A stretch of 43,148 nucleotides of DNA from Steroidobacteraceae bacterium (lineage in GTDB: Bacteria; Pseudomonadota; Gammaproteobacteria; Steroidobacterales; Steroidobacteraceae), in contig JAFMKA010000009.1 in NCBI GenBank assembly GCA_017853175.1, forward strand, positions 1 through 43,148. Reading direction: 5' to 3'. The notes beneath the pieces are model-generated. The model did no database searches and was not told the DNA's origin. It was given only the letters and a program-made list of their open reading frames with translations. Both the position numbers and the translations under genes were made by a program. Each line of letters begins with the position of its first letter. Position 1 is the first letter of the stretch. Below are positions 1-43,148 of this stretch, one piece after another.

Positions 1-782
1 CCACCCTTGAGTTTTCGATCGAGAACAACGTTGCCCTCATCGCGCTCAATCGCCCCGAGGCGGCCAACACGATCAGCGTCGAGTTGGCCGAAGAACTGCT
101 TCAGGCCGCCATTCGCTGCGAGAGCAATCCCGACGTACGTGCCATCGTACTCACCGGTAAGGGACGTTTCTTCAGCGGTGGTGGAGACGTGCAATCTTTC
201 GCGGCAGCGGGCGACAGCGCCGGCGAGTTGCTGCGTCGTATCACCGCGCCCCTGCATGCCGCAGTGTCGCGCTTTGCGCGCATGGATGCCCCGCTCGTCA
301 CGGCCGTCAATGGCACGGCCGCGGGCGCAGGGTTCAGTCTCGCGATTTCGGGCGATGTGATCGTCGCGGCCGAGTCGGCGAAATTCACCATGGCGTACAC
401 CAAAATCGCCATGTCAGCCGATGGCGGCGGCTCGTTCAATCTGCCGCGAATCGTCGGGATGGCACGCGCCAAAGAATTGATGCTGCTCAACCCGGTGCTC
501 ACCGCCGCCGAAGCTCAGCAACGCGGACTCGTTACGATGGTGGCGCCCGATGCCGAAGTGCTCAACAAAGCCAAGGAAATCGCCGCCTCGCTCGCTACCG
601 GGCCGACCCGCGCATTTGGCGAAGTCAAACGATTGCTGGCCGACAGTCACACGAACTCACTCGAGGAGCAACTCGCTCTCGAGTCGCGTTCGATGGCAAG
701 CCTCGCCGATCGCACCGAGGATGCGCGCGAAGGCTACACCGCGTTTTCTCAAAAACGCGCTCCGAAATATAAAGGACGATAA
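1..782 (+). CDS. Enoyl-CoA hydratase/isomerase (crotonase family), 5' partial
   Basis: The reading frame is open to the left edge (first whole codon at base 3), so the start lies outside the window. About 260 residues are visible, nearly the full length of a crotonase. The oxyanion-hole region reads FFSGGGDVQSF, and a second glycine-rich segment is GTAAGAGFSLA. The segment SADGGGSFNLPRIVG carries an Asp (codon at 420-422) where isomerase-type crotonases such as PaaG and enoyl-CoA delta-isomerases place their catalytic acid, so isomerisation is as likely as hydration. The enzyme would act on an unsaturated acyl-CoA in the cytoplasm. The Rieske ferredoxin gene begins five bases after its stop, so the two are probably cotranscribed. 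Family is certain; substrate is unknown. Confidence 0.9.
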   Translation, partial: TLEFSIENNVALIALNRPEAANTISVELAEELLQAAIRCESNPDVRAIVLTGKGRFFSGGGDVQSFAAAGDSAGELLRRITAPLHAAVSRFARMDAPLVTAVNGTAAGAGFSLAISGDVIVAAESAKFTMAYTKIAMSADGGGSFNLPRIVGMARAKELMLLNPVLTAAEAQQRGLVTMVAPDAEVLNKAKEIAASLATGPTRAFGEVKRLLADSHTNSLEEQLALESRSMASLADRTEDAREGYTAFSQKRAPKYKGR

Positions 783-787
783 TCCTA

Positions 788-1111
788 ATGAGCGAAGTAA
801 CTTGGCACGTCGCCGGCAATCTCTCGCAGATTGCCGAGGGAAAGATGATCGGCGTCGAGCTCGGCGGGCGGGCCGTCGTGATCTGTCGTACCAAAGAGGG
901 TGTCAACGCCCTGGATAACGTGTGCTCGCATGCCTACGCGCTGATGCATGAGGGTCGACTTCGCGGCAACCGACTCATCTGCCCCCTGCACGGCGCATCG
1001 TTCGACTGTCGCACCGGAGCGGTACTCGGCGCCCCGGCCACCTCACCCCTCGCCACGTTCGCCGTGCGCGTCGGTGACGACGGCACGATCGAGGTCGGCC
1101 TCCCGAATTGA
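788..1111 (+). CDS. Rieske [2Fe-2S] ferredoxin
   Basis: A small (107 aa) soluble Rieske protein that would pass electrons to a ring-hydroxylating oxygenase. The cluster ligands are plain: C46-x-H48 (in NVCSHAYALMHEG) and C65-x-x-H68 (in ICPLHGASFDCRTG). The length is that of a stand-alone ferredoxin component, with no catalytic iron domain. It follows the crotonase gene after five bases. Three oxygenase alpha subunits lie in the same window (starting at 5232, 21225 and 29491), but no reductase gene is present, so the electron donor must be encoded elsewhere. Which oxygenase it serves cannot be told from position alone. Confidence 0.92.
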   Translation: MSEVTWHVAGNLSQIAEGKMIGVELGGRAVVICRTKEGVNALDNVCSHAYALMHEGRLRGNRLICPLHGASFDCRTGAVLGAPATSPLATFAVRVGDDGTIEVGLPN

Positions 1112-1116
1112 GCCGA

Positions 1117-1572
1117 TCAGCGGCGTCGCTCGATCAGATTGACGCTACGACACGAAAAAACGGTGTCGCCATCCTGATTGGTGAGCCGGTAATCCATTTC
1201 GATGACGCCGCGGCGCGGATCGCTCGACGACTCGCGCTTCTCGACGCACGCCCACTTCGCGCGTAAACGATCTCCTGCACGTACGGCCTTCGGCCAGCGG
1301 GTGTCTTTCCAGGCCACGCCGCAGATCCAGGCGATGTCGCCGCTGATCTCGTGATCGAGACGGCGCCACAGTACGGCGGTGAACAAACCCGAGGCCACAA
1401 CCTCACCGAAAACCGACGCTTTCGCCGCCTCAGGATCAGTGTGAAAATACTGCGGATCGTATCGGCGAGCGAACTCGAGCATCTCCTCTCGATCGACAGT
1501 CTGCTCGCCGGATTCGGCGCAATCTCCGATGGAGATATCTTCGAAGTATTTTTTACCGGAATGACGCATCAT
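1117..1572 (-). CDS. MaoC-like (R)-enoyl-CoA hydratase family protein
   Basis: A hot-dog fold MaoC protein. The segment FARRYDPQYFHTDPEAA contains the Asp-x4-His pattern that forms the hydratase active site in this family, followed by the usual FG-VASGL stretch. The frame extends to 1638, but the natural N-terminus is near MRHSGKKYFEDISIGD. The ATG ending at 1572 (or the next ATG at 1569) is preceded by an AGGG on the minus strand and was chosen. An upstream ATG at 1587 would overlap the start codon of the divergent SnoaL-like gene by two bases and has no visible ribosome site. It probably hydrates or dehydrates a pathway acyl-CoA. The gene converges on the ferredoxin gene with a five-base gap. 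Confidence 0.85.
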   Translation of the reverse strand: MMRHSGKKYFEDISIGDCAESGEQTVDREEMLEFARRYDPQYFHTDPEAAKASVFGEVVASGLFTAVLWRRLDHEISGDIAWICGVAWKDTRWPKAVRAGDRLRAKWACVEKRESSSDPRRGVIEMDYRLTNQDGDTVFSCRSVNLIERRR

Positions 1573-1585
1573 CGAGCCCTGTGCC

Positions 1586-2140
1586 ATGAATCTTGAACAA
1601 AGAATTCGTCGTCTTGAAGACCGGGACGCCATACGCAACCTGATCGCCCGCTACGGTCGCCTCGTCGATGAGCGCGACATCGCGGGGGTCGGCATGCTCT
1701 TCACGCGAGACGGATCTTTTCGCTCGGTCGACGGCAAGATCGCTTCGACCGGTCGCGATGCCGTGATCGAGCAGTTTCACAAGCGTTACGCCGTACTCGG
1801 GCCGAGCAATCACTTCACCCACGATATGTTCATCGAGCTCGACGACACCGACCCCGATCTCGCCTCCGGCTGGGTCAACTCCCACGCCGAGGTGGTTCGT
1901 AACGGTGTCGCGCTCTGGGCAGCCCTGCGCTATCACGACCGGTATCGACGCGAAGAAGGGGTGTGGCGATTCCACGTTCGCGAGCTGCATTTCTTCTACT
2001 ACCTGTCGCCCAAAGATTATCCGGAAATGCTCGGAAAACTGATGCGAAACCGCGCGTACACCGAGCCGCTACCGGCAGATTTCCCGGAAAACTCGGACAC
2101 CTGGAAGGATTACTACTCGAAGTATCCTCAGCGAGGCTGA
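1586..2140 (+). CDS. SnoaL-like (NTF2 fold) protein
   Basis: A 184-residue member of the NTF2-like/SnoaL superfamily. It opens with the typical helix LEQRIRRLEDRDAIRNLIARYGRLVD, followed by a cone-shaped fold region rich in Trp and Tyr (ALWAALRYHDRYRREEGVWRFHVRELHFFYYL). Proteins of this fold act as isomerases, dehydratases or ring-hydroxylating dioxygenase beta subunits. This one is not next to an alpha subunit, so a small-molecule isomerase or dehydratase role is more likely. Its start lies 13 bases from that of the MaoC gene on the other strand, so the two share a very short control region. Its 3' end overlaps the convergent TetR gene by 13 bases. The exact reaction cannot be inferred. Confidence 0.8.
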   Translation: MNLEQRIRRLEDRDAIRNLIARYGRLVDERDIAGVGMLFTRDGSFRSVDGKIASTGRDAVIEQFHKRYAVLGPSNHFTHDMFIELDDTDPDLASGWVNSHAEVVRNGVALWAALRYHDRYRREEGVWRFHVRELHFFYYLSPKDYPEMLGKLMRNRAYTEPLPADFPENSDTWKDYYSKYPQRG

Positions 2141-2775
2141 CGTCCGTCGCGCAGTTCGCGCAACTTGCGCTCGAGGTAATCGACGACGCGCCGATCGCGC
2201 TCGGTTTCCTTGTGTACGAGGAAGCTGATCGCCATCCCCTCGAGCACGTAGCGGGTCAGATCGAGCGCCACGTCGAAGGTCTCGTCATCCGTGTGCCACT
2301 CGGTGAACACCTCGCGCGCCGTGCGATGCCATTCATTCTCGAAGGCTTCCTGCGCAGGCCGCAGAATCTGCGCGAGCTCGGGATCGGTACGGGCGGCAAC
2401 CACGAGCTCAAAGAATGCGACGAACATCGGGTGCCGAACGTGCTGCCAATACGCCTCGAGGTTGGCGCGTAACCGATCGCCCTCGCCCCCGCTCGGACCG
2501 CCGCGCTGCGCGGCGCGACGAAATGCCTTAAGCCGCTTGGCGTGCAGGTAGTCGACGGCAGCTCGGACGATGTCCACTTTCGACGGGAAGTGATGAAGCA
2601 TCGCGCCGCGAGACAACCCCGCCCGAGCCGCGATCACCGTGGTCGTCGTTCGGGCGTAGCCGAGATCGACGAAGCTCTTGATGGCCGCTTCAATGATGAG
2701 CGTCCGCGTGGCGGCGCTTTTCTGGGCTTGCCACCCCGTGACTTCGGGTGCTTCTGCGTCGATTTGTTTTGACAT
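2128..2775 (-). CDS. TetR/AcrR family transcriptional regulator
   Basis: The 215-residue protein carries an N-terminal TetR DNA-binding domain. Its helix-turn-helix spans about residues 42-64 (TTTTVIAARAGLSRGAMLHHF), followed by the conserved KVDIVRAAVDYL helix. The C-terminal half is the variable ligand-binding and dimer domain. The ATG ending at 2775 (MSKQIDAE) was chosen because an AAGG precedes it; the frame continues upstream to a TTG at 2811 that looks less likely. The gene is divergent from the SDR at 2927, and an inverted repeat (2848-2870) lies between them. It most likely represses itself and the downstream catabolic genes until a pathway intermediate binds. Confidence 0.92.
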   Translation of the reverse strand: MSKQIDAEAPEVTGWQAQKSAATRTLIIEAAIKSFVDLGYARTTTTVIAARAGLSRGAMLHHFPSKVDIVRAAVDYLHAKRLKAFRRAAQRGGPSGGEGDRLRANLEAYWQHVRHPMFVAFFELVVAARTDPELAQILRPAQEAFENEWHRTAREVFTEWHTDDETFDVALDLTRYVLEGMAISFLVHKETERDRRVVDYLERKLRELRDGRQPR

Positions 2776-2847
2776 GACCGAGACCTTGCCGGCAGACGAA
2801 AAAAAAGTCAAAGGTGATTGAAACCGACAGCCTTGCTTGATACCGTT

Positions 2848-2870
2848 TTGAGCCGTCAGCCGCAGCTCAA
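2848..2870. promoter_or_regulatory. Inverted repeat, candidate TetR operator
   Basis: A perfect six-base inverted repeat, TTGAGC (2848-2853) and GCTCAA (2865-2870), is separated by 11 bases. It sits in the 151-base region between the tetR-type gene and the divergent SDR gene. Position and symmetry fit an autoregulatory TetR operator. Six-base half sites are short, so chance is possible. No clear promoter hexamers were recognised around it. Confidence 0.35.
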
Positions 2871-2926
2871 CCTGCCGCGCTGGCGCACTCTGATTTAAAC
2901 AACTTGATCACCCGGAGGACAGGGAC

Positions 2927-3685
2927 ATGGGACGCGTCGAAGGAAAAGTGGCAATCGTCACCGGGGGAGCCCAAGGGCTAGGCAAAGCGGACTGTGAGGC
3001 GCTCGTCCGCGAAGGCGCCCAGGTCATGATCACCGACATTAAGGTGGCCGAGGGTAAAGCCCTCGCTGCCGCACTCAATGCGGTTCGCGCCGGAAGCGCT
3101 GCTTTCATGGAGCAGGATGTCCGCGACGAAGCGCGCTGGCAGGAGGTCGTGGCCGCGACGGTCAAGCAATTTGGCAAGCTCAATGTACTCGTGAACAACG
3201 CGGGCTTCGTCGCGCCGGCCACGCCCGAGGCCACGACGCTCGAACAATTCAAGATGCACAACGCCGTGATGAGCGAGGGGACCTTCCTCGGCTGCAAATA
3301 CGCCATCCCCGCAATGCAGGCGAGCGGTGGTGGCTCGATCGTGAACATGGCCTCCGTCGCCACTCACCTCGGTTACCCGATTTTCTTTGCCTATTCGGCG
3401 GCCAAGGGGGCCGTGCGCGCGATGACGAAGTCGATCGCCATCTGGTGTCAAATGCAGAAGTACAACATTCGCTGCAACTCCTTGCACCCGGGCGCGACCG
3501 ATACCCCCATGATCGAAGAGGCCAACCGTTTGCTCGGTCTCACGCGCGAGTTCTACACCCAGAGCGGCCCGGGCCTCGGGCAGCCCGAGGATGTGGCGAA
3601 CGTCGTCGTGTTCCTCGCCTCCGACGAATCGCGATACATCAATGGTGCCGAACTGTTGCTCGACAACGGTCTCACCATTCAGTAA
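2927..3685 (+). CDS. Short-chain dehydrogenase/reductase (SDR), classical
   Basis: A 252-residue classical SDR that oxidises or reduces an alcohol/ketone with NAD(P). Visible motifs are the nucleotide-binding TGGAQGLG (12-19), NNAG (90-93) and the catalytic Ser143, Tyr156 and Lys160 (YSAAK). The acidic D37 after the second strand (MITDIK) favours NAD. A strong ribosome site GGAGGA precedes the ATG. It is followed after 18 bases by a second SDR. The neighbouring TetR gene and the inverted repeat suggest substrate-induced expression. In this context it probably oxidises a hydroxyl introduced by, or exposed during, Rieske chemistry; the substrate is not known. Confidence 0.93.
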   Translation: MGRVEGKVAIVTGGAQGLGKADCEALVREGAQVMITDIKVAEGKALAAALNAVRAGSAAFMEQDVRDEARWQEVVAATVKQFGKLNVLVNNAGFVAPATPEATTLEQFKMHNAVMSEGTFLGCKYAIPAMQASGGGSIVNMASVATHLGYPIFFAYSAAKGAVRAMTKSIAIWCQMQKYNIRCNSLHPGATDTPMIEEANRLLGLTREFYTQSGPGLGQPEDVANVVVFLASDESRYINGAELLLDNGLTIQ

Positions 3686-3703
3686 CCGACAGGGGAAAAC
3701 AGA

Positions 3704-4465
3704 ATGGATCTCGGATTGCGCGGTAAGCGGGCTCTCGTCACGGGCGCCACAAAGGGTATCGGTCGAGCGATTGTCGATTTGCTGGCAGCGGAGGGTTGCG
3801 ACATCGCGCTCTGTGCGCGTAGTGAAGACGAAGTCGAATCTGCCGTACGTGAAATCAAGACTAAAGGCGTGAACGTCTCGGGTGGCGCAGTCAATGTGCG
3901 CGATGCCGAAGCCTATAAAGCTTGGCTGGAGCGCAGCGTTGCCGAGCTCGGTGGTTGCGACATCTTCATACCGAACGTCAGCGCTGGCGGCGGCATGGAT
4001 TCAGAAAAAAATTGGTGGAAGTGCTTCGAAGTCGATGTACTGCACACGGTGCGCGGCTGCGAATTCTTGGTACCCCATCTCGAAAAGTCGGGTCACGGCA
4101 GCATCGTCATCATCAGCTCGACCAATGCGCTCGAGACCTTCTATGCGCCGATGGCCTACAACGCCATGAAAGCGGCGCTCATCACCTACTCCAAGCAACT
4201 CTCGCAGTTCATCGGTCGAAAAAATATCCGTGTGAACACCGTCTCTCCGGGGCCGATCTACTTCGAGGGCGGCGCTTGGGAAATGATCAAGAGCACCAAT
4301 CAGAAAATGTATGACGCCACGGTGCGCGCCATGCCAAACGGCCGCTTCGGTGGACCGGATGAAGTGGCGAAGCTCGTCGCGTTCCTCGCAAGCCCGTCTG
4401 CCTCGATCATCACGGGTGCCAACGTGGTTGCCGATAACGGGTACACCAAGCGCGTCCAGTACTGA
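3704..4465 (+). CDS. Short-chain dehydrogenase/reductase (SDR), atypical NNAG motif
   Basis: A 253-residue SDR with TGATKGIG (13-20), Ser138/139 and the catalytic Tyr152-x3-Lys156 (YNAMK). The usual NNAG segment is replaced by PNVSAG (90-95), a divergence in the strand that contacts the adenine side of the cofactor. ARS (38-40) after the second strand suggests NADP rather than NAD. It starts 18 bases after the preceding SDR and ends two bases before the ThuA-like gene, so all three are one transcript. The fold and oxidoreductase role are clear; the substrate is not. Confidence 0.9.
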   Translation: MDLGLRGKRALVTGATKGIGRAIVDLLAAEGCDIALCARSEDEVESAVREIKTKGVNVSGGAVNVRDAEAYKAWLERSVAELGGCDIFIPNVSAGGGMDSEKNWWKCFEVDVLHTVRGCEFLVPHLEKSGHGSIVIISSTNALETFYAPMAYNAMKAALITYSKQLSQFIGRKNIRVNTVSPGPIYFEGGAWEMIKSTNQKMYDATVRAMPNGRFGGPDEVAKLVAFLASPSASIITGANVVADNGYTKRVQY

Positions 4466-4467
4466 TC

Positions 4468-5235
4468 ATGTCGAGTCTGCCGCGCCGCATCGATGCCTGC
4501 CTCGTTGCCGGGGGCAAGTACCACGATATCGACCACGCGCGGCTGCAGCTGCTGACTCTGCTCGGTGAGCATCCGAACATTCGGTGTCGGGTGCTTGAAG
4601 ACTATCGCGACATCGATGCGATCGTGGCAGCCGACGTGCTCATTACGTACACGGTCGACGTGGTGCCGGATGAAGCCGGTGCCGCACGACTGCACGACTG
4701 GGTGGGCGCGGGGCATCGTTGGTTGGCGTTGCACGGGACCAACTCGATACTTCGCTGGTCAAAAACTCACAAAGCCTGGGAAGCGCCTCGTACGGTCCCG
4801 ACGCTGATGCAAACGCTGGGGAGTCAATTTTTGGCGCATCCGCCGATTGCCCCCTACCGCGTCGAGATCACGGCGCCCGAGCACCCTCTCGTTCGGGGCA
4901 TCGAACCTTTCGATGCGGATGACGAGTTGTACCTCAGCGAGTTGCACGGTCCGATCGAGGTCTTGTTGCATACACGCTGGTCCGGACGAACGTCTTTGTT
5001 CGTCGATAGCGACTGGACTCAAGACGAGCCGCGCCCCGTGTTGTATCTCAAGCGAACCGGCGCGGGAGAAGTGCTTTATTTCACGCTCGGGCACTCGCGC
5101 GGGCACTACGACATGCGTCCGATCATGGACGAGTACCCGACGATCGAACGAGGCAGCTGGAACACACCGGCCTTCGTGGAAATTTTAAGACGCGGCATAC
5201 GCTGGGTCGCGACCGCCGAACGGATTTCATCATGA
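4468..5235 (+). CDS. ThuA-like domain protein
   Basis: A 255-residue protein of the ThuA family, a class I glutamine-amidotransferase-like fold found near sugar and other catabolic genes. The pattern runs DIDAIVAADVLITYTVD, then LHDWVGAGHRWLALHGTN, and a C-terminal GAGEVLYFTLGHSRGHYD, which matches the family's arrangement of strands and conserved Gly/His residues. No amidotransferase Cys nucleophile is evident. Its stop overlaps the start of Rieske oxygenase 1 by four bases (ATGA), so the two are translationally coupled. ThuA proteins have been linked to 3-keto-sugar metabolism, so a glycosidic or carbohydrate-like substrate is one possibility, but this is only a hint. Confidence 0.8.
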   Translation: MSSLPRRIDACLVAGGKYHDIDHARLQLLTLLGEHPNIRCRVLEDYRDIDAIVAADVLITYTVDVVPDEAGAARLHDWVGAGHRWLALHGTNSILRWSKTHKAWEAPRTVPTLMQTLGSQFLAHPPIAPYRVEITAPEHPLVRGIEPFDADDELYLSELHGPIEVLLHTRWSGRTSLFVDSDWTQDEPRPVLYLKRTGAGEVLYFTLGHSRGHYDMRPIMDEYPTIERGSWNTPAFVEILRRGIRWVATAERISS

Positions 5236-6629
5236 GCAAGAAGCCGACACCCACCCTCACCGAATCCGAGCAAGCTGAACTGCGAGAGCGCTCACGCACT
5301 CCGACCTATCGCAAAGTTCGACGTGTCGAACCGACGGATGGCCCCGGAACTCCGAGCGCGAAAGCCCCGGACCCGGACCTCGGCGACGCCATGATTCCGA
5401 AAGAGCGCTACACCTCACGAGGCTTCCTGCAACTCGAGTGGGATCGGATGTGGAGCAAGGTTTGGCTGCTCGGCGGATTGGAGTCGGACGTTCCCGAACC
5501 CGGCGATTACATCTGTACCGAAATCGGTCGCGAATCGATTTTGCTCGTAAGGCAGGCCGACGGCCGGATGCGCGCGTTTTACAACGTGTGTCTGCACCGA
5601 GGTAACCGTCTCCGACCGACGGGAATTTCGAGCGCTGACTCGTTCAAGTGCCAATATCACCATTGGGAATACGGCATCGACGGACGTTTCGTTCGCATCC
5701 CGGATCTCGATACCTTTCCGCAAGGTGCCCCACCGTGCCGCGGCCTCAAAGAATTGCCCTGCGACACTTGGGGTGGATTCGTGTGGTTCAGCCTGAACCG
5801 AGAGGTTGGTCCGCTCGCTGAGTATCTCTCACCGATTCCGCAGCACCTCGACCCGTACCATTTTCCGCGTATGGCTCTCACCCGTGACATCACGGTCGAG
5901 TGGAACTGCAACTGGAAGGCTTCCGTCGACGCCTTCAACGAGAGTTATCACGTTCAGGGCATCCACCCTCAGTTGCTCTATTACCTGCACGATCTCGACA
6001 TCCAGATCGACTGCTACGAGCGCCACAATCGATATCTCATACCCTTCGGTACCGTGAGCCCGCGCGTACGCAAGCCACCGTCGATTCCCGATCCGATAAA
6101 GACCATCATGAAGACCGCGGGAATGGACCCGGCGGACTACGACGAACCGCTCGAGAATCTCCGTCGCGACGTCCAAGTACACAAGCGGCGTACCGGCGCT
6201 TCGATGGGCCGCGATTACTCGAAGCTCAACGACGATCAGCTGACCGACGATTATCACTACCTGATCTTTCCGAACGTGACGCTCAACGTGCACGCGGACG
6301 ATCTCATGCTGTTCCGCCAACGCCCGCATCCGACCGACCCCGATCGCATGCTGTATGACGTGTGGACGTTCGAGCTGGTCCCCGAGGGGGCCGAGCGCCC
6401 GCCCCGCCCGAAGCATCAGTACTTCCGTCACGGCGATAAATCGATCGGCCTTGTCCTCGATCAGGATGCCCAGAACCTCCCTGGAGTTCAGGACGGTATG
6501 CACTCGGCCGGACTTGACGGGCTGTGGATCGGTTCGCAGGAATTGCGAATTCGCCACTTCCACAAGGTGCTGATGGACTACCTCGGCAAGGATGCGGACG
6601 AGGCAGCGGCGAAGCTGGACAGCCGCTGA
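5232..6629 (+). CDS. Rieske non-heme iron oxygenase, alpha subunit (no. 1)
   Basis: A 465-residue oxygenase. The Rieske cluster ligands are C120-x-H122 and C140-x2-H143. The second motif reads CQYHHW instead of the usual CxxHGW, so a Gly next to the ligand is replaced by His. The mononuclear iron site is seen in FNESYHVQGIH with H240 and H245 and a carboxylate near D410/D412. Glu237 takes the place of the Asp that bridges the two metal centres in naphthalene dioxygenase, as in several other Rieske clades. A basic and proline-rich N-terminal extension of about 50 residues precedes the domain. The start overlaps the ThuA stop. It probably hydroxylates or demethylates a hydrophobic substrate in the cytoplasm, using electrons from a ferredoxin such as the one at 788. 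Confidence 0.93.
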   Translation: MSKKPTPTLTESEQAELRERSRTPTYRKVRRVEPTDGPGTPSAKAPDPDLGDAMIPKERYTSRGFLQLEWDRMWSKVWLLGGLESDVPEPGDYICTEIGRESILLVRQADGRMRAFYNVCLHRGNRLRPTGISSADSFKCQYHHWEYGIDGRFVRIPDLDTFPQGAPPCRGLKELPCDTWGGFVWFSLNREVGPLAEYLSPIPQHLDPYHFPRMALTRDITVEWNCNWKASVDAFNESYHVQGIHPQLLYYLHDLDIQIDCYERHNRYLIPFGTVSPRVRKPPSIPDPIKTIMKTAGMDPADYDEPLENLRRDVQVHKRRTGASMGRDYSKLNDDQLTDDYHYLIFPNVTLNVHADDLMLFRQRPHPTDPDRMLYDVWTFELVPEGAERPPRPKHQYFRHGDKSIGLVLDQDAQNLPGVQDGMHSAGLDGLWIGSQELRIRHFHKVLMDYLGKDADEAAAKLDSR

Positions 6630-6658
6630 CGAGGCGGGCATAAAAAGAGCAGCTCTGA

Positions 6659-6689
6659 TTGTTTCCGTCAGCGTTGCTCGTTTTATATC
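6659..6689 (+). promoter_or_regulatory. Candidate sigma-70 promoter for the 6741-15768 operon
   Basis: In the 111-base gap after Rieske oxygenase 1, TTGTTT (6659-6664) and TTATAT (6683-6688) are spaced by 18 bases and precede the first gene of a nine-gene operon. A perfect 11-base palindrome (AGAGCAGCTCT, 6645-6655) lies immediately upstream and could be an operator. The hexamers match consensus only in part. Confidence 0.35.
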
Positions 6690-6740
6690 GTTGACTTACC
6701 ATCAAGGTCGCGCGCCCGACGCGCTCCCGCAGGAGATTCC

Positions 6741-7709
6741 GTGAGCCTTCCCAAAGACCTGTTGCTGCGCGCCTATCGGCAGATGAAGACGATCCGCGAG
6801 TTCGAGGAGCGTCTACACGTCGAAATACAAACCGGCGAGATACCGGGTTTCACACACCTCTACTCTGGGCAGGAAGCCGTCGCCGTCGGCGTCTGCGAAA
6901 ACCTCTCGGATCAGGACTGGATCGCGAGCACTCACCGTGGTCACGGGCACTGCATCGCCAAGGGCTGCGACGTCCAAGGCATGATGCTCGAGATCTACGG
7001 GCGTCGTGACGGCCTCTGCAAAGGCAAAGGCGGCTCGATGCACATCGCCGACATGACGAAGGGCATGCTCGGCGCAAACGCGATCGTGGGCGGCGGACCG
7101 CCGATCGCCGTGGGTGCAGGCATCGCGTGCAAGATCGCCAAGCGCGGCAACGTCGCCGTGGCATTCGGCGGCGACGGGAGTGCCAACCAAGGCACCGTAT
7201 TCGAGGCGATGAATCTCGCCGTCGTGCTTCGTGCACCCGTCATCTTTGTTTTCGAGAACAACGGCTACTCCGAGCACACGGGCGCCTCGTACGCCGTGGG
7301 TTCGGGCGACATCGCGGGCCGCGCGCGCGGCTTCGGCATGGCCGCTGAAACCTGCGATGGCTCAGATTTCTTTGCCGTGTACGACACGATGGCGAAGTTG
7401 TTGAAATCTGTCAGAACAGGCGGCGGCCCTGCGGCGCTCGAGGCCAAAACCACGCGCTTCTTCGGGCATTTTGAAGGCGATCCGATGCTCTATCGGGCCA
7501 AAGACGAAGTCGCTCGTCATCGAGAGCAGATGGATTGTCTGCGCATCTTCCGCGATCGCGTGAGCAAAGAGGGCTGGCTGCAGCTCGCCGAGCTCGACGC
7601 CATCGATGACCAAGTGATGGCACTGATCGACAAGTCGGTGACGACGTCGCGCGCGGCAACGCCGCCGTCTGCCTCCGACTTGCTCACCGACGTGTACGTC
7701 TCCTACTGA
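6741..7709 (+). CDS. Thiamine-diphosphate dehydrogenase E1 alpha subunit (acetoin/pyruvate dehydrogenase type)
   Basis: A 322-residue E1 alpha subunit. The thiamine-diphosphate motif is complete, from GDG (144-146) to NN (173-174) in FVFENNGYSEHT, and the THRGHGH segment (64-70) holds the active-site histidines of this family. The start is GTG at 6741 with AGGAG at 6731-6735. With the next gene (E1 beta) it forms the decarboxylating or C-C cleaving component that passes an acyl group to lipoate on the E2. Length and sequence style resemble acetoin dehydrogenase AcoA as well as pyruvate/branched-chain E1. In this setting the substrate may be a pathway 2-oxo acid or alpha-hydroxyketone rather than pyruvate. 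Confidence 0.9.
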   Translation: MSLPKDLLLRAYRQMKTIREFEERLHVEIQTGEIPGFTHLYSGQEAVAVGVCENLSDQDWIASTHRGHGHCIAKGCDVQGMMLEIYGRRDGLCKGKGGSMHIADMTKGMLGANAIVGGGPPIAVGAGIACKIAKRGNVAVAFGGDGSANQGTVFEAMNLAVVLRAPVIFVFENNGYSEHTGASYAVGSGDIAGRARGFGMAAETCDGSDFFAVYDTMAKLLKSVRTGGGPAALEAKTTRFFGHFEGDPMLYRAKDEVARHREQMDCLRIFRDRVSKEGWLQLAELDAIDDQVMALIDKSVTTSRAATPPSASDLLTDVYVSY

Positions 7710-7732
7710 CCCGCCCTTCAGAGAATAGATTC

Positions 7733-8758
7733 ATGCGACAAATTTCGATGAGAGACGCCATCAACGAGGCCTTGCACCTCGAGATGGCGCGAGATCCGCG
7801 GGTGATCGTACTCGGCGAAGATGTCTCGGGTGGCGCGGGCGGCACCTCAGGCCAACGCGACGCCGCAGGCGGCGTTTTCGGTGTCACCAAAGGCTTGCTG
7901 CCGAAGTTCGGTGAAGATCGGGTGATCGATACCCCCATCTCGGAGTCGGCGATCATTGGAGCAGCAAACGGCGCCGCGCTCGCCGGTCTGCGTCCGGTGG
8001 CCGAGCTCATGTTCGCAGACTTTCTGGGCGTGTGCTTCGACCAAGTGTTCAACCAAGCGGCAAAGTTTCGCTACATGTTCGGTGGCAAGACGTCTTGCCC
8101 CATCGTCATTCGAGCGGCCACGGGCGCAGGCATGAACATGGGCGCTCAGCACAGCCAGTCGATGTACGCCATGGTGACCGGCGTGCCGGGTCTCAAAGTG
8201 GTCGTACCGTCGAACGCCTACGATGCCAAAGGCCTCATGCTGACGGCTATCCGTGACGATGACCCGGTGATTTTCTTTGAGCACAAGGCGCTCTACCCGA
8301 GAAAGTCCGCGGTTCCCGAGGGCGACTACACCCTTCCGTTCGGCGAAGCGAACCTCGTCCGCGAAGGCGAACACGTCACGGTGGTTGCGATCGGACGCAT
8401 GGTGTCGTTTGCGGAAAAGGCGCTCGATGCACTGGCTGCCGACGGTATCACCGCCGATCTGCTCGATCCGCGCACGCTCTCGCCGCTCGATGACGAAACC
8501 ATCTACGAGAGTCTCGATAACACCGGGCACCTCGTCATCATCGACGAATCACCACCGCGCTGTTCGGTTGCAGCAGATATTGCCGGTCTCGTGGCGAGCA
8601 ACGCCTTCCATTCACTGAAGGCGCCCATCGTCCAACTGACTCCGCCGCACACGCCCGTACCCTTCGCTCGAGAACTCGAGCGTGCGTACGTTCCGGGACC
8701 GCAAGCCATCGAGGCAGCGATCCGAAAAATGCTCAAAGAATCTCGGGCAGCGAGCTGA
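7733..8758 (+). CDS. Thiamine-diphosphate dehydrogenase E1 beta subunit (acetoin/pyruvate dehydrogenase type)
   Basis: A 341-residue transketolase-like E1 beta subunit. It has the typical N-terminus MRQISMRDAINEALHLEM, the conserved Glu in VIVLGEDVSGG, the DTPISE segment, ATGAGMNMGAQHSQS and the C-terminal domain with DLLDPRTLSPLDDETI. It pairs with the E1 alpha encoded 23 bases upstream to form the alpha2beta2 tetramer, and ends two bases before the E2 gene. No gene for lipoamide dehydrogenase (E3) follows, so the complex would borrow the housekeeping E3. Confidence 0.92.
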   Translation: MRQISMRDAINEALHLEMARDPRVIVLGEDVSGGAGGTSGQRDAAGGVFGVTKGLLPKFGEDRVIDTPISESAIIGAANGAALAGLRPVAELMFADFLGVCFDQVFNQAAKFRYMFGGKTSCPIVIRAATGAGMNMGAQHSQSMYAMVTGVPGLKVVVPSNAYDAKGLMLTAIRDDDPVIFFEHKALYPRKSAVPEGDYTLPFGEANLVREGEHVTVVAIGRMVSFAEKALDALAADGITADLLDPRTLSPLDDETIYESLDNTGHLVIIDESPPRCSVAADIAGLVASNAFHSLKAPIVQLTPPHTPVPFARELERAYVPGPQAIEAAIRKMLKESRAAS

Positions 8759-8760
8759 CC

Positions 8761-9960
8761 ATGTCACGAATCCACGCGATTACGATGCCCAAATGGGGCA
8801 TCGAGATGCAGGAAGGCGCTATCACCTCCTGGCATGTCGATGTCGGTGGGATAGTCTCCCGAGGGGCGCAGCTTCTCGATGTCGAGACGGAGAAAATCGT
8901 CAATACCGTAGAGGCTAGCGTCGAAGGAACGCTGCGCCGAATCATCGGCTCGGTCGGCGACACGCTCCCGGTAGGCGCTCTCGTTGGAATCGTCTGCGAA
9001 GGCGACGTATCTGATGCCGAGATCGATCGTTTCGTTCGCGAATTCAAGGCCGCCGACGCCTCGTTCGAACCGGAGACGAGCGCCGGCGCGTCGTCCAGCG
9101 CAACGGCACCGGCCGCAGAGGCGCCTTCAGCGGCTCCCGCAGCGGAGCGCGAGGATGAAGCTCGAGTCAGCCCGATCGCCAGACGCCTCGCCGAGAAACT
9201 CGGCGTGGACCTCTCGAAGGTGACGGGCACGGGCCGCAACGGTCGTATCTCGAAAGAAGACGTCGAGTCCTATCACGCGAAGCAATCTACGGCTGTCGAG
9301 GCCGTACCCATGAGCGCCATGCGACTCGCGATCGCGCGACGACTCACGGAATCGAAGCAAACGATTCCGCACTACCGTTTGCATGCCGATGTCGATTGCG
9401 CAGCACTCGACACCGCGCGCGGTCAGCACACGGCGGCGGGCCGCAAGATCTCGGTCAACGATCTACTGCTCGTTGCGCTCGCTCGTACGCTCGCCGAGTT
9501 CCCGGACGTCAATGCCTGCCTCGAAAACGACACCATATTGCGGCGGCGCAGCGCGGATATCGCGCTGGCCGTGTCGACCGCAGGCGGGCTCATCACACCG
9601 GTGCTGCGCAGCGCCGAGAGCAAGGATGTCGTCGCCCTCGCCCAAGAAGCTCGCGACCTCGCCGCCAAGGCCCGCGACAACAAGCTGACCCGAGAGGAAA
9701 TCACCGGCGGCAGCTTCACGCTATCCAACCTCGGCATGTTCGGTATCGATGCCTTCGATGCCGTCATCAATCCGCCGCAGGTGGCCATCTTGGCGGTCGG
9801 CAGCATTCGTGATGCCGTCGTACTGCGTGACGGAACGCCGGCGGCGGGCCGACTCATGACTCTCACGCTGTCCTGCGACCATCGCGTCGTCGACGGCGCA
9901 CTCGGAGCACGTTTTCTTTCTGCACTCAAGCAACGTATCGAAGGGGGGAACTTCGCATGA
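8761..9960 (+). CDS. Dihydrolipoamide acyltransferase (E2)
   Basis: A 399-residue E2 with three parts. A single N-terminal lipoyl domain carries the lipoylated Lys45 (ETEKI). An Ala/Pro-rich linker is followed by a peripheral-subunit-binding domain (about 131-170, SPIARRLAEKLGVDL...GRNGRISKEDV). The C-terminal acyltransferase domain has catalytic His374 and Asp378 in DHRVVDGALG. It accepts the acyl group made by the E1 encoded just upstream and transfers it to CoA. The start lies two bases after the E1 beta stop. Its TGA overlaps the ATG of the PQQ dehydrogenase (ATGA), so translation of the two is coupled, an unusual partnership. Confidence 0.93.
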   Translation: MSRIHAITMPKWGIEMQEGAITSWHVDVGGIVSRGAQLLDVETEKIVNTVEASVEGTLRRIIGSVGDTLPVGALVGIVCEGDVSDAEIDRFVREFKAADASFEPETSAGASSSATAPAAEAPSAAPAAEREDEARVSPIARRLAEKLGVDLSKVTGTGRNGRISKEDVESYHAKQSTAVEAVPMSAMRLAIARRLTESKQTIPHYRLHADVDCAALDTARGQHTAAGRKISVNDLLLVALARTLAEFPDVNACLENDTILRRRSADIALAVSTAGGLITPVLRSAESKDVVALAQEARDLAAKARDNKLTREEITGGSFTLSNLGMFGIDAFDAVINPPQVAILAVGSIRDAVVLRDGTPAAGRLMTLTLSCDHRVVDGALGARFLSALKQRIEGGNFA

Positions 9961-11807
9961 CGAAGCCAACGATCGCCATTCTGCTGCTGTCGCTACTCGC
10001 TCTGCCGGCCGGCGCCGCCACGCCCAAGGGCGAGGAAATCTATCAACGCGCCTGCGCCGCCTGCCACGAAGGTGGCGTCAAAAAAGCGCCGCACAAGATG
10101 TTCCTGCAGATGATGCCCGCCGACGGCATTCTCAATGCAATGAATCAAGGGATCATGCAGATGCAGGCGGCCTCGCTCAGCGCGGCAGAACGTCGCACCG
10201 TGGCGGAGTATCTCGCCGGGCACACCGTGGAAGACGCCCTCGCCCGCGCCCAGCCGCAGCTTTGCACGGGCCCCGCCAAAGATTTCGATCTCGGGAAGGG
10301 CGTCAAGAAAGTGGGCTGGGGCGTCAACCGGGAGAACCATCGTCTCATCCCCGCAGACGTCGCCGGCCTCACGGCTGCCGACTTGCCTAAACTCGAATTG
10401 AAGTGGGCATTCGCCTTCCCGAACGCGCAGCGAGTGCGCTCTCAACCCACCGTCGCGCTCGGCGCGGTCTTCATCGGTAGTCAAAACGGAACGGTGTACG
10501 CCCTCGATAAGAAATCGGGCTGCGTGCGTTGGGCCTTCCGCGCGAGCGCCGAAGTGCGCACACCCGTCATCATCGACGCCGGCGACGAAACGTCCAAGGC
10601 TCGACCCATCGCCTACTTCGCCGATTTGATCGCCCGCGTTTACGCGGTCGAAGCCACGACCGGCAAATTGCTTTGGGTGACCAAGGTCGATGAGCATCCG
10701 AACGCCACCGTGACCGGCGCGCCCGTGCTCTATCAGGGTCGCTTGCATGTTCCCGTGTCATCGCTGGAAGTGACCTCGGCGGCTGATCCGGCGTACCCCT
10801 GCTGCAGCTTCCGCGGATCGGTGGTCGCACTCGATCCGAAGAATGGCAAAGAAATTTGGCGCACCTACTCCATCGACGAAACTCCGGTGGAAGTGGCGAA
10901 AACGAAAGTCGGCACACCGATCCTCGCGCCCTCCGGCGCACCGATCTGGAATAGTCCGTCCATCGATACGGCGACGGGCACCTTGTACGTCGGTACCGGT
11001 GAAAACTACTCCTCGCCCGCCAACTATCGCAGCGACGCGTTACTCGCGATCGAACTCAAGACGGGCAAGCTGCTCTGGCATCGTCAAAAAACTGCGAACG
11101 ATGCGTGGAACGTCGCCTGCATGATGCAGGACAACCCGAACTGCCCGGCGGAGAATGGTCCGGACTTCGACTTCGGCGCCGGTACGATCGTCGCACGCAC
11201 GAGCGCCGGAAAACCCATTTTGCTCGCCGGTCAAAAATCGGGCGACGTTTATGCGCTCGATCTCACTGATCGAGGTCGTCCGATTTGGCGTAACAAGGTG
11301 GGCCGTGGCGGCATCCAAGGCGGCGTGCACTTCGGTATGGCCCTCGAGGGTAAAACGTTGTTCGTGCCGATCTCCGATATGTCGAACCCAGAAGCCGAGA
11401 CGAACCTGCACTCGGTCCCGTCGAAAGCGGGTCTTTATGCGGTCGACATCGACACGGGACGCATGCTGTGGTCACAACCGGCCAACGACGTCTGCAACGG
11501 TCGCAAGTATTGCGAGCCGGGCATCTCTGCGGCGATCACAGCGATGCCGGGCGCAGTGCTCGCGGGACACATGGACGGACGTCTTCGTGCTTATGACAGC
11601 GCGACGGGTCGCGTGATTTGGGAATACGACACGACGCGTGAAGTCACCACGGTCGACGGCTCCAAGGCGAGCGGCGGTTCATTCGGCGGCGGCGCAGGCC
11701 CGGTAGTCCAAGACGGTTTGCTCTTCGCAGCATCCGGCTACGGCACGTACTTCCATATGCCGGGCAACGTGTTGCTCGTTTTCGGCTTGCCGAAAGATAA
11801 AGAGTAA
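9957..11807 (+). CDS. Cytochrome c / PQQ-dependent dehydrogenase, polyvinyl-alcohol-dehydrogenase type
   Basis: A 616-residue exported quinohaemoprotein. A Sec signal peptide (about 1-20, ILLLSLLALPAGA) is followed by a small cytochrome c domain with CAACH (C33, C36, H37) and a Met-rich segment that can supply the axial ligand. A PQQ beta-propeller with repeated W/G-rich blades (such as GTVYALDKKSGCVRW) follows from about residue 140. A vicinal Cys pair, C282-C283, may form the disulfide seen near PQQ in quinoprotein alcohol dehydrogenases. Domain order (haem first) and the GWGVNRENHRL segment resemble polyvinyl alcohol dehydrogenase, which oxidises secondary alcohols to ketones in the periplasm. 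It is coupled to the E2 gene by a four-base overlap. No PQQ-synthesis gene is in the window. Confidence 0.88.
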   Translation: MTKPTIAILLLSLLALPAGAATPKGEEIYQRACAACHEGGVKKAPHKMFLQMMPADGILNAMNQGIMQMQAASLSAAERRTVAEYLAGHTVEDALARAQPQLCTGPAKDFDLGKGVKKVGWGVNRENHRLIPADVAGLTAADLPKLELKWAFAFPNAQRVRSQPTVALGAVFIGSQNGTVYALDKKSGCVRWAFRASAEVRTPVIIDAGDETSKARPIAYFADLIARVYAVEATTGKLLWVTKVDEHPNATVTGAPVLYQGRLHVPVSSLEVTSAADPAYPCCSFRGSVVALDPKNGKEIWRTYSIDETPVEVAKTKVGTPILAPSGAPIWNSPSIDTATGTLYVGTGENYSSPANYRSDALLAIELKTGKLLWHRQKTANDAWNVACMMQDNPNCPAENGPDFDFGAGTIVARTSAGKPILLAGQKSGDVYALDLTDRGRPIWRNKVGRGGIQGGVHFGMALEGKTLFVPISDMSNPEAETNLHSVPSKAGLYAVDIDTGRMLWSQPANDVCNGRKYCEPGISAAITAMPGAVLAGHMDGRLRAYDSATGRVIWEYDTTREVTTVDGSKASGGSFGGGAGPVVQDGLLFAASGYGTYFHMPGNVLLVFGLPKDKE

Positions 11808-11826
11808 GAGTTTTTTGGGGGCAACG

Positions 11827-13518
11827 ATGAGCAAGAAAACACCAACCATGGAATGGGAAGGTGGCGAGGATCTCGCCACCCTGCGTATCGCCGTCACGAC
11901 GATGGGCGATTTGCTGCTGACGGCAGCCGATCGTGACCCCAACAAGACCGCGCTGGTTTTCCCGGAGAAAAGCTATACCTACGCCGAGCTCGCGGCTCGC
12001 GCGATCCGTCGTGCACGCAGCCTGCAAGCGCTCGGTGTTCGACCGCGTGATCACGTGGGTATTCTCATGCCGACTTGCCCGGAGTTCGTCGAGCTTTATT
12101 TCGCGATTGCCCTGTGCGGTGCCGTCATCGTGCCGATCAACGCTCGCTATCGATCGGGTGAGATCGGCTACGTCGTCGAAAACGCCGATCTCGTGACGCT
12201 GATCACGACGGACGCCGTGGCCGATCAAGTCAACTTCGTCGAGCGACTCGAGGGCGCGTTGACCGACCTACCCGCCCAGAAAGATCCGATGTCCCTAAAG
12301 CTCTCCGCAGCGCCGAAGTTGCGTAACGTCGTGCTCTACGGTCGCGGAGGCCGCCCCGGCTTCGTATCCGAATCGGACTTCGACGCAGCCGCCGATCGGG
12401 TCGCCGAGATCGAAGTTCACAAGACTCGCCTTCGAACGCGCGTCCGCGACACCGCGCTCATGCTCTATACCTCAGGCACAACCGCAAACCCGAAGGGCTG
12501 CCTGATCACCCACGAAGCGCAGGTCCGCAACTCCATTGCTCTCGGTCGTCACCGCTATCGCCTGACGCGCGAGGACTCGCTCTGGTCGCCACTGCCGATG
12601 TTCCATATCGCAGCCGTGCTACCCATGCTCGCAATCTTCGATGTCGGCGGCACGTATTTGACGATGGGATACTTCGACGCCGGCGTCGCACTCAAGATGC
12701 TCGAAGATCACAAAGTCACGGCGACCTACCCGAGCTTCGTGACGATCATGCAGGGGCTCATCTACCACCCCGATTTTCCGACTCGAAATCTCTCAAGCAT
12801 CCGGCTCATGAACTCCAACTTCGCCGTGCAGCCGCCCGGCGTCTCGGAGCCCATCATGAAGGCGATGCCCGCCGCCATTCAGGTGGGCAGCTTCGGCATG
12901 ACCGAGGCGTCCGGCACGGTTTCGACGGGCTCGCCCGGCGAGCCGGAGTCTCAAAGAATTACGCGCCTAGGTCGCCCCCTGCCAGGACTCGAGGTTCGCG
13001 TGATCGATCCGAACACGGGCCACGACATGCCGACCGGTGAACGCGGAGAGGTTTTGGTCCGCGGATATAGCCTCTTCGAGGGCTACTACCGCGACCCGGT
13101 CAAAAGCGCCGAGGCACTCGACAAGGACGGCTGGTTTCACACCGGCGATATCGGCTCGGTCGATGCGCAAGGCACGATCATGTTCCACGGTCGCTTCAAA
13201 GATATGCTCAAGGTGGGCGGAGAGAACGTCGCCGCAGCCGAGATCGAAGCGCAATTGCAGAAGCACAAAGCCGTCAAGCTCGCGCAGGTCGTCGGTATAC
13301 CGGACGCCAAGTACGCCGAAGTGCCTGCGGCCTTCGTCGAACTTCAACCGGACGCCAAGGCGACCGAGGCTGAGCTCATCGAGTTCTGTAAAAAAGAGGT
13401 CGCCGGGTTCAAGGTGCCTCGACACGTTCGCTTCGTCACTGAGTGGCCGATGTCCTCGAGCAAGATTCAAAAGTTCAAGCTGCGAACCGCGCTCGTCGAA
13501 GAACTCAAACTCGGTTGA
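11827..13518 (+). CDS. AMP-forming acyl-CoA synthetase
   Basis: A 563-residue member of the ANL superfamily that activates a carboxylic acid to its CoA thioester with ATP. Seen are the phosphate-binding loop TSGTTANPKG (215-224), the SFGMTEASG motif, the YYRDPVKSAEAL...GWFHTGDIG hinge region and a C-terminal PMSSSKIQKFKLR with the catalytic-lysine region. The ATG at 11827 is preceded by GGGGG at 11817-11821; the frame itself opens slightly earlier at a TTG. It lies 19 bases after the PQQ dehydrogenase. It probably activates a carboxylated product of the upstream oxidation steps for beta-oxidation. Confidence 0.93.
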   Translation: MSKKTPTMEWEGGEDLATLRIAVTTMGDLLLTAADRDPNKTALVFPEKSYTYAELAARAIRRARSLQALGVRPRDHVGILMPTCPEFVELYFAIALCGAVIVPINARYRSGEIGYVVENADLVTLITTDAVADQVNFVERLEGALTDLPAQKDPMSLKLSAAPKLRNVVLYGRGGRPGFVSESDFDAAADRVAEIEVHKTRLRTRVRDTALMLYTSGTTANPKGCLITHEAQVRNSIALGRHRYRLTREDSLWSPLPMFHIAAVLPMLAIFDVGGTYLTMGYFDAGVALKMLEDHKVTATYPSFVTIMQGLIYHPDFPTRNLSSIRLMNSNFAVQPPGVSEPIMKAMPAAIQVGSFGMTEASGTVSTGSPGEPESQRITRLGRPLPGLEVRVIDPNTGHDMPTGERGEVLVRGYSLFEGYYRDPVKSAEALDKDGWFHTGDIGSVDAQGTIMFHGRFKDMLKVGGENVAAAEIEAQLQKHKAVKLAQVVGIPDAKYAEVPAAFVELQPDAKATEAELIEFCKKEVAGFKVPRHVRFVTEWPMSSSKIQKFKLRTALVEELKLG

Positions 13519-13556
13519 TCACGACCTTCATCCACCACTCCTGAGGAGTACTCAAC

Positions 13557-13856
13557 ATGGCCGTCTTCTTCGCCCTGCTCAAGGTCAAAGCTGGTAAAGA
13601 AAAGGACTTCGAACGCTTACAGCGCGAACTCTCGAAGCTCACTCACGACAACGAACCGGACACCATCGTCTACGACGTCATCCGTCATCGCGAAAAGAAA
13701 GACGTCTACGCGGTGTATGCGCGCTTCAAGGACGAGGCGGCCTTCGAGTACCACCAGAAAACACCGTTCCACGATCGACTCGTCCCGCCGATTTTCGAGT
13801 GCCTCGATGGCGGTGCCGATGGCATGATCCTCGATTTCTACGATCACGTGGGTTGA
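13557..13856 (+). CDS. Antibiotic biosynthesis monooxygenase (ABM) fold protein
   Basis: A 99-residue dimeric alpha+beta-barrel protein of the ABM/YgiN type. The pattern is FFALLKVKAGKEKDFERL, a central DTIVYDVIRH strand and YAVYARFKDEAAFEYHQKTP. Members act as cofactor-free monooxygenases on quinol-like substrates, or as small-molecule sensors and isomerases. A good ribosome site (AGGAG about nine bases before the ATG) suggests strong translation. It sits inside the long operon between the acyl-CoA synthetase and two VOC proteins. A second ABM protein is encoded at 15799 on the other strand. Function in this pathway is not known. Confidence 0.82.
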   Translation: MAVFFALLKVKAGKEKDFERLQRELSKLTHDNEPDTIVYDVIRHREKKDVYAVYARFKDEAAFEYHQKTPFHDRLVPPIFECLDGGADGMILDFYDHVG

Positions 13857-13863
13857 GGCACGA

Positions 13864-14406
13864 GTGCCCATGAATACGCCCGTACTCGGCCCGGTGATTC
13901 AACTGGGTTTCGTCGTGCCGAGTATCGAGGCGGCCGTGACCCACTGGACCTCCATCGGTGTCGGTCCGTTTTTCCTTTTGGAACACATTCAGTTCGGGCG
14001 CTGTCATTTTCGTGGCAAGCCGCTGTCGATCGACATGTCAGTCGCTGTCGGCCAATGGGGCACGGTTCAAGTCGAGCTCATCCAACAGCACTGCGATACG
14101 CCGAGCATCTACACCACGTTCGACGGCTCCTCACGTGGCGGACTGCAGCACATGGGCGTGATGACCGATTCCGTGGCCGACTCGCTGACGCGTCTCGCTG
14201 AACGCGGCGTTTCTCCGGTTCAGGCTGGTGAAACGGCCAACGGTATTCGCTTCGCCTACGTCGACACGGACGAACGTCCGGGTGCCCACCCGGGCGGCAT
14301 GATCGAACTCATCGAGCGTGGTCCGGCGATAGACGGATTTTTTTCTCTCGTACGCAAGGCTGCCGTCGACTGGGACGGTCGTGATCCCTTGCGTAAGCTC
14401 GGGTGA
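13864..14406 (+). CDS. VOC (glyoxalase/bleomycin-resistance fold) protein, copy 1
   Basis: A 180-residue vicinal-oxygen-chelate protein with paired beta-alpha-beta3 modules. Probable metal ligands are the Gln in PVIQLGFVV, the Glu in VQVELIQ, the His in LQHMGVM and the Glu in GGMIELIE. The family includes glyoxalases, extradiol dioxygenases, epimerases and lyases. The GTG at 13864 has a GAGG five bases upstream; an ATG at 13870 is an alternative. The stop overlaps the start of a paralogous VOC gene (GTGA). Both proteins end in a shared motif (WDG followed by DP/HPVR-L), so the pair arose by duplication and may form a heterodimer. Confidence 0.83.
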   Translation: MPMNTPVLGPVIQLGFVVPSIEAAVTHWTSIGVGPFFLLEHIQFGRCHFRGKPLSIDMSVAVGQWGTVQVELIQQHCDTPSIYTTFDGSSRGGLQHMGVMTDSVADSLTRLAERGVSPVQAGETANGIRFAYVDTDERPGAHPGGMIELIERGPAIDGFFSLVRKAAVDWDGRDPLRKLG

Positions 14407-14945
14407 CCGAAAGCGTCGCCACGCCTCACCCGCCGCTGCGCCCCGTGCAGCTGGCCTATCACGTACCCGACTCGCGAGAGGCCGCCGTGCAGTGCGCGCT
14501 GACGCGCGGTTGGGGGCCGTTCTATCTCATGGAACGCATTCCGCTCGAGTTCGCGAGGTATCGCGGAAAAGAAACGCCTTGGGTGCATACCTCGGCCTAT
14601 GGCCAAGCGGGCGACTTGATGATCGAACTCATTTCTCAACCCGACGATGCCCCTTCGGTGCTGCGCGAACGATACACGCGTCACCAGTACGGCCTGCATC
14701 ATGTGGCCTCGTTCGTAGAAAATCTCCCGGCAGCGATCGAGGCCGAACGACAGCGCGGGCATCAGATCGCCCTCGAGGCCCGCACGACGACGGGCGTCGA
14801 TTTCGCGATGATCGACACCGTCGCGGCGCTCGGTCATATGCTGGAGATCTACGAGCCCAATCAAGCACTCAAAGATTTTTACGCATTCGTTCGACGCAAG
14901 GCCGAGGGCTGGGATGGCAGCCATCCCGTTCGAGTCCTACGTTGA
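14403..14945 (+). CDS. VOC (glyoxalase/bleomycin-resistance fold) protein, copy 2
   Basis: A 180-residue paralogue of the preceding VOC protein. Candidate metal ligands are the Gln/His in PVQLAYHV, the Glu in LMIELISQ, the His in GLHHVASF and the Glu in HMLEIYE. It starts with GTG overlapping the upstream stop codon. Equal length, matching ligand spacing and tight coupling suggest the two copies act together. The SDR gene starts 22 bases downstream. An epimerase, lyase or ring-opening role on a pathway intermediate is possible; nothing narrows it. Confidence 0.83.
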   Translation: MTESVATPHPPLRPVQLAYHVPDSREAAVQCALTRGWGPFYLMERIPLEFARYRGKETPWVHTSAYGQAGDLMIELISQPDDAPSVLRERYTRHQYGLHHVASFVENLPAAIEAERQRGHQIALEARTTTGVDFAMIDTVAALGHMLEIYEPNQALKDFYAFVRRKAEGWDGSHPVRVLR

Positions 14946-14967
14946 ACGCCCGATCACGGAGAACGAC

Positions 14968-15768
14968 ATGAGCGTGTTCAAGGACAAAGTGGTAGTCATC
15001 CTCGGTGCGGCAGGCCGCGACAACATGGGCCAGGTCATCGCGCGACGCTTCGCATCAGAGGGCGCCAAAGTCGTGGTGGCCGGTCGCCATGAAGCACCCC
15101 TCACCGAACTCGCTACAGAGATTAGCGGCGACGCCCAAGTCTGCGACATCACGCGCAAGGCCGATGTCGAGGCGCTCGCCGAGGCTGTCTGGCAACGGCA
15201 CGGCCGTGCCCACGTCGCGATCAACTGCACCGGTTGGGGACTGCTCGCGAAACTACTCGACACCACCGAAGAGCAACTCGATCAGGTTTCGGCTCTTCAC
15301 TTCAAGGGCACGTTTTTTTTCATGCAGGCATTCGTCGGTCGAATGTCCCGCAGCGGAGGCGGCTCGGTGATCACGGTGTCCTCAGCCTCGGTCCGGGCCG
15401 TGCTCTACCACCACGCCGCCTACATCGCGACCAAAGCGGCCTCCGAGGCACTCGTGCGATGTTTCGCCAATGAATTCGGTGCAAAGGGGGTCAAAGTGAA
15501 CGCCCTGGCTCCCGGATTCACCGAAACGCCGATGACGGCCAACGAGTCCAAATTACCGGGCCTCCTCGACCTCTTCCGCAAGGAGTATCCGCTAGGACGG
15601 ATCGGGACCTCTCAAGATGTCGCCGAGGCGGCGCTCTGGCTCGCCTCTGAGGCGAGCTTCATCACGGGCGAAACGCTGCAGATCAACGGTGGCCTCACCC
15701 TGCGTCGCAATCCCTCGCCGACCGAGATCAACGCGGTAATCAAAGCGAACGCGCCGCCACGCAGCTGA
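14968..15768 (+). CDS. Short-chain dehydrogenase/reductase (SDR)
   Basis: A 266-residue SDR and the last gene of the long operon. The cofactor loop is stretched and divergent (GAAGRDNMGQ, 13-22, instead of TGxxxGxG), and NNAG is replaced by NCTGWG (86-91). The catalytic residues are intact: Ser138/139, Tyr152 and Lys156 (YIATK). The frame opens at 14914 inside the preceding gene, but the ATG at 14968 with a GGAG about eight bases upstream gives the normal SDR N-terminus. The loop shape recalls SDRs with the enoyl-reductase-like GxxGxxxxG pattern. An NAD(P)-dependent alcohol or ketone step in the same pathway is likely. Confidence 0.9.
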   Translation: MSVFKDKVVVILGAAGRDNMGQVIARRFASEGAKVVVAGRHEAPLTELATEISGDAQVCDITRKADVEALAEAVWQRHGRAHVAINCTGWGLLAKLLDTTEEQLDQVSALHFKGTFFFMQAFVGRMSRSGGGSVITVSSASVRAVLYHHAAYIATKAASEALVRCFANEFGAKGVKVNALAPGFTETPMTANESKLPGLLDLFRKEYPLGRIGTSQDVAEAALWLASEASFITGETLQINGGLTLRRNPSPTEINAVIKANAPPRS

Positions 15769-15798
15769 ACTGCGGGCGGCTCTCGCTCGCGCTGACGA

Positions 15799-16104
15799 TC
15801 AGCCCTTCGGAGCCTCGAACGGATCGAGGTACTCGCGCACGTAAGGCTCGGCGAGACAATCGACGATGCCCGGACCGTGCTCAGCGAGTGCCGGCGAGGT
15901 CATGTGGGCTTCTTCTGCCGCCGCGCTCGCGAACGATTCGATGACGGCGTAACGCCGCGGCTCACGCAGCTTGAAGAATTCGTAGTAAAGCGTATCGGGC
16001 TCGGTCTTACGGACAACCTCGGTGAGCGCTTTGCAACGCTGAACGAACTCCGCCTCACGACCTTCTTTGATGAGCATCCTCGAAACGAACGTGACTTTCG
16101 ACAT
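15799..16104 (-). CDS. Antibiotic biosynthesis monooxygenase (ABM) fold protein
   Basis: A 101-residue ABM/YgiN-type protein (VTFVSRMLIKEGREAEFVQR, then DTLYYEFFKLREPRRYAVIESF). It probably follows the acyl-CoA dehydrogenase gene on the same strand, 39 bases downstream of it. It is related in fold to the protein encoded at 13557 but not closely similar in sequence. The stop lies 30 bases from the stop of the convergent SDR, and no terminator hairpin is evident there. Quinol-monooxygenase-like or small-molecule-binding roles are typical; the substrate is unknown. Confidence 0.82.
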   Translation of the reverse strand: MSKVTFVSRMLIKEGREAEFVQRCKALTEVVRKTEPDTLYYEFFKLREPRRYAVIESFASAAAEEAHMTSPALAEHGPGIVDCLAEPYVREYLDPFEAPKG

Positions 16105-16143
16105 GGTGGTTCTCCCCGAAAAATACTGACAAGAGACGCAAAC

Positions 16144-17304
16144 TCAGCGTCGTTGATCGAAACGACGTCCGACCATTGCCGCTGCGATATTCACTTTTTG
16201 GATATCGACCGCGCCGCCGGCGATGCCCCAGCCCCAGGCGTCACGCAGGCGACGCTCCATGGGATATTCCCTCGAGTAGCCGTAGCCGCCCATCAACTGC
16301 ACGGCATGTCCGCACACCTCTCGAGCGATTTCGTTAGCGAAACATTTGGCCATCGAAGACTCGAGCACCGAGGGCATGCCGTGTTGTGCGTTCACTGCCG
16401 CACGCCAAATGAGCAACCGCGCGGCATCCACTCGCATGCGCATTTCGGCGAGTCGTAACTGCACCGCCTGGAACTCGACGATGGGCTTGCCGAACTGTTT
16501 ACGCTCTTGCACGTAGGCGATCACGTCATCAAGCGCGCCCGATGCCTGCGCGAGCGCCATCGTGGCGTTGCCGCAGCGTTCGAGGTCGAAGGCCTCCATG
16601 AGTTTCTTGAAGCCCCCTGCAGGAACGACGATGTTTTCGAGCGGGATCGCGCAGTCTTCGAAGATAAGGTCGGAGGATGGAACGCCACGAAAACCCATGA
16701 GATTTTCGCGAGCGCCGAACGTCATTCCGGGAGTACCGCTTTCGACGTAGACGGCACCGATGCCCTTCGGGCCCGGGTCATCGGAGAGGCGGCAGTACAC
16801 GACATAACCGTCCGCATGACCGCCACCCGAGCACCAACGCTTGGTGCCGTTGATGACCACGCGATCTTTTTCGATGCGCGCACGAGTCGTCAGGTCGGTG
16901 AGTGCCGAGCCCGCATTGGGTTCGGACATCGACACCGCGACGATCTTTTCGCCACGACATACGGCCGGCACCACCTTGCGGCGCAGCGACTCTCCGGCGA
17001 AATGCTCGATCGCGCGCACGGGGCCCACACAGGACTCGAAAACCGGAAAAGCTACGGCACCCGAGATCTTGGCCAACTCTTCGATGACGATGAGCGCCTC
17101 AAGATTGCCGAGCCCTAAACCGCCGTATTCCGACGATACGTTGATGCCGAGGAAGCCCATCTCGGCGAACTCTCGCACGAGCTCGTGGGAGGGCGGTTCG
17201 TCGTGCTCTTCGCAATGCTTGGCATGTGCAGGAAGCCGCTCTTGGGCATACTTGCGAGCAGTCTCCTGCAGCGCTTGTTGTTCCTCGGTCAAAGAGAAAT
17301 TCAT
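16144..17304 (-). CDS. Acyl-CoA dehydrogenase
   Basis: A 386-residue FAD-dependent acyl-CoA dehydrogenase catalysing alpha,beta-desaturation of an acyl-CoA. Hallmarks are MSEPNAGSALTDL (126-138), KRWCSGGGHADGY, and the C-terminal MGGYGYSREYPMERRLRDA. At the position of the usual catalytic Glu of MCAD (IYEGT motif) the sequence reads IAGGAVDIQ, with Gly363 instead. Glu242 in FDLERCGNA matches the site used by isovaleryl-CoA and long-chain acyl-CoA dehydrogenases, so the enzyme is probably active with the base on the other helix. That points to branched or long substrates. The start is only 14 bases from that of the divergent CoA-transferase gene. Confidence 0.93.
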   Translation of the reverse strand: MNFSLTEEQQALQETARKYAQERLPAHAKHCEEHDEPPSHELVREFAEMGFLGINVSSEYGGLGLGNLEALIVIEELAKISGAVAFPVFESCVGPVRAIEHFAGESLRRKVVPAVCRGEKIVAVSMSEPNAGSALTDLTTRARIEKDRVVINGTKRWCSGGGHADGYVVYCRLSDDPGPKGIGAVYVESGTPGMTFGARENLMGFRGVPSSDLIFEDCAIPLENIVVPAGGFKKLMEAFDLERCGNATMALAQASGALDDVIAYVQERKQFGKPIVEFQAVQLRLAEMRMRVDAARLLIWRAAVNAQHGMPSVLESSMAKCFANEIAREVCGHAVQLMGGYGYSREYPMERRLRDAWGWGIAGGAVDIQKVNIAAAMVGRRFDQRR

Positions 17305-17318
17305 TACAAGGTCTCCCG

Positions 17319-18533
17319 ATGTCTAAATCCGAATCTATCTTGAGCGGCATCCGCGTACTCGATTTCGGTCGATACGTCGCGGGCCCCTACTGCGCCACCC
17401 TCCTCGGCTATCTCGGCGCAGAGGTGATCCGCATCGAAAAACCCGACGGCGGTGAAGACCGCTACATCGCACCCATCACTTCGCACGGCGAAGGGGGTGT
17501 ATTTCTGCAGACGGCCTGCAACAAAAAATCGCTCACGCTCGACTTCGGCAAGCCGGAGTCGCGCGACATCGTACGACGGCTCGTACAAACCGCCGACGTC
17601 GTCGTGGTCAATCTGCCTCCGGCGGCCCGCGAGTCGCTGGGTCTCGATTACGCAAGCGTGTCGGCGATCAACCCGAGGGTCATTCTCGCCTCTCAGACGG
17701 CATTCGGCGAGCATGGGCCCTATGCGAGCCGGGGAGGCTTCGACGGTGTCGGCCAGGCGATGTCCGGCGCTATGTTCATCACGGGCACACCAGGCGCACC
17801 CGCGAAGGCGGCGGCTCCGTACGTCGATTTCTCGACGGCCGTGCTCTCGGCCTTCGGAGTGCTCGCCGCGCTCATCGAGCGCGACCGATCGGGACGCGGC
17901 CAACACGTGCAAGCCGCCCTGCAAGCCACGGCCCTCGCCGTCTTCGGTTCGCATCTCATCGAGCAGGGAGTCACCGGCATCAATCGCGTCGGTACCGGCA
18001 ACCGAGTGCAAACCTCTGCGCCTTCCGACGTCTTCGCAACGCTCGATGGCCACGTGCTCACCCACGTGGTCGGCAACGGCTTGTTTCGCCGCTGGGTAAA
18101 ACTCATCTGTGGGCAAGACGCCGCTGCGCAAAAACGCTGGCTCGACGATCCGAGACTGCAAGACGACGCCGGCCGTGGCGAACATTCGGCCGAGATCCTC
18201 GCCGCCATGCGCACCTGGTGCGCCGCGCGAACCACGAACGACGCGATCAGCCAGCTCGAGGCCGCAGGCCTGCCCGCCGGACCCGTCTACACGCCGCAGC
18301 AAGCGCTCGATGATCCGCAAGCAAAGGCGATGCATTGGTTCGCCGAGGTGGTCGGTTACCCCGGCCTCCCCCGTCCGGCGCCGGTGCCCGACCTTCCTCT
18401 GCGATTCTCGAGATCCTCGGGCGGCATCGAACGCGCACCCCCGACGCTCGGCGAACACACCGACGTCCTGCTCGCAGAACTCGGCTTTGACGAGGCTGCA
18501 CGCGCTCGCCTGCGCGAAGGCGGCGTGGTGTGA
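17319..18533 (+). CDS. Family III CoA-transferase (CaiB/BaiF type)
   Basis: A 404-residue CoA-transferase that moves CoA between carboxylic acids. The N-terminal signature VLDFGRYVAGPYCATLLGYL leads to GAEVIRIEKP, and the catalytic Asp142 lies in GGFDGVGQAMSG. The ATG at 17319 has an AAGG just upstream; the open frame begins earlier (17226) inside the divergent acyl-CoA dehydrogenase gene, but that extension is not family-like. The pair may activate a carboxylated intermediate and then desaturate it. The stop is 16 bases from the end of the convergent glutathione-transferase operon. Confidence 0.93.
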   Translation: MSKSESILSGIRVLDFGRYVAGPYCATLLGYLGAEVIRIEKPDGGEDRYIAPITSHGEGGVFLQTACNKKSLTLDFGKPESRDIVRRLVQTADVVVVNLPPAARESLGLDYASVSAINPRVILASQTAFGEHGPYASRGGFDGVGQAMSGAMFITGTPGAPAKAAAPYVDFSTAVLSAFGVLAALIERDRSGRGQHVQAALQATALAVFGSHLIEQGVTGINRVGTGNRVQTSAPSDVFATLDGHVLTHVVGNGLFRRWVKLICGQDAAAQKRWLDDPRLQDDAGRGEHSAEILAAMRTWCAARTTNDAISQLEAAGLPAGPVYTPQQALDDPQAKAMHWFAEVVGYPGLPRPAPVPDLPLRFSRSSGGIERAPPTLGEHTDVLLAELGFDEAARARLREGGVV

Positions 18534-18549
18534 GAGACGGTACGGGGCC

Positions 18550-19479
18550 TTAAGCAACGGGCGTCACCCGATAACCAAGCCGAGGGAAATGCACGAGCTG
18601 CCCGTATGAGAGGTCGGCGCTCGGACGGATGACCACTCGGTCCGCCGCGACGACGTGAAGCCGGCCGCGCACGACTCCGCGTCGGGTGTCATCAGGCAAA
18701 ATATCGACGAGCCGTCCCGCCTGCAAGCCTTGAGCATCGGCCTGGTCGATCGATTCGGGCGTCACGGGCCGCGCTGCGCGAGCCTCCTCGAGCGCTGAAG
18801 CGGCTGCAATCTGCTGACGCTCGACCGTCCAGAGGGCCTGCATGCGCTGCTCCCAGGCGGCGAGCGACGGGAATCCCGACAGCAGCTCGGCGGCCACGTC
18901 GGCGAACGCCCCTCGCGCCATCCAGATGAAAGGGTAAGCCTGTACGTCGGCGAGCCCGGGAGCGACTCCTCCGAGAAAATCGCGGCCGTCGTCGAGCTGC
19001 GCAGCGAGCAGCGCCGCGTGCGCGCGGAACTGCGATCGCGAATGCGCCGCATCCACCCCGACCGAGGCGAAATCGATGTCCGGAAAGAGATACTGACGAT
19101 CTTCACGAAACGACTCGGGCCACTCTGCGAGCCCGATCGAAAGGACAATCTTCAGAGCCGAACGAAAGAACGCATCACTCCAACGCACGAGCGCAAGCTC
19201 GAGTCCGCCCCCCAGAGGGAACAGCGTGGGCGACGGCTGAATTCGCTCAAGTTCACGCGCGATCAGCTGCGAATCGATGAACACCTCGGCACCGATCTGC
19301 AGTACAGGCGTCCCTCGGTATCCTCCGGTCAGCGCCAGCAGATCGTCTTTGGGCGGCATCATGGGCGTCTCGACCCAGCGAAACGGCAAACGCTTGATGG
19401 CGAACATACCGAGCGCCTTCTGAGTGAATGGCGAGGCGTCGTAGCTCCACAGAATCACGGAATCTTTGGGCGAGATCAT
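18550..19479 (-). CDS. Glutathione S-transferase-like protein with extra C-terminal domain (copy 1)
   Basis: A 309-residue protein with an N-terminal thioredoxin-like GST domain (SYDASPFTQKALGMFAIK; GGYRGTPVLQIGAEVFIDS, about 1-80) and an all-alpha GST C-terminal domain to about 220. About 85 further residues end in YGQLVHFPRLGYRVTPVA. The same extension, with HFPRLGYRI, occurs in the protein encoded at 20183, so the two are paralogues. Ordinary GSTs are 200-240 residues, so the tail is an added domain that is likely beta-rich. Its start overlaps the stop of the middle GST gene (ATGA). A glutathione-dependent step on a xenobiotic or pathway intermediate is likely. Confidence 0.82.
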   Translation of the reverse strand: MISPKDSVILWSYDASPFTQKALGMFAIKRLPFRWVETPMMPPKDDLLALTGGYRGTPVLQIGAEVFIDSQLIARELERIQPSPTLFPLGGGLELALVRWSDAFFRSALKIVLSIGLAEWPESFREDRQYLFPDIDFASVGVDAAHSRSQFRAHAALLAAQLDDGRDFLGGVAPGLADVQAYPFIWMARGAFADVAAELLSGFPSLAAWEQRMQALWTVERQQIAAASALEEARAARPVTPESIDQADAQGLQAGRLVDILPDDTRRGVVRGRLHVVAADRVVIRPSADLSYGQLVHFPRLGYRVTPVA

Positions 19480-20186
19480 GATGGCTTCGCTCCTGACTTC
19501 GACGATGCCGCAGCGACAGAGGCTGCGGTCTGACCATAGAGATGGCGGTGTCCTTCGTCATCCGCTCTTCGCTCATCGCCCAGCGCGAGCGCGCGACGAA
19601 CCGCCGGACGCTGCTCGATCGCGCGGAACCAACGCTTCACAGCAGGAAAGTCCTCGAGAGTCTGACCCTGTCGCTCGTGCGGCTTGATCCAGGGCCAGAT
19701 CGCCATATCGGCGATCGAATATTCGCCGGCGACGAATTCTTTGACGGTCAACTGTCGATCGAGAACGCCATAGAGGCGATTGACCTCTTGGGTGTAGCGC
19801 GTGATGCCATAGGGCACGTGCTCGGACGCAAAAGCGAGGAAATGGTGCGCCTGTCCCGCCATCGGACCCAAGCCACCGACCTGCCAAAAGAGCCACTGCA
19901 TCACGGCGTGTTTTTCGCGCGCGGCAGAGGGCAGAAAACGACCGGTTTTTTCAGCAAGATAATTGAGTATCGCGCCCGACTCGAACAATGACAGCGCCCC
20001 ATCTGGCGCCGCGTGATCGATGACCGCCGGAATTTTGTTGTTCGGCGAGATCTGCAGGAAATCAGGGTCGAATTGCGCCCCGCGAGTGATATCCACGGGT
20101 TTGACCCGATACGGCAACTGGCACTCCTCGAGCATGATCGCCACCTTCAAACCGTTCGGCGATGGGTACCAGTAAAGATCGATCAT
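19476..20186 (-). CDS. Glutathione S-transferase, nu class (YfcG/YghU/Ure2p-like)
   Basis: A 236-residue canonical two-domain GST. The segments ISPNNKIPAVID and QWLFWQVGGLGPMAGQAHHF are hallmarks of the YfcG/Ure2p-like (nu) class, whose members bind two glutathiones or glutathione disulfide and act as disulfide-bond oxidoreductases and peroxidases. The C-terminal 30 residues are low-complexity (Ala/Ser). It lies between two larger GST-like paralogues with four-base overlaps on both sides. A three-enzyme glutathione module is implied, perhaps thioether formation and removal as in lignin beta-ether cleavage, though these are not close to LigE/LigF by motif. Confidence 0.9.
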   Translation of the reverse strand: MIDLYWYPSPNGLKVAIMLEECQLPYRVKPVDITRGAQFDPDFLQISPNNKIPAVIDHAAPDGALSLFESGAILNYLAEKTGRFLPSAAREKHAVMQWLFWQVGGLGPMAGQAHHFLAFASEHVPYGITRYTQEVNRLYGVLDRQLTVKEFVAGEYSIADMAIWPWIKPHERQGQTLEDFPAVKRWFRAIEQRPAVRRALALGDERRADDEGHRHLYGQTAASVAAASSKSGAKPS

Positions 20187-21100
20187 GCGCGGGTGATGCG
20201 GTAACCGAGTCGAGGAAAATGTGTGACGAGCTCACCCACCTCAGCAGTACGACGCCGAACGGCCACCTCGCTGATCGTCAAGGTGACGAGTTCACCCTCG
20301 ACCGGAATTTTGCCGTAGTCGTCGGGCGTGACGCAGACCCGCTCGCCGGTCGCGAACCCGAGAGGGTCTTTCGGATCGACGCCCACGGGCTCGATCGGTG
20401 TCGAGGTTCTCGCAATCGCAAGCGCCTCGTCCGCCCTGATCTCGCTACGCTCCCCTCGAGAGCAGGCGGCCATTCGAGATTCCCACTCGCGCAGCCGCGC
20501 GAACGGTTCGAGCAACTCGGCGGCATTGCCGATATTCCCGCGTGCCATCCACACCGGGAAATACGCATCGATATCGGCATAAGAAATCTGCGACCCCAAA
20601 ATGAACGGTCGACCGTCGGCGAGCATCAACTCCACGAGCTCGAGCCCCGCACGAAATTGCGTGTAGAGATGCGGAATGTCGCTCTCTAGCGCATCGAAGT
20701 CCATGAAATTGAAAAACGACTTTCGATCGTCGATCACGGCTTTGGGAATGAAGGCCTGATTGAGCCCCATCGACAAGCCCGCCCCGGGATCAAAAAAACT
20801 GCGATCACTCCAGGGCGTCAACGCGAGAGACAACCCGAGCGACCCCTGCGGAAAAAGACTCGGCTCCGGGAAACGTCGCTCGAGCTCTCGGACGATCAGC
20901 CGCGTGTCGCAATACACGTCGGCCCCGATCTGCAGGACGGGGATCTTTCGGTAGCCGCCAGTCAGAATGCCGAGCTCCGGGCGCGGCATCACCATCGAGA
21001 CCTGGACAGACCGCCACGCCAAGCCCTTCAGACCGAGCGCGAGACGGATTTTCTCCCCGAAAGGCGACGGATCGTGGTGATGGAGGATGGGGATGTTCAC
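20183..21100 (-). CDS. Glutathione S-transferase-like protein with extra C-terminal domain (copy 2)
   Basis: A paralogue of the protein encoded at 18550. It has the GST N-terminal domain (HHHDPSPFGEKIRLALGLKG; GGYRKIPVLQIGADVYCDT), a helical domain and a C-terminal extension with FATGERVCVTPDDYGKIPVEG and HFPRLGYRI. The frame opens at a TTG ending at 21142, but a GTG ending at 21100 gives the N-terminus NIPILHHHDPSPF expected for a GST, so 305 residues are proposed. The upstream TTGACT is better read as a possible -35 element on the minus strand. First gene of the three-gene GST operon, divergent from Rieske oxygenase 2. Confidence 0.8.
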   Translation of the reverse strand: MNIPILHHHDPSPFGEKIRLALGLKGLAWRSVQVSMVMPRPELGILTGGYRKIPVLQIGADVYCDTRLIVRELERRFPEPSLFPQGSLGLSLALTPWSDRSFFDPGAGLSMGLNQAFIPKAVIDDRKSFFNFMDFDALESDIPHLYTQFRAGLELVELMLADGRPFILGSQISYADIDAYFPVWMARGNIGNAAELLEPFARLREWESRMAACSRGERSEIRADEALAIARTSTPIEPVGVDPKDPLGFATGERVCVTPDDYGKIPVEGELVTLTISEVAVRRRTAEVGELVTHFPRLGYRITRA

Positions 21101-21147
21101 GGCTCGGAACTCTACACCGAGGCCGTCTAAAAAAACAGTCAAGCCTG

Positions 21148-21176
21148 TTTATTTCAGACTGGGTCGGTCGTATACT
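21148..21176 (+). promoter_or_regulatory. Candidate promoter for the 21225-26617 operon
   Basis: A good -10 hexamer TATACT (21171-21176) lies 17 bases after a weak -35 TTTATT (21148-21153), upstream of Rieske oxygenase 2. A CAGTC/GACTG inverted pair (21136-21140 and 21157-21161) flanks the -35 region and may bind a regulator. The region is shared with the divergent GST operon. Confidence 0.3.
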
Positions 21177-21224
21177 CGCCGGCCAATAAAACGTCTTTTT
21201 CCGATGATTTTCGCTGGTGACCCC

Positions 21225-22436
21225 ATGGATGCTGCAACAGTCGACTACCTGAAAGCCGGTATGAAAGCCGAGTCGGAGCGCACGGCACCTCCCCCGGGCT
21301 TCCCCCAACTGCCGCTCATCCCGGGCGCTCGGTACACCGACCCGGCTTTTCTGGAGCTCGAACAGCGCTACCTCTGGCAGCGTTCCTGGCTCTTCGCCTG
21401 CCATGCGGACGAGATCCCCGAACCGGGTAGTTTCTACCTCTTCAAGCGAACGGGCTCACCGATCATCGTCGTCCGCGACAAGAACGGCGAAGTTCGAGCG
21501 TTCTACAACTCGTGTCGGCACCGTGGCGCACCCCTCGTTCGCGAGTGCAAGGGAAAGGTCGACGGCCTCGTCTGCGGGTATCACGGCTGGACCTACGGGC
21601 TCGATGGTCGACTGATGAACCTGCGCGACAAGCGCGACTTCGTCGATCTCGATCTCAGTCAATATCCGCTGCACTCAGTGCGTTGCGAGTCCCTCGGCAA
21701 CTGGATCTTCGTCAATGAGGATCCGCAGGCCGAGCCGTTGCTCAAACATCTCGGCCCGATTCCGCAGCAACTTGAGGAAATCCAGCCCGGACAAGTTCGC
21801 TTCGTGCACCGCAAGTCGTATCCGGTGAAGTGCAACGTCAAAGTGTTGCTCGATGCGTTTCTCGAGGTGTATCACCTGAAGTCGATTCACCAGAATACGG
21901 TCGACCGCTTCCTCGATCATCGAGGTACGTTCATCACGCTCTGGAAAAACGGCCATTCCCTGATGTGCACACCGAACCGCCGTCCGGACTGGCAAGACCC
22001 CGGTACGCGCGGCATGCGCCGCATCGAGACCGCCTCCGAAATCACCTCGAAGAATAATCCGTCGTTCAATCTCTATCCGAATCTGGTGACGCCGGTGGAT
22101 GCGACCGGTAACCCGTTCATCTTGTTCTGGCCGACCGGTCCGCGCTCGATGGAAATCGAAATCGTCTGGTTCGCGCCCGATTGGGGTAGCGGCGAGATCG
22201 ATCCACTGTGGCAGACGCGCTTGTCCAACTTCGAGCGCATCCTCGAAGAAGATACGCAGTTCGCCGAGCAAATCCAGGAGTCGGTGGAATCTGGCGCGTT
22301 CAAGGGCATCACGCTCAACTATCAGGAGCGACGCATCTATCACTGGCACGAGGAACTCGATCGCCGCATCGGCGCCGAGCGCGTTCCTGAAGCGCTGCGC
22401 GTTCGACCCGTGCTCAAAGATTGGGTCGCGGGCTGA
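21225..22436 (+). CDS. Rieske non-heme iron oxygenase, alpha subunit (no. 2)
   Basis: A 403-residue oxygenase. Cluster ligands are C97-x-H99 (NSCRHRGAPL) and C117-x2-H120 (CGYHGWTY). The catalytic iron site is in FLEVYHLKSIH with H217 and H222, a third ligand near D343 (ILEEDTQFAEQIQ), and Glu214 at the bridging position. This layout is that of the large choline-monooxygenase/phthalate-like group. The ATG at 21225 follows a GGTGA four bases upstream; the open frame begins at 21087, but that extension is not family-like. It leads a five-gene operon with an HMGCS/DUF35 fusion two bases downstream. The substrate may be a hydrophobic compound later carried as a CoA ester. Confidence 0.93.
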   Translation: MDAATVDYLKAGMKAESERTAPPPGFPQLPLIPGARYTDPAFLELEQRYLWQRSWLFACHADEIPEPGSFYLFKRTGSPIIVVRDKNGEVRAFYNSCRHRGAPLVRECKGKVDGLVCGYHGWTYGLDGRLMNLRDKRDFVDLDLSQYPLHSVRCESLGNWIFVNEDPQAEPLLKHLGPIPQQLEEIQPGQVRFVHRKSYPVKCNVKVLLDAFLEVYHLKSIHQNTVDRFLDHRGTFITLWKNGHSLMCTPNRRPDWQDPGTRGMRRIETASEITSKNNPSFNLYPNLVTPVDATGNPFILFWPTGPRSMEIEIVWFAPDWGSGEIDPLWQTRLSNFERILEEDTQFAEQIQESVESGAFKGITLNYQERRIYHWHEELDRRIGAERVPEALRVRPVLKDWVAG

Positions 22437-22438
22437 CG

Positions 22439-23893
22439 ATGAGCGGCATCCAGTCATGGGGCGTCTGCATCCCTCGTCTGCGCCTGTCGCGCAAGACGAT
22501 CGGTGCCGCCATGGGCTGGGTGAACCCTTCTCTGAAGACCGCGCGTGGCGAGCGTTCGATCTGTAATTGGGACGAAGACTCGCTGACGATGGCGGTCGAG
22601 GCTGCGCGCTGCGCGCTGCCGAGTCGCGCGGCTCGGGACTCGGTCAGCACCGTCATGCTCGCCTCCACCACGCTGCCCTTCGCCGACCGCAGCAACTCGA
22701 CGGTGCTCGCAAGTGCCTTGAGTCTCGATGACTCGGCGCTGACACTCGATGTCACAGGGTCACAGCGCTCGGCTACGGCGGCGCTCGCGCAAGCACTCAG
22801 TTCCTCGGGTCGCGGCCACACACTCGTCGCCGCAGCCGACCGACGTCTGGCACGTCCCGGCAGCGATCAGGAGTCTTCCTACGGTCACGGTGGCGCCGCG
22901 ATCGTCGTGGGTGCAGACGAAGGGGTTGCCGAGCTCATCGCGCAGCATCACCGTGCCGCCGATTTTGTCGACCATCATCGTTTGACCGACTCACCGTTCG
23001 ACTACTCGCTCGAGGAACGCTGGGTTCGCGAAGCCGGCTGGCAGACGCTCGTGCCCGACACCTTGCAGGCGCTGCTGACTAACGCGCAGATCGCGTCCAA
23101 AGATATCGCTCATCTCGTCATCGATGCGCCCCCTGCCTTAGCCCGCAAGATCGCCTCGCTCGCCGGAATCAGCGAGAACGCACTCGTCGATAATCTCGCG
23201 GCTCAATGCGGTCAAACCGGTGTCGGTCACCCGCTCTTGATGCTCGCGAGCGCGCTCGAACGCGCCAAAGCGGGTGAACTAGTGCTTCTCGTCGGCTTCG
23301 GCCAAGGCGTCGATGCCCTGCTCTTTCGCGCAACGGCGAAAATCGGCTCGCACAAACCTTCGCGCAGTGTCGTCGAAGCGCTGGGCGATCGCCGCGAAGA
23401 AACCGAATACACCCGATTTCTCTCGCACTGCGGGTTGCTGCCCGTCGAGTTCGGCATGCGTGCGGAGCGCGATAGCCGAACGGCACAAACGGTGGCTTGG
23501 CGACGCCACGAAGACATCTATGCGTTCACCGGCGGCCGCTGCACCCAGTGCGGCACCGTCCAGTTTCCGCGCGCCCGGGTCTGCGTCGCGCCGGCCTGCC
23601 GACAAGCCGGAGAACAAGAGCCCATACCCCTCGCCGAGAAGACGGCTCGCATCAAGACCTTTACCGAAGACTGGCTGGCATTCAGTCCCCGCCCGCCGCT
23701 CGTCTACGGCAACGTGGCATTCGCCGTAGGGGGCAACGCCTTCATCGAGTTCGCCGATTTCGCTCCGAGCGAAGCCAAGGTAAACGATGAAGTCAGATTC
23801 GTTTTTCGTCTCAAAGATATCGACCGGACCCGCGGATTCCGCCGCTACTTCTGGAAGGCTGCACCGATGAACTCGGCAGCGGTCGGGAGCTGA
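22439..23893 (+). CDS. HMG-CoA synthase-like domain fused to DUF35 OB-fold/zinc-ribbon domain
   Basis: A 484-residue fusion. Residues 1 to about 330 follow the archaeal-type HMG-CoA synthase pattern (GIQSWGVCIPRLRL; LASTTLPFADRSNSTVLASAL; AAADRRLARPGS; GHGGAAIVVGAD). Residues from about 355 form a DUF35 module with a zinc ribbon (C368, C371, C382, C387) and an OB-fold. Compared by eye with archaeal HMGCS motifs, the catalytic Glu, Cys and His positions hold Thr77, Gln109 and Asp229, so condensation by the usual mechanism is unlikely. The thiolase starts three bases after the stop. In archaea, thiolase, HMGCS and DUF35 form one complex with a shared CoA channel; here two of those are one chain. 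Role inferred: scaffold, CoA-ester channel or altered chemistry. Confidence 0.85.
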   Translation: MSGIQSWGVCIPRLRLSRKTIGAAMGWVNPSLKTARGERSICNWDEDSLTMAVEAARCALPSRAARDSVSTVMLASTTLPFADRSNSTVLASALSLDDSALTLDVTGSQRSATAALAQALSSSGRGHTLVAAADRRLARPGSDQESSYGHGGAAIVVGADEGVAELIAQHHRAADFVDHHRLTDSPFDYSLEERWVREAGWQTLVPDTLQALLTNAQIASKDIAHLVIDAPPALARKIASLAGISENALVDNLAAQCGQTGVGHPLLMLASALERAKAGELVLLVGFGQGVDALLFRATAKIGSHKPSRSVVEALGDRREETEYTRFLSHCGLLPVEFGMRAERDSRTAQTVAWRRHEDIYAFTGGRCTQCGTVQFPRARVCVAPACRQAGEQEPIPLAEKTARIKTFTEDWLAFSPRPPLVYGNVAFAVGGNAFIEFADFAPSEAKVNDEVRFVFRLKDIDRTRGFRRYFWKAAPMNSAAVGS

Positions 23894-23896
23894 TCG

Positions 23897-25099
23897 ATGG
23901 CGAGTGGTATCCGCGACAAAGTCGTGATTCTCGGCATGGGTTGCGCGCGCTTCGGCGAGCGTTGGGACTGCGGTCCCGACGATCTGATGCTCGAGGCCTT
24001 CGAGGAAGCCACGCGTGATGCCGGCATTGAGAGAGATCAACTCGAAGCAGCTTGGCTAGGCGTTTTTTACGATGAGCAGAGCGTTTCGAAATCGGCGCTG
24101 TCGCTCGCCATGACGCTACGCTTGCCGCAGATTCCGGTCTCTCGAGTCGAAAATCTTTGTGCGACTGGCACTGAGGCACTCCGTGGCGCCGCGTACGCCG
24201 TCGCCTCGGGCGCCTGTGACATCGCGCTCGCTATGGGCGTTGAAAAACTCAAAGATACGGGCTTCGGAGGTCTTCCCGAACGCACCAAGGGCACGTTCGA
24301 AGATCTTTGGCAGCCCGGATTCACGCCGCCCGGGGCGTTTGCCCAGCTCGGCGCTGCGTACGCCGCAAAGCACGGTATCGCGATCGACGAACTTCGTCGC
24401 GCCATGGCACACGTATCGGTGAAGAGCCATGCCAACGCACTGCATGCACCGAAGGCTCACCTGCGCAAGGCGATCACGTCCGATCAAGTGTTGTCGGCGC
24501 CGATGATCGCCTACCCTCTTGGTGTGCTCGACTGCTGCGGCGTATCGGACGGCGCAGCCTGCGCCATCGTCACCACACCCGAGATGGCGAAATCCCTCGG
24601 ACGTCGGGATGCCGTCGCCATCAAGGCCATGCAGCTCGTCGCATCGAACGGGTATGAACTCTCACACGCCGATTGGGACGGCGCGCACACGCCCACCACT
24701 CGCCGCGCTGCAACGCGAGCGTACGCGGAAGCGGGCGTGAAAGACCCGAGCCGCGAGGTTTCACTGATGGAAGTGCACGACTGCTTCTCCATCACCGAGC
24801 TCGTGCTCATGGAGGACCTCGGCTTCTCGGCCGAGGGGCGTGCCCCGACGGATATTCTCGACGGTCGCTACGATCGCGACGGTCGCAATCCTTGTCAGAC
24901 GGACGGTGGTCTGAAGTGCTTCGGACACCCCGTCGGCGCTTCGGGACTGCGTATGGTCTACGAGGTCTACAACCAGTTGCTCGGTCGCGCAGGCGAGCGG
25001 CAACTGCCCTCACCCAGTCTCGGCCTCACCCATAACTTGGGTGGCATTCCCAACCGCAACATCGCCAGCGTCTCGCTGTTCGGTCTGAAGACGCTCTGA
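23897..25099 (+). CDS. Thiolase, SCP2/archaeal type
   Basis: A 400-residue thiolase. The nucleophile is Cys88 (ENLCATGTEAL). The second motif is HDCF (His294, Cys296) as in SCP2-thiolases and archaeal acetoacetyl-CoA thiolases, and the third is GHPVGASG with His344. All catalytic residues of that subgroup are therefore present. Enzymes of this class cleave 3-ketoacyl-CoA (or condense acetyl-CoA) and need a DUF35 partner in archaea. The upstream fusion supplies a DUF35 domain and an HMGCS-like domain, with only three bases between the genes, so a stable complex is likely. In steroid degraders related thiolase-fold proteins with DUF35 act as aldolases, but those lack the thiolase cysteines kept here. 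Confidence 0.93.
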   Translation: MASGIRDKVVILGMGCARFGERWDCGPDDLMLEAFEEATRDAGIERDQLEAAWLGVFYDEQSVSKSALSLAMTLRLPQIPVSRVENLCATGTEALRGAAYAVASGACDIALAMGVEKLKDTGFGGLPERTKGTFEDLWQPGFTPPGAFAQLGAAYAAKHGIAIDELRRAMAHVSVKSHANALHAPKAHLRKAITSDQVLSAPMIAYPLGVLDCCGVSDGAACAIVTTPEMAKSLGRRDAVAIKAMQLVASNGYELSHADWDGAHTPTTRRAATRAYAEAGVKDPSREVSLMEVHDCFSITELVLMEDLGFSAEGRAPTDILDGRYDRDGRNPCQTDGGLKCFGHPVGASGLRMVYEVYNQLLGRAGERQLPSPSLGLTHNLGGIPNRNIASVSLFGLKTL

Positions 25100-25118
25100 C
25101 GCCAGCTTCGAGGATTCC

Positions 25119-26021
25119 ATGTCAGCCACGACCCCTCTCATCAATTCCAAAGAAAAGTCTCCCGTGCGTTGGGGCTTCACGGACGAGGAGCTCGCACAGC
25201 GTCCTCACGCCTATCGAGACGATCTACTCGCAGGTAAGGTCTGTCTCGTCTCAGGGGGTGGCAGCGGTCTCGGTCGCGCCATGGCCTTCTTGTTCGCGAG
25301 ACTCGGCGCCGAAGTCGTGATTTGCGGTCGTCGAGAGGATCGTCTCCTCGATGCCGCAGACAGCATTCGTCGTCTTCTCGGTCGCGAAGTCGGAACTCGC
25401 GCCATGACCATCCGAGATCCCGATCAGGTTCAATCGTTGATCGACCACACCTGGTCTCGTTATGGCGGTCTCGATCTGGTGGTCAATAACGGTGGTGGTC
25501 AGTTCCCACAGGCCGCGCTCGATTACTCAGTAAAAGGGTGGAACGCGGTCATCGACACCAACCTGAACGGGACTTGGTGGATGATGCAATCGGCGGCGCG
25601 CGCCTGGCGCGACCGTAACCGTCAAGGATCGATCGTCAACATCGTTGCCAACGTGTGGCGCGGCATGCCGCAAGTGGCGCATACCTGTGCGGCTCGCGCA
25701 GGCGTCATTTATCTCAGCAAATCGGTAGCCGTCGAATGGGCGCCGCTCGGCATTCGCGTGAACTGCGTCTCGCCGGGCTCCATCGCCACCGAAGGCCTCA
25801 ATGTCTACAAACCCGAAGCGGCTTCAAAGTTCGGAAATGCCAATCCGCTGCGCCAGTTCGGCGATGCGTTCGATATCGCCCAAGCCGTCGTGCATGTCGG
25901 CTCGCCCGTGACGGGCAAGTTCATCACCGGCGAAACTCTGGTGGTGGACGGCGGTAATCAGATGTGGGGCGACGTCTGGCCGGGTACCATTCCGGAGTGG
26001 TTCAAGGTTCCTGATCGCTGA
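25119..26021 (+). CDS. SDR of the trans-2-enoyl-CoA reductase (PECR-like) group
   Basis: A 300-residue SDR with a long N-terminus (about 38 residues before the Rossmann fold). The cofactor motif is SGGGSGLG (45-52) with CGRRED for NADPH, and NNGGG (123-127) takes the place of NNAG. The normal Tyr-x3-Lys is absent: the positions read Thr189 and Arg193 in HTCAARAGVIYLSKS. Peroxisomal trans-2-enoyl-CoA reductase has the same AARAGV arrangement, so this is a subgroup feature, not damage. Likely reaction: NADPH-dependent reduction of a 2-enoyl- or dienoyl-CoA. The gene follows the thiolase by 19 bases, which fits a CoA-ester pathway. Confidence 0.87.
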   Translation: MSATTPLINSKEKSPVRWGFTDEELAQRPHAYRDDLLAGKVCLVSGGGSGLGRAMAFLFARLGAEVVICGRREDRLLDAADSIRRLLGREVGTRAMTIRDPDQVQSLIDHTWSRYGGLDLVVNNGGGQFPQAALDYSVKGWNAVIDTNLNGTWWMMQSAARAWRDRNRQGSIVNIVANVWRGMPQVAHTCAARAGVIYLSKSVAVEWAPLGIRVNCVSPGSIATEGLNVYKPEAASKFGNANPLRQFGDAFDIAQAVVHVGSPVTGKFITGETLVVDGGNQMWGDVWPGTIPEWFKVPDR

Positions 26022-26041
26022 AAAATTTTGGAGGACTGGCA

Positions 26042-26617
26042 ATGACTCAGACCCTCTTTTCTCGCACACCGCGAGCGTCGTTACCCGAGGGCATTGCCCC
26101 CGCGTGGGACTTGCTCAATCGGCTGACGGGTGAGCCCACCTTCATCGAAGTGTTTGCTCAAGCCCCTCACCTGCTGAACCTCGTGATGAACGAGTTCTAT
26201 GGGAAGGTGTTCTTCGGTGGCCAAGTTCCGCAGCGGTACAAGCAGCTCGCACGACTTCGCCTATCGCTCATACACGGCTGCCGTACCTGCAACAAACAAA
26301 ACGTGCCGGGCGCGCTCGAAGCGGGCTTCACCCAAGAGCAAATCGATGCGCTCGTCGCGAACACGCCGAGCCAACCCGTATTCTCTGAAGCGGATCTCGC
26401 CGTCATCGAGTACACCGATCAGATGGTCCTCACGAACATGCACGGAGAAATTTCGCCGCAGCTCTTCAAAACTTTGCGCGCACATTTCTCCGAGGCTCAG
26501 ATCCTCGAGCTCGGTGTCGTGATGGCGATCATCGGAGGCATGGCTAAGCTTTCCTTCCTACTCGAGGTCGTCGAGAAGGAAGCGTGGTGCCCCTTCACGC
26601 CGGAAACATCCAGCTAA
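26042..26617 (+). CDS. Carboxymuconolactone decarboxylase / AhpD-like protein
   Basis: A 191-residue all-helical protein of the AhpD-like superfamily. The core RLRLSLIHGCRTCNKQNV holds Cys80-x2-Cys83. AhpD has His four residues after the second Cys to relay protons in peroxidase chemistry; here Asn87 is found, so peroxidase activity may be altered. Typical members are alkylhydroperoxidase-like reductases or lactone decarboxylases. It is the last gene of the five-gene operon, and a strong intrinsic terminator follows. It might detoxify peroxides released by uncoupled Rieske turnover, or act on a pathway lactone; sequence does not decide. Confidence 0.83.
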   Translation: MTQTLFSRTPRASLPEGIAPAWDLLNRLTGEPTFIEVFAQAPHLLNLVMNEFYGKVFFGGQVPQRYKQLARLRLSLIHGCRTCNKQNVPGALEAGFTQEQIDALVANTPSQPVFSEADLAVIEYTDQMVLTNMHGEISPQLFKTLRAHFSEAQILELGVVMAIIGGMAKLSFLLEVVEKEAWCPFTPETSS

Positions 26618-26645
26618 GTCAACGATCCATCGTCGGACACGGACC

Positions 26646-26678
26646 AAAAAAAAGCCCGGCTTTCGCCGGGCTTTTTTT
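26646..26678. terminator. Bidirectional intrinsic terminator
   Basis: Eight A residues (26646-26653), a perfect seven-base GC stem GCCCGGC (26654-26660) and GCCGGGC (26665-26671) with a TTTC loop, then seven T residues (26672-26678). It lies between two convergent genes, so it can end transcription of the five-gene operon and of the TonB-dependent receptor. Confidence 0.93.
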
Positions 26679-26713
26679 GTCCTTGAAGGGACGTCGCTTC
26701 GGAGATCGAGCGC

Positions 26714-29269
26714 TTATTTACCGCTCGATCCGAGGTTGAAGCCCACCTCGATACCGTAGCTGCGCGGCGCACCCCACTGGGTGTGCGTCCACAACGTCGC
26801 GACCGACTGCGAGGCGACGCGATAACGCTCATCCGAGAGGTTCTTGCCGTACACGCGGACGAAGTAGCGATTGTCGGACGGCGTGTAGGTCGCCGACATG
26901 TTGAGCAGCGTCTTCTCATTGAGGTACGCGTCGTACTCACGACCCGCAGCAGAGATGTAGAAGAGGTTCTTGGCCTCGTAGTACACCTCGCCCGTCACCT
27001 CGAGACTGCCCTGGGCGAAGTCCGTGGTGTACGTACCCGAGATCGCACCGCTCTCCTTGGGCGAGCGCGGTACCGGCAGACCCGAGAAGTTGCCATTAAA
27101 GGCGACGATCGAGCCACCGCTCACCGAGTCATTGATGCCCGGCTGGTTGATCACGAACTTGTCGTACTTGGCATCGAGGAACGCCGCCTGCCCGCGGATA
27201 CGGAACGAGTCCGTGATCAGCGCTTGCAGTTCGAGCTCGATACCCTGCGACTTCACTTCGGCCGCGTTGTAGAACACGGTTTCCTGGAAGTCCGCGCCGC
27301 CCTTACGAGTGATGATGTTCACTGCGCGCTGAGCGTCCTCGTACTTCGTCGTGAACACCGTCGGGTTGAAGCGCAGGCGACCATCGGCCGACTCGAACTT
27401 CAGACCGAACTCGTAGTTCGTTGCGTACTCCGGATCGACAGGGCGCGTCAGCGAGGGAACCATCAAACCGCTGGTGCCGGTCTGATCGTTGTAACCACCC
27501 GCCTTGTACCCACGGGATACCGTGAGGTAGCTGAAAAGCGAGTCGTTCCACTGGTACGAACCCGTCAAACGCCAGCTCGGCTCCGACCACTTGCGGGCCA
27601 GGTTGCTGAAGCCCGGAGTCTTCGAGTTGACGATCTGACCGCCCGGGTACTTGGTGAAGTCACCCGCGTTGAGCGGCTCGCCGAGCTGCGCCGGGGTCAA
27701 CCCCGGATTCTTCGGATCGAGAGAGGCCAGACCCACCTGGGTACGGCCCGCCCACTCACGCTCGTCCTGCGTGTAGCGGAAGCCCGCGCCCAGCGTGAGC
27801 TTCTCCGACGCCTTGTAGGTCAAGTCGGCATAGCCCGCCAGAGAGTCGGAGTCCTGCTGGTTGCAGAGCACCTGCGGCGTGTTGTTGTTGAACTGGGCCG
27901 GAAGACCGAGCGCAGCGAACGGCAGCGCGAGATCGATGAATCCCAGAACTTGGACCACGCAGAAGCGCGCATCGTTCGTCTGCTGGAAGGCACCGACGAC
28001 GTAGTTGATCGGGCCGTCGTTATTCGAGGCGATGCGTACTTCGAGCTGGCTCGTCTCACGATCCGTGTCGCGCGTGGCGTCGAACAGCGAGATGGGCTGC
28101 TTGGTGATGGAGTTCACCGGCGCGGCACCCGTATAGGTGTTCGGCAGATGTTCCTTCTGATCGCGCGTACCGTAAGACGCGAAGAGCGTGTGCGAACCGA
28201 GCTCCCACTCCGCGTTCAGGTATACGCCGTCGACGTCGATACGCTGACCCTTGTCCATCTCAAGCAGCGAATCATTACGCTGCGTGGAGGCCATGTTGTC
28301 GAGCGGGTCGCCGGTCGGGCGCGTGAAGCCGAGGAAGTTCCAGAGGTACGGTCCGTTCGGCGGCGTATCGTTGAACGACGGCACCGCATCGGAGCGATCA
28401 CGCATCTTTTCGATCTGCAGCAGCAGCGTGAGGTTGTCCGAGGCGTTCCACTGAGCCTTGATGCGGCCGTTGACGACGTCGTCACCGCCGGTCGTCGCGC
28501 CCGTGCCCGAACCACGCTGACCCGTGACACCCGGAATCGTGAACGGCGCAAACGTGCCACCGAAGATGTTCAGGGTGTTGATCGGTCCGTAGGTCGCGCC
28601 GAGCTTGTAGTAACCGTCAGACTTCGAAACCGAACCGACGAGACGCAGGGCGAACACGTCCTGCTGCAGCGGCAGATCGACTGCCGCCTGCAGGCGCTTG
28701 GCACCGAAGCTGCCGTAGCCGAGACGGATGTCCGCGCCGAACTCCGACATGTTCGGACGCTTCGTGCGGATATTGACCGCACCGCCCGTCGTGTTTTTGC
28801 CGAACAGCGTGCCCTGAGGACCGCGCAGCACTTCTGCACCAGCGATGTCGAAGGTGTCGAGCAGCTGCGTCTGGACGCTCGGCATGACGAAATCGTCGAC
28901 CTGTACGCCCACCGGCGAGTCCTGGTAAACGATGATGTCAGTGAGACCGACACCGCGCATCGCGAACGAGGCCGCATTGAAGGCCGTGATGCGTGCCGCC
29001 GAGAACCCGGGTACCGCAGAGGCGAGGCCGGAAATATCTTTGGCGACCAAACGATCGATATCTGCCGAGGTGACGGCGGACACCGAAATCGGAGTCGTCT
29101 GCAAGTTGGTTTCCGTTGCACCGCGCTGAGCAGTAACGGTGATTTCTTCGAGGCGGGTCTCGTCTCCCGTCTGCTGTGCTTGTGCAGCCGCGATGGTCAT
29201 CGCCATCGCGCTAGCGACCAATACCGACCGAACTGCCACAGTCACGGATCGTCCCTGTGATTTGAGCAT
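26714..29269 (-). CDS. TonB-dependent outer-membrane receptor
   Basis: An 851-residue receptor. A signal peptide (about 1-31, SVLVASAMAMTIAAAQAQ) precedes a TonB box-like LEEITVTAQR, then the plug domain (SAVTSADIDRLVAKDISGLA; VLRGPQGTLFGKNTTGGAVNI) and a 22-strand barrel. The plug motif GPQGTLFGKNTTGGAVN is that of the large sphingomonad/marine receptor group used for hydrophobic or complex organic nutrients as well as iron chelates. The chain ends in FNLGSSGK rather than a terminal aromatic residue. It is divergent from Rieske oxygenase 3 and faces the terminator at 26646. Likely role: TonB/ExbB-driven uptake of the pathway substrate across the outer membrane. Confidence 0.95.
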   Translation of the reverse strand: MLKSQGRSVTVAVRSVLVASAMAMTIAAAQAQQTGDETRLEEITVTAQRGATETNLQTTPISVSAVTSADIDRLVAKDISGLASAVPGFSAARITAFNAASFAMRGVGLTDIIVYQDSPVGVQVDDFVMPSVQTQLLDTFDIAGAEVLRGPQGTLFGKNTTGGAVNIRTKRPNMSEFGADIRLGYGSFGAKRLQAAVDLPLQQDVFALRLVGSVSKSDGYYKLGATYGPINTLNIFGGTFAPFTIPGVTGQRGSGTGATTGGDDVVNGRIKAQWNASDNLTLLLQIEKMRDRSDAVPSFNDTPPNGPYLWNFLGFTRPTGDPLDNMASTQRNDSLLEMDKGQRIDVDGVYLNAEWELGSHTLFASYGTRDQKEHLPNTYTGAAPVNSITKQPISLFDATRDTDRETSQLEVRIASNNDGPINYVVGAFQQTNDARFCVVQVLGFIDLALPFAALGLPAQFNNNTPQVLCNQQDSDSLAGYADLTYKASEKLTLGAGFRYTQDEREWAGRTQVGLASLDPKNPGLTPAQLGEPLNAGDFTKYPGGQIVNSKTPGFSNLARKWSEPSWRLTGSYQWNDSLFSYLTVSRGYKAGGYNDQTGTSGLMVPSLTRPVDPEYATNYEFGLKFESADGRLRFNPTVFTTKYEDAQRAVNIITRKGGADFQETVFYNAAEVKSQGIELELQALITDSFRIRGQAAFLDAKYDKFVINQPGINDSVSGGSIVAFNGNFSGLPVPRSPKESGAISGTYTTDFAQGSLEVTGEVYYEAKNLFYISAAGREYDAYLNEKTLLNMSATYTPSDNRYFVRVYGKNLSDERYRVASQSVATLWTHTQWGAPRSYGIEVGFNLGSSGK

Positions 29270-29344
29270 CCTGGTTTACCTCAGGTGGTTATGAACTAAA
29301 GTTGTCACACGCGACCCGACCCCTACAAAGAGGCAGCCGCACCC

Positions 29345-29396
29345 AACAGGACTTGAAGTGTGGTACCCAGTTGGAAAAAAATCAAACCGTCCTGTT
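29345..29396. repeat. Inverted repeat AACAGGAC / GTCCTGTT
   Basis: Eight-base perfect inverted repeat (29345-29352 and 29389-29396) with a 36-base spacer, in the region between the TonB receptor and Rieske oxygenase 3. Seven T residues overlap and follow its right arm (29395-29401). The spacing is long for a simple operator, so it may be two separate half sites or a looped structure. It shares the ACAG/CTGT core with the repeat at 29406. Confidence 0.45.
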
Positions 29397-29405
29397 TTTT
29401 TAATT

Positions 29406-29455
29406 CAGAACTGTTGCGAGTCAGCAACAGATACTTTTTGTTGCCATCAGTTCTA
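29406..29455. promoter_or_regulatory. Nested inverted repeats, candidate operator
   Basis: Inner repeat: CTGTTGC (29411-29417) and GCAACAG (29424-29430), perfect over seven bases with a six-base spacer. Outer repeat: AGAACTG (29407-29413) and CAGTTCT (29448-29454), also perfect over seven bases. A further GTTGC lies at 29440. The array is placed between the divergent TonB receptor and Rieske oxygenase 3 genes, 35-85 bases upstream of the latter's start. This suggests a regulator controlling one or both genes; no regulator gene is adjacent. Confidence 0.5.
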
Positions 29456-29490
29456 GACTGTCGCCAGCGAACACTAGGAGGTCTGCCGCC

Positions 29491-30840
29491 ATGAGTTACG
29501 ACTTTCAGGTCAATCCCGCCGCTCCGCCCGACTCGCTCGAGGCCCGGCAGACCCCCATCGATAACGGTCTCGAGATCCCCGATCCCTCGCGCTATTTCTC
29601 CGAGGAGTTCATGCGCAAGGAATGGACTCATCTCTGGCCGCGAGCTTGGCTGCTCGCCGGCGTCACCGCGGACGTTCGCGAGCCGGGGGACTACTTCACC
29701 TTCGACGTAGGTCACGAGTCGATCATCGTGGCGAAGCAGGACGACGGTAGCATCAAGGCGTTCTACAACGTCTGCCCGCACCGTGCGAATCGCATCGCCC
29801 TCAACGACTTTGGCAGCGTGAGCGAGTTCACCTGCGCCTTCCACGGCTGGAAGTTCCGCTGCAACGGCCAATTGAAGTCGATCACCGACGAGCAAACCTT
29901 TTCGCCGAAGCTCGTGGCGCATCGACCGGGGATGAGCGAAGTACGCTGTGAAGCGCACGCCGGACTCGTCTTCGTGAATCTCGACGGCAAGGCGCCGCCG
30001 CTCTCCGAGTGGATCGGCCTGCCAAAGGGCTATCTCGAAAATTACCGCATCGACGAAATGAATCCGGTGCGTCACGTGCGCACGCTTTGGAACGCGAACT
30101 GGAAAGTCGGCGTCGATTCGTTCTACGAGACCTATCACCTGCCGCACATCCATCCGCAGACGCAGACCGTGATGGGCGACTACAGTCAGTACGATCTTTA
30201 TCCGAACGGCTTCAGCCGCATGATCGTTCCGCTTTGCCAAAAGTCGCACCGAATTGCCGATCAGGACACGGTCGACGCGGGCCTTAGGTTCATGATGCAG
30301 GATGCCGGCATGGACCCCGATTCCTACAAGGGCGATGCCCGAGGCGTGCGTGCCGCCGTTCAGCAATCGAAGCGCGAGCGTGCGCGTCGACTCGGCCTCA
30401 CCCACTACGAAAACTTCACGGACGGACAGCTCACCGACAGTTGGGCGACGGGGCTCTTCCCGAACGTGCAGATCGGTTGCCATCCGGAAGGCGTATTCAT
30501 CATGCGCTTCTTGCCGCACCCGGATGATCCGAAAAAGTTTTACTACGACAACATCACGATGTTCCGGTACGTCGATGACCCGGATTACTTCGTGCCCGCC
30601 TGGATGGGCCTGCCCAAAGGCACGGACATCACGGGCGCAACTCGTCCGCCGATCGAGCGTTTCGGCGAGGGGGAACGCGCAGATCTTGGCGAGGTGCTCG
30701 ATCAGGATGTCGAGCTGGTCGCCGCAGTGGGTGCCGGCAGCCGCTCGCGCGGTTTCCGCGGCCCACTCTGGAGCGAGCAGGAATCGCGTATTCGCCACTT
30801 CCATCGCGAACTCGATCGCTACATCAAGGGCGAGAAGTAA
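29491..30840 (+). CDS. Rieske non-heme iron oxygenase, alpha subunit (no. 3)
   Basis: A 449-residue oxygenase with Rieske ligands C95-x-H97 (NVCPHRANRI) and C115-x2-H118 (CAFHGWKF). The catalytic iron site is in FYETYHLPHIH, with H216 and H221 at the usual spacing and an extra His219. The third ligand is near D404/D406, and Glu213 is at the bridging position. A strong AGGAGG sits at 29476-29481. Overall build is closer to oxygenase no. 1 (shared DQD segment and C-terminal SRIRHFHRELDRY) than to no. 2. It is a single-gene unit divergent from the TonB receptor, so import and first attack on the substrate may be co-regulated. Confidence 0.94.
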   Translation: MSYDFQVNPAAPPDSLEARQTPIDNGLEIPDPSRYFSEEFMRKEWTHLWPRAWLLAGVTADVREPGDYFTFDVGHESIIVAKQDDGSIKAFYNVCPHRANRIALNDFGSVSEFTCAFHGWKFRCNGQLKSITDEQTFSPKLVAHRPGMSEVRCEAHAGLVFVNLDGKAPPLSEWIGLPKGYLENYRIDEMNPVRHVRTLWNANWKVGVDSFYETYHLPHIHPQTQTVMGDYSQYDLYPNGFSRMIVPLCQKSHRIADQDTVDAGLRFMMQDAGMDPDSYKGDARGVRAAVQQSKRERARRLGLTHYENFTDGQLTDSWATGLFPNVQIGCHPEGVFIMRFLPHPDDPKKFYYDNITMFRYVDDPDYFVPAWMGLPKGTDITGATRPPIERFGEGERADLGEVLDQDVELVAAVGAGSRSRGFRGPLWSEQESRIRHFHRELDRYIKGEK

Positions 30841-30879
30841 AGGGCGCGAAGTAGCAGATTTCTTTTAGCAGATCCCGAA

Positions 30880-30918
30880 CTGAGCGAAGCGCTTCGTTTT
30901 TCGAGGCGCTTCGCTCAG
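30880..30918. terminator. Long perfect hairpin between convergent genes
   Basis: A 13-base perfect inverted repeat (CTGAGCGAAGCGC at 30880-30892, its complement at 30906-30918) with a 13-base loop containing TTTTT. The imuB stop codon (30915-30917) lies inside the right arm. It has no T-run after either arm, so it is not a textbook terminator. It may block RNA polymerase read-through, protect 3' ends or act by RNase processing for both converging transcripts. Confidence 0.6.
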
Positions 30919-32378
30919 CCGAATACGCCGTGCAGATACCACGCGTGCGGCGGTAGTCTCTCGCGATATACCCAAATTTCGGCACCGGAGCCGTCGCGAG
31001 CGACGTAATAATCACGGGCGACCTCACGCCCGTCCCACCAACCCGTCTCGATTCGCTCAGGACCCTCGAGCAGTTGCAGGCCTTGCGGCGCGTCGATGAG
31101 CACCTCGGGCTCACGCAGCAACCATAACGGCCGACGCGCAGTCCACCACGTCTGCGCTGTGCTGCGCGGCGGGGCTGCACTCGGCTCTGCGATGCCGAAC
31201 GCCCGCTCGGGTCGATGCTCGGGGACGAGACAGAGTCCGTACACCGCATCACTGCCAAGCCGCGCGCGCAATCGCTCGATGAGTGCGGGAGATTCGCGGC
31301 CGGCACCTCCCCCGTGTTCGCCCGGACGCCAGACCGACTCGCTCTGCGCCACGAACGCCTGCAGCACACCGGATCGTAATTCGCAGCGCAGCACCGGAGC
31401 CGGCAGCGTGATGCGCGACAACTGCAAGGACAGCAACTCCGCGAAATGACTCGCCTGCAGTTCAGCCGTAGCGAGGCGCAGATCGAGACGCGTGGGCGGA
31501 TGTGAGCGGTGCTGCAGACGCAGCTTCAGCCAATCGATGCCCGACTGTCGCACGCGCAAAAATCGTTCGAGCTCATCGAGCAGCGGCTCGAGATGCTGCA
31601 GTACGAGCGCGACGGTCTGCAGTTCGAAGGCCGGCTCCACCTGCGCTCGAAACCGCTCGCGACGTGCAACGGGTCGACGCAACTCGGGCGCTGCGCCGGT
31701 GAGTTGATCGAGCGTCAGTAGCAGCTTGGGTCCGAACCGTCGGGCGAACCCCGCTCGCGGCAAGCGCAACGCAGCGCCCAACGTGCGTACGCCCACCGAG
31801 TCGAGTCGTTCGAGGGCATCGTCCGGCCAACGCAGCAACGCAAGCGGCAACGGCGCGAGTAGACCGACGAGACGATCGCGAGCCAGCACGATCGCGCCCT
31901 GCCCCGCCCGCGCGAGCACGATCGCCGCAAGCGGTGTCGGCGCCAGCGACCAATGCAGCGCGTAGCCCGCTGCACCACAACGATCGAGCAGTTGTCGGCA
32001 CAGCCTCTGCGCTCCACCGAAGAGCCGAAAACTGCCACGCACTTCGAGGAGCACCGCATCGGGTGGTTCGAGGCTCACGCGCGAAGTGAAGCCACCGGCG
32101 ATCTCGGCAAGATGTGCGAGCGCAGCGGCCGACTCCGATGAGGCGATCGTCGGCGCGACAGCGATATCGTTCGTCGAAGTGCTGCGAACATGCAGCGCCA
32201 CCCAGGCCTCGGGTGCGGCATCGAACAAGGACTCGAGCGGCAGCGGCGGATCGGGCGGCCCACCACTCGTCAGTGCACGCGGTGTCGATGCGTTGCGCGA
32301 AGAGATCTGCGCAGAGGTCCCCTGACGCGGTGCGCGAAACGCGCGCGTCACCGAAGAGGCGCGCTCACGAGGCGACAT
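30915..32378 (-). CDS. imuB: ImuB, inactive Y-family polymerase-like protein of the SOS mutasome
   Basis: A 487-residue protein related to Y-family DNA polymerases. Recognisable parts are WVALHVRS, GGFTSRVSLEPPDAVLLEVRGSFRLFGG, LAPTPLAAIVLARAG, the thumb-like LLRWPDDALERLDSVGVRTLGAALRLP and a C-terminal IETGWWDGREVARDYYVARD. ImuB lacks polymerase catalytic residues and links ImuA and DnaE2 to the beta clamp in error-prone repair. The stretch between WVALH and the RVSLEPPD region is about 40 residues shorter than I expect for the family. The start overlaps the end of imuA by 14 bases and has AGGAG upstream. No dnaE2 follows, as the next gene is convergent. Confidence 0.88.
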   Translation of the reverse strand: MSPRERASSVTRAFRAPRQGTSAQISSRNASTPRALTSGGPPDPPLPLESLFDAAPEAWVALHVRSTSTNDIAVAPTIASSESAAALAHLAEIAGGFTSRVSLEPPDAVLLEVRGSFRLFGGAQRLCRQLLDRCGAAGYALHWSLAPTPLAAIVLARAGQGAIVLARDRLVGLLAPLPLALLRWPDDALERLDSVGVRTLGAALRLPRAGFARRFGPKLLLTLDQLTGAAPELRRPVARRERFRAQVEPAFELQTVALVLQHLEPLLDELERFLRVRQSGIDWLKLRLQHRSHPPTRLDLRLATAELQASHFAELLSLQLSRITLPAPVLRCELRSGVLQAFVAQSESVWRPGEHGGGAGRESPALIERLRARLGSDAVYGLCLVPEHRPERAFGIAEPSAAPPRSTAQTWWTARRPLWLLREPEVLIDAPQGLQLLEGPERIETGWWDGREVARDYYVARDGSGAEIWVYRERLPPHAWYLHGVFG

Positions 32379-33072
32379 CGTCGTGCTCCTGCAAAGCGTG
32401 CTCCTGCAGCGCGTTCCCCTGCAGAGAGAACTCTTGCCAACGCAATTCGAGAGGTTTGCGCTCGCCGCCGCGACTTTTGAGTAACTGCACGCGTCCGCCC
32501 GTCACGTGCGGCTCGAATACGAGACGAAGTTCTGCAGGCGATGTACGGCTCGCTTCGGTGAGCGGTCGAAAAAGAAAGGCCGGTGCGCCGCTGCGCTGCG
32601 TGGCGAGTTGCAAACGTCGCAGCACCGTCACGCTCGTGGCCACGCCCGGTGCAAGCCAGGCCAGTACGAGCGCTGCGCCACCCGAATCGAGGGATTGCTC
32701 GATGACCCAGGCGGGCTCTGCCGTACGTACGACGAGCTGACGCTCGAGAGGTACACCTGCTGCGATGAGCGCCGGCGCATAAGGCTCGAAGGGTGGCGAG
32801 ACCCAGACGGCCCATCGCGGTGGCGGCTGCGCGCCGAGACGTGCGAGCAGGGGCACGAGGAGTCGTAATTCGCCGAGACCGCTGCGCGCGGTGAGGATTT
32901 CGGTGAGGCCGGCAGCGGGCCACCCGCCACCCGGCAACGCGTCATCGAGGCGGGTACACCCCGTGCTGAGCGTAGCGGTGCGTGCAACGCTTCGACCGCG
33001 CCAGATGGCGGGGTGTTCGAGCAGCCGTTCGAGCGACGGCTCGGCTGTGGTGTCGCAAGTGGCCTGACCCAT
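32365..33072 (-). CDS. imuA: ImuA, RecA/SulA-like protein of the SOS mutasome
   Basis: A 235-residue RecA-like protein. It shows the ImuA pattern TLSTGCTRLDDALPGGGWPAAGLTEIL (split by Gly-rich turns) and GLGELRLLVPLLARL. Mid-protein segments are PPFEPYAPALIAAGV and VLRRLQLATQRSGAPAFLFRP. ImuA regulates RecA and works with ImuB and DnaE2 in damage-induced mutagenesis. It lies 79 bases after lexA on the same strand with no separate LexA-like site in the gap, so it is likely read from the lexA promoter. The last residues are repetitive (QEHALQEH). Confidence 0.88.
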   Translation of the reverse strand: MGQATCDTTAEPSLERLLEHPAIWRGRSVARTATLSTGCTRLDDALPGGGWPAAGLTEILTARSGLGELRLLVPLLARLGAQPPPRWAVWVSPPFEPYAPALIAAGVPLERQLVVRTAEPAWVIEQSLDSGGAALVLAWLAPGVATSVTVLRRLQLATQRSGAPAFLFRPLTEASRTSPAELRLVFEPHVTGGRVQLLKSRGGERKPLELRWQEFSLQGNALQEHALQEHDDVAS

Positions 33073-33151
33073 GGTGACAACGCGCAGCGCCCGTCAACGG
33101 ACGCAGCTTGGGAAAATGCATGTGGATCGCTCGCGGAAACGACGGGCGGCG

Positions 33152-33793
33152 TTACATCAACCCGGCAGGCGCAGCCTTACCGCTCGTGGCACCGCGACGC
33201 AGTACACCGACCACCACACCTTCGATGATGAGCGGCTCTTCGCGCAGGTTGACGCGAATCGGCTCGAAGTCGGGGTTTTCGGGTAGCAGCCAGACCGTGG
33301 GGCCTTCTTGCTTGTAACGTTTGACCGTGACCTCGTTTTCGAGGCGGGCGACGATAATTTGGCGATTGCGCACCTCGGGCGTGCGATGCACGGCGACGAG
33401 GTCGCCATCGAGGATGCCGGCGTCTTTCATGGACATGCCGGTGACCTTGAGGAGGTAGTGCGGCCGAGGCGAGAAAATGTCGGGATCGATGTTGAAGCGC
33501 GCTTCGATGTTCTCTTCTGCGAGAATGGGCTTACCGGCGGCCACACGGCCGATGAGCGGCAAACCGAGCTGCTCGCGCAGGATGTCCTTGAGTTGGATGC
33601 CTCGCGAGGTGCCCGGCACGAGCGCGATCACACCCTTACGGGCGAGTGCGCGCAGATGCTCCTCGGCGGCGTTGGCGGACTTGAACCCGAGCTCTTGCGC
33701 AATTTCTGCCCGCGTGGGCGGCATGCCGGTTTCAGCAATAGCTCGCTGGATAAGACGGAGGATTTCGGTTTGACGTGGGGTGAGATCTGACAT
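33152..33793 (-). CDS. lexA: LexA repressor
   Basis: A 213-residue LexA. The winged-helix DNA-binding domain ([20 protein letters not shown]...[15 protein letters not shown]) is followed by the self-cleavage site Ala86-Gly87 (RVAAGKP) and the Ser/Lys protease dyad, Ser121 (GMSMKDAG) and Lys158 (VTVKRY). The ATG ending at 33793 has AGAGGTG upstream; the frame runs a few codons further. It represses SOS genes until RecA filaments trigger cleavage. imuA and imuB follow on the same strand, and a candidate LexA box lies just upstream. Confidence 0.97.
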
Positions 33794-33821
33794 GGGACAC
33801 CTCTGTTGATCCATACAGTAC

Positions 33822-33837
33822 CTGTGAATTCATCCAG
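33822..33837. promoter_or_regulatory. Candidate LexA box
   Basis: CTG (33822-33824), ten bases, CAG (33835-33837), matching the enterobacterial CTG-N10-CAG layout with one mismatch in the extended CTGT/ACAG arms. It is about 30 bases upstream of the lexA start. An overlapping ACAG-TAC-CTGT palindrome (33815-33825) is an alternative. It covers the likely GTG start of the divergent flavoprotein gene. Confidence 0.4.
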
Positions 33838-35473
33838 TCGCAAGCCCCCTACCGATTTTGACGCCCTGGTCATCGGCGCCGGCCATAACGGCCTCGTGTG
33901 CGCGGCCTACCTCGCCCGAGCGGGTCTACGCGTGGGCGTGTTCGAACGGCGCAGCCTGGTCGGCGGCGCCGCAGTCACCGAAGAGTTCGCCCCGGGTTTT
34001 CGTAACTCGACGGCCAGTTACACGGTGAGTCTGCTCAACCCGCAGGTGATCCGTGACCTGCACCTCGCCGAGCACGGTCTGCGCATCCTCGAGCGACCGA
34101 TGCAGAATTTCCTGCCCCTGCCGAACGGCGACTCGTTCAGTGCGGGGCCCGACTCGGCTTCGACGCTCGCTGAAGTCCGTCGATACAGCGCGAAGGATGC
34201 CGCGCGACTACCCGAGTTTTACGCCCTGCTCGACCGCGCGGTCGCGATGCTGCGCAGTCTGCTCACGCGCACACCCCCCACCGATCTGCGTCGCGGACGT
34301 GATCTGTGGGAAGTGCTGCGTTTCGGGCGCGAGTTCCGCGCCCTGCCGATCGCAGCGCAACGCGAACTGCACGAATTCTTCACGCGTAGTGCCGGCGAAA
34401 TCCTGGATCACTGGTTCGAGTGCGAACCGCTCAAGGCACTCTTCGGTTTCGATTCGGTGGTTGGCAGTTATGCGAGTCCCTACACACCCGGTAGTGCATA
34501 CGTCTTGCTGCATCACGCCTTCGGCGAAGTGAACGGCAAGAGCGGCGTATGGGGTCATGCCGTCGGCGGCATGGGCGCCATCACTCAAGCGCTGGCCGCC
34601 GAAGCACGTCAGCTCGGTGTTCACATCGAATGCGACTCGCCCGTTGCGAACATCATCACGATGCGAGGCCGCGGTAGCGAAGCGCCCCGCGCGACCGGCA
34701 TCAAACTCGTCGATGGTCGCGTGTTCGGCGCACCACGCATCATCGGCAACCTCGGACCGAAGCCTCTCTTTCTTTCGCTGCTCGCTCCCGAGGATCTTCC
34801 CGAAGATTTTCGTCGTCACATCGAACGCTGGCGCGTGGGCTCGGCCACCTTCCGCATGAATGTCGCGCTCTCGGCACTACCGAATTTCACGGCGCAACGT
34901 TCGCGCAACGACGATTCGCACCTCGGCGCAGGCATCATCTTTGCGCCGTCGCTCGGCTACATGGATCGCGCTTATGCCTCCGCCCGACTCAATGGCATCT
35001 CGCGCGAACCGATCGTCGAAATGCTCATCCCCTCGACGCTCGATGACACGCTGGCACCGAAGGGCTCTCATGTCGCGAGTCTCTTCTGTCAACATTTCGA
35101 TTACGACCTCGCTCGACCTGATGCGCCGGATCGAAGCTGGCACACGCCCGGCATGCGCGAGGCAGTGGCGGACTTCATCATCGACACCGTCGATGCGTAC
35201 GCCCCAAATTTTCGCACTAGCATCGTCGGACGATCGGCCCTCTCGCCGCTCGATCTCGAAGAGCGCTTCGCACTAGCGGGCGGAGATATTTTTCACGGCG
35301 CACTCGGCCTCGATCAGCTTTGGGCTGCGCGCCCCGCGCTCGGACACGGGGATTACCGAACTCCTATTCGTGGCCTTTATCTGTGCGGCTCGGGAGCGCA
35401 CCCGGGCGGCGGCGTCACCGGCGTGCCCGGCATGAATGCGGCAAGGGAAATTCTGCGCGACGGTCGTCGCTGA
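33824..35473 (+). CDS. FAD-dependent oxidoreductase, PYROXD2/phytoene-desaturase-like
   Basis: A 549-residue flavoprotein. The N-terminal dinucleotide-binding motif is [19 protein letters not shown] (G18, G20, G23), followed by [16 protein letters not shown]. The C-terminal FAD contact is [21 protein letters not shown]. This pattern is that of the PYROXD2 and CrtI-like amine-oxidase superfamily; no carotenoid genes are near, so a phytoene desaturase role is not supported. The start is probably GTG at 33824 (a TTG at 33806 is in frame); neither has a clear ribosome site. It is divergent from lexA with only 30 bases between, and is followed by a glycosyltransferase. Substrate unknown. Confidence 0.87.
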
Positions 35474-35495
35474 CCCACCAACCGAGAACTACGGG

Positions 35496-36509
35496 ATGCG
35501 CATTCTTCACACCCTTTTCTCGCGCGGCTTCGCCGGCACCGAGCGCGCGACGGCCGAGATGTGCAACGCCTGCGTCGGTGAACATGACGTCGCCCTCGCC
35601 CTGCGCAGTGACCATCGCGGTGCGGGCGGCGCATCGATTCGTGATCATCTCGACTCGCGCGTCAAAGTATTCGAACTCAACCGCTGGCTTCCGGGCATCG
35701 GCCTGCGCCGAGTGCTGCGAGAATTCGAACCCGAGATCATCCACACTCATTTACGCCGTAGCACGCGTCTTGTCGCTCGACTCAAACCGAGCTGCCCGAC
35801 GATCGCGACGCTCCACATGTGGGTGAACGGCCCACACTTCTTGCGTATGGATGGCCTGATCGTGATTGCCGAATGGCAGAAACGCGACCTCGCGAGTTAC
35901 CGCGGTCGTGTTTTCGATATCAACGAATCTTTGATGCCCGCCCCGCGCATCACCGCTGAACGTCGTGCGAACTTGCGTGCGCTTTGCGGCGCGAGCGAAG
36001 ACGATTTCTTGATCGGAGGCGTCGGTCGTCTCGCCCAGTCGAAAGGCTTCGATACGCTGATCCGCGCCTTTCGCGAGGCCGCATTACCTGGAGCGAAACT
36101 TGCCATCGTCGGCGCGGGTCGTGAACGCGAACGCCTCGAAGCCCTCACCCGCAGCACCGACATCACCCTGCTCGGTTTTCGCGAAGACGCCAAAGAATTT
36201 TTTCAGGCCTTCGATCTTTTCGTGAGCCCCTCGCGCAGCGAACCGCTCGGCCGCGTGATCTTCGAGGCGCTCGATGCCGGCACACCGGTGATGGCGACGC
36301 GCACCCAAGGCCCGTCGGAAATCCTGTCGCGTTACCCCGGCACGCTCGTGCCCATCGATGATGTTCCGGCCATGGCGAGCGCCTTGCGGGCACTCGCCGC
36401 CGATAAACCCTCACGGATCCGGCCCGATCTCACCCCGTATCACCTCGACAACGTGGTGCGCGAGACGCTCGCGGCTTATCGTGAGCTGATCGACGCCAAG
36501 CCGAGATGA
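35496..36509 (+). CDS. Glycosyltransferase, GT4-like
   Basis: A 337-residue GT-B glycosyltransferase. The N-terminal domain shows MRILHTLFSRGFAGTERATAEM, and the C-terminal domain has GGVGRLAQSKGFDTLIRAF and the E-x7-E motif in SRSEPLGRVIFEALDAG. This fits retaining family GT4 enzymes that build lipopolysaccharide core or polysaccharide. The ATG at 35496 gives the correct N-terminus (the frame opens at 35436 inside the previous gene). It begins 22 bases after the flavoprotein and overlaps the convergent glycosyltransferase gene by 34 bases. Donor and acceptor sugars are unknown; an envelope-glycan role is likely. Confidence 0.9.
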   Translation: MRILHTLFSRGFAGTERATAEMCNACVGEHDVALALRSDHRGAGGASIRDHLDSRVKVFELNRWLPGIGLRRVLREFEPEIIHTHLRRSTRLVARLKPSCPTIATLHMWVNGPHFLRMDGLIVIAEWQKRDLASYRGRVFDINESLMPAPRITAERRANLRALCGASEDDFLIGGVGRLAQSKGFDTLIRAFREAALPGAKLAIVGAGRERERLEALTRSTDITLLGFREDAKEFFQAFDLFVSPSRSEPLGRVIFEALDAGTPVMATRTQGPSEILSRYPGTLVPIDDVPAMASALRALAADKPSRIRPDLTPYHLDNVVRETLAAYRELIDAKPR

Positions 36510-37555
36510 ACGCCTAGCCGCTCGACGAGCGCAGGCAAGGCATCTTCGAACCCTACCCCTAGCACCCTCGCCTCGAGCGCGCTGCGAGCCGCGTCGTCTC
36601 GCAACAACTTCAGACACGCTTCGGCAGGCTCCGACCCAGAGGATGCACTCGCCGCCGGCGCGCTGACCGCTCCGAGCGAGGCACAACGCGCAATGCGGGC
36701 AGCTTGATCGCCCGCAATCGGCACCGCAACACAGGGCTTACCGAGAGCCATGGCCTGAAGCAGCGTATCGCCGCCGTTGACGAACACGACTTTCGTTCTC
36801 GAGAGCAAAGCATGCAGCGCACCGCCCGATACACCACGCACCAGCCTTACCCCCGGCATATCCTCTGCGCGGCCGGAAAACGCAGGGCCTGCGATGAACA
36901 CGACCCGAAATCCTTGAGCGGCGACGATCTTGGACCAACGTGCGAAATCGTTAGGCGTGATCGACGCATCGTCAAACTGACTACCACCGCCCGGCACCAC
37001 CAAAAGATCGGGTGATCCGAACTGGGCGAGCAACTCGTCGGCGGCTCGCTCATCGGCCGGTGCAAGCAGCGCGTCGAGAAAACGCATCTGGGGTCGGCCG
37101 AGGAGTCGCAACTTCAGGCGCTCGAAGAAATCGAGCCCTCCTGCGATCAACGCGGGGTAGGAGATCCAGTGATCATCGAGCAATCTCATCCAGCGCAAGC
37201 GAAAGGCCTTGTATCGCTGACGTCCACGCGAACTGACGTAGACGACCCGGGCGCCGACGCGCACCGCTGCTCGCAAGGCACTCGTTCGTCCCGCGTTATC
37301 GAACACCACGAGTTGCGGACGAAACTGATCGATCACTCGGACGACCTCGCCAGTACAGAGCGTCGGCGAGGCGGGCAAAGCCGTCACGGGATGATGAAAC
37401 TCTTTTGCATACGGCGCCTCGCGATGCAGCAAAAAATGGGTTTCGATGTTGGGCCATCGCGCCCGAAGTGCATCGGCGAGGCTGCGGGCACGGGCGAACT
37501 CACCCATACCACTGGGGCCACTCACCGGAACAAAAAGCACGCGGGGGGAAGTCAT
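36476..37555 (-). CDS. Glycosyltransferase, GT-B fold (GT1/GT28-like)
   Basis: A 359-residue protein. The N-terminus VLFVPVSGPSGMGEFARARSLADAL has the glycine-rich donor-side loop typical of MurG and UDP-glycosyltransferase-like enzymes. The C-terminal half has LLVVPGGGSQFDD and VVFVNGGDTLLQAMALGKPCVAVPI, which matches the conserved nucleotide-sugar binding region of GT-B inverting enzymes. It probably transfers a sugar to an envelope lipid or glycan. The gene is convergent with the GT4-like gene and overlaps it by 34 bases, and is divergent from the methyltransferase at 37669. Confidence 0.85.
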   Translation of the reverse strand: MTSPRVLFVPVSGPSGMGEFARARSLADALRARWPNIETHFLLHREAPYAKEFHHPVTALPASPTLCTGEVVRVIDQFRPQLVVFDNAGRTSALRAAVRVGARVVYVSSRGRQRYKAFRLRWMRLLDDHWISYPALIAGGLDFFERLKLRLLGRPQMRFLDALLAPADERAADELLAQFGSPDLLVVPGGGSQFDDASITPNDFARWSKIVAAQGFRVVFIAGPAFSGRAEDMPGVRLVRGVSGGALHALLSRTKVVFVNGGDTLLQAMALGKPCVAVPIAGDQAARIARCASLGAVSAPAASASSGSEPAEACLKLLRDDAARSALEARVLGVGFEDALPALVERLGVHLGLASISSR

Positions 37556-37668
37556 TCTTTTTTCCGGGATCGATTTTTCTCAGGCTATTATGCGGACTAA
37601 ATCGTGACGCAGGTGGCTGCGACGATCTTCCGCATCGAGCTTCGACAAGCCCTGAGAGGATAGACGCC

Positions 37669-38298
37669 GTGTACCGACCTGCCCCCGGACTCCCTGGTCG
37701 TCACTGGATCGAACGCCTGCTCTCCAAACGAGCGCGCCGAGCGGCCAGCCGAGATTTTCTCTTCGATACGCTTCCGAAAGGCGGCACCGTCATTGAGGTC
37801 GGTGTTTTTGATGGCGATTTTTCTGAGCGCATCCTCGCGATCAACGAGCCGAAGACTTTGCACCTCGTCGATCCCTGGTTCACCCGCGACGACGGTTCGT
37901 TGTACGACGGCCCGACCCAAGAGTTCGGCTCCAAGGACGCCGCAAGTGCAGCCCTCGAGGAGCAATACCAGCAAGTCGCCCGTCGTTTCGATCGAGAGAT
38001 CGCTGCGGGTCGGATCGTGATGCATCGCATGCTTTCTCACGACGCCGCGCCGCTCTTCCCCGATGAGCACTTCGACTGGGCGTACGTCGACGCGAGTCAT
38101 TTCTATGACGATGTGAAGCGCGATCTTGAAGCCTTCATCCCTAAAATCAAAAAGGGCGGCTACGTTGCAGGCGACGACTACGATCGGCGGGGCATCTGGG
38201 ACCATGGCGTCACCCGTGCCGTGGATGAGTGTCGGGCATCGCCCTCGATCGAAACCATCCGCCTCAAAAACCATCAGTTCTTGATCCGCAAACGCTAA
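37669..38298 (+). CDS. Class I SAM-dependent methyltransferase
   Basis: A 209-residue protein. The SAM-binding motif I is VIEVGVFDGDFS (41-52), followed by the acidic VDPW (68-70) and the motif WAYVDASHFYDDVKRDLEAFIPKIKKGG, whose Asp-His pattern is that of the Methyltransf_24 group found near glycan-synthesis genes. The start is GTG at 37669 with AGAGGA at 37655-37660; the open frame begins at 37405, but that stretch lies inside the divergent glycosyltransferase gene. Together with the two glycosyltransferases it may decorate a surface polysaccharide. Confidence 0.85.
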   Translation: MYRPAPGLPGRHWIERLLSKRARRAASRDFLFDTLPKGGTVIEVGVFDGDFSERILAINEPKTLHLVDPWFTRDDGSLYDGPTQEFGSKDAASAALEEQYQQVARRFDREIAAGRIVMHRMLSHDAAPLFPDEHFDWAYVDASHFYDDVKRDLEAFIPKIKKGGYVAGDDYDRRGIWDHGVTRAVDECRASPSIETIRLKNHQFLIRKR

Positions 38299-38358
38299 AG
38301 GACAAGGGGTTTTTGCGCCCTTTGTACGCTTGCAATCACATTTGATCTCTGGTGCAGT

Positions 38359-38364
38359 TATACT
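38359..38364 (+). promoter_or_regulatory. Candidate -10 element of the Lpp-like gene promoter
   Basis: TATACT, a close match to the -10 consensus, lies about 95 bases before the lipoprotein start. The -35 region at 17-18 bases distance is weak (ATCACA/TCACAT). It would give a 5' UTR of roughly 90 bases containing the tandem repeat at 38398. Confidence 0.35.
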
Positions 38365-38397
38365 GTTGTGCACAGGGGCCGACCGTATGGCGACCCC

Positions 38398-38423
38398 GGT
38401 ACCGCCAAGAGGTACCGCCAAGA
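38398..38423 (+). repeat. Perfect tandem duplication of a 13-base unit in the lipoprotein leader
   Basis: GGTACCGCCAAGA occurs twice in direct succession (38398-38410, 38411-38423), 36 bases upstream of the lipoprotein start codon. It is either a slippage product or a functional element of the 5' UTR. The unit contains a KpnI-like palindrome GGTACC in each copy. Confidence 0.9.
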
Positions 38424-38459
38424 TTTCGTTTTAGTCACTGTCAAAGAGGATTTCCAAAA

Positions 38460-38774
38460 ATGAAGACTCCGATCGTCGTCAAGATGGCCGCTGTCATTGC
38501 CGTTGCCGGTCTCGCGGGCTGCACCGACCTCAAGCCGATGCAGGCTCAAATCGACAACCTGAAGACCCAGGTTGCCAGCCTCCAGTCGCAGGTTGCCGCG
38601 GCCAAGAGCACGGCTGATGCCGCCAACGGCGCCGCTGCCAATGCTGCCAACGCCGCCAACGGCGCGCAGTCGACCGCCAACCAGGCGCTCGCCGCTGCCC
38701 AGGCCAGCCAGTCCTGCTGCGATGCGACGAACGAGAAGCTCGATCGCATGTTCAAGCGCTCGATCTCCAAGTAA
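38460..38774 (+). CDS. Lpp/OprI-like alanine-zipper murein lipoprotein
   Basis: A 104-residue lipoprotein. The signal peptide ends in a lipobox LAGC with Cys21 as the lipidated residue. The mature part is a heptad-repeat, Ala/Asn-rich helix (NLKTQVASLQSQVAAAKSTA...) that forms a coiled coil, and the tail NEKLDRMFKRSISK ends in Lys, as in Lpp and OprI where the terminal Lys is bound to peptidoglycan. A Cys pair (SQSCCDATNEK) near the C-terminus is unusual. AAGAGGA at 38444-38450 is a strong ribosome site. It tethers the outer membrane to the cell wall. A terminator follows directly, so it is monocistronic. Confidence 0.9.
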   Translation: MKTPIVVKMAAVIAVAGLAGCTDLKPMQAQIDNLKTQVASLQSQVAAAKSTADAANGAAANAANAANGAQSTANQALAAAQASQSCCDATNEKLDRMFKRSISK

Positions 38775-38792
38775 TCGACGCAGCCGACAGGC

Positions 38793-38827
38793 AAAAAAAA
38801 CGCCGCGCATTGCGCGGCGTTTTTTTT
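38793..38827. terminator. Bidirectional intrinsic terminator
   Basis: Eight A residues (38793-38800), a stem CGCCGCGC (38801-38808) and GCGCGGCG (38812-38819) with loop ATT, then eight T residues (38820-38827). It ends both the Lpp-like gene and the convergent fabH operon. Confidence 0.95.
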
Positions 38828-38845
38828 CGTCTCGGCACTGACTTT

Positions 38846-39826
38846 TTAGAACCGAATCAGGGCGGAACCCCAAGTCAGCCCTCCTCCGAAAGCCTCGAGC
38901 AGGATCAAATCACCCCGCTTGATTCGCCCGTCACGCACGCCGGCATCGAGCGCGAGCGGCACCGAGGCTGCCGAGGTGTTGCCGTGCTCGGCGACCGTGA
39001 CGATCACGCGCTCCATGGGCATATCGAGCTTCTTCGCCGTCGCCTGAATGATGCGGATGTTGGCCTGGTGGGGGACGAGCCAATCGATCGCGGATTTATC
39101 GAGACCATTGGCCGCGAGGGTCTCATCGACGATAGACCCCAATGATTTGACCGCCACCTTGAAGACCTCGTTGCCGGTCATCCGAATGAAGGCATCGATT
39201 CGCCCTGCGGCATCATGCGAGAAACCCTTCGAGGGCCCTCCCGAGCAGAACAGCAAATCTTTGTAGTTACCGTCGGTGTGCAGGTGTGTCGAGATGATGC
39301 CGGGCTCGTCGGCCGGCTTGAGCACCGCAGCACCCGCGCCGTCGCCGAACAAAATGGCGGTCCCACGATCGGTCCAGTCGACGATGCGGCTCAAAGTCTC
39401 GGCGCCGATGACGAGCGCGCATCGGGCATCGCCCAAACGAATGAACTTATCTGCGACCGACAGCGAGTAAATGAACCCACTACAGGCCGCCTCCAGACCG
39501 ATCGCCGGACAGGCGCTGCGGATACCAAGCTTTTGCTGTAGCAGCGCACCGCAATTGGGGAAAACGAGATCGGGCGTCGTGGTGCCGAAGACGATGAGGT
39601 CAATCTCCTCAGCCGTCGTGCCAGCCGCTTCGAGCGCGCGCAACGCCGCCTGATATGCGAGGTCGACGGTCGTCTGACCTTCGGCGGCGATATGTCGCTT
39701 ACGGATTCCGGTGCGCTCTTGGATCCACTCGTCGTTGGTCTCGACCATCTTTTCGAGGTCGGCATTCGTCAGCACCCTCTCGGGCAGATAGCTTCCGGTG
39801 CCGGCGATCCGCGAGTATTTGAGCAT
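38846..39826 (-). CDS. fabH: 3-oxoacyl-ACP synthase III (FabH)
   Basis: A 326-residue KAS III that condenses acetyl-CoA with malonyl-ACP to begin fatty-acid synthesis. The Cys-His-Asn triad is Cys115 (EAACSGF), His253 (PHQAN) and Asn283 (EHGNTSAAS), and the N-terminus has [11 protein letters not shown]. The ATG ending at 39826 is preferred over the TTG at 39844. It lies 14 bases after plsX on the same strand. In E. coli fabD, fabG, acpP and fabF follow; here a terminator and the Lpp-like gene do, so the rest of the fab cluster is elsewhere. Confidence 0.97.
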
Positions 39827-39840
39827 TCCCTGACCCCTGA

Positions 39841-40881
39841 TCAAACGTTCTGATGCTGTTCGGTCTCGAGCGCCTCGCGCACGTGGTCGACGAGGTTACG
39901 GCGCACCGCTGTTGCGGCGATCGCAATCGCTTGAGTAAGCGCGACACGATCCGCACTGCCGTGACTTTTTACCACGATGCGCTTGAGCCCCACCATGACC
40001 GCGCCGTTATACCGCCGCGGATCGAGCGAGGCCGACACACGGCCGAGAACGGGACGCGCCAGCAATCCAGCGATCTTACTCGGCCAATTGGCCGTGAATT
40101 CGGCGCGCAGTCGGCCACCGATGAGCCCCGCCACACCTTCCATCGTTTTGAGTGCCACGTTGCCGGTGAACCCATCGGTCACCACCACATCGACATCACC
40201 CGAAAAAATATCGCCCCCTTCGACGAATCCCACGTACTCGAAATCGCGGCGGCTGTGCGATTGAGTCCAAGCAGAGAGCAGCGCGTGGGCTTCCTGAACG
40301 AGATCGTGGCCTTTGGTCTCTTCGACACCGATGTTGAGCAGTCCGACGCGGGGCCGAGTCGTGCCGTGCACATCGCGCGCGACGATCGCGCCCATGATCG
40401 CGAACTGCTCGAGCTGCAGCGGCGTCGCACGGACGTTGGCCCCGAGATCGAGGATGTGGGTAAAGCCGCGCTTGTTGGGCACCGCAGACATGATCGGTGC
40501 ACGCTCGACTTCGGCGAGGCACTTGAGCACGAAGTGTGCGATTGCGGTCAACGCACCCGTATTACCGGCACTGACCGCAGCGTCGGCACGTCCTTCCGCG
40601 ACCAAGTCGATCGCGATACGCATGGACGATTGTTTCTTGCGCCGAATCGCCTCACGCGGCGAATCGGTCATCACGATGACCTCGCTCGCGGGCACGATCT
40701 CGAAACGTTTGGCGCTCGACGGACTCGGCGATGCCTTGGCGAGCAGTGACTCGATCACCGACGGATCTCCGACCAGCTGCAATCGCAGCTCGGTATCCGC
40801 CTCGAGCGCACGCAGCGCCGCGGGCACGCATTCCTGCGCGCCTCGGTCGCCGCTCATGACATCGAGCGCGATGACGGTCAT
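39841..40881 (-). CDS. plsX: Phosphate acyltransferase PlsX
   Basis: A 346-residue PlsX, which makes acyl-phosphate from acyl-ACP for phospholipid synthesis. Landmarks are the N-terminal [53 protein letters not shown] and [19 protein letters not shown]. The family usually reads MGGD where this one has MSGD. It sits between rpmF and fabH as in most proteobacteria. The ATG ends at 40881; the nearest purine-rich site is a weak GGGG about 12 bases upstream. Confidence 0.96.
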
Positions 40882-40904
40882 GGAGGATCAGCCCCGTAAG
40901 GAGC

Positions 40905-40927
40905 CGGCGGCAGAGAATGTGCCGCCG
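40905..40927 (-). other. Intercistronic hairpin between rpmF and plsX
   Basis: Perfect eight-base stem CGGCGGCA (40905-40912) and TGCCGCCG (40920-40927) with a seven-base loop, in the 56-base gap between rpmF and plsX. No T-run follows on the minus strand. It may act as an RNA processing or stabilising structure that sets different levels of the abundant L32 mRNA and of plsX-fabH. Confidence 0.55.
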
Positions 40928-40937
40928 ATGGCAGGAT

Positions 40938-41132
40938 TCAGCCCGCCGCTTCGTCGTCGGCCGGCTTCTCGATCACGCGCTTGCCGCGGTAGAAACCATC
41001 CGGCGTAATGCGGTGACGGAAGTGCGTCTCGCCCGACTGCGGATCGACCGACAGCGCAGGCTTGGACAGACGGTCGTGCGAACGGTGCATGCCGCGCTTG
41101 GACGGCGTCTTGCGGCTCTTCTGAACTGGCAT
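40938..41132 (-). CDS. rpmF: 50S ribosomal protein L32
   Basis: A 64-residue L32 of the large ribosomal subunit. The N-terminus [20 protein letters not shown] is the family signature, followed by [15 protein letters not shown]. The C-terminal tail ([10 protein letters not shown]) is acidic. AGGAG lies about six bases before the ATG. It lies 42 bases downstream of the yceD gene, in the standard order yceD-rpmF-plsX-fabH. Confidence 0.97.
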
Positions 41133-41174
41133 GTCGGACTCCTAAGAAATCGAAATCAAAACCGGGCGACTCGT

Positions 41175-41681
41175 CTAAGTCTTGCGTTTCAGGAGCTCGC
41201 CCAGCCCCGCAAACGGCTTTTGCATTCCATCGTCTTCCGTCGGCTCGTCTTCAGTGACCCCGCATTCGCGCGGGTCGTCGTGACGCGGCACGAGCGGCAC
41301 CGACAAGAGCAACTCCTCTTCGACGAGATCACGCAGCGCGATCTTGCCCTCGGGCGCCAAGGTCGGCTCGATGCCGAGGTCGTTCTCATCGACCCGTGCC
41401 GGATCGGTGACGAAGCGCACCTGCGAGCGGCCATCGACTTCGGTCCACACCGGTTTCAGGCAACGCTGACATCGCAAACCGAGTCTCGCCTCGACCGCCA
41501 CCTCAGCGACCGGCTGGCCTTGCTCTCTCGCGAAACTGACGCGACATTGAGCGTGACCGTCGGTGCTCGCGAGCGCCGGCGACAAGCGCGGCATTTCGGC
41601 GAGCGGCAAATCGAATTCCCGCGACTCACCCACGTCAGCCAGACGCTCGACATCTACAGGTCGGTACCAGTCGGCCGGCAT
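41175..41681 (-). CDS. yceD: YceD family (DUF177) protein, large ribosomal RNA accumulation factor
   Basis: A 168-residue DUF177 protein. The central LRCQRCLKPVW holds the CxxC typical of the family, and the C-terminal half has DLVEEELLLSVPLVPRH followed by an acidic stretch and PFAGLGELLKRK. YceD is needed for 23S rRNA accumulation and is almost always next to rpmF. The start at ATG 41681 fits the family. A good sigma-70 promoter lies immediately upstream on the same strand, with its -10 element ending ten bases before the ATG, so the transcript would have almost no leader. Confidence 0.93.
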   Translation of the reverse strand: MPADWYRPVDVERLADVGESREFDLPLAEMPRLSPALASTDGHAQCRVSFAREQGQPVAEVAVEARLGLRCQRCLKPVWTEVDGRSQVRFVTDPARVDENDLGIEPTLAPEGKIALRDLVEEELLLSVPLVPRHDDPRECGVTEDEPTEDDGMQKPFAGLGELLKRKT

Positions 41682-41690
41682 GGGGCGCGT

Positions 41691-41719
41691 ATGATAGGGG
41701 CCACCCCCCCTCGAGTCAA
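41691..41719 (-). promoter_or_regulatory. Sigma-70 promoter of the yceD-rpmF-plsX-fabH operon
   Basis: On the minus strand, TTGACT (41714-41719) is separated by exactly 17 bases from TATCAT (41691-41696). This is a near-consensus promoter. Transcription would begin near 41684, only about three bases before the yceD ATG. The spacer contains a run of seven G residues. Confidence 0.7.
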
Positions 41720-41739
41720 AACGATCCTGAGGTAAACCG

Positions 41740-42357
41740 TTGTTTTCCGTGGCTGAAACCCCAGCAACCGGCCTTTCGCGCCCCCTGATCTTGGCTTCGG
41801 GCTCCCGCTATCGGCGAGACCTGCTCGCCCGGCTCGGCCTGCCCTTCGAGGTGGCGAGCCCGGACGTCGACGAGTCTCGCCTCCCCGGAGAACCCGCTGC
41901 CGCCCTCGCCGAGCGTCTGGCACTCGCCAAGGCGAAGGCCATCGCGGAGCGTCACCCCAGAGCTCTCGTCATCGGTTCCGACCAGGTCTGCGCCCTCGGC
42001 GAGGAATGCCTCGGCAAGCCGGGTAGCGCTCAAGGTCAAAAAGCCATGCTCGAACGCCTCTCGGGACACACCGTCGTCTATCACACGGCCGTTGCCGTCG
42101 TCGGTCTCGAGGCCGGGCTCTGGCAACGACATCGCGACGAGACGCGCTGCGTCTTTCGCGCGCTCACGGGAGTCGAGATCGACGACTACGTCCGTCGCGA
42201 ACCCGCATACGACTGCGCCGGCGGATTTAAGAGCGAGGGCCTCGGGATTTCTTTGTTCGAGCGCATGGAGAGCCTCGACCCCACGGCGATCATCGGCCTG
42301 CCGATGATCTTCGTCGCGCAGGCCTTGCGCCCCTACGTCGTCGCGTCGACCCGCTAG
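41740..42357 (+). CDS. maf: Maf-like nucleoside triphosphate pyrophosphatase (YceF type)
   Basis: A 205-residue Maf/HAM1-fold pyrophosphatase that hydrolyses non-canonical nucleotides; the YceF subgroup prefers 7-methyl-GTP. Motifs are LILASGSRYRRDLL at the N-terminus, DVDESRLPGE, VIGSDQVC and YDCAGGFKSEGLG. The start is taken as TTG at 41740, six bases after GAGGT; a GTG at 41749 is possible but poorly spaced. It is divergent from yceD and convergent with rluC as in E. coli. Its 3' end overlaps rluC by 68 bases. Confidence 0.93.
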   Translation: MFSVAETPATGLSRPLILASGSRYRRDLLARLGLPFEVASPDVDESRLPGEPAAALAERLALAKAKAIAERHPRALVIGSDQVCALGEECLGKPGSAQGQKAMLERLSGHTVVYHTAVAVVGLEAGLWQRHRDETRCVFRALTGVEIDDYVRREPAYDCAGGFKSEGLGISLFERMESLDPTAIIGLPMIFVAQALRPYVVASTR

Positions 42358-43148
42358 ACAGTGCATCGATCACCCGAGCGAGCTCGGGAGGCAGCGGCGC
42401 ATTCACGCTGAATTCGGTTCCGCGATCGGGCCATACGAAAGACAAACTCGAAGCATGCAAAAACATGCGCTCCAAGCCGTATTCGCGCATTTCTTTGTTG
42501 AACTCGACGTCACCGTATTTCGGATCGCCCGCCACCGGATGGCCCGCGTACGCCGCATGCACGCGAATCTGGTGAGTACGCCCCGTGAGAATCGACACTT
42601 CGAGCAGCGAGGCGATGCGGCCAAAACCCTGCACGGGACGAAAATCGCTGGTCGCGCTTTTACCCGAGGCCTGAACCTTCACCGTGCGCTCGCCGCCCAC
42701 GCGCAAATCAGTGCGCAGCGGCGCATCGATGCGTTTCTTACCGAGCTGCCAGCTACCTTTGACGAGCGCGAGATAGCGCTTCTCGAAACCCTCCCCCTCG
42801 CGTAGCCCCGCATGCAGCATGCGCAGCACCGCGGGCTTGCGGGCGATCAACAACACCCCGCTCGTATCACGATCGAGGCGATGGACGAGCTCGAGCTTGT
42901 CGCGCTCGTCGGGCCGTGCGGCGCGAAGCGCCTCGATCACACCGAAGCTGAGGCCGCTGCCGCCGTGAACCGCGAGCCCCGCCGGTTTGTTGATGACGAG
43001 CAAGCGCTCGTCTTCGTGGAGGATGGCGCCCGTGACCGTCGCGATCAGCGAAGCGGGCACGCGGGAGCGGGGCGCAGGCCGAGGCGCCCCCGAACCGGGC
43101 GCTGCACCAGGCGCGGCACTGCCTGCCGACCGGGTCGTCCCGGTTGTC
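42290..43148 (-). CDS. rluC: 23S rRNA pseudouridine synthase RluC, 5' partial
   Basis: The frame is open to the right edge, so the start and probable S4 RNA-binding domain lie outside the window. The visible part begins with a Gly/Ala/Pro-rich linker and continues into the catalytic domain, with VINKPAGLAVHGGSGLSFG and HRLDRDTSGVLLIA holding the catalytic Asp. TGRTHQIRVHAAYAGHPVAGD and a basic tail (RRRRGARPARRRSS) follow. The VHGGSGLSFGVIE segment matches RluC rather than RluD. RluC modifies U955, U2504 and U2580 in E. coli 23S rRNA. The gene converges on maf with a 68-base overlap. Confidence 0.94.
   Translation of the reverse strand, partial: TTGTTRSAGSAAPGAAPGSGAPRPAPRSRVPASLIATVTGAILHEDERLLVINKPAGLAVHGGSGLSFGVIEALRAARPDERDKLELVHRLDRDTSGVLLIARKPAVLRMLHAGLREGEGFEKRYLALVKGSWQLGKKRIDAPLRTDLRVGGERTVKVQASGKSATSDFRPVQGFGRIASLLEVSILTGRTHQIRVHAAYAGHPVAGDPKYGDVEFNKEMREYGLERMFLHASSLSFVWPDRGTEFSVNAPLPPELARVIDALSSGSTRRRRGARPARRRSSAGR

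Follow-up and report, generated by a model that had tools for sequence, protein, structure and literature searches.

A catalytically dead HMG-CoA synthase homologue fused to a DUF35 module as the probable partner of a catabolic thiolase

Introduction

The locus considered here raises the question of what a homologue of HMG-CoA synthase (HMGCS) does in a catabolic-looking gene cluster once the catalytic residues of that enzyme are gone. It lies in a window of 43,148 nt (the whole stretch of DNA that was analysed, contig JAFMKA010000009.1 of a Steroidobacteraceae bacterium), in which one gene joins an HMGCS-like half to a DUF35 half and is followed by a thiolase gene. The original prediction proposed that the protein has lost its Glu-Cys-His triad, that it unites two subunits of the archaeal thiolase/HMGCS/DUF35 complex in one chain, and that it may be a CoA-ester channel or scaffold, a decarboxylase of KSQ type or something new. 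In the archaeal complex, DUF35 joins the thiolase to HMGCS and CoA lies at the meeting point of all three, according to two papers (PMC12329534, PMC6392133).

Architecture and fold of the fusion protein

The gene and its parts are the following:

22439..23893, + strand: pseudo-HMGCS/DUF35 fusion gene (484 aa plus stop codon, single open frame)
22439..23443, + strand: HMGCS-like half (approximately residues 1-335; matched to 6ESQ_I and PhlA by the profile)
23495..23872, + strand: DUF35 half, residues 353-478, made up of a zinc ribbon and an OB fold (PF12172, 6ESQ_E)
23540..23599, + strand: zinc-ribbon Cys4 (C368, C371, C382, C387; at least four Cys here in 62 of 70 fusions)

The start codon of the fusion agrees with those of its homologues and the open frame 22439-23893 is genuine. 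An assembly artefact was considered as the source of the fusion and ruled out, as the same architecture is found in 41 genome-contig loci and in annotated plasmid records. The protein has the HMGCS/KAS-III fold and falls in the HMGCS branch of the thiolase superfamily: PF08541 (Pfam) scores above its cut-off, and the best Foldseek matches of an AlphaFold2 model of the whole fusion (pLDDT 83.8, pTM 0.86; 33 aligned sequences, alignment A1 consisting of 33 of 42 fusions) are PhlA-type chains (9SKH, 5MG5), archaeal HMGCS (6ET9, 6ESQ) and MucABC (9VBO, 9VBT), with E values of 5.0e-22 to 9SKH_C and 2.2e-21 to 6ET9_I. Sequence searches of the PDB with the HMGCS half retrieve the same kinds of proteins (DAPG protein 9SKH, MucABC 9VBO, PhlA 5M3K and 6ESQ_I). 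The curated NCBIfam cut-offs for the HMG-CoA synthase enzyme are reached neither for PRK04262 (E 2.6e-45, 154.9 bits, under the 244-bit cut-off) nor for TIGR00748 (92.9 bits, under 353.35).

The predicted fusion to DUF35 was borne out by a Pfam match of PF12172 above its cut-off (26.5 bits vs 23.2) and by a match of residues 353-476 to the DUF35 subunit 6ESQ_E (phmmer 3.5e-6; 2.3e-12 with the family profile). The four cysteines that define the zinc ribbon of the DUF35/ChsH2 module are all present in the window protein. A Pfam scan at E 0.01 found no OB family in the fusion; the OB fold is recognized from the match of the whole module to 6ESQ_E and from beta strands that the model shows from 394 to 476. 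Seven of the 70 aligned fusions (L047, L048, L049, L051, L052, L091 and L086) are without three or four of the zinc cysteines, the remainder of these proteins being kept; most or all of the zinc cysteines are likewise gone in L112, which stands outside the 70, so that the ribbon appears dispensable in some fusions. Six of the zinc-less fusions form a single clade in the tree and L086 stands apart from it, so that the zinc site has probably disappeared two or more times.

Loss of the catalytic triad

Profile alignment with 6ESQ_I places the three catalytic columns on the following codons of the window gene:

22667..22669, + strand: Thr77, at the position of the general-base Glu (Glu82 in 6ESQ); Thr in 67 of 70 fusions
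22763..22765, + strand: Gln109, at the position of the nucleophile Cys (Cys114 in 6ESQ); Gln in 56 of the 70, Cys in none
23123..23125, + strand: Asp229, at the position of the active-site His; Pro in 53 of the 70, Asp in two, His in one

The Glu is set at Thr77 by SESHPY against STTLPF, the Cys at Gln109 by the stretch FACKAGT against SQRAAT and the His at residue 229 by FHQ; Cys114 and Glu82 are the 6ESQ residues named in the paper on PhlACB (PMC6392133). The three substitutions that had been aligned by eye were thus confirmed. The counts come from 70 aligned fusions, which include near-duplicates and a few truncated sequences (L028, L037) and from which L001, L046, L073 and L074 had been excluded as repeats of the window, L002 and L003 (identical scores). 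To this alignment were added 22 controls, namely 21 FabH/HMGCS-like open reading frames from the loci found in the genome search and the window's own FabH.

Among the 70 fusions, none has Glu at position 77 and a single one (L086) has His at position 229; L112 combines His at 229 with Thr77 and Arg109. The residues that replace Gln at position 109 (Leu 4, Arg 4, Ala 2, and one each of Thr, Ser, Pro and a gap) lie on scattered branches, and Asp229 is confined to the close relatives of the window. The expectation that Thr, Gln and Asp would be conserved in the family holds for Thr and mostly for Gln; it fails for Asp. A slip of the alignment was examined as a cause of the missing triad, over two residues on either side of each column, and rejected: no Glu occurs within two residues of position 77, the only His within two residues of column 229 is that of L086, in the column itself, and four Cys occur near position 109 (L025, L048, L077, L086), none in the column. 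Cys and His occupy these same columns in 21 of the 22 controls, including the window's own FabH, and the Glu column is also filled in three of them (L054-L056). No fusion with an intact triad occurs among the 70, nor is L105 or L112 one. The fusion counts, set against the controls, indicate that the loss of the triad is real and family-wide, and by its residues the fusion is not an HMG-CoA synthase enzyme. Other positions are strongly conserved in the 70 fusions (Arg110 in 62, Glu145 in 68, Glu192 in 69 and Arg194 in all).

The one exception among the controls, L053 (L106:6646-7593), is a 315-aa unfused HMGCS-like protein without the Glu, Cys and His, whose gene adjoins a thiolase gene; a profile search of the 13 kb around it found no DUF35 part. 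This type is possibly the pre-fusion state of the family. When 398 genomes were scored with the archaeal-type HMGCS model (best four or five candidates per genome), none passed its cut-off. The best 13 matches comprise ten fusion-bearing genomes and, interspersed among them, three with unfused HMGCS-like genes (G204, G027, G304).

The adjacent thiolase and its co-occurrence with the fusion

The gene that follows the fusion is:

23897..25099, + strand: SCP2-type thiolase (NF004810/PRK06157), beginning 3 nt past the fusion stop codon; Cys88, His294, Cys296, His344

It scores 646.5 bits against NF004810 (cut-off 403) and has the nucleophile Cys, the HDCF motif and the GHP motif of SCP2-type thiolases. 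Cys88, His294, Cys296 and His344 are present in 64 of 64 aligned thiolases, a thiolase row being absent for six of the 70 fusions (L035, L037, L047, L049, L079, L088). The archaeal subunit 6ESQ_A is its second-best PDB match (1.6e-48), behind 7YVY, and BbsB (7PXP) is matched as well. The proposed link to the archaeal complex is thereby sustained, the 6ESQ subunits being matched by the two halves of the fusion and by the thiolase.

The fusion is followed by the thiolase in 40 of 41 genome-contig loci, with gaps of -8 to 362 nt (median 27); in the remaining one (L037), the contig ends within the fusion. Among 398 genomes of the phylum, the fusion (at least 400 bits over most of the model) and the NF004810 thiolase (E up to 1e-90) occur in the identical ten genomes, from ten genera, and among 40 relatives they again occur in an identical set of ten. 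Taken together (the window's genome is common to both sets), both genes are found in 19 of 437 genomes, neither in 418 and one alone in none (Fisher test, p about 1e-33, with related and hence non-independent genomes). In the 400-genome searches, scoring covered the four or five top first-look candidates of each genome. The two genes are on separate contigs in G147, and also in G285, where a contig break apparently falls between them. The L105 pair and the unfused L053 with its thiolase fall below these score limits.

The pair of L105 (L105:3978-5207 with 4916-6364) consists of a shortened, divergent fusion of 409 aa and a thiolase 35% identical to that of the window, in a genome of the same genus which also carries a standard pair. 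On the Paraburkholderia PGU19 plasmid, the thiolase beside the fusion (L088:9325-10649) is divided into two open segments that share a frame and is missing from the gene table; the gene may be broken, or the sequence may contain an error.

Selection was estimated against L002 and L003 only, since more distant members of the genus are near synonymous saturation. The dN/dS of the fusion is 0.098 (L002) and 0.091 (L003), and the thiolase gene has values of 0.031 and 0.037. Taken separately, the HMGCS half of the fusion gives 0.12 and 0.12 and the DUF35 half 0.07 and 0.03. The fusion gene is under purifying selection and every part of it is constrained, the HMGCS half least.

Gene neighbourhood and distribution

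The annotated neighbours of the pair in the window are:

21087..22436, + strand: Rieske ring-hydroxylating oxygenase, directly upstream of the fusion (start codon uncertain; family scan)
25119..26021, + strand: SDR oxidoreductase, downstream (family scans and synteny)
26042..26617, + strand: carboxymuconolactone-decarboxylase-family protein (CMD), downstream (family scan and synteny)
26714..29269, - strand: large protein, TonB-dependent receptor by eye (synteny; an annotated TonB-dependent receptor lies at a like place in L087)

Family scans cover eight genes of the window and all other names were given by eye. The order in the window is acyl-CoA dehydrogenase, CoA-transferase, GST-like protein, Rieske oxygenase, fusion, thiolase, SDR, CMD and TonB-like protein (several by eye), with AMP-ligase-like and VOC-like genes near the cluster (names partly by eye). 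This order is retained, with gaps, in L002, L003 and L107-L110 and partly on a Niveispirillum plasmid. The Rieske gene, which is likely in the fusion's operon, stays beside the fusion in L002, L003, L108, L109 and L110 and on the Niveispirillum plasmid.

Acyl-CoA dehydrogenases, MaoC hydratases, SDRs and CoA-transferases recur as neighbours across the loci. In the 41 genome-contig loci, where many contigs end early and all counts are lower bounds, a 565-aa acyl-CoA dehydrogenase occurs in at least 24, MaoC in at least 21, CaiB and the upstream-type acyl-CoA dehydrogenase in at least 20 each and SDR in at least 12. In the marine loci, the pair is accompanied instead by acyl-CoA dehydrogenases, by a hydratase of the MaoC/MFE-2-like type and by a CaiB protein related to 2-methylfumaryl-CoA isomerase (577 bits, under the 725 cut-off). 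The 565-aa dehydrogenase (L025:8679-10376, with homologues in 24 of the 41 loci) has an N-terminal extension of about 165 aa and lies near the CaiB protein; with this extension, it presumably resembles methylsuccinyl-CoA dehydrogenase. The two genes together give a hint that the marine loci handle branched dicarboxyl-CoA compounds. Elsewhere in the window (6741-9960), E1-alpha, E1-beta and E2 genes of a 2-oxoacid dehydrogenase were named by eye, relatives of which lie near the fusion in L036 and L042.

Relatives of the fusion are found in Gammaproteobacteria, Alphaproteobacteria and one MAG titled Chloroflexi (L027), and plasmid-borne ones in Alphaproteobacteria, Betaproteobacteria, Rhodococcus and Streptomyces. 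One of the latter group, a 467-aa fusion 30.4% identical to the window protein, is encoded between SDR and acetyl-CoA acetyltransferase (thiolase) genes on a plasmid of Novosphingobium sp. ES2-1 (L082), a strain which we take to degrade estrogens. Its cluster has P450, VOC and indolepyruvate oxidoreductase genes, gene types that are also named, with a thiolase and an 'HMG-CoA synthase' (EGO55_13555), for the edc estrogen cluster of Novosphingobium/Caenibius tardaugens (PMC7793797); the likeness of the two clusters is drawn from these gene types. The authors of the edc study could not place EGO55_13555 and did not think that it carries out a condensation (PMC7793797). The 2-oxoacid dehydrogenase genes of the window could be the counterpart of the indolepyruvate oxidoreductase of the estrogen cluster.

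Comparison with known systems

The closest precedent is PpATase of Pseudomonas protegens (PhlACB; PDB 5M3K/5MG5; DAPG protein 9SKH), which shares with the window pair an HMGCS-like part without Cys and Glu, a DUF35 module and an active, Cys-bearing thiolase-like subunit. PhlA is described as an HMGCS-like subunit lacking the Cys and Glu (PMC6392133) and is termed an 'inactive member' (PMC2954200); the residues of PhlC alone react, yet activity needs the entire operon (PMC6392133). The window fusion resembles PhlA in having lost Cys and Glu and in being encoded with a DUF35 module and a Cys-bearing thiolase. However, PhlA and PhlB are separate chains, in a complex that acetylates phloroglucinols, whereas HMGCS and DUF35 form one chain in the window and, unlike PhlACB, the window pair belongs to clusters of catabolic appearance and has a thiolase of SCP2 type with the HDCF motif.

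The archaeal acetoacetyl-CoA thiolase/HMGCS/DUF35 complex (PDB 6ESQ) is matched by the fusion and the thiolase in all three of its subunits, but its HMGCS retains the catalytic residues and its DUF35 is a separate chain. In the MucABC acyltransferase (PDB 9VBO/9VBT), described as acting in tetramate acetylation (PMC10161427), one chain resembles the HMGCS half both in its sequence and in its fold and has Glu in the Cys column (printed alignment); this chain of 359 aa covers the HMGCS half only. BbsAB, ChsH2-Ltp2 and Shy-Sal likewise associate a DUF35 module with an SCP2-like thiolase or aldolase in catabolism, and their descriptions, in the accessible part of the source, mention no HMGCS-like part, unlike the window (PMC12329534).

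Dead HMGCS subunits (PhlA) are therefore already in print, as are DUF35 fusions to members of the thiolase superfamily, which the available text of a 2010 paper mentions (PMC2954200). The suggestion that the protein is something new stands only in part: a search of the open-access PMC literature found no paper describing a fused, thiolase-linked, catabolic pseudo-HMGCS/DUF35 family.

Proposed role and alternative explanations

The fusion matches two subunits of one archaeal complex and the thiolase matches the third; most simply, the pair would be the same arrangement encoded by two genes and used for thiolysis. The catalytically dead HMGCS homologue fused to DUF35 is probably an obligate non-catalytic partner of the downstream catabolic thiolase, by analogy with the systems compared above, and among the three roles initially envisaged, that of a scaffold or CoA channel appears the best supported. 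The following model can be drawn. By analogy with the archaeal complex and with PhlA, PhlB and PhlC, the zinc-ribbon/OB half would tie a dimer of the pseudo-HMGCS to a dimer of the thiolase. A model of fusion and thiolase as one chain was poor, with a pLDDT of 73.4 and a pTM of 0.58. The dead HMGCS half would then complete the acyl-CoA site or shape a cavity beside the thiolase pocket. The sharing of CoA in this scheme is drawn from the archaeal complex only, since PhlACB is described as lacking the CoA-binding residues (PMC6392133). The thiolase, with Cys88, His294/Cys296 and His344, would perform all the chemistry, and its substrate may be a 3-ketoacyl-CoA, branched or derived from a ring, that is cleaved by thiolysis in a catabolism resembling beta-oxidation. 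It is conceivable, if unlikely, that the old HMGCS site has ceased to react and instead holds the substrate (a CoA ester of steroid, terpenoid or aromatic origin) by its bulky tail while the thiolase cuts, which would make the pair a widespread class of catabolic thiolase and would explain the edc 'HMG-CoA synthase'.

Other roles for the HMGCS half have to be weighed against that of a non-catalytic partner. The pocket might have been rebuilt as a new active site, around Thr77, Arg110, Glu145 or the EERW motif, for a second step such as hydrolysis or isomerisation of the thiolase product. The near-invariance of these and neighbouring residues (R194, E192, E145, T77 and R110, in the numbers given above) would fit such a site, but the DED motif and Glu145 are common to PhlA and 6ESQ_I in the printed alignments and may serve the fold, the dimer or CoA binding, and neither the DUF35 half nor the thiolase evolves as fast as the HMGCS half; a rebuilt site is judged quite unlikely. 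That same fast evolution, together with the shortened divergent form in L105, would be expected if the HMGCS half were an unused relic carried along by a useful DUF35 half. A relic or pseudogene is nevertheless spoken against by a dN/dS that is still about 0.12, by the many near-invariant columns and by the retention of this half across Proteobacteria and Actinomycetota, and it is judged highly improbable.

Decarboxylation of a malonyl-type CoA ester, the second of the roles initially proposed, is suggested by Gln in the Cys column of the window protein and most other fusions, and a C112Q structure of FabH (9ka5, as named in its title) is among the Foldseek matches. KSQ-type decarboxylases are, however, defined by Gln in place of Cys with the catalytic His kept, and both KSQ and FabH-type decarboxylation require this His (FabH also an Asn). 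In the fusions, the His column is mostly Pro, and His survives only in L086 among the 70, and in L112 outside them; the FabH Asn column (259) holds V, E or D in 51 of the 70 and Asn in two (L083, L085), and none of the 70 has both His and Asn. Moreover, the two proteins that keep the His have Arg, not Gln, at position 109, and Gln is replaced in 14 of the 70. A KSQ-like decarboxylase was accordingly set aside as very unlikely indeed. The pair could also run towards synthesis and transfer acyl groups as PhlACB and MucABC do, PhlA-type chains and MucABC being, besides archaeal HMGCS, its nearest folds. The clusters point elsewhere: they hold beta-oxidation, Rieske and uptake genes, and no polyketide or NRPS gene is annotated near the pair at the twelve plasmid loci or was noted at the other loci read, so that a synthetic role seems distinctly improbable.

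Conclusions

These genes appear in public records as 'hydroxymethylglutaryl-CoA synthase', '3-oxoacyl-ACP synthase III C-terminal domain' or 'OB-fold domain-containing' protein. The first of these names implies a condensation that would be senseless in degradation, in line with the remark in the available text of the edc study (PMC7793797). If the fusion is the non-catalytic partner of the thiolase, this would extend PhlA-type pseudoenzymes from antibiotic synthesis into catabolism and would make the role of the edc-type homologue testable.
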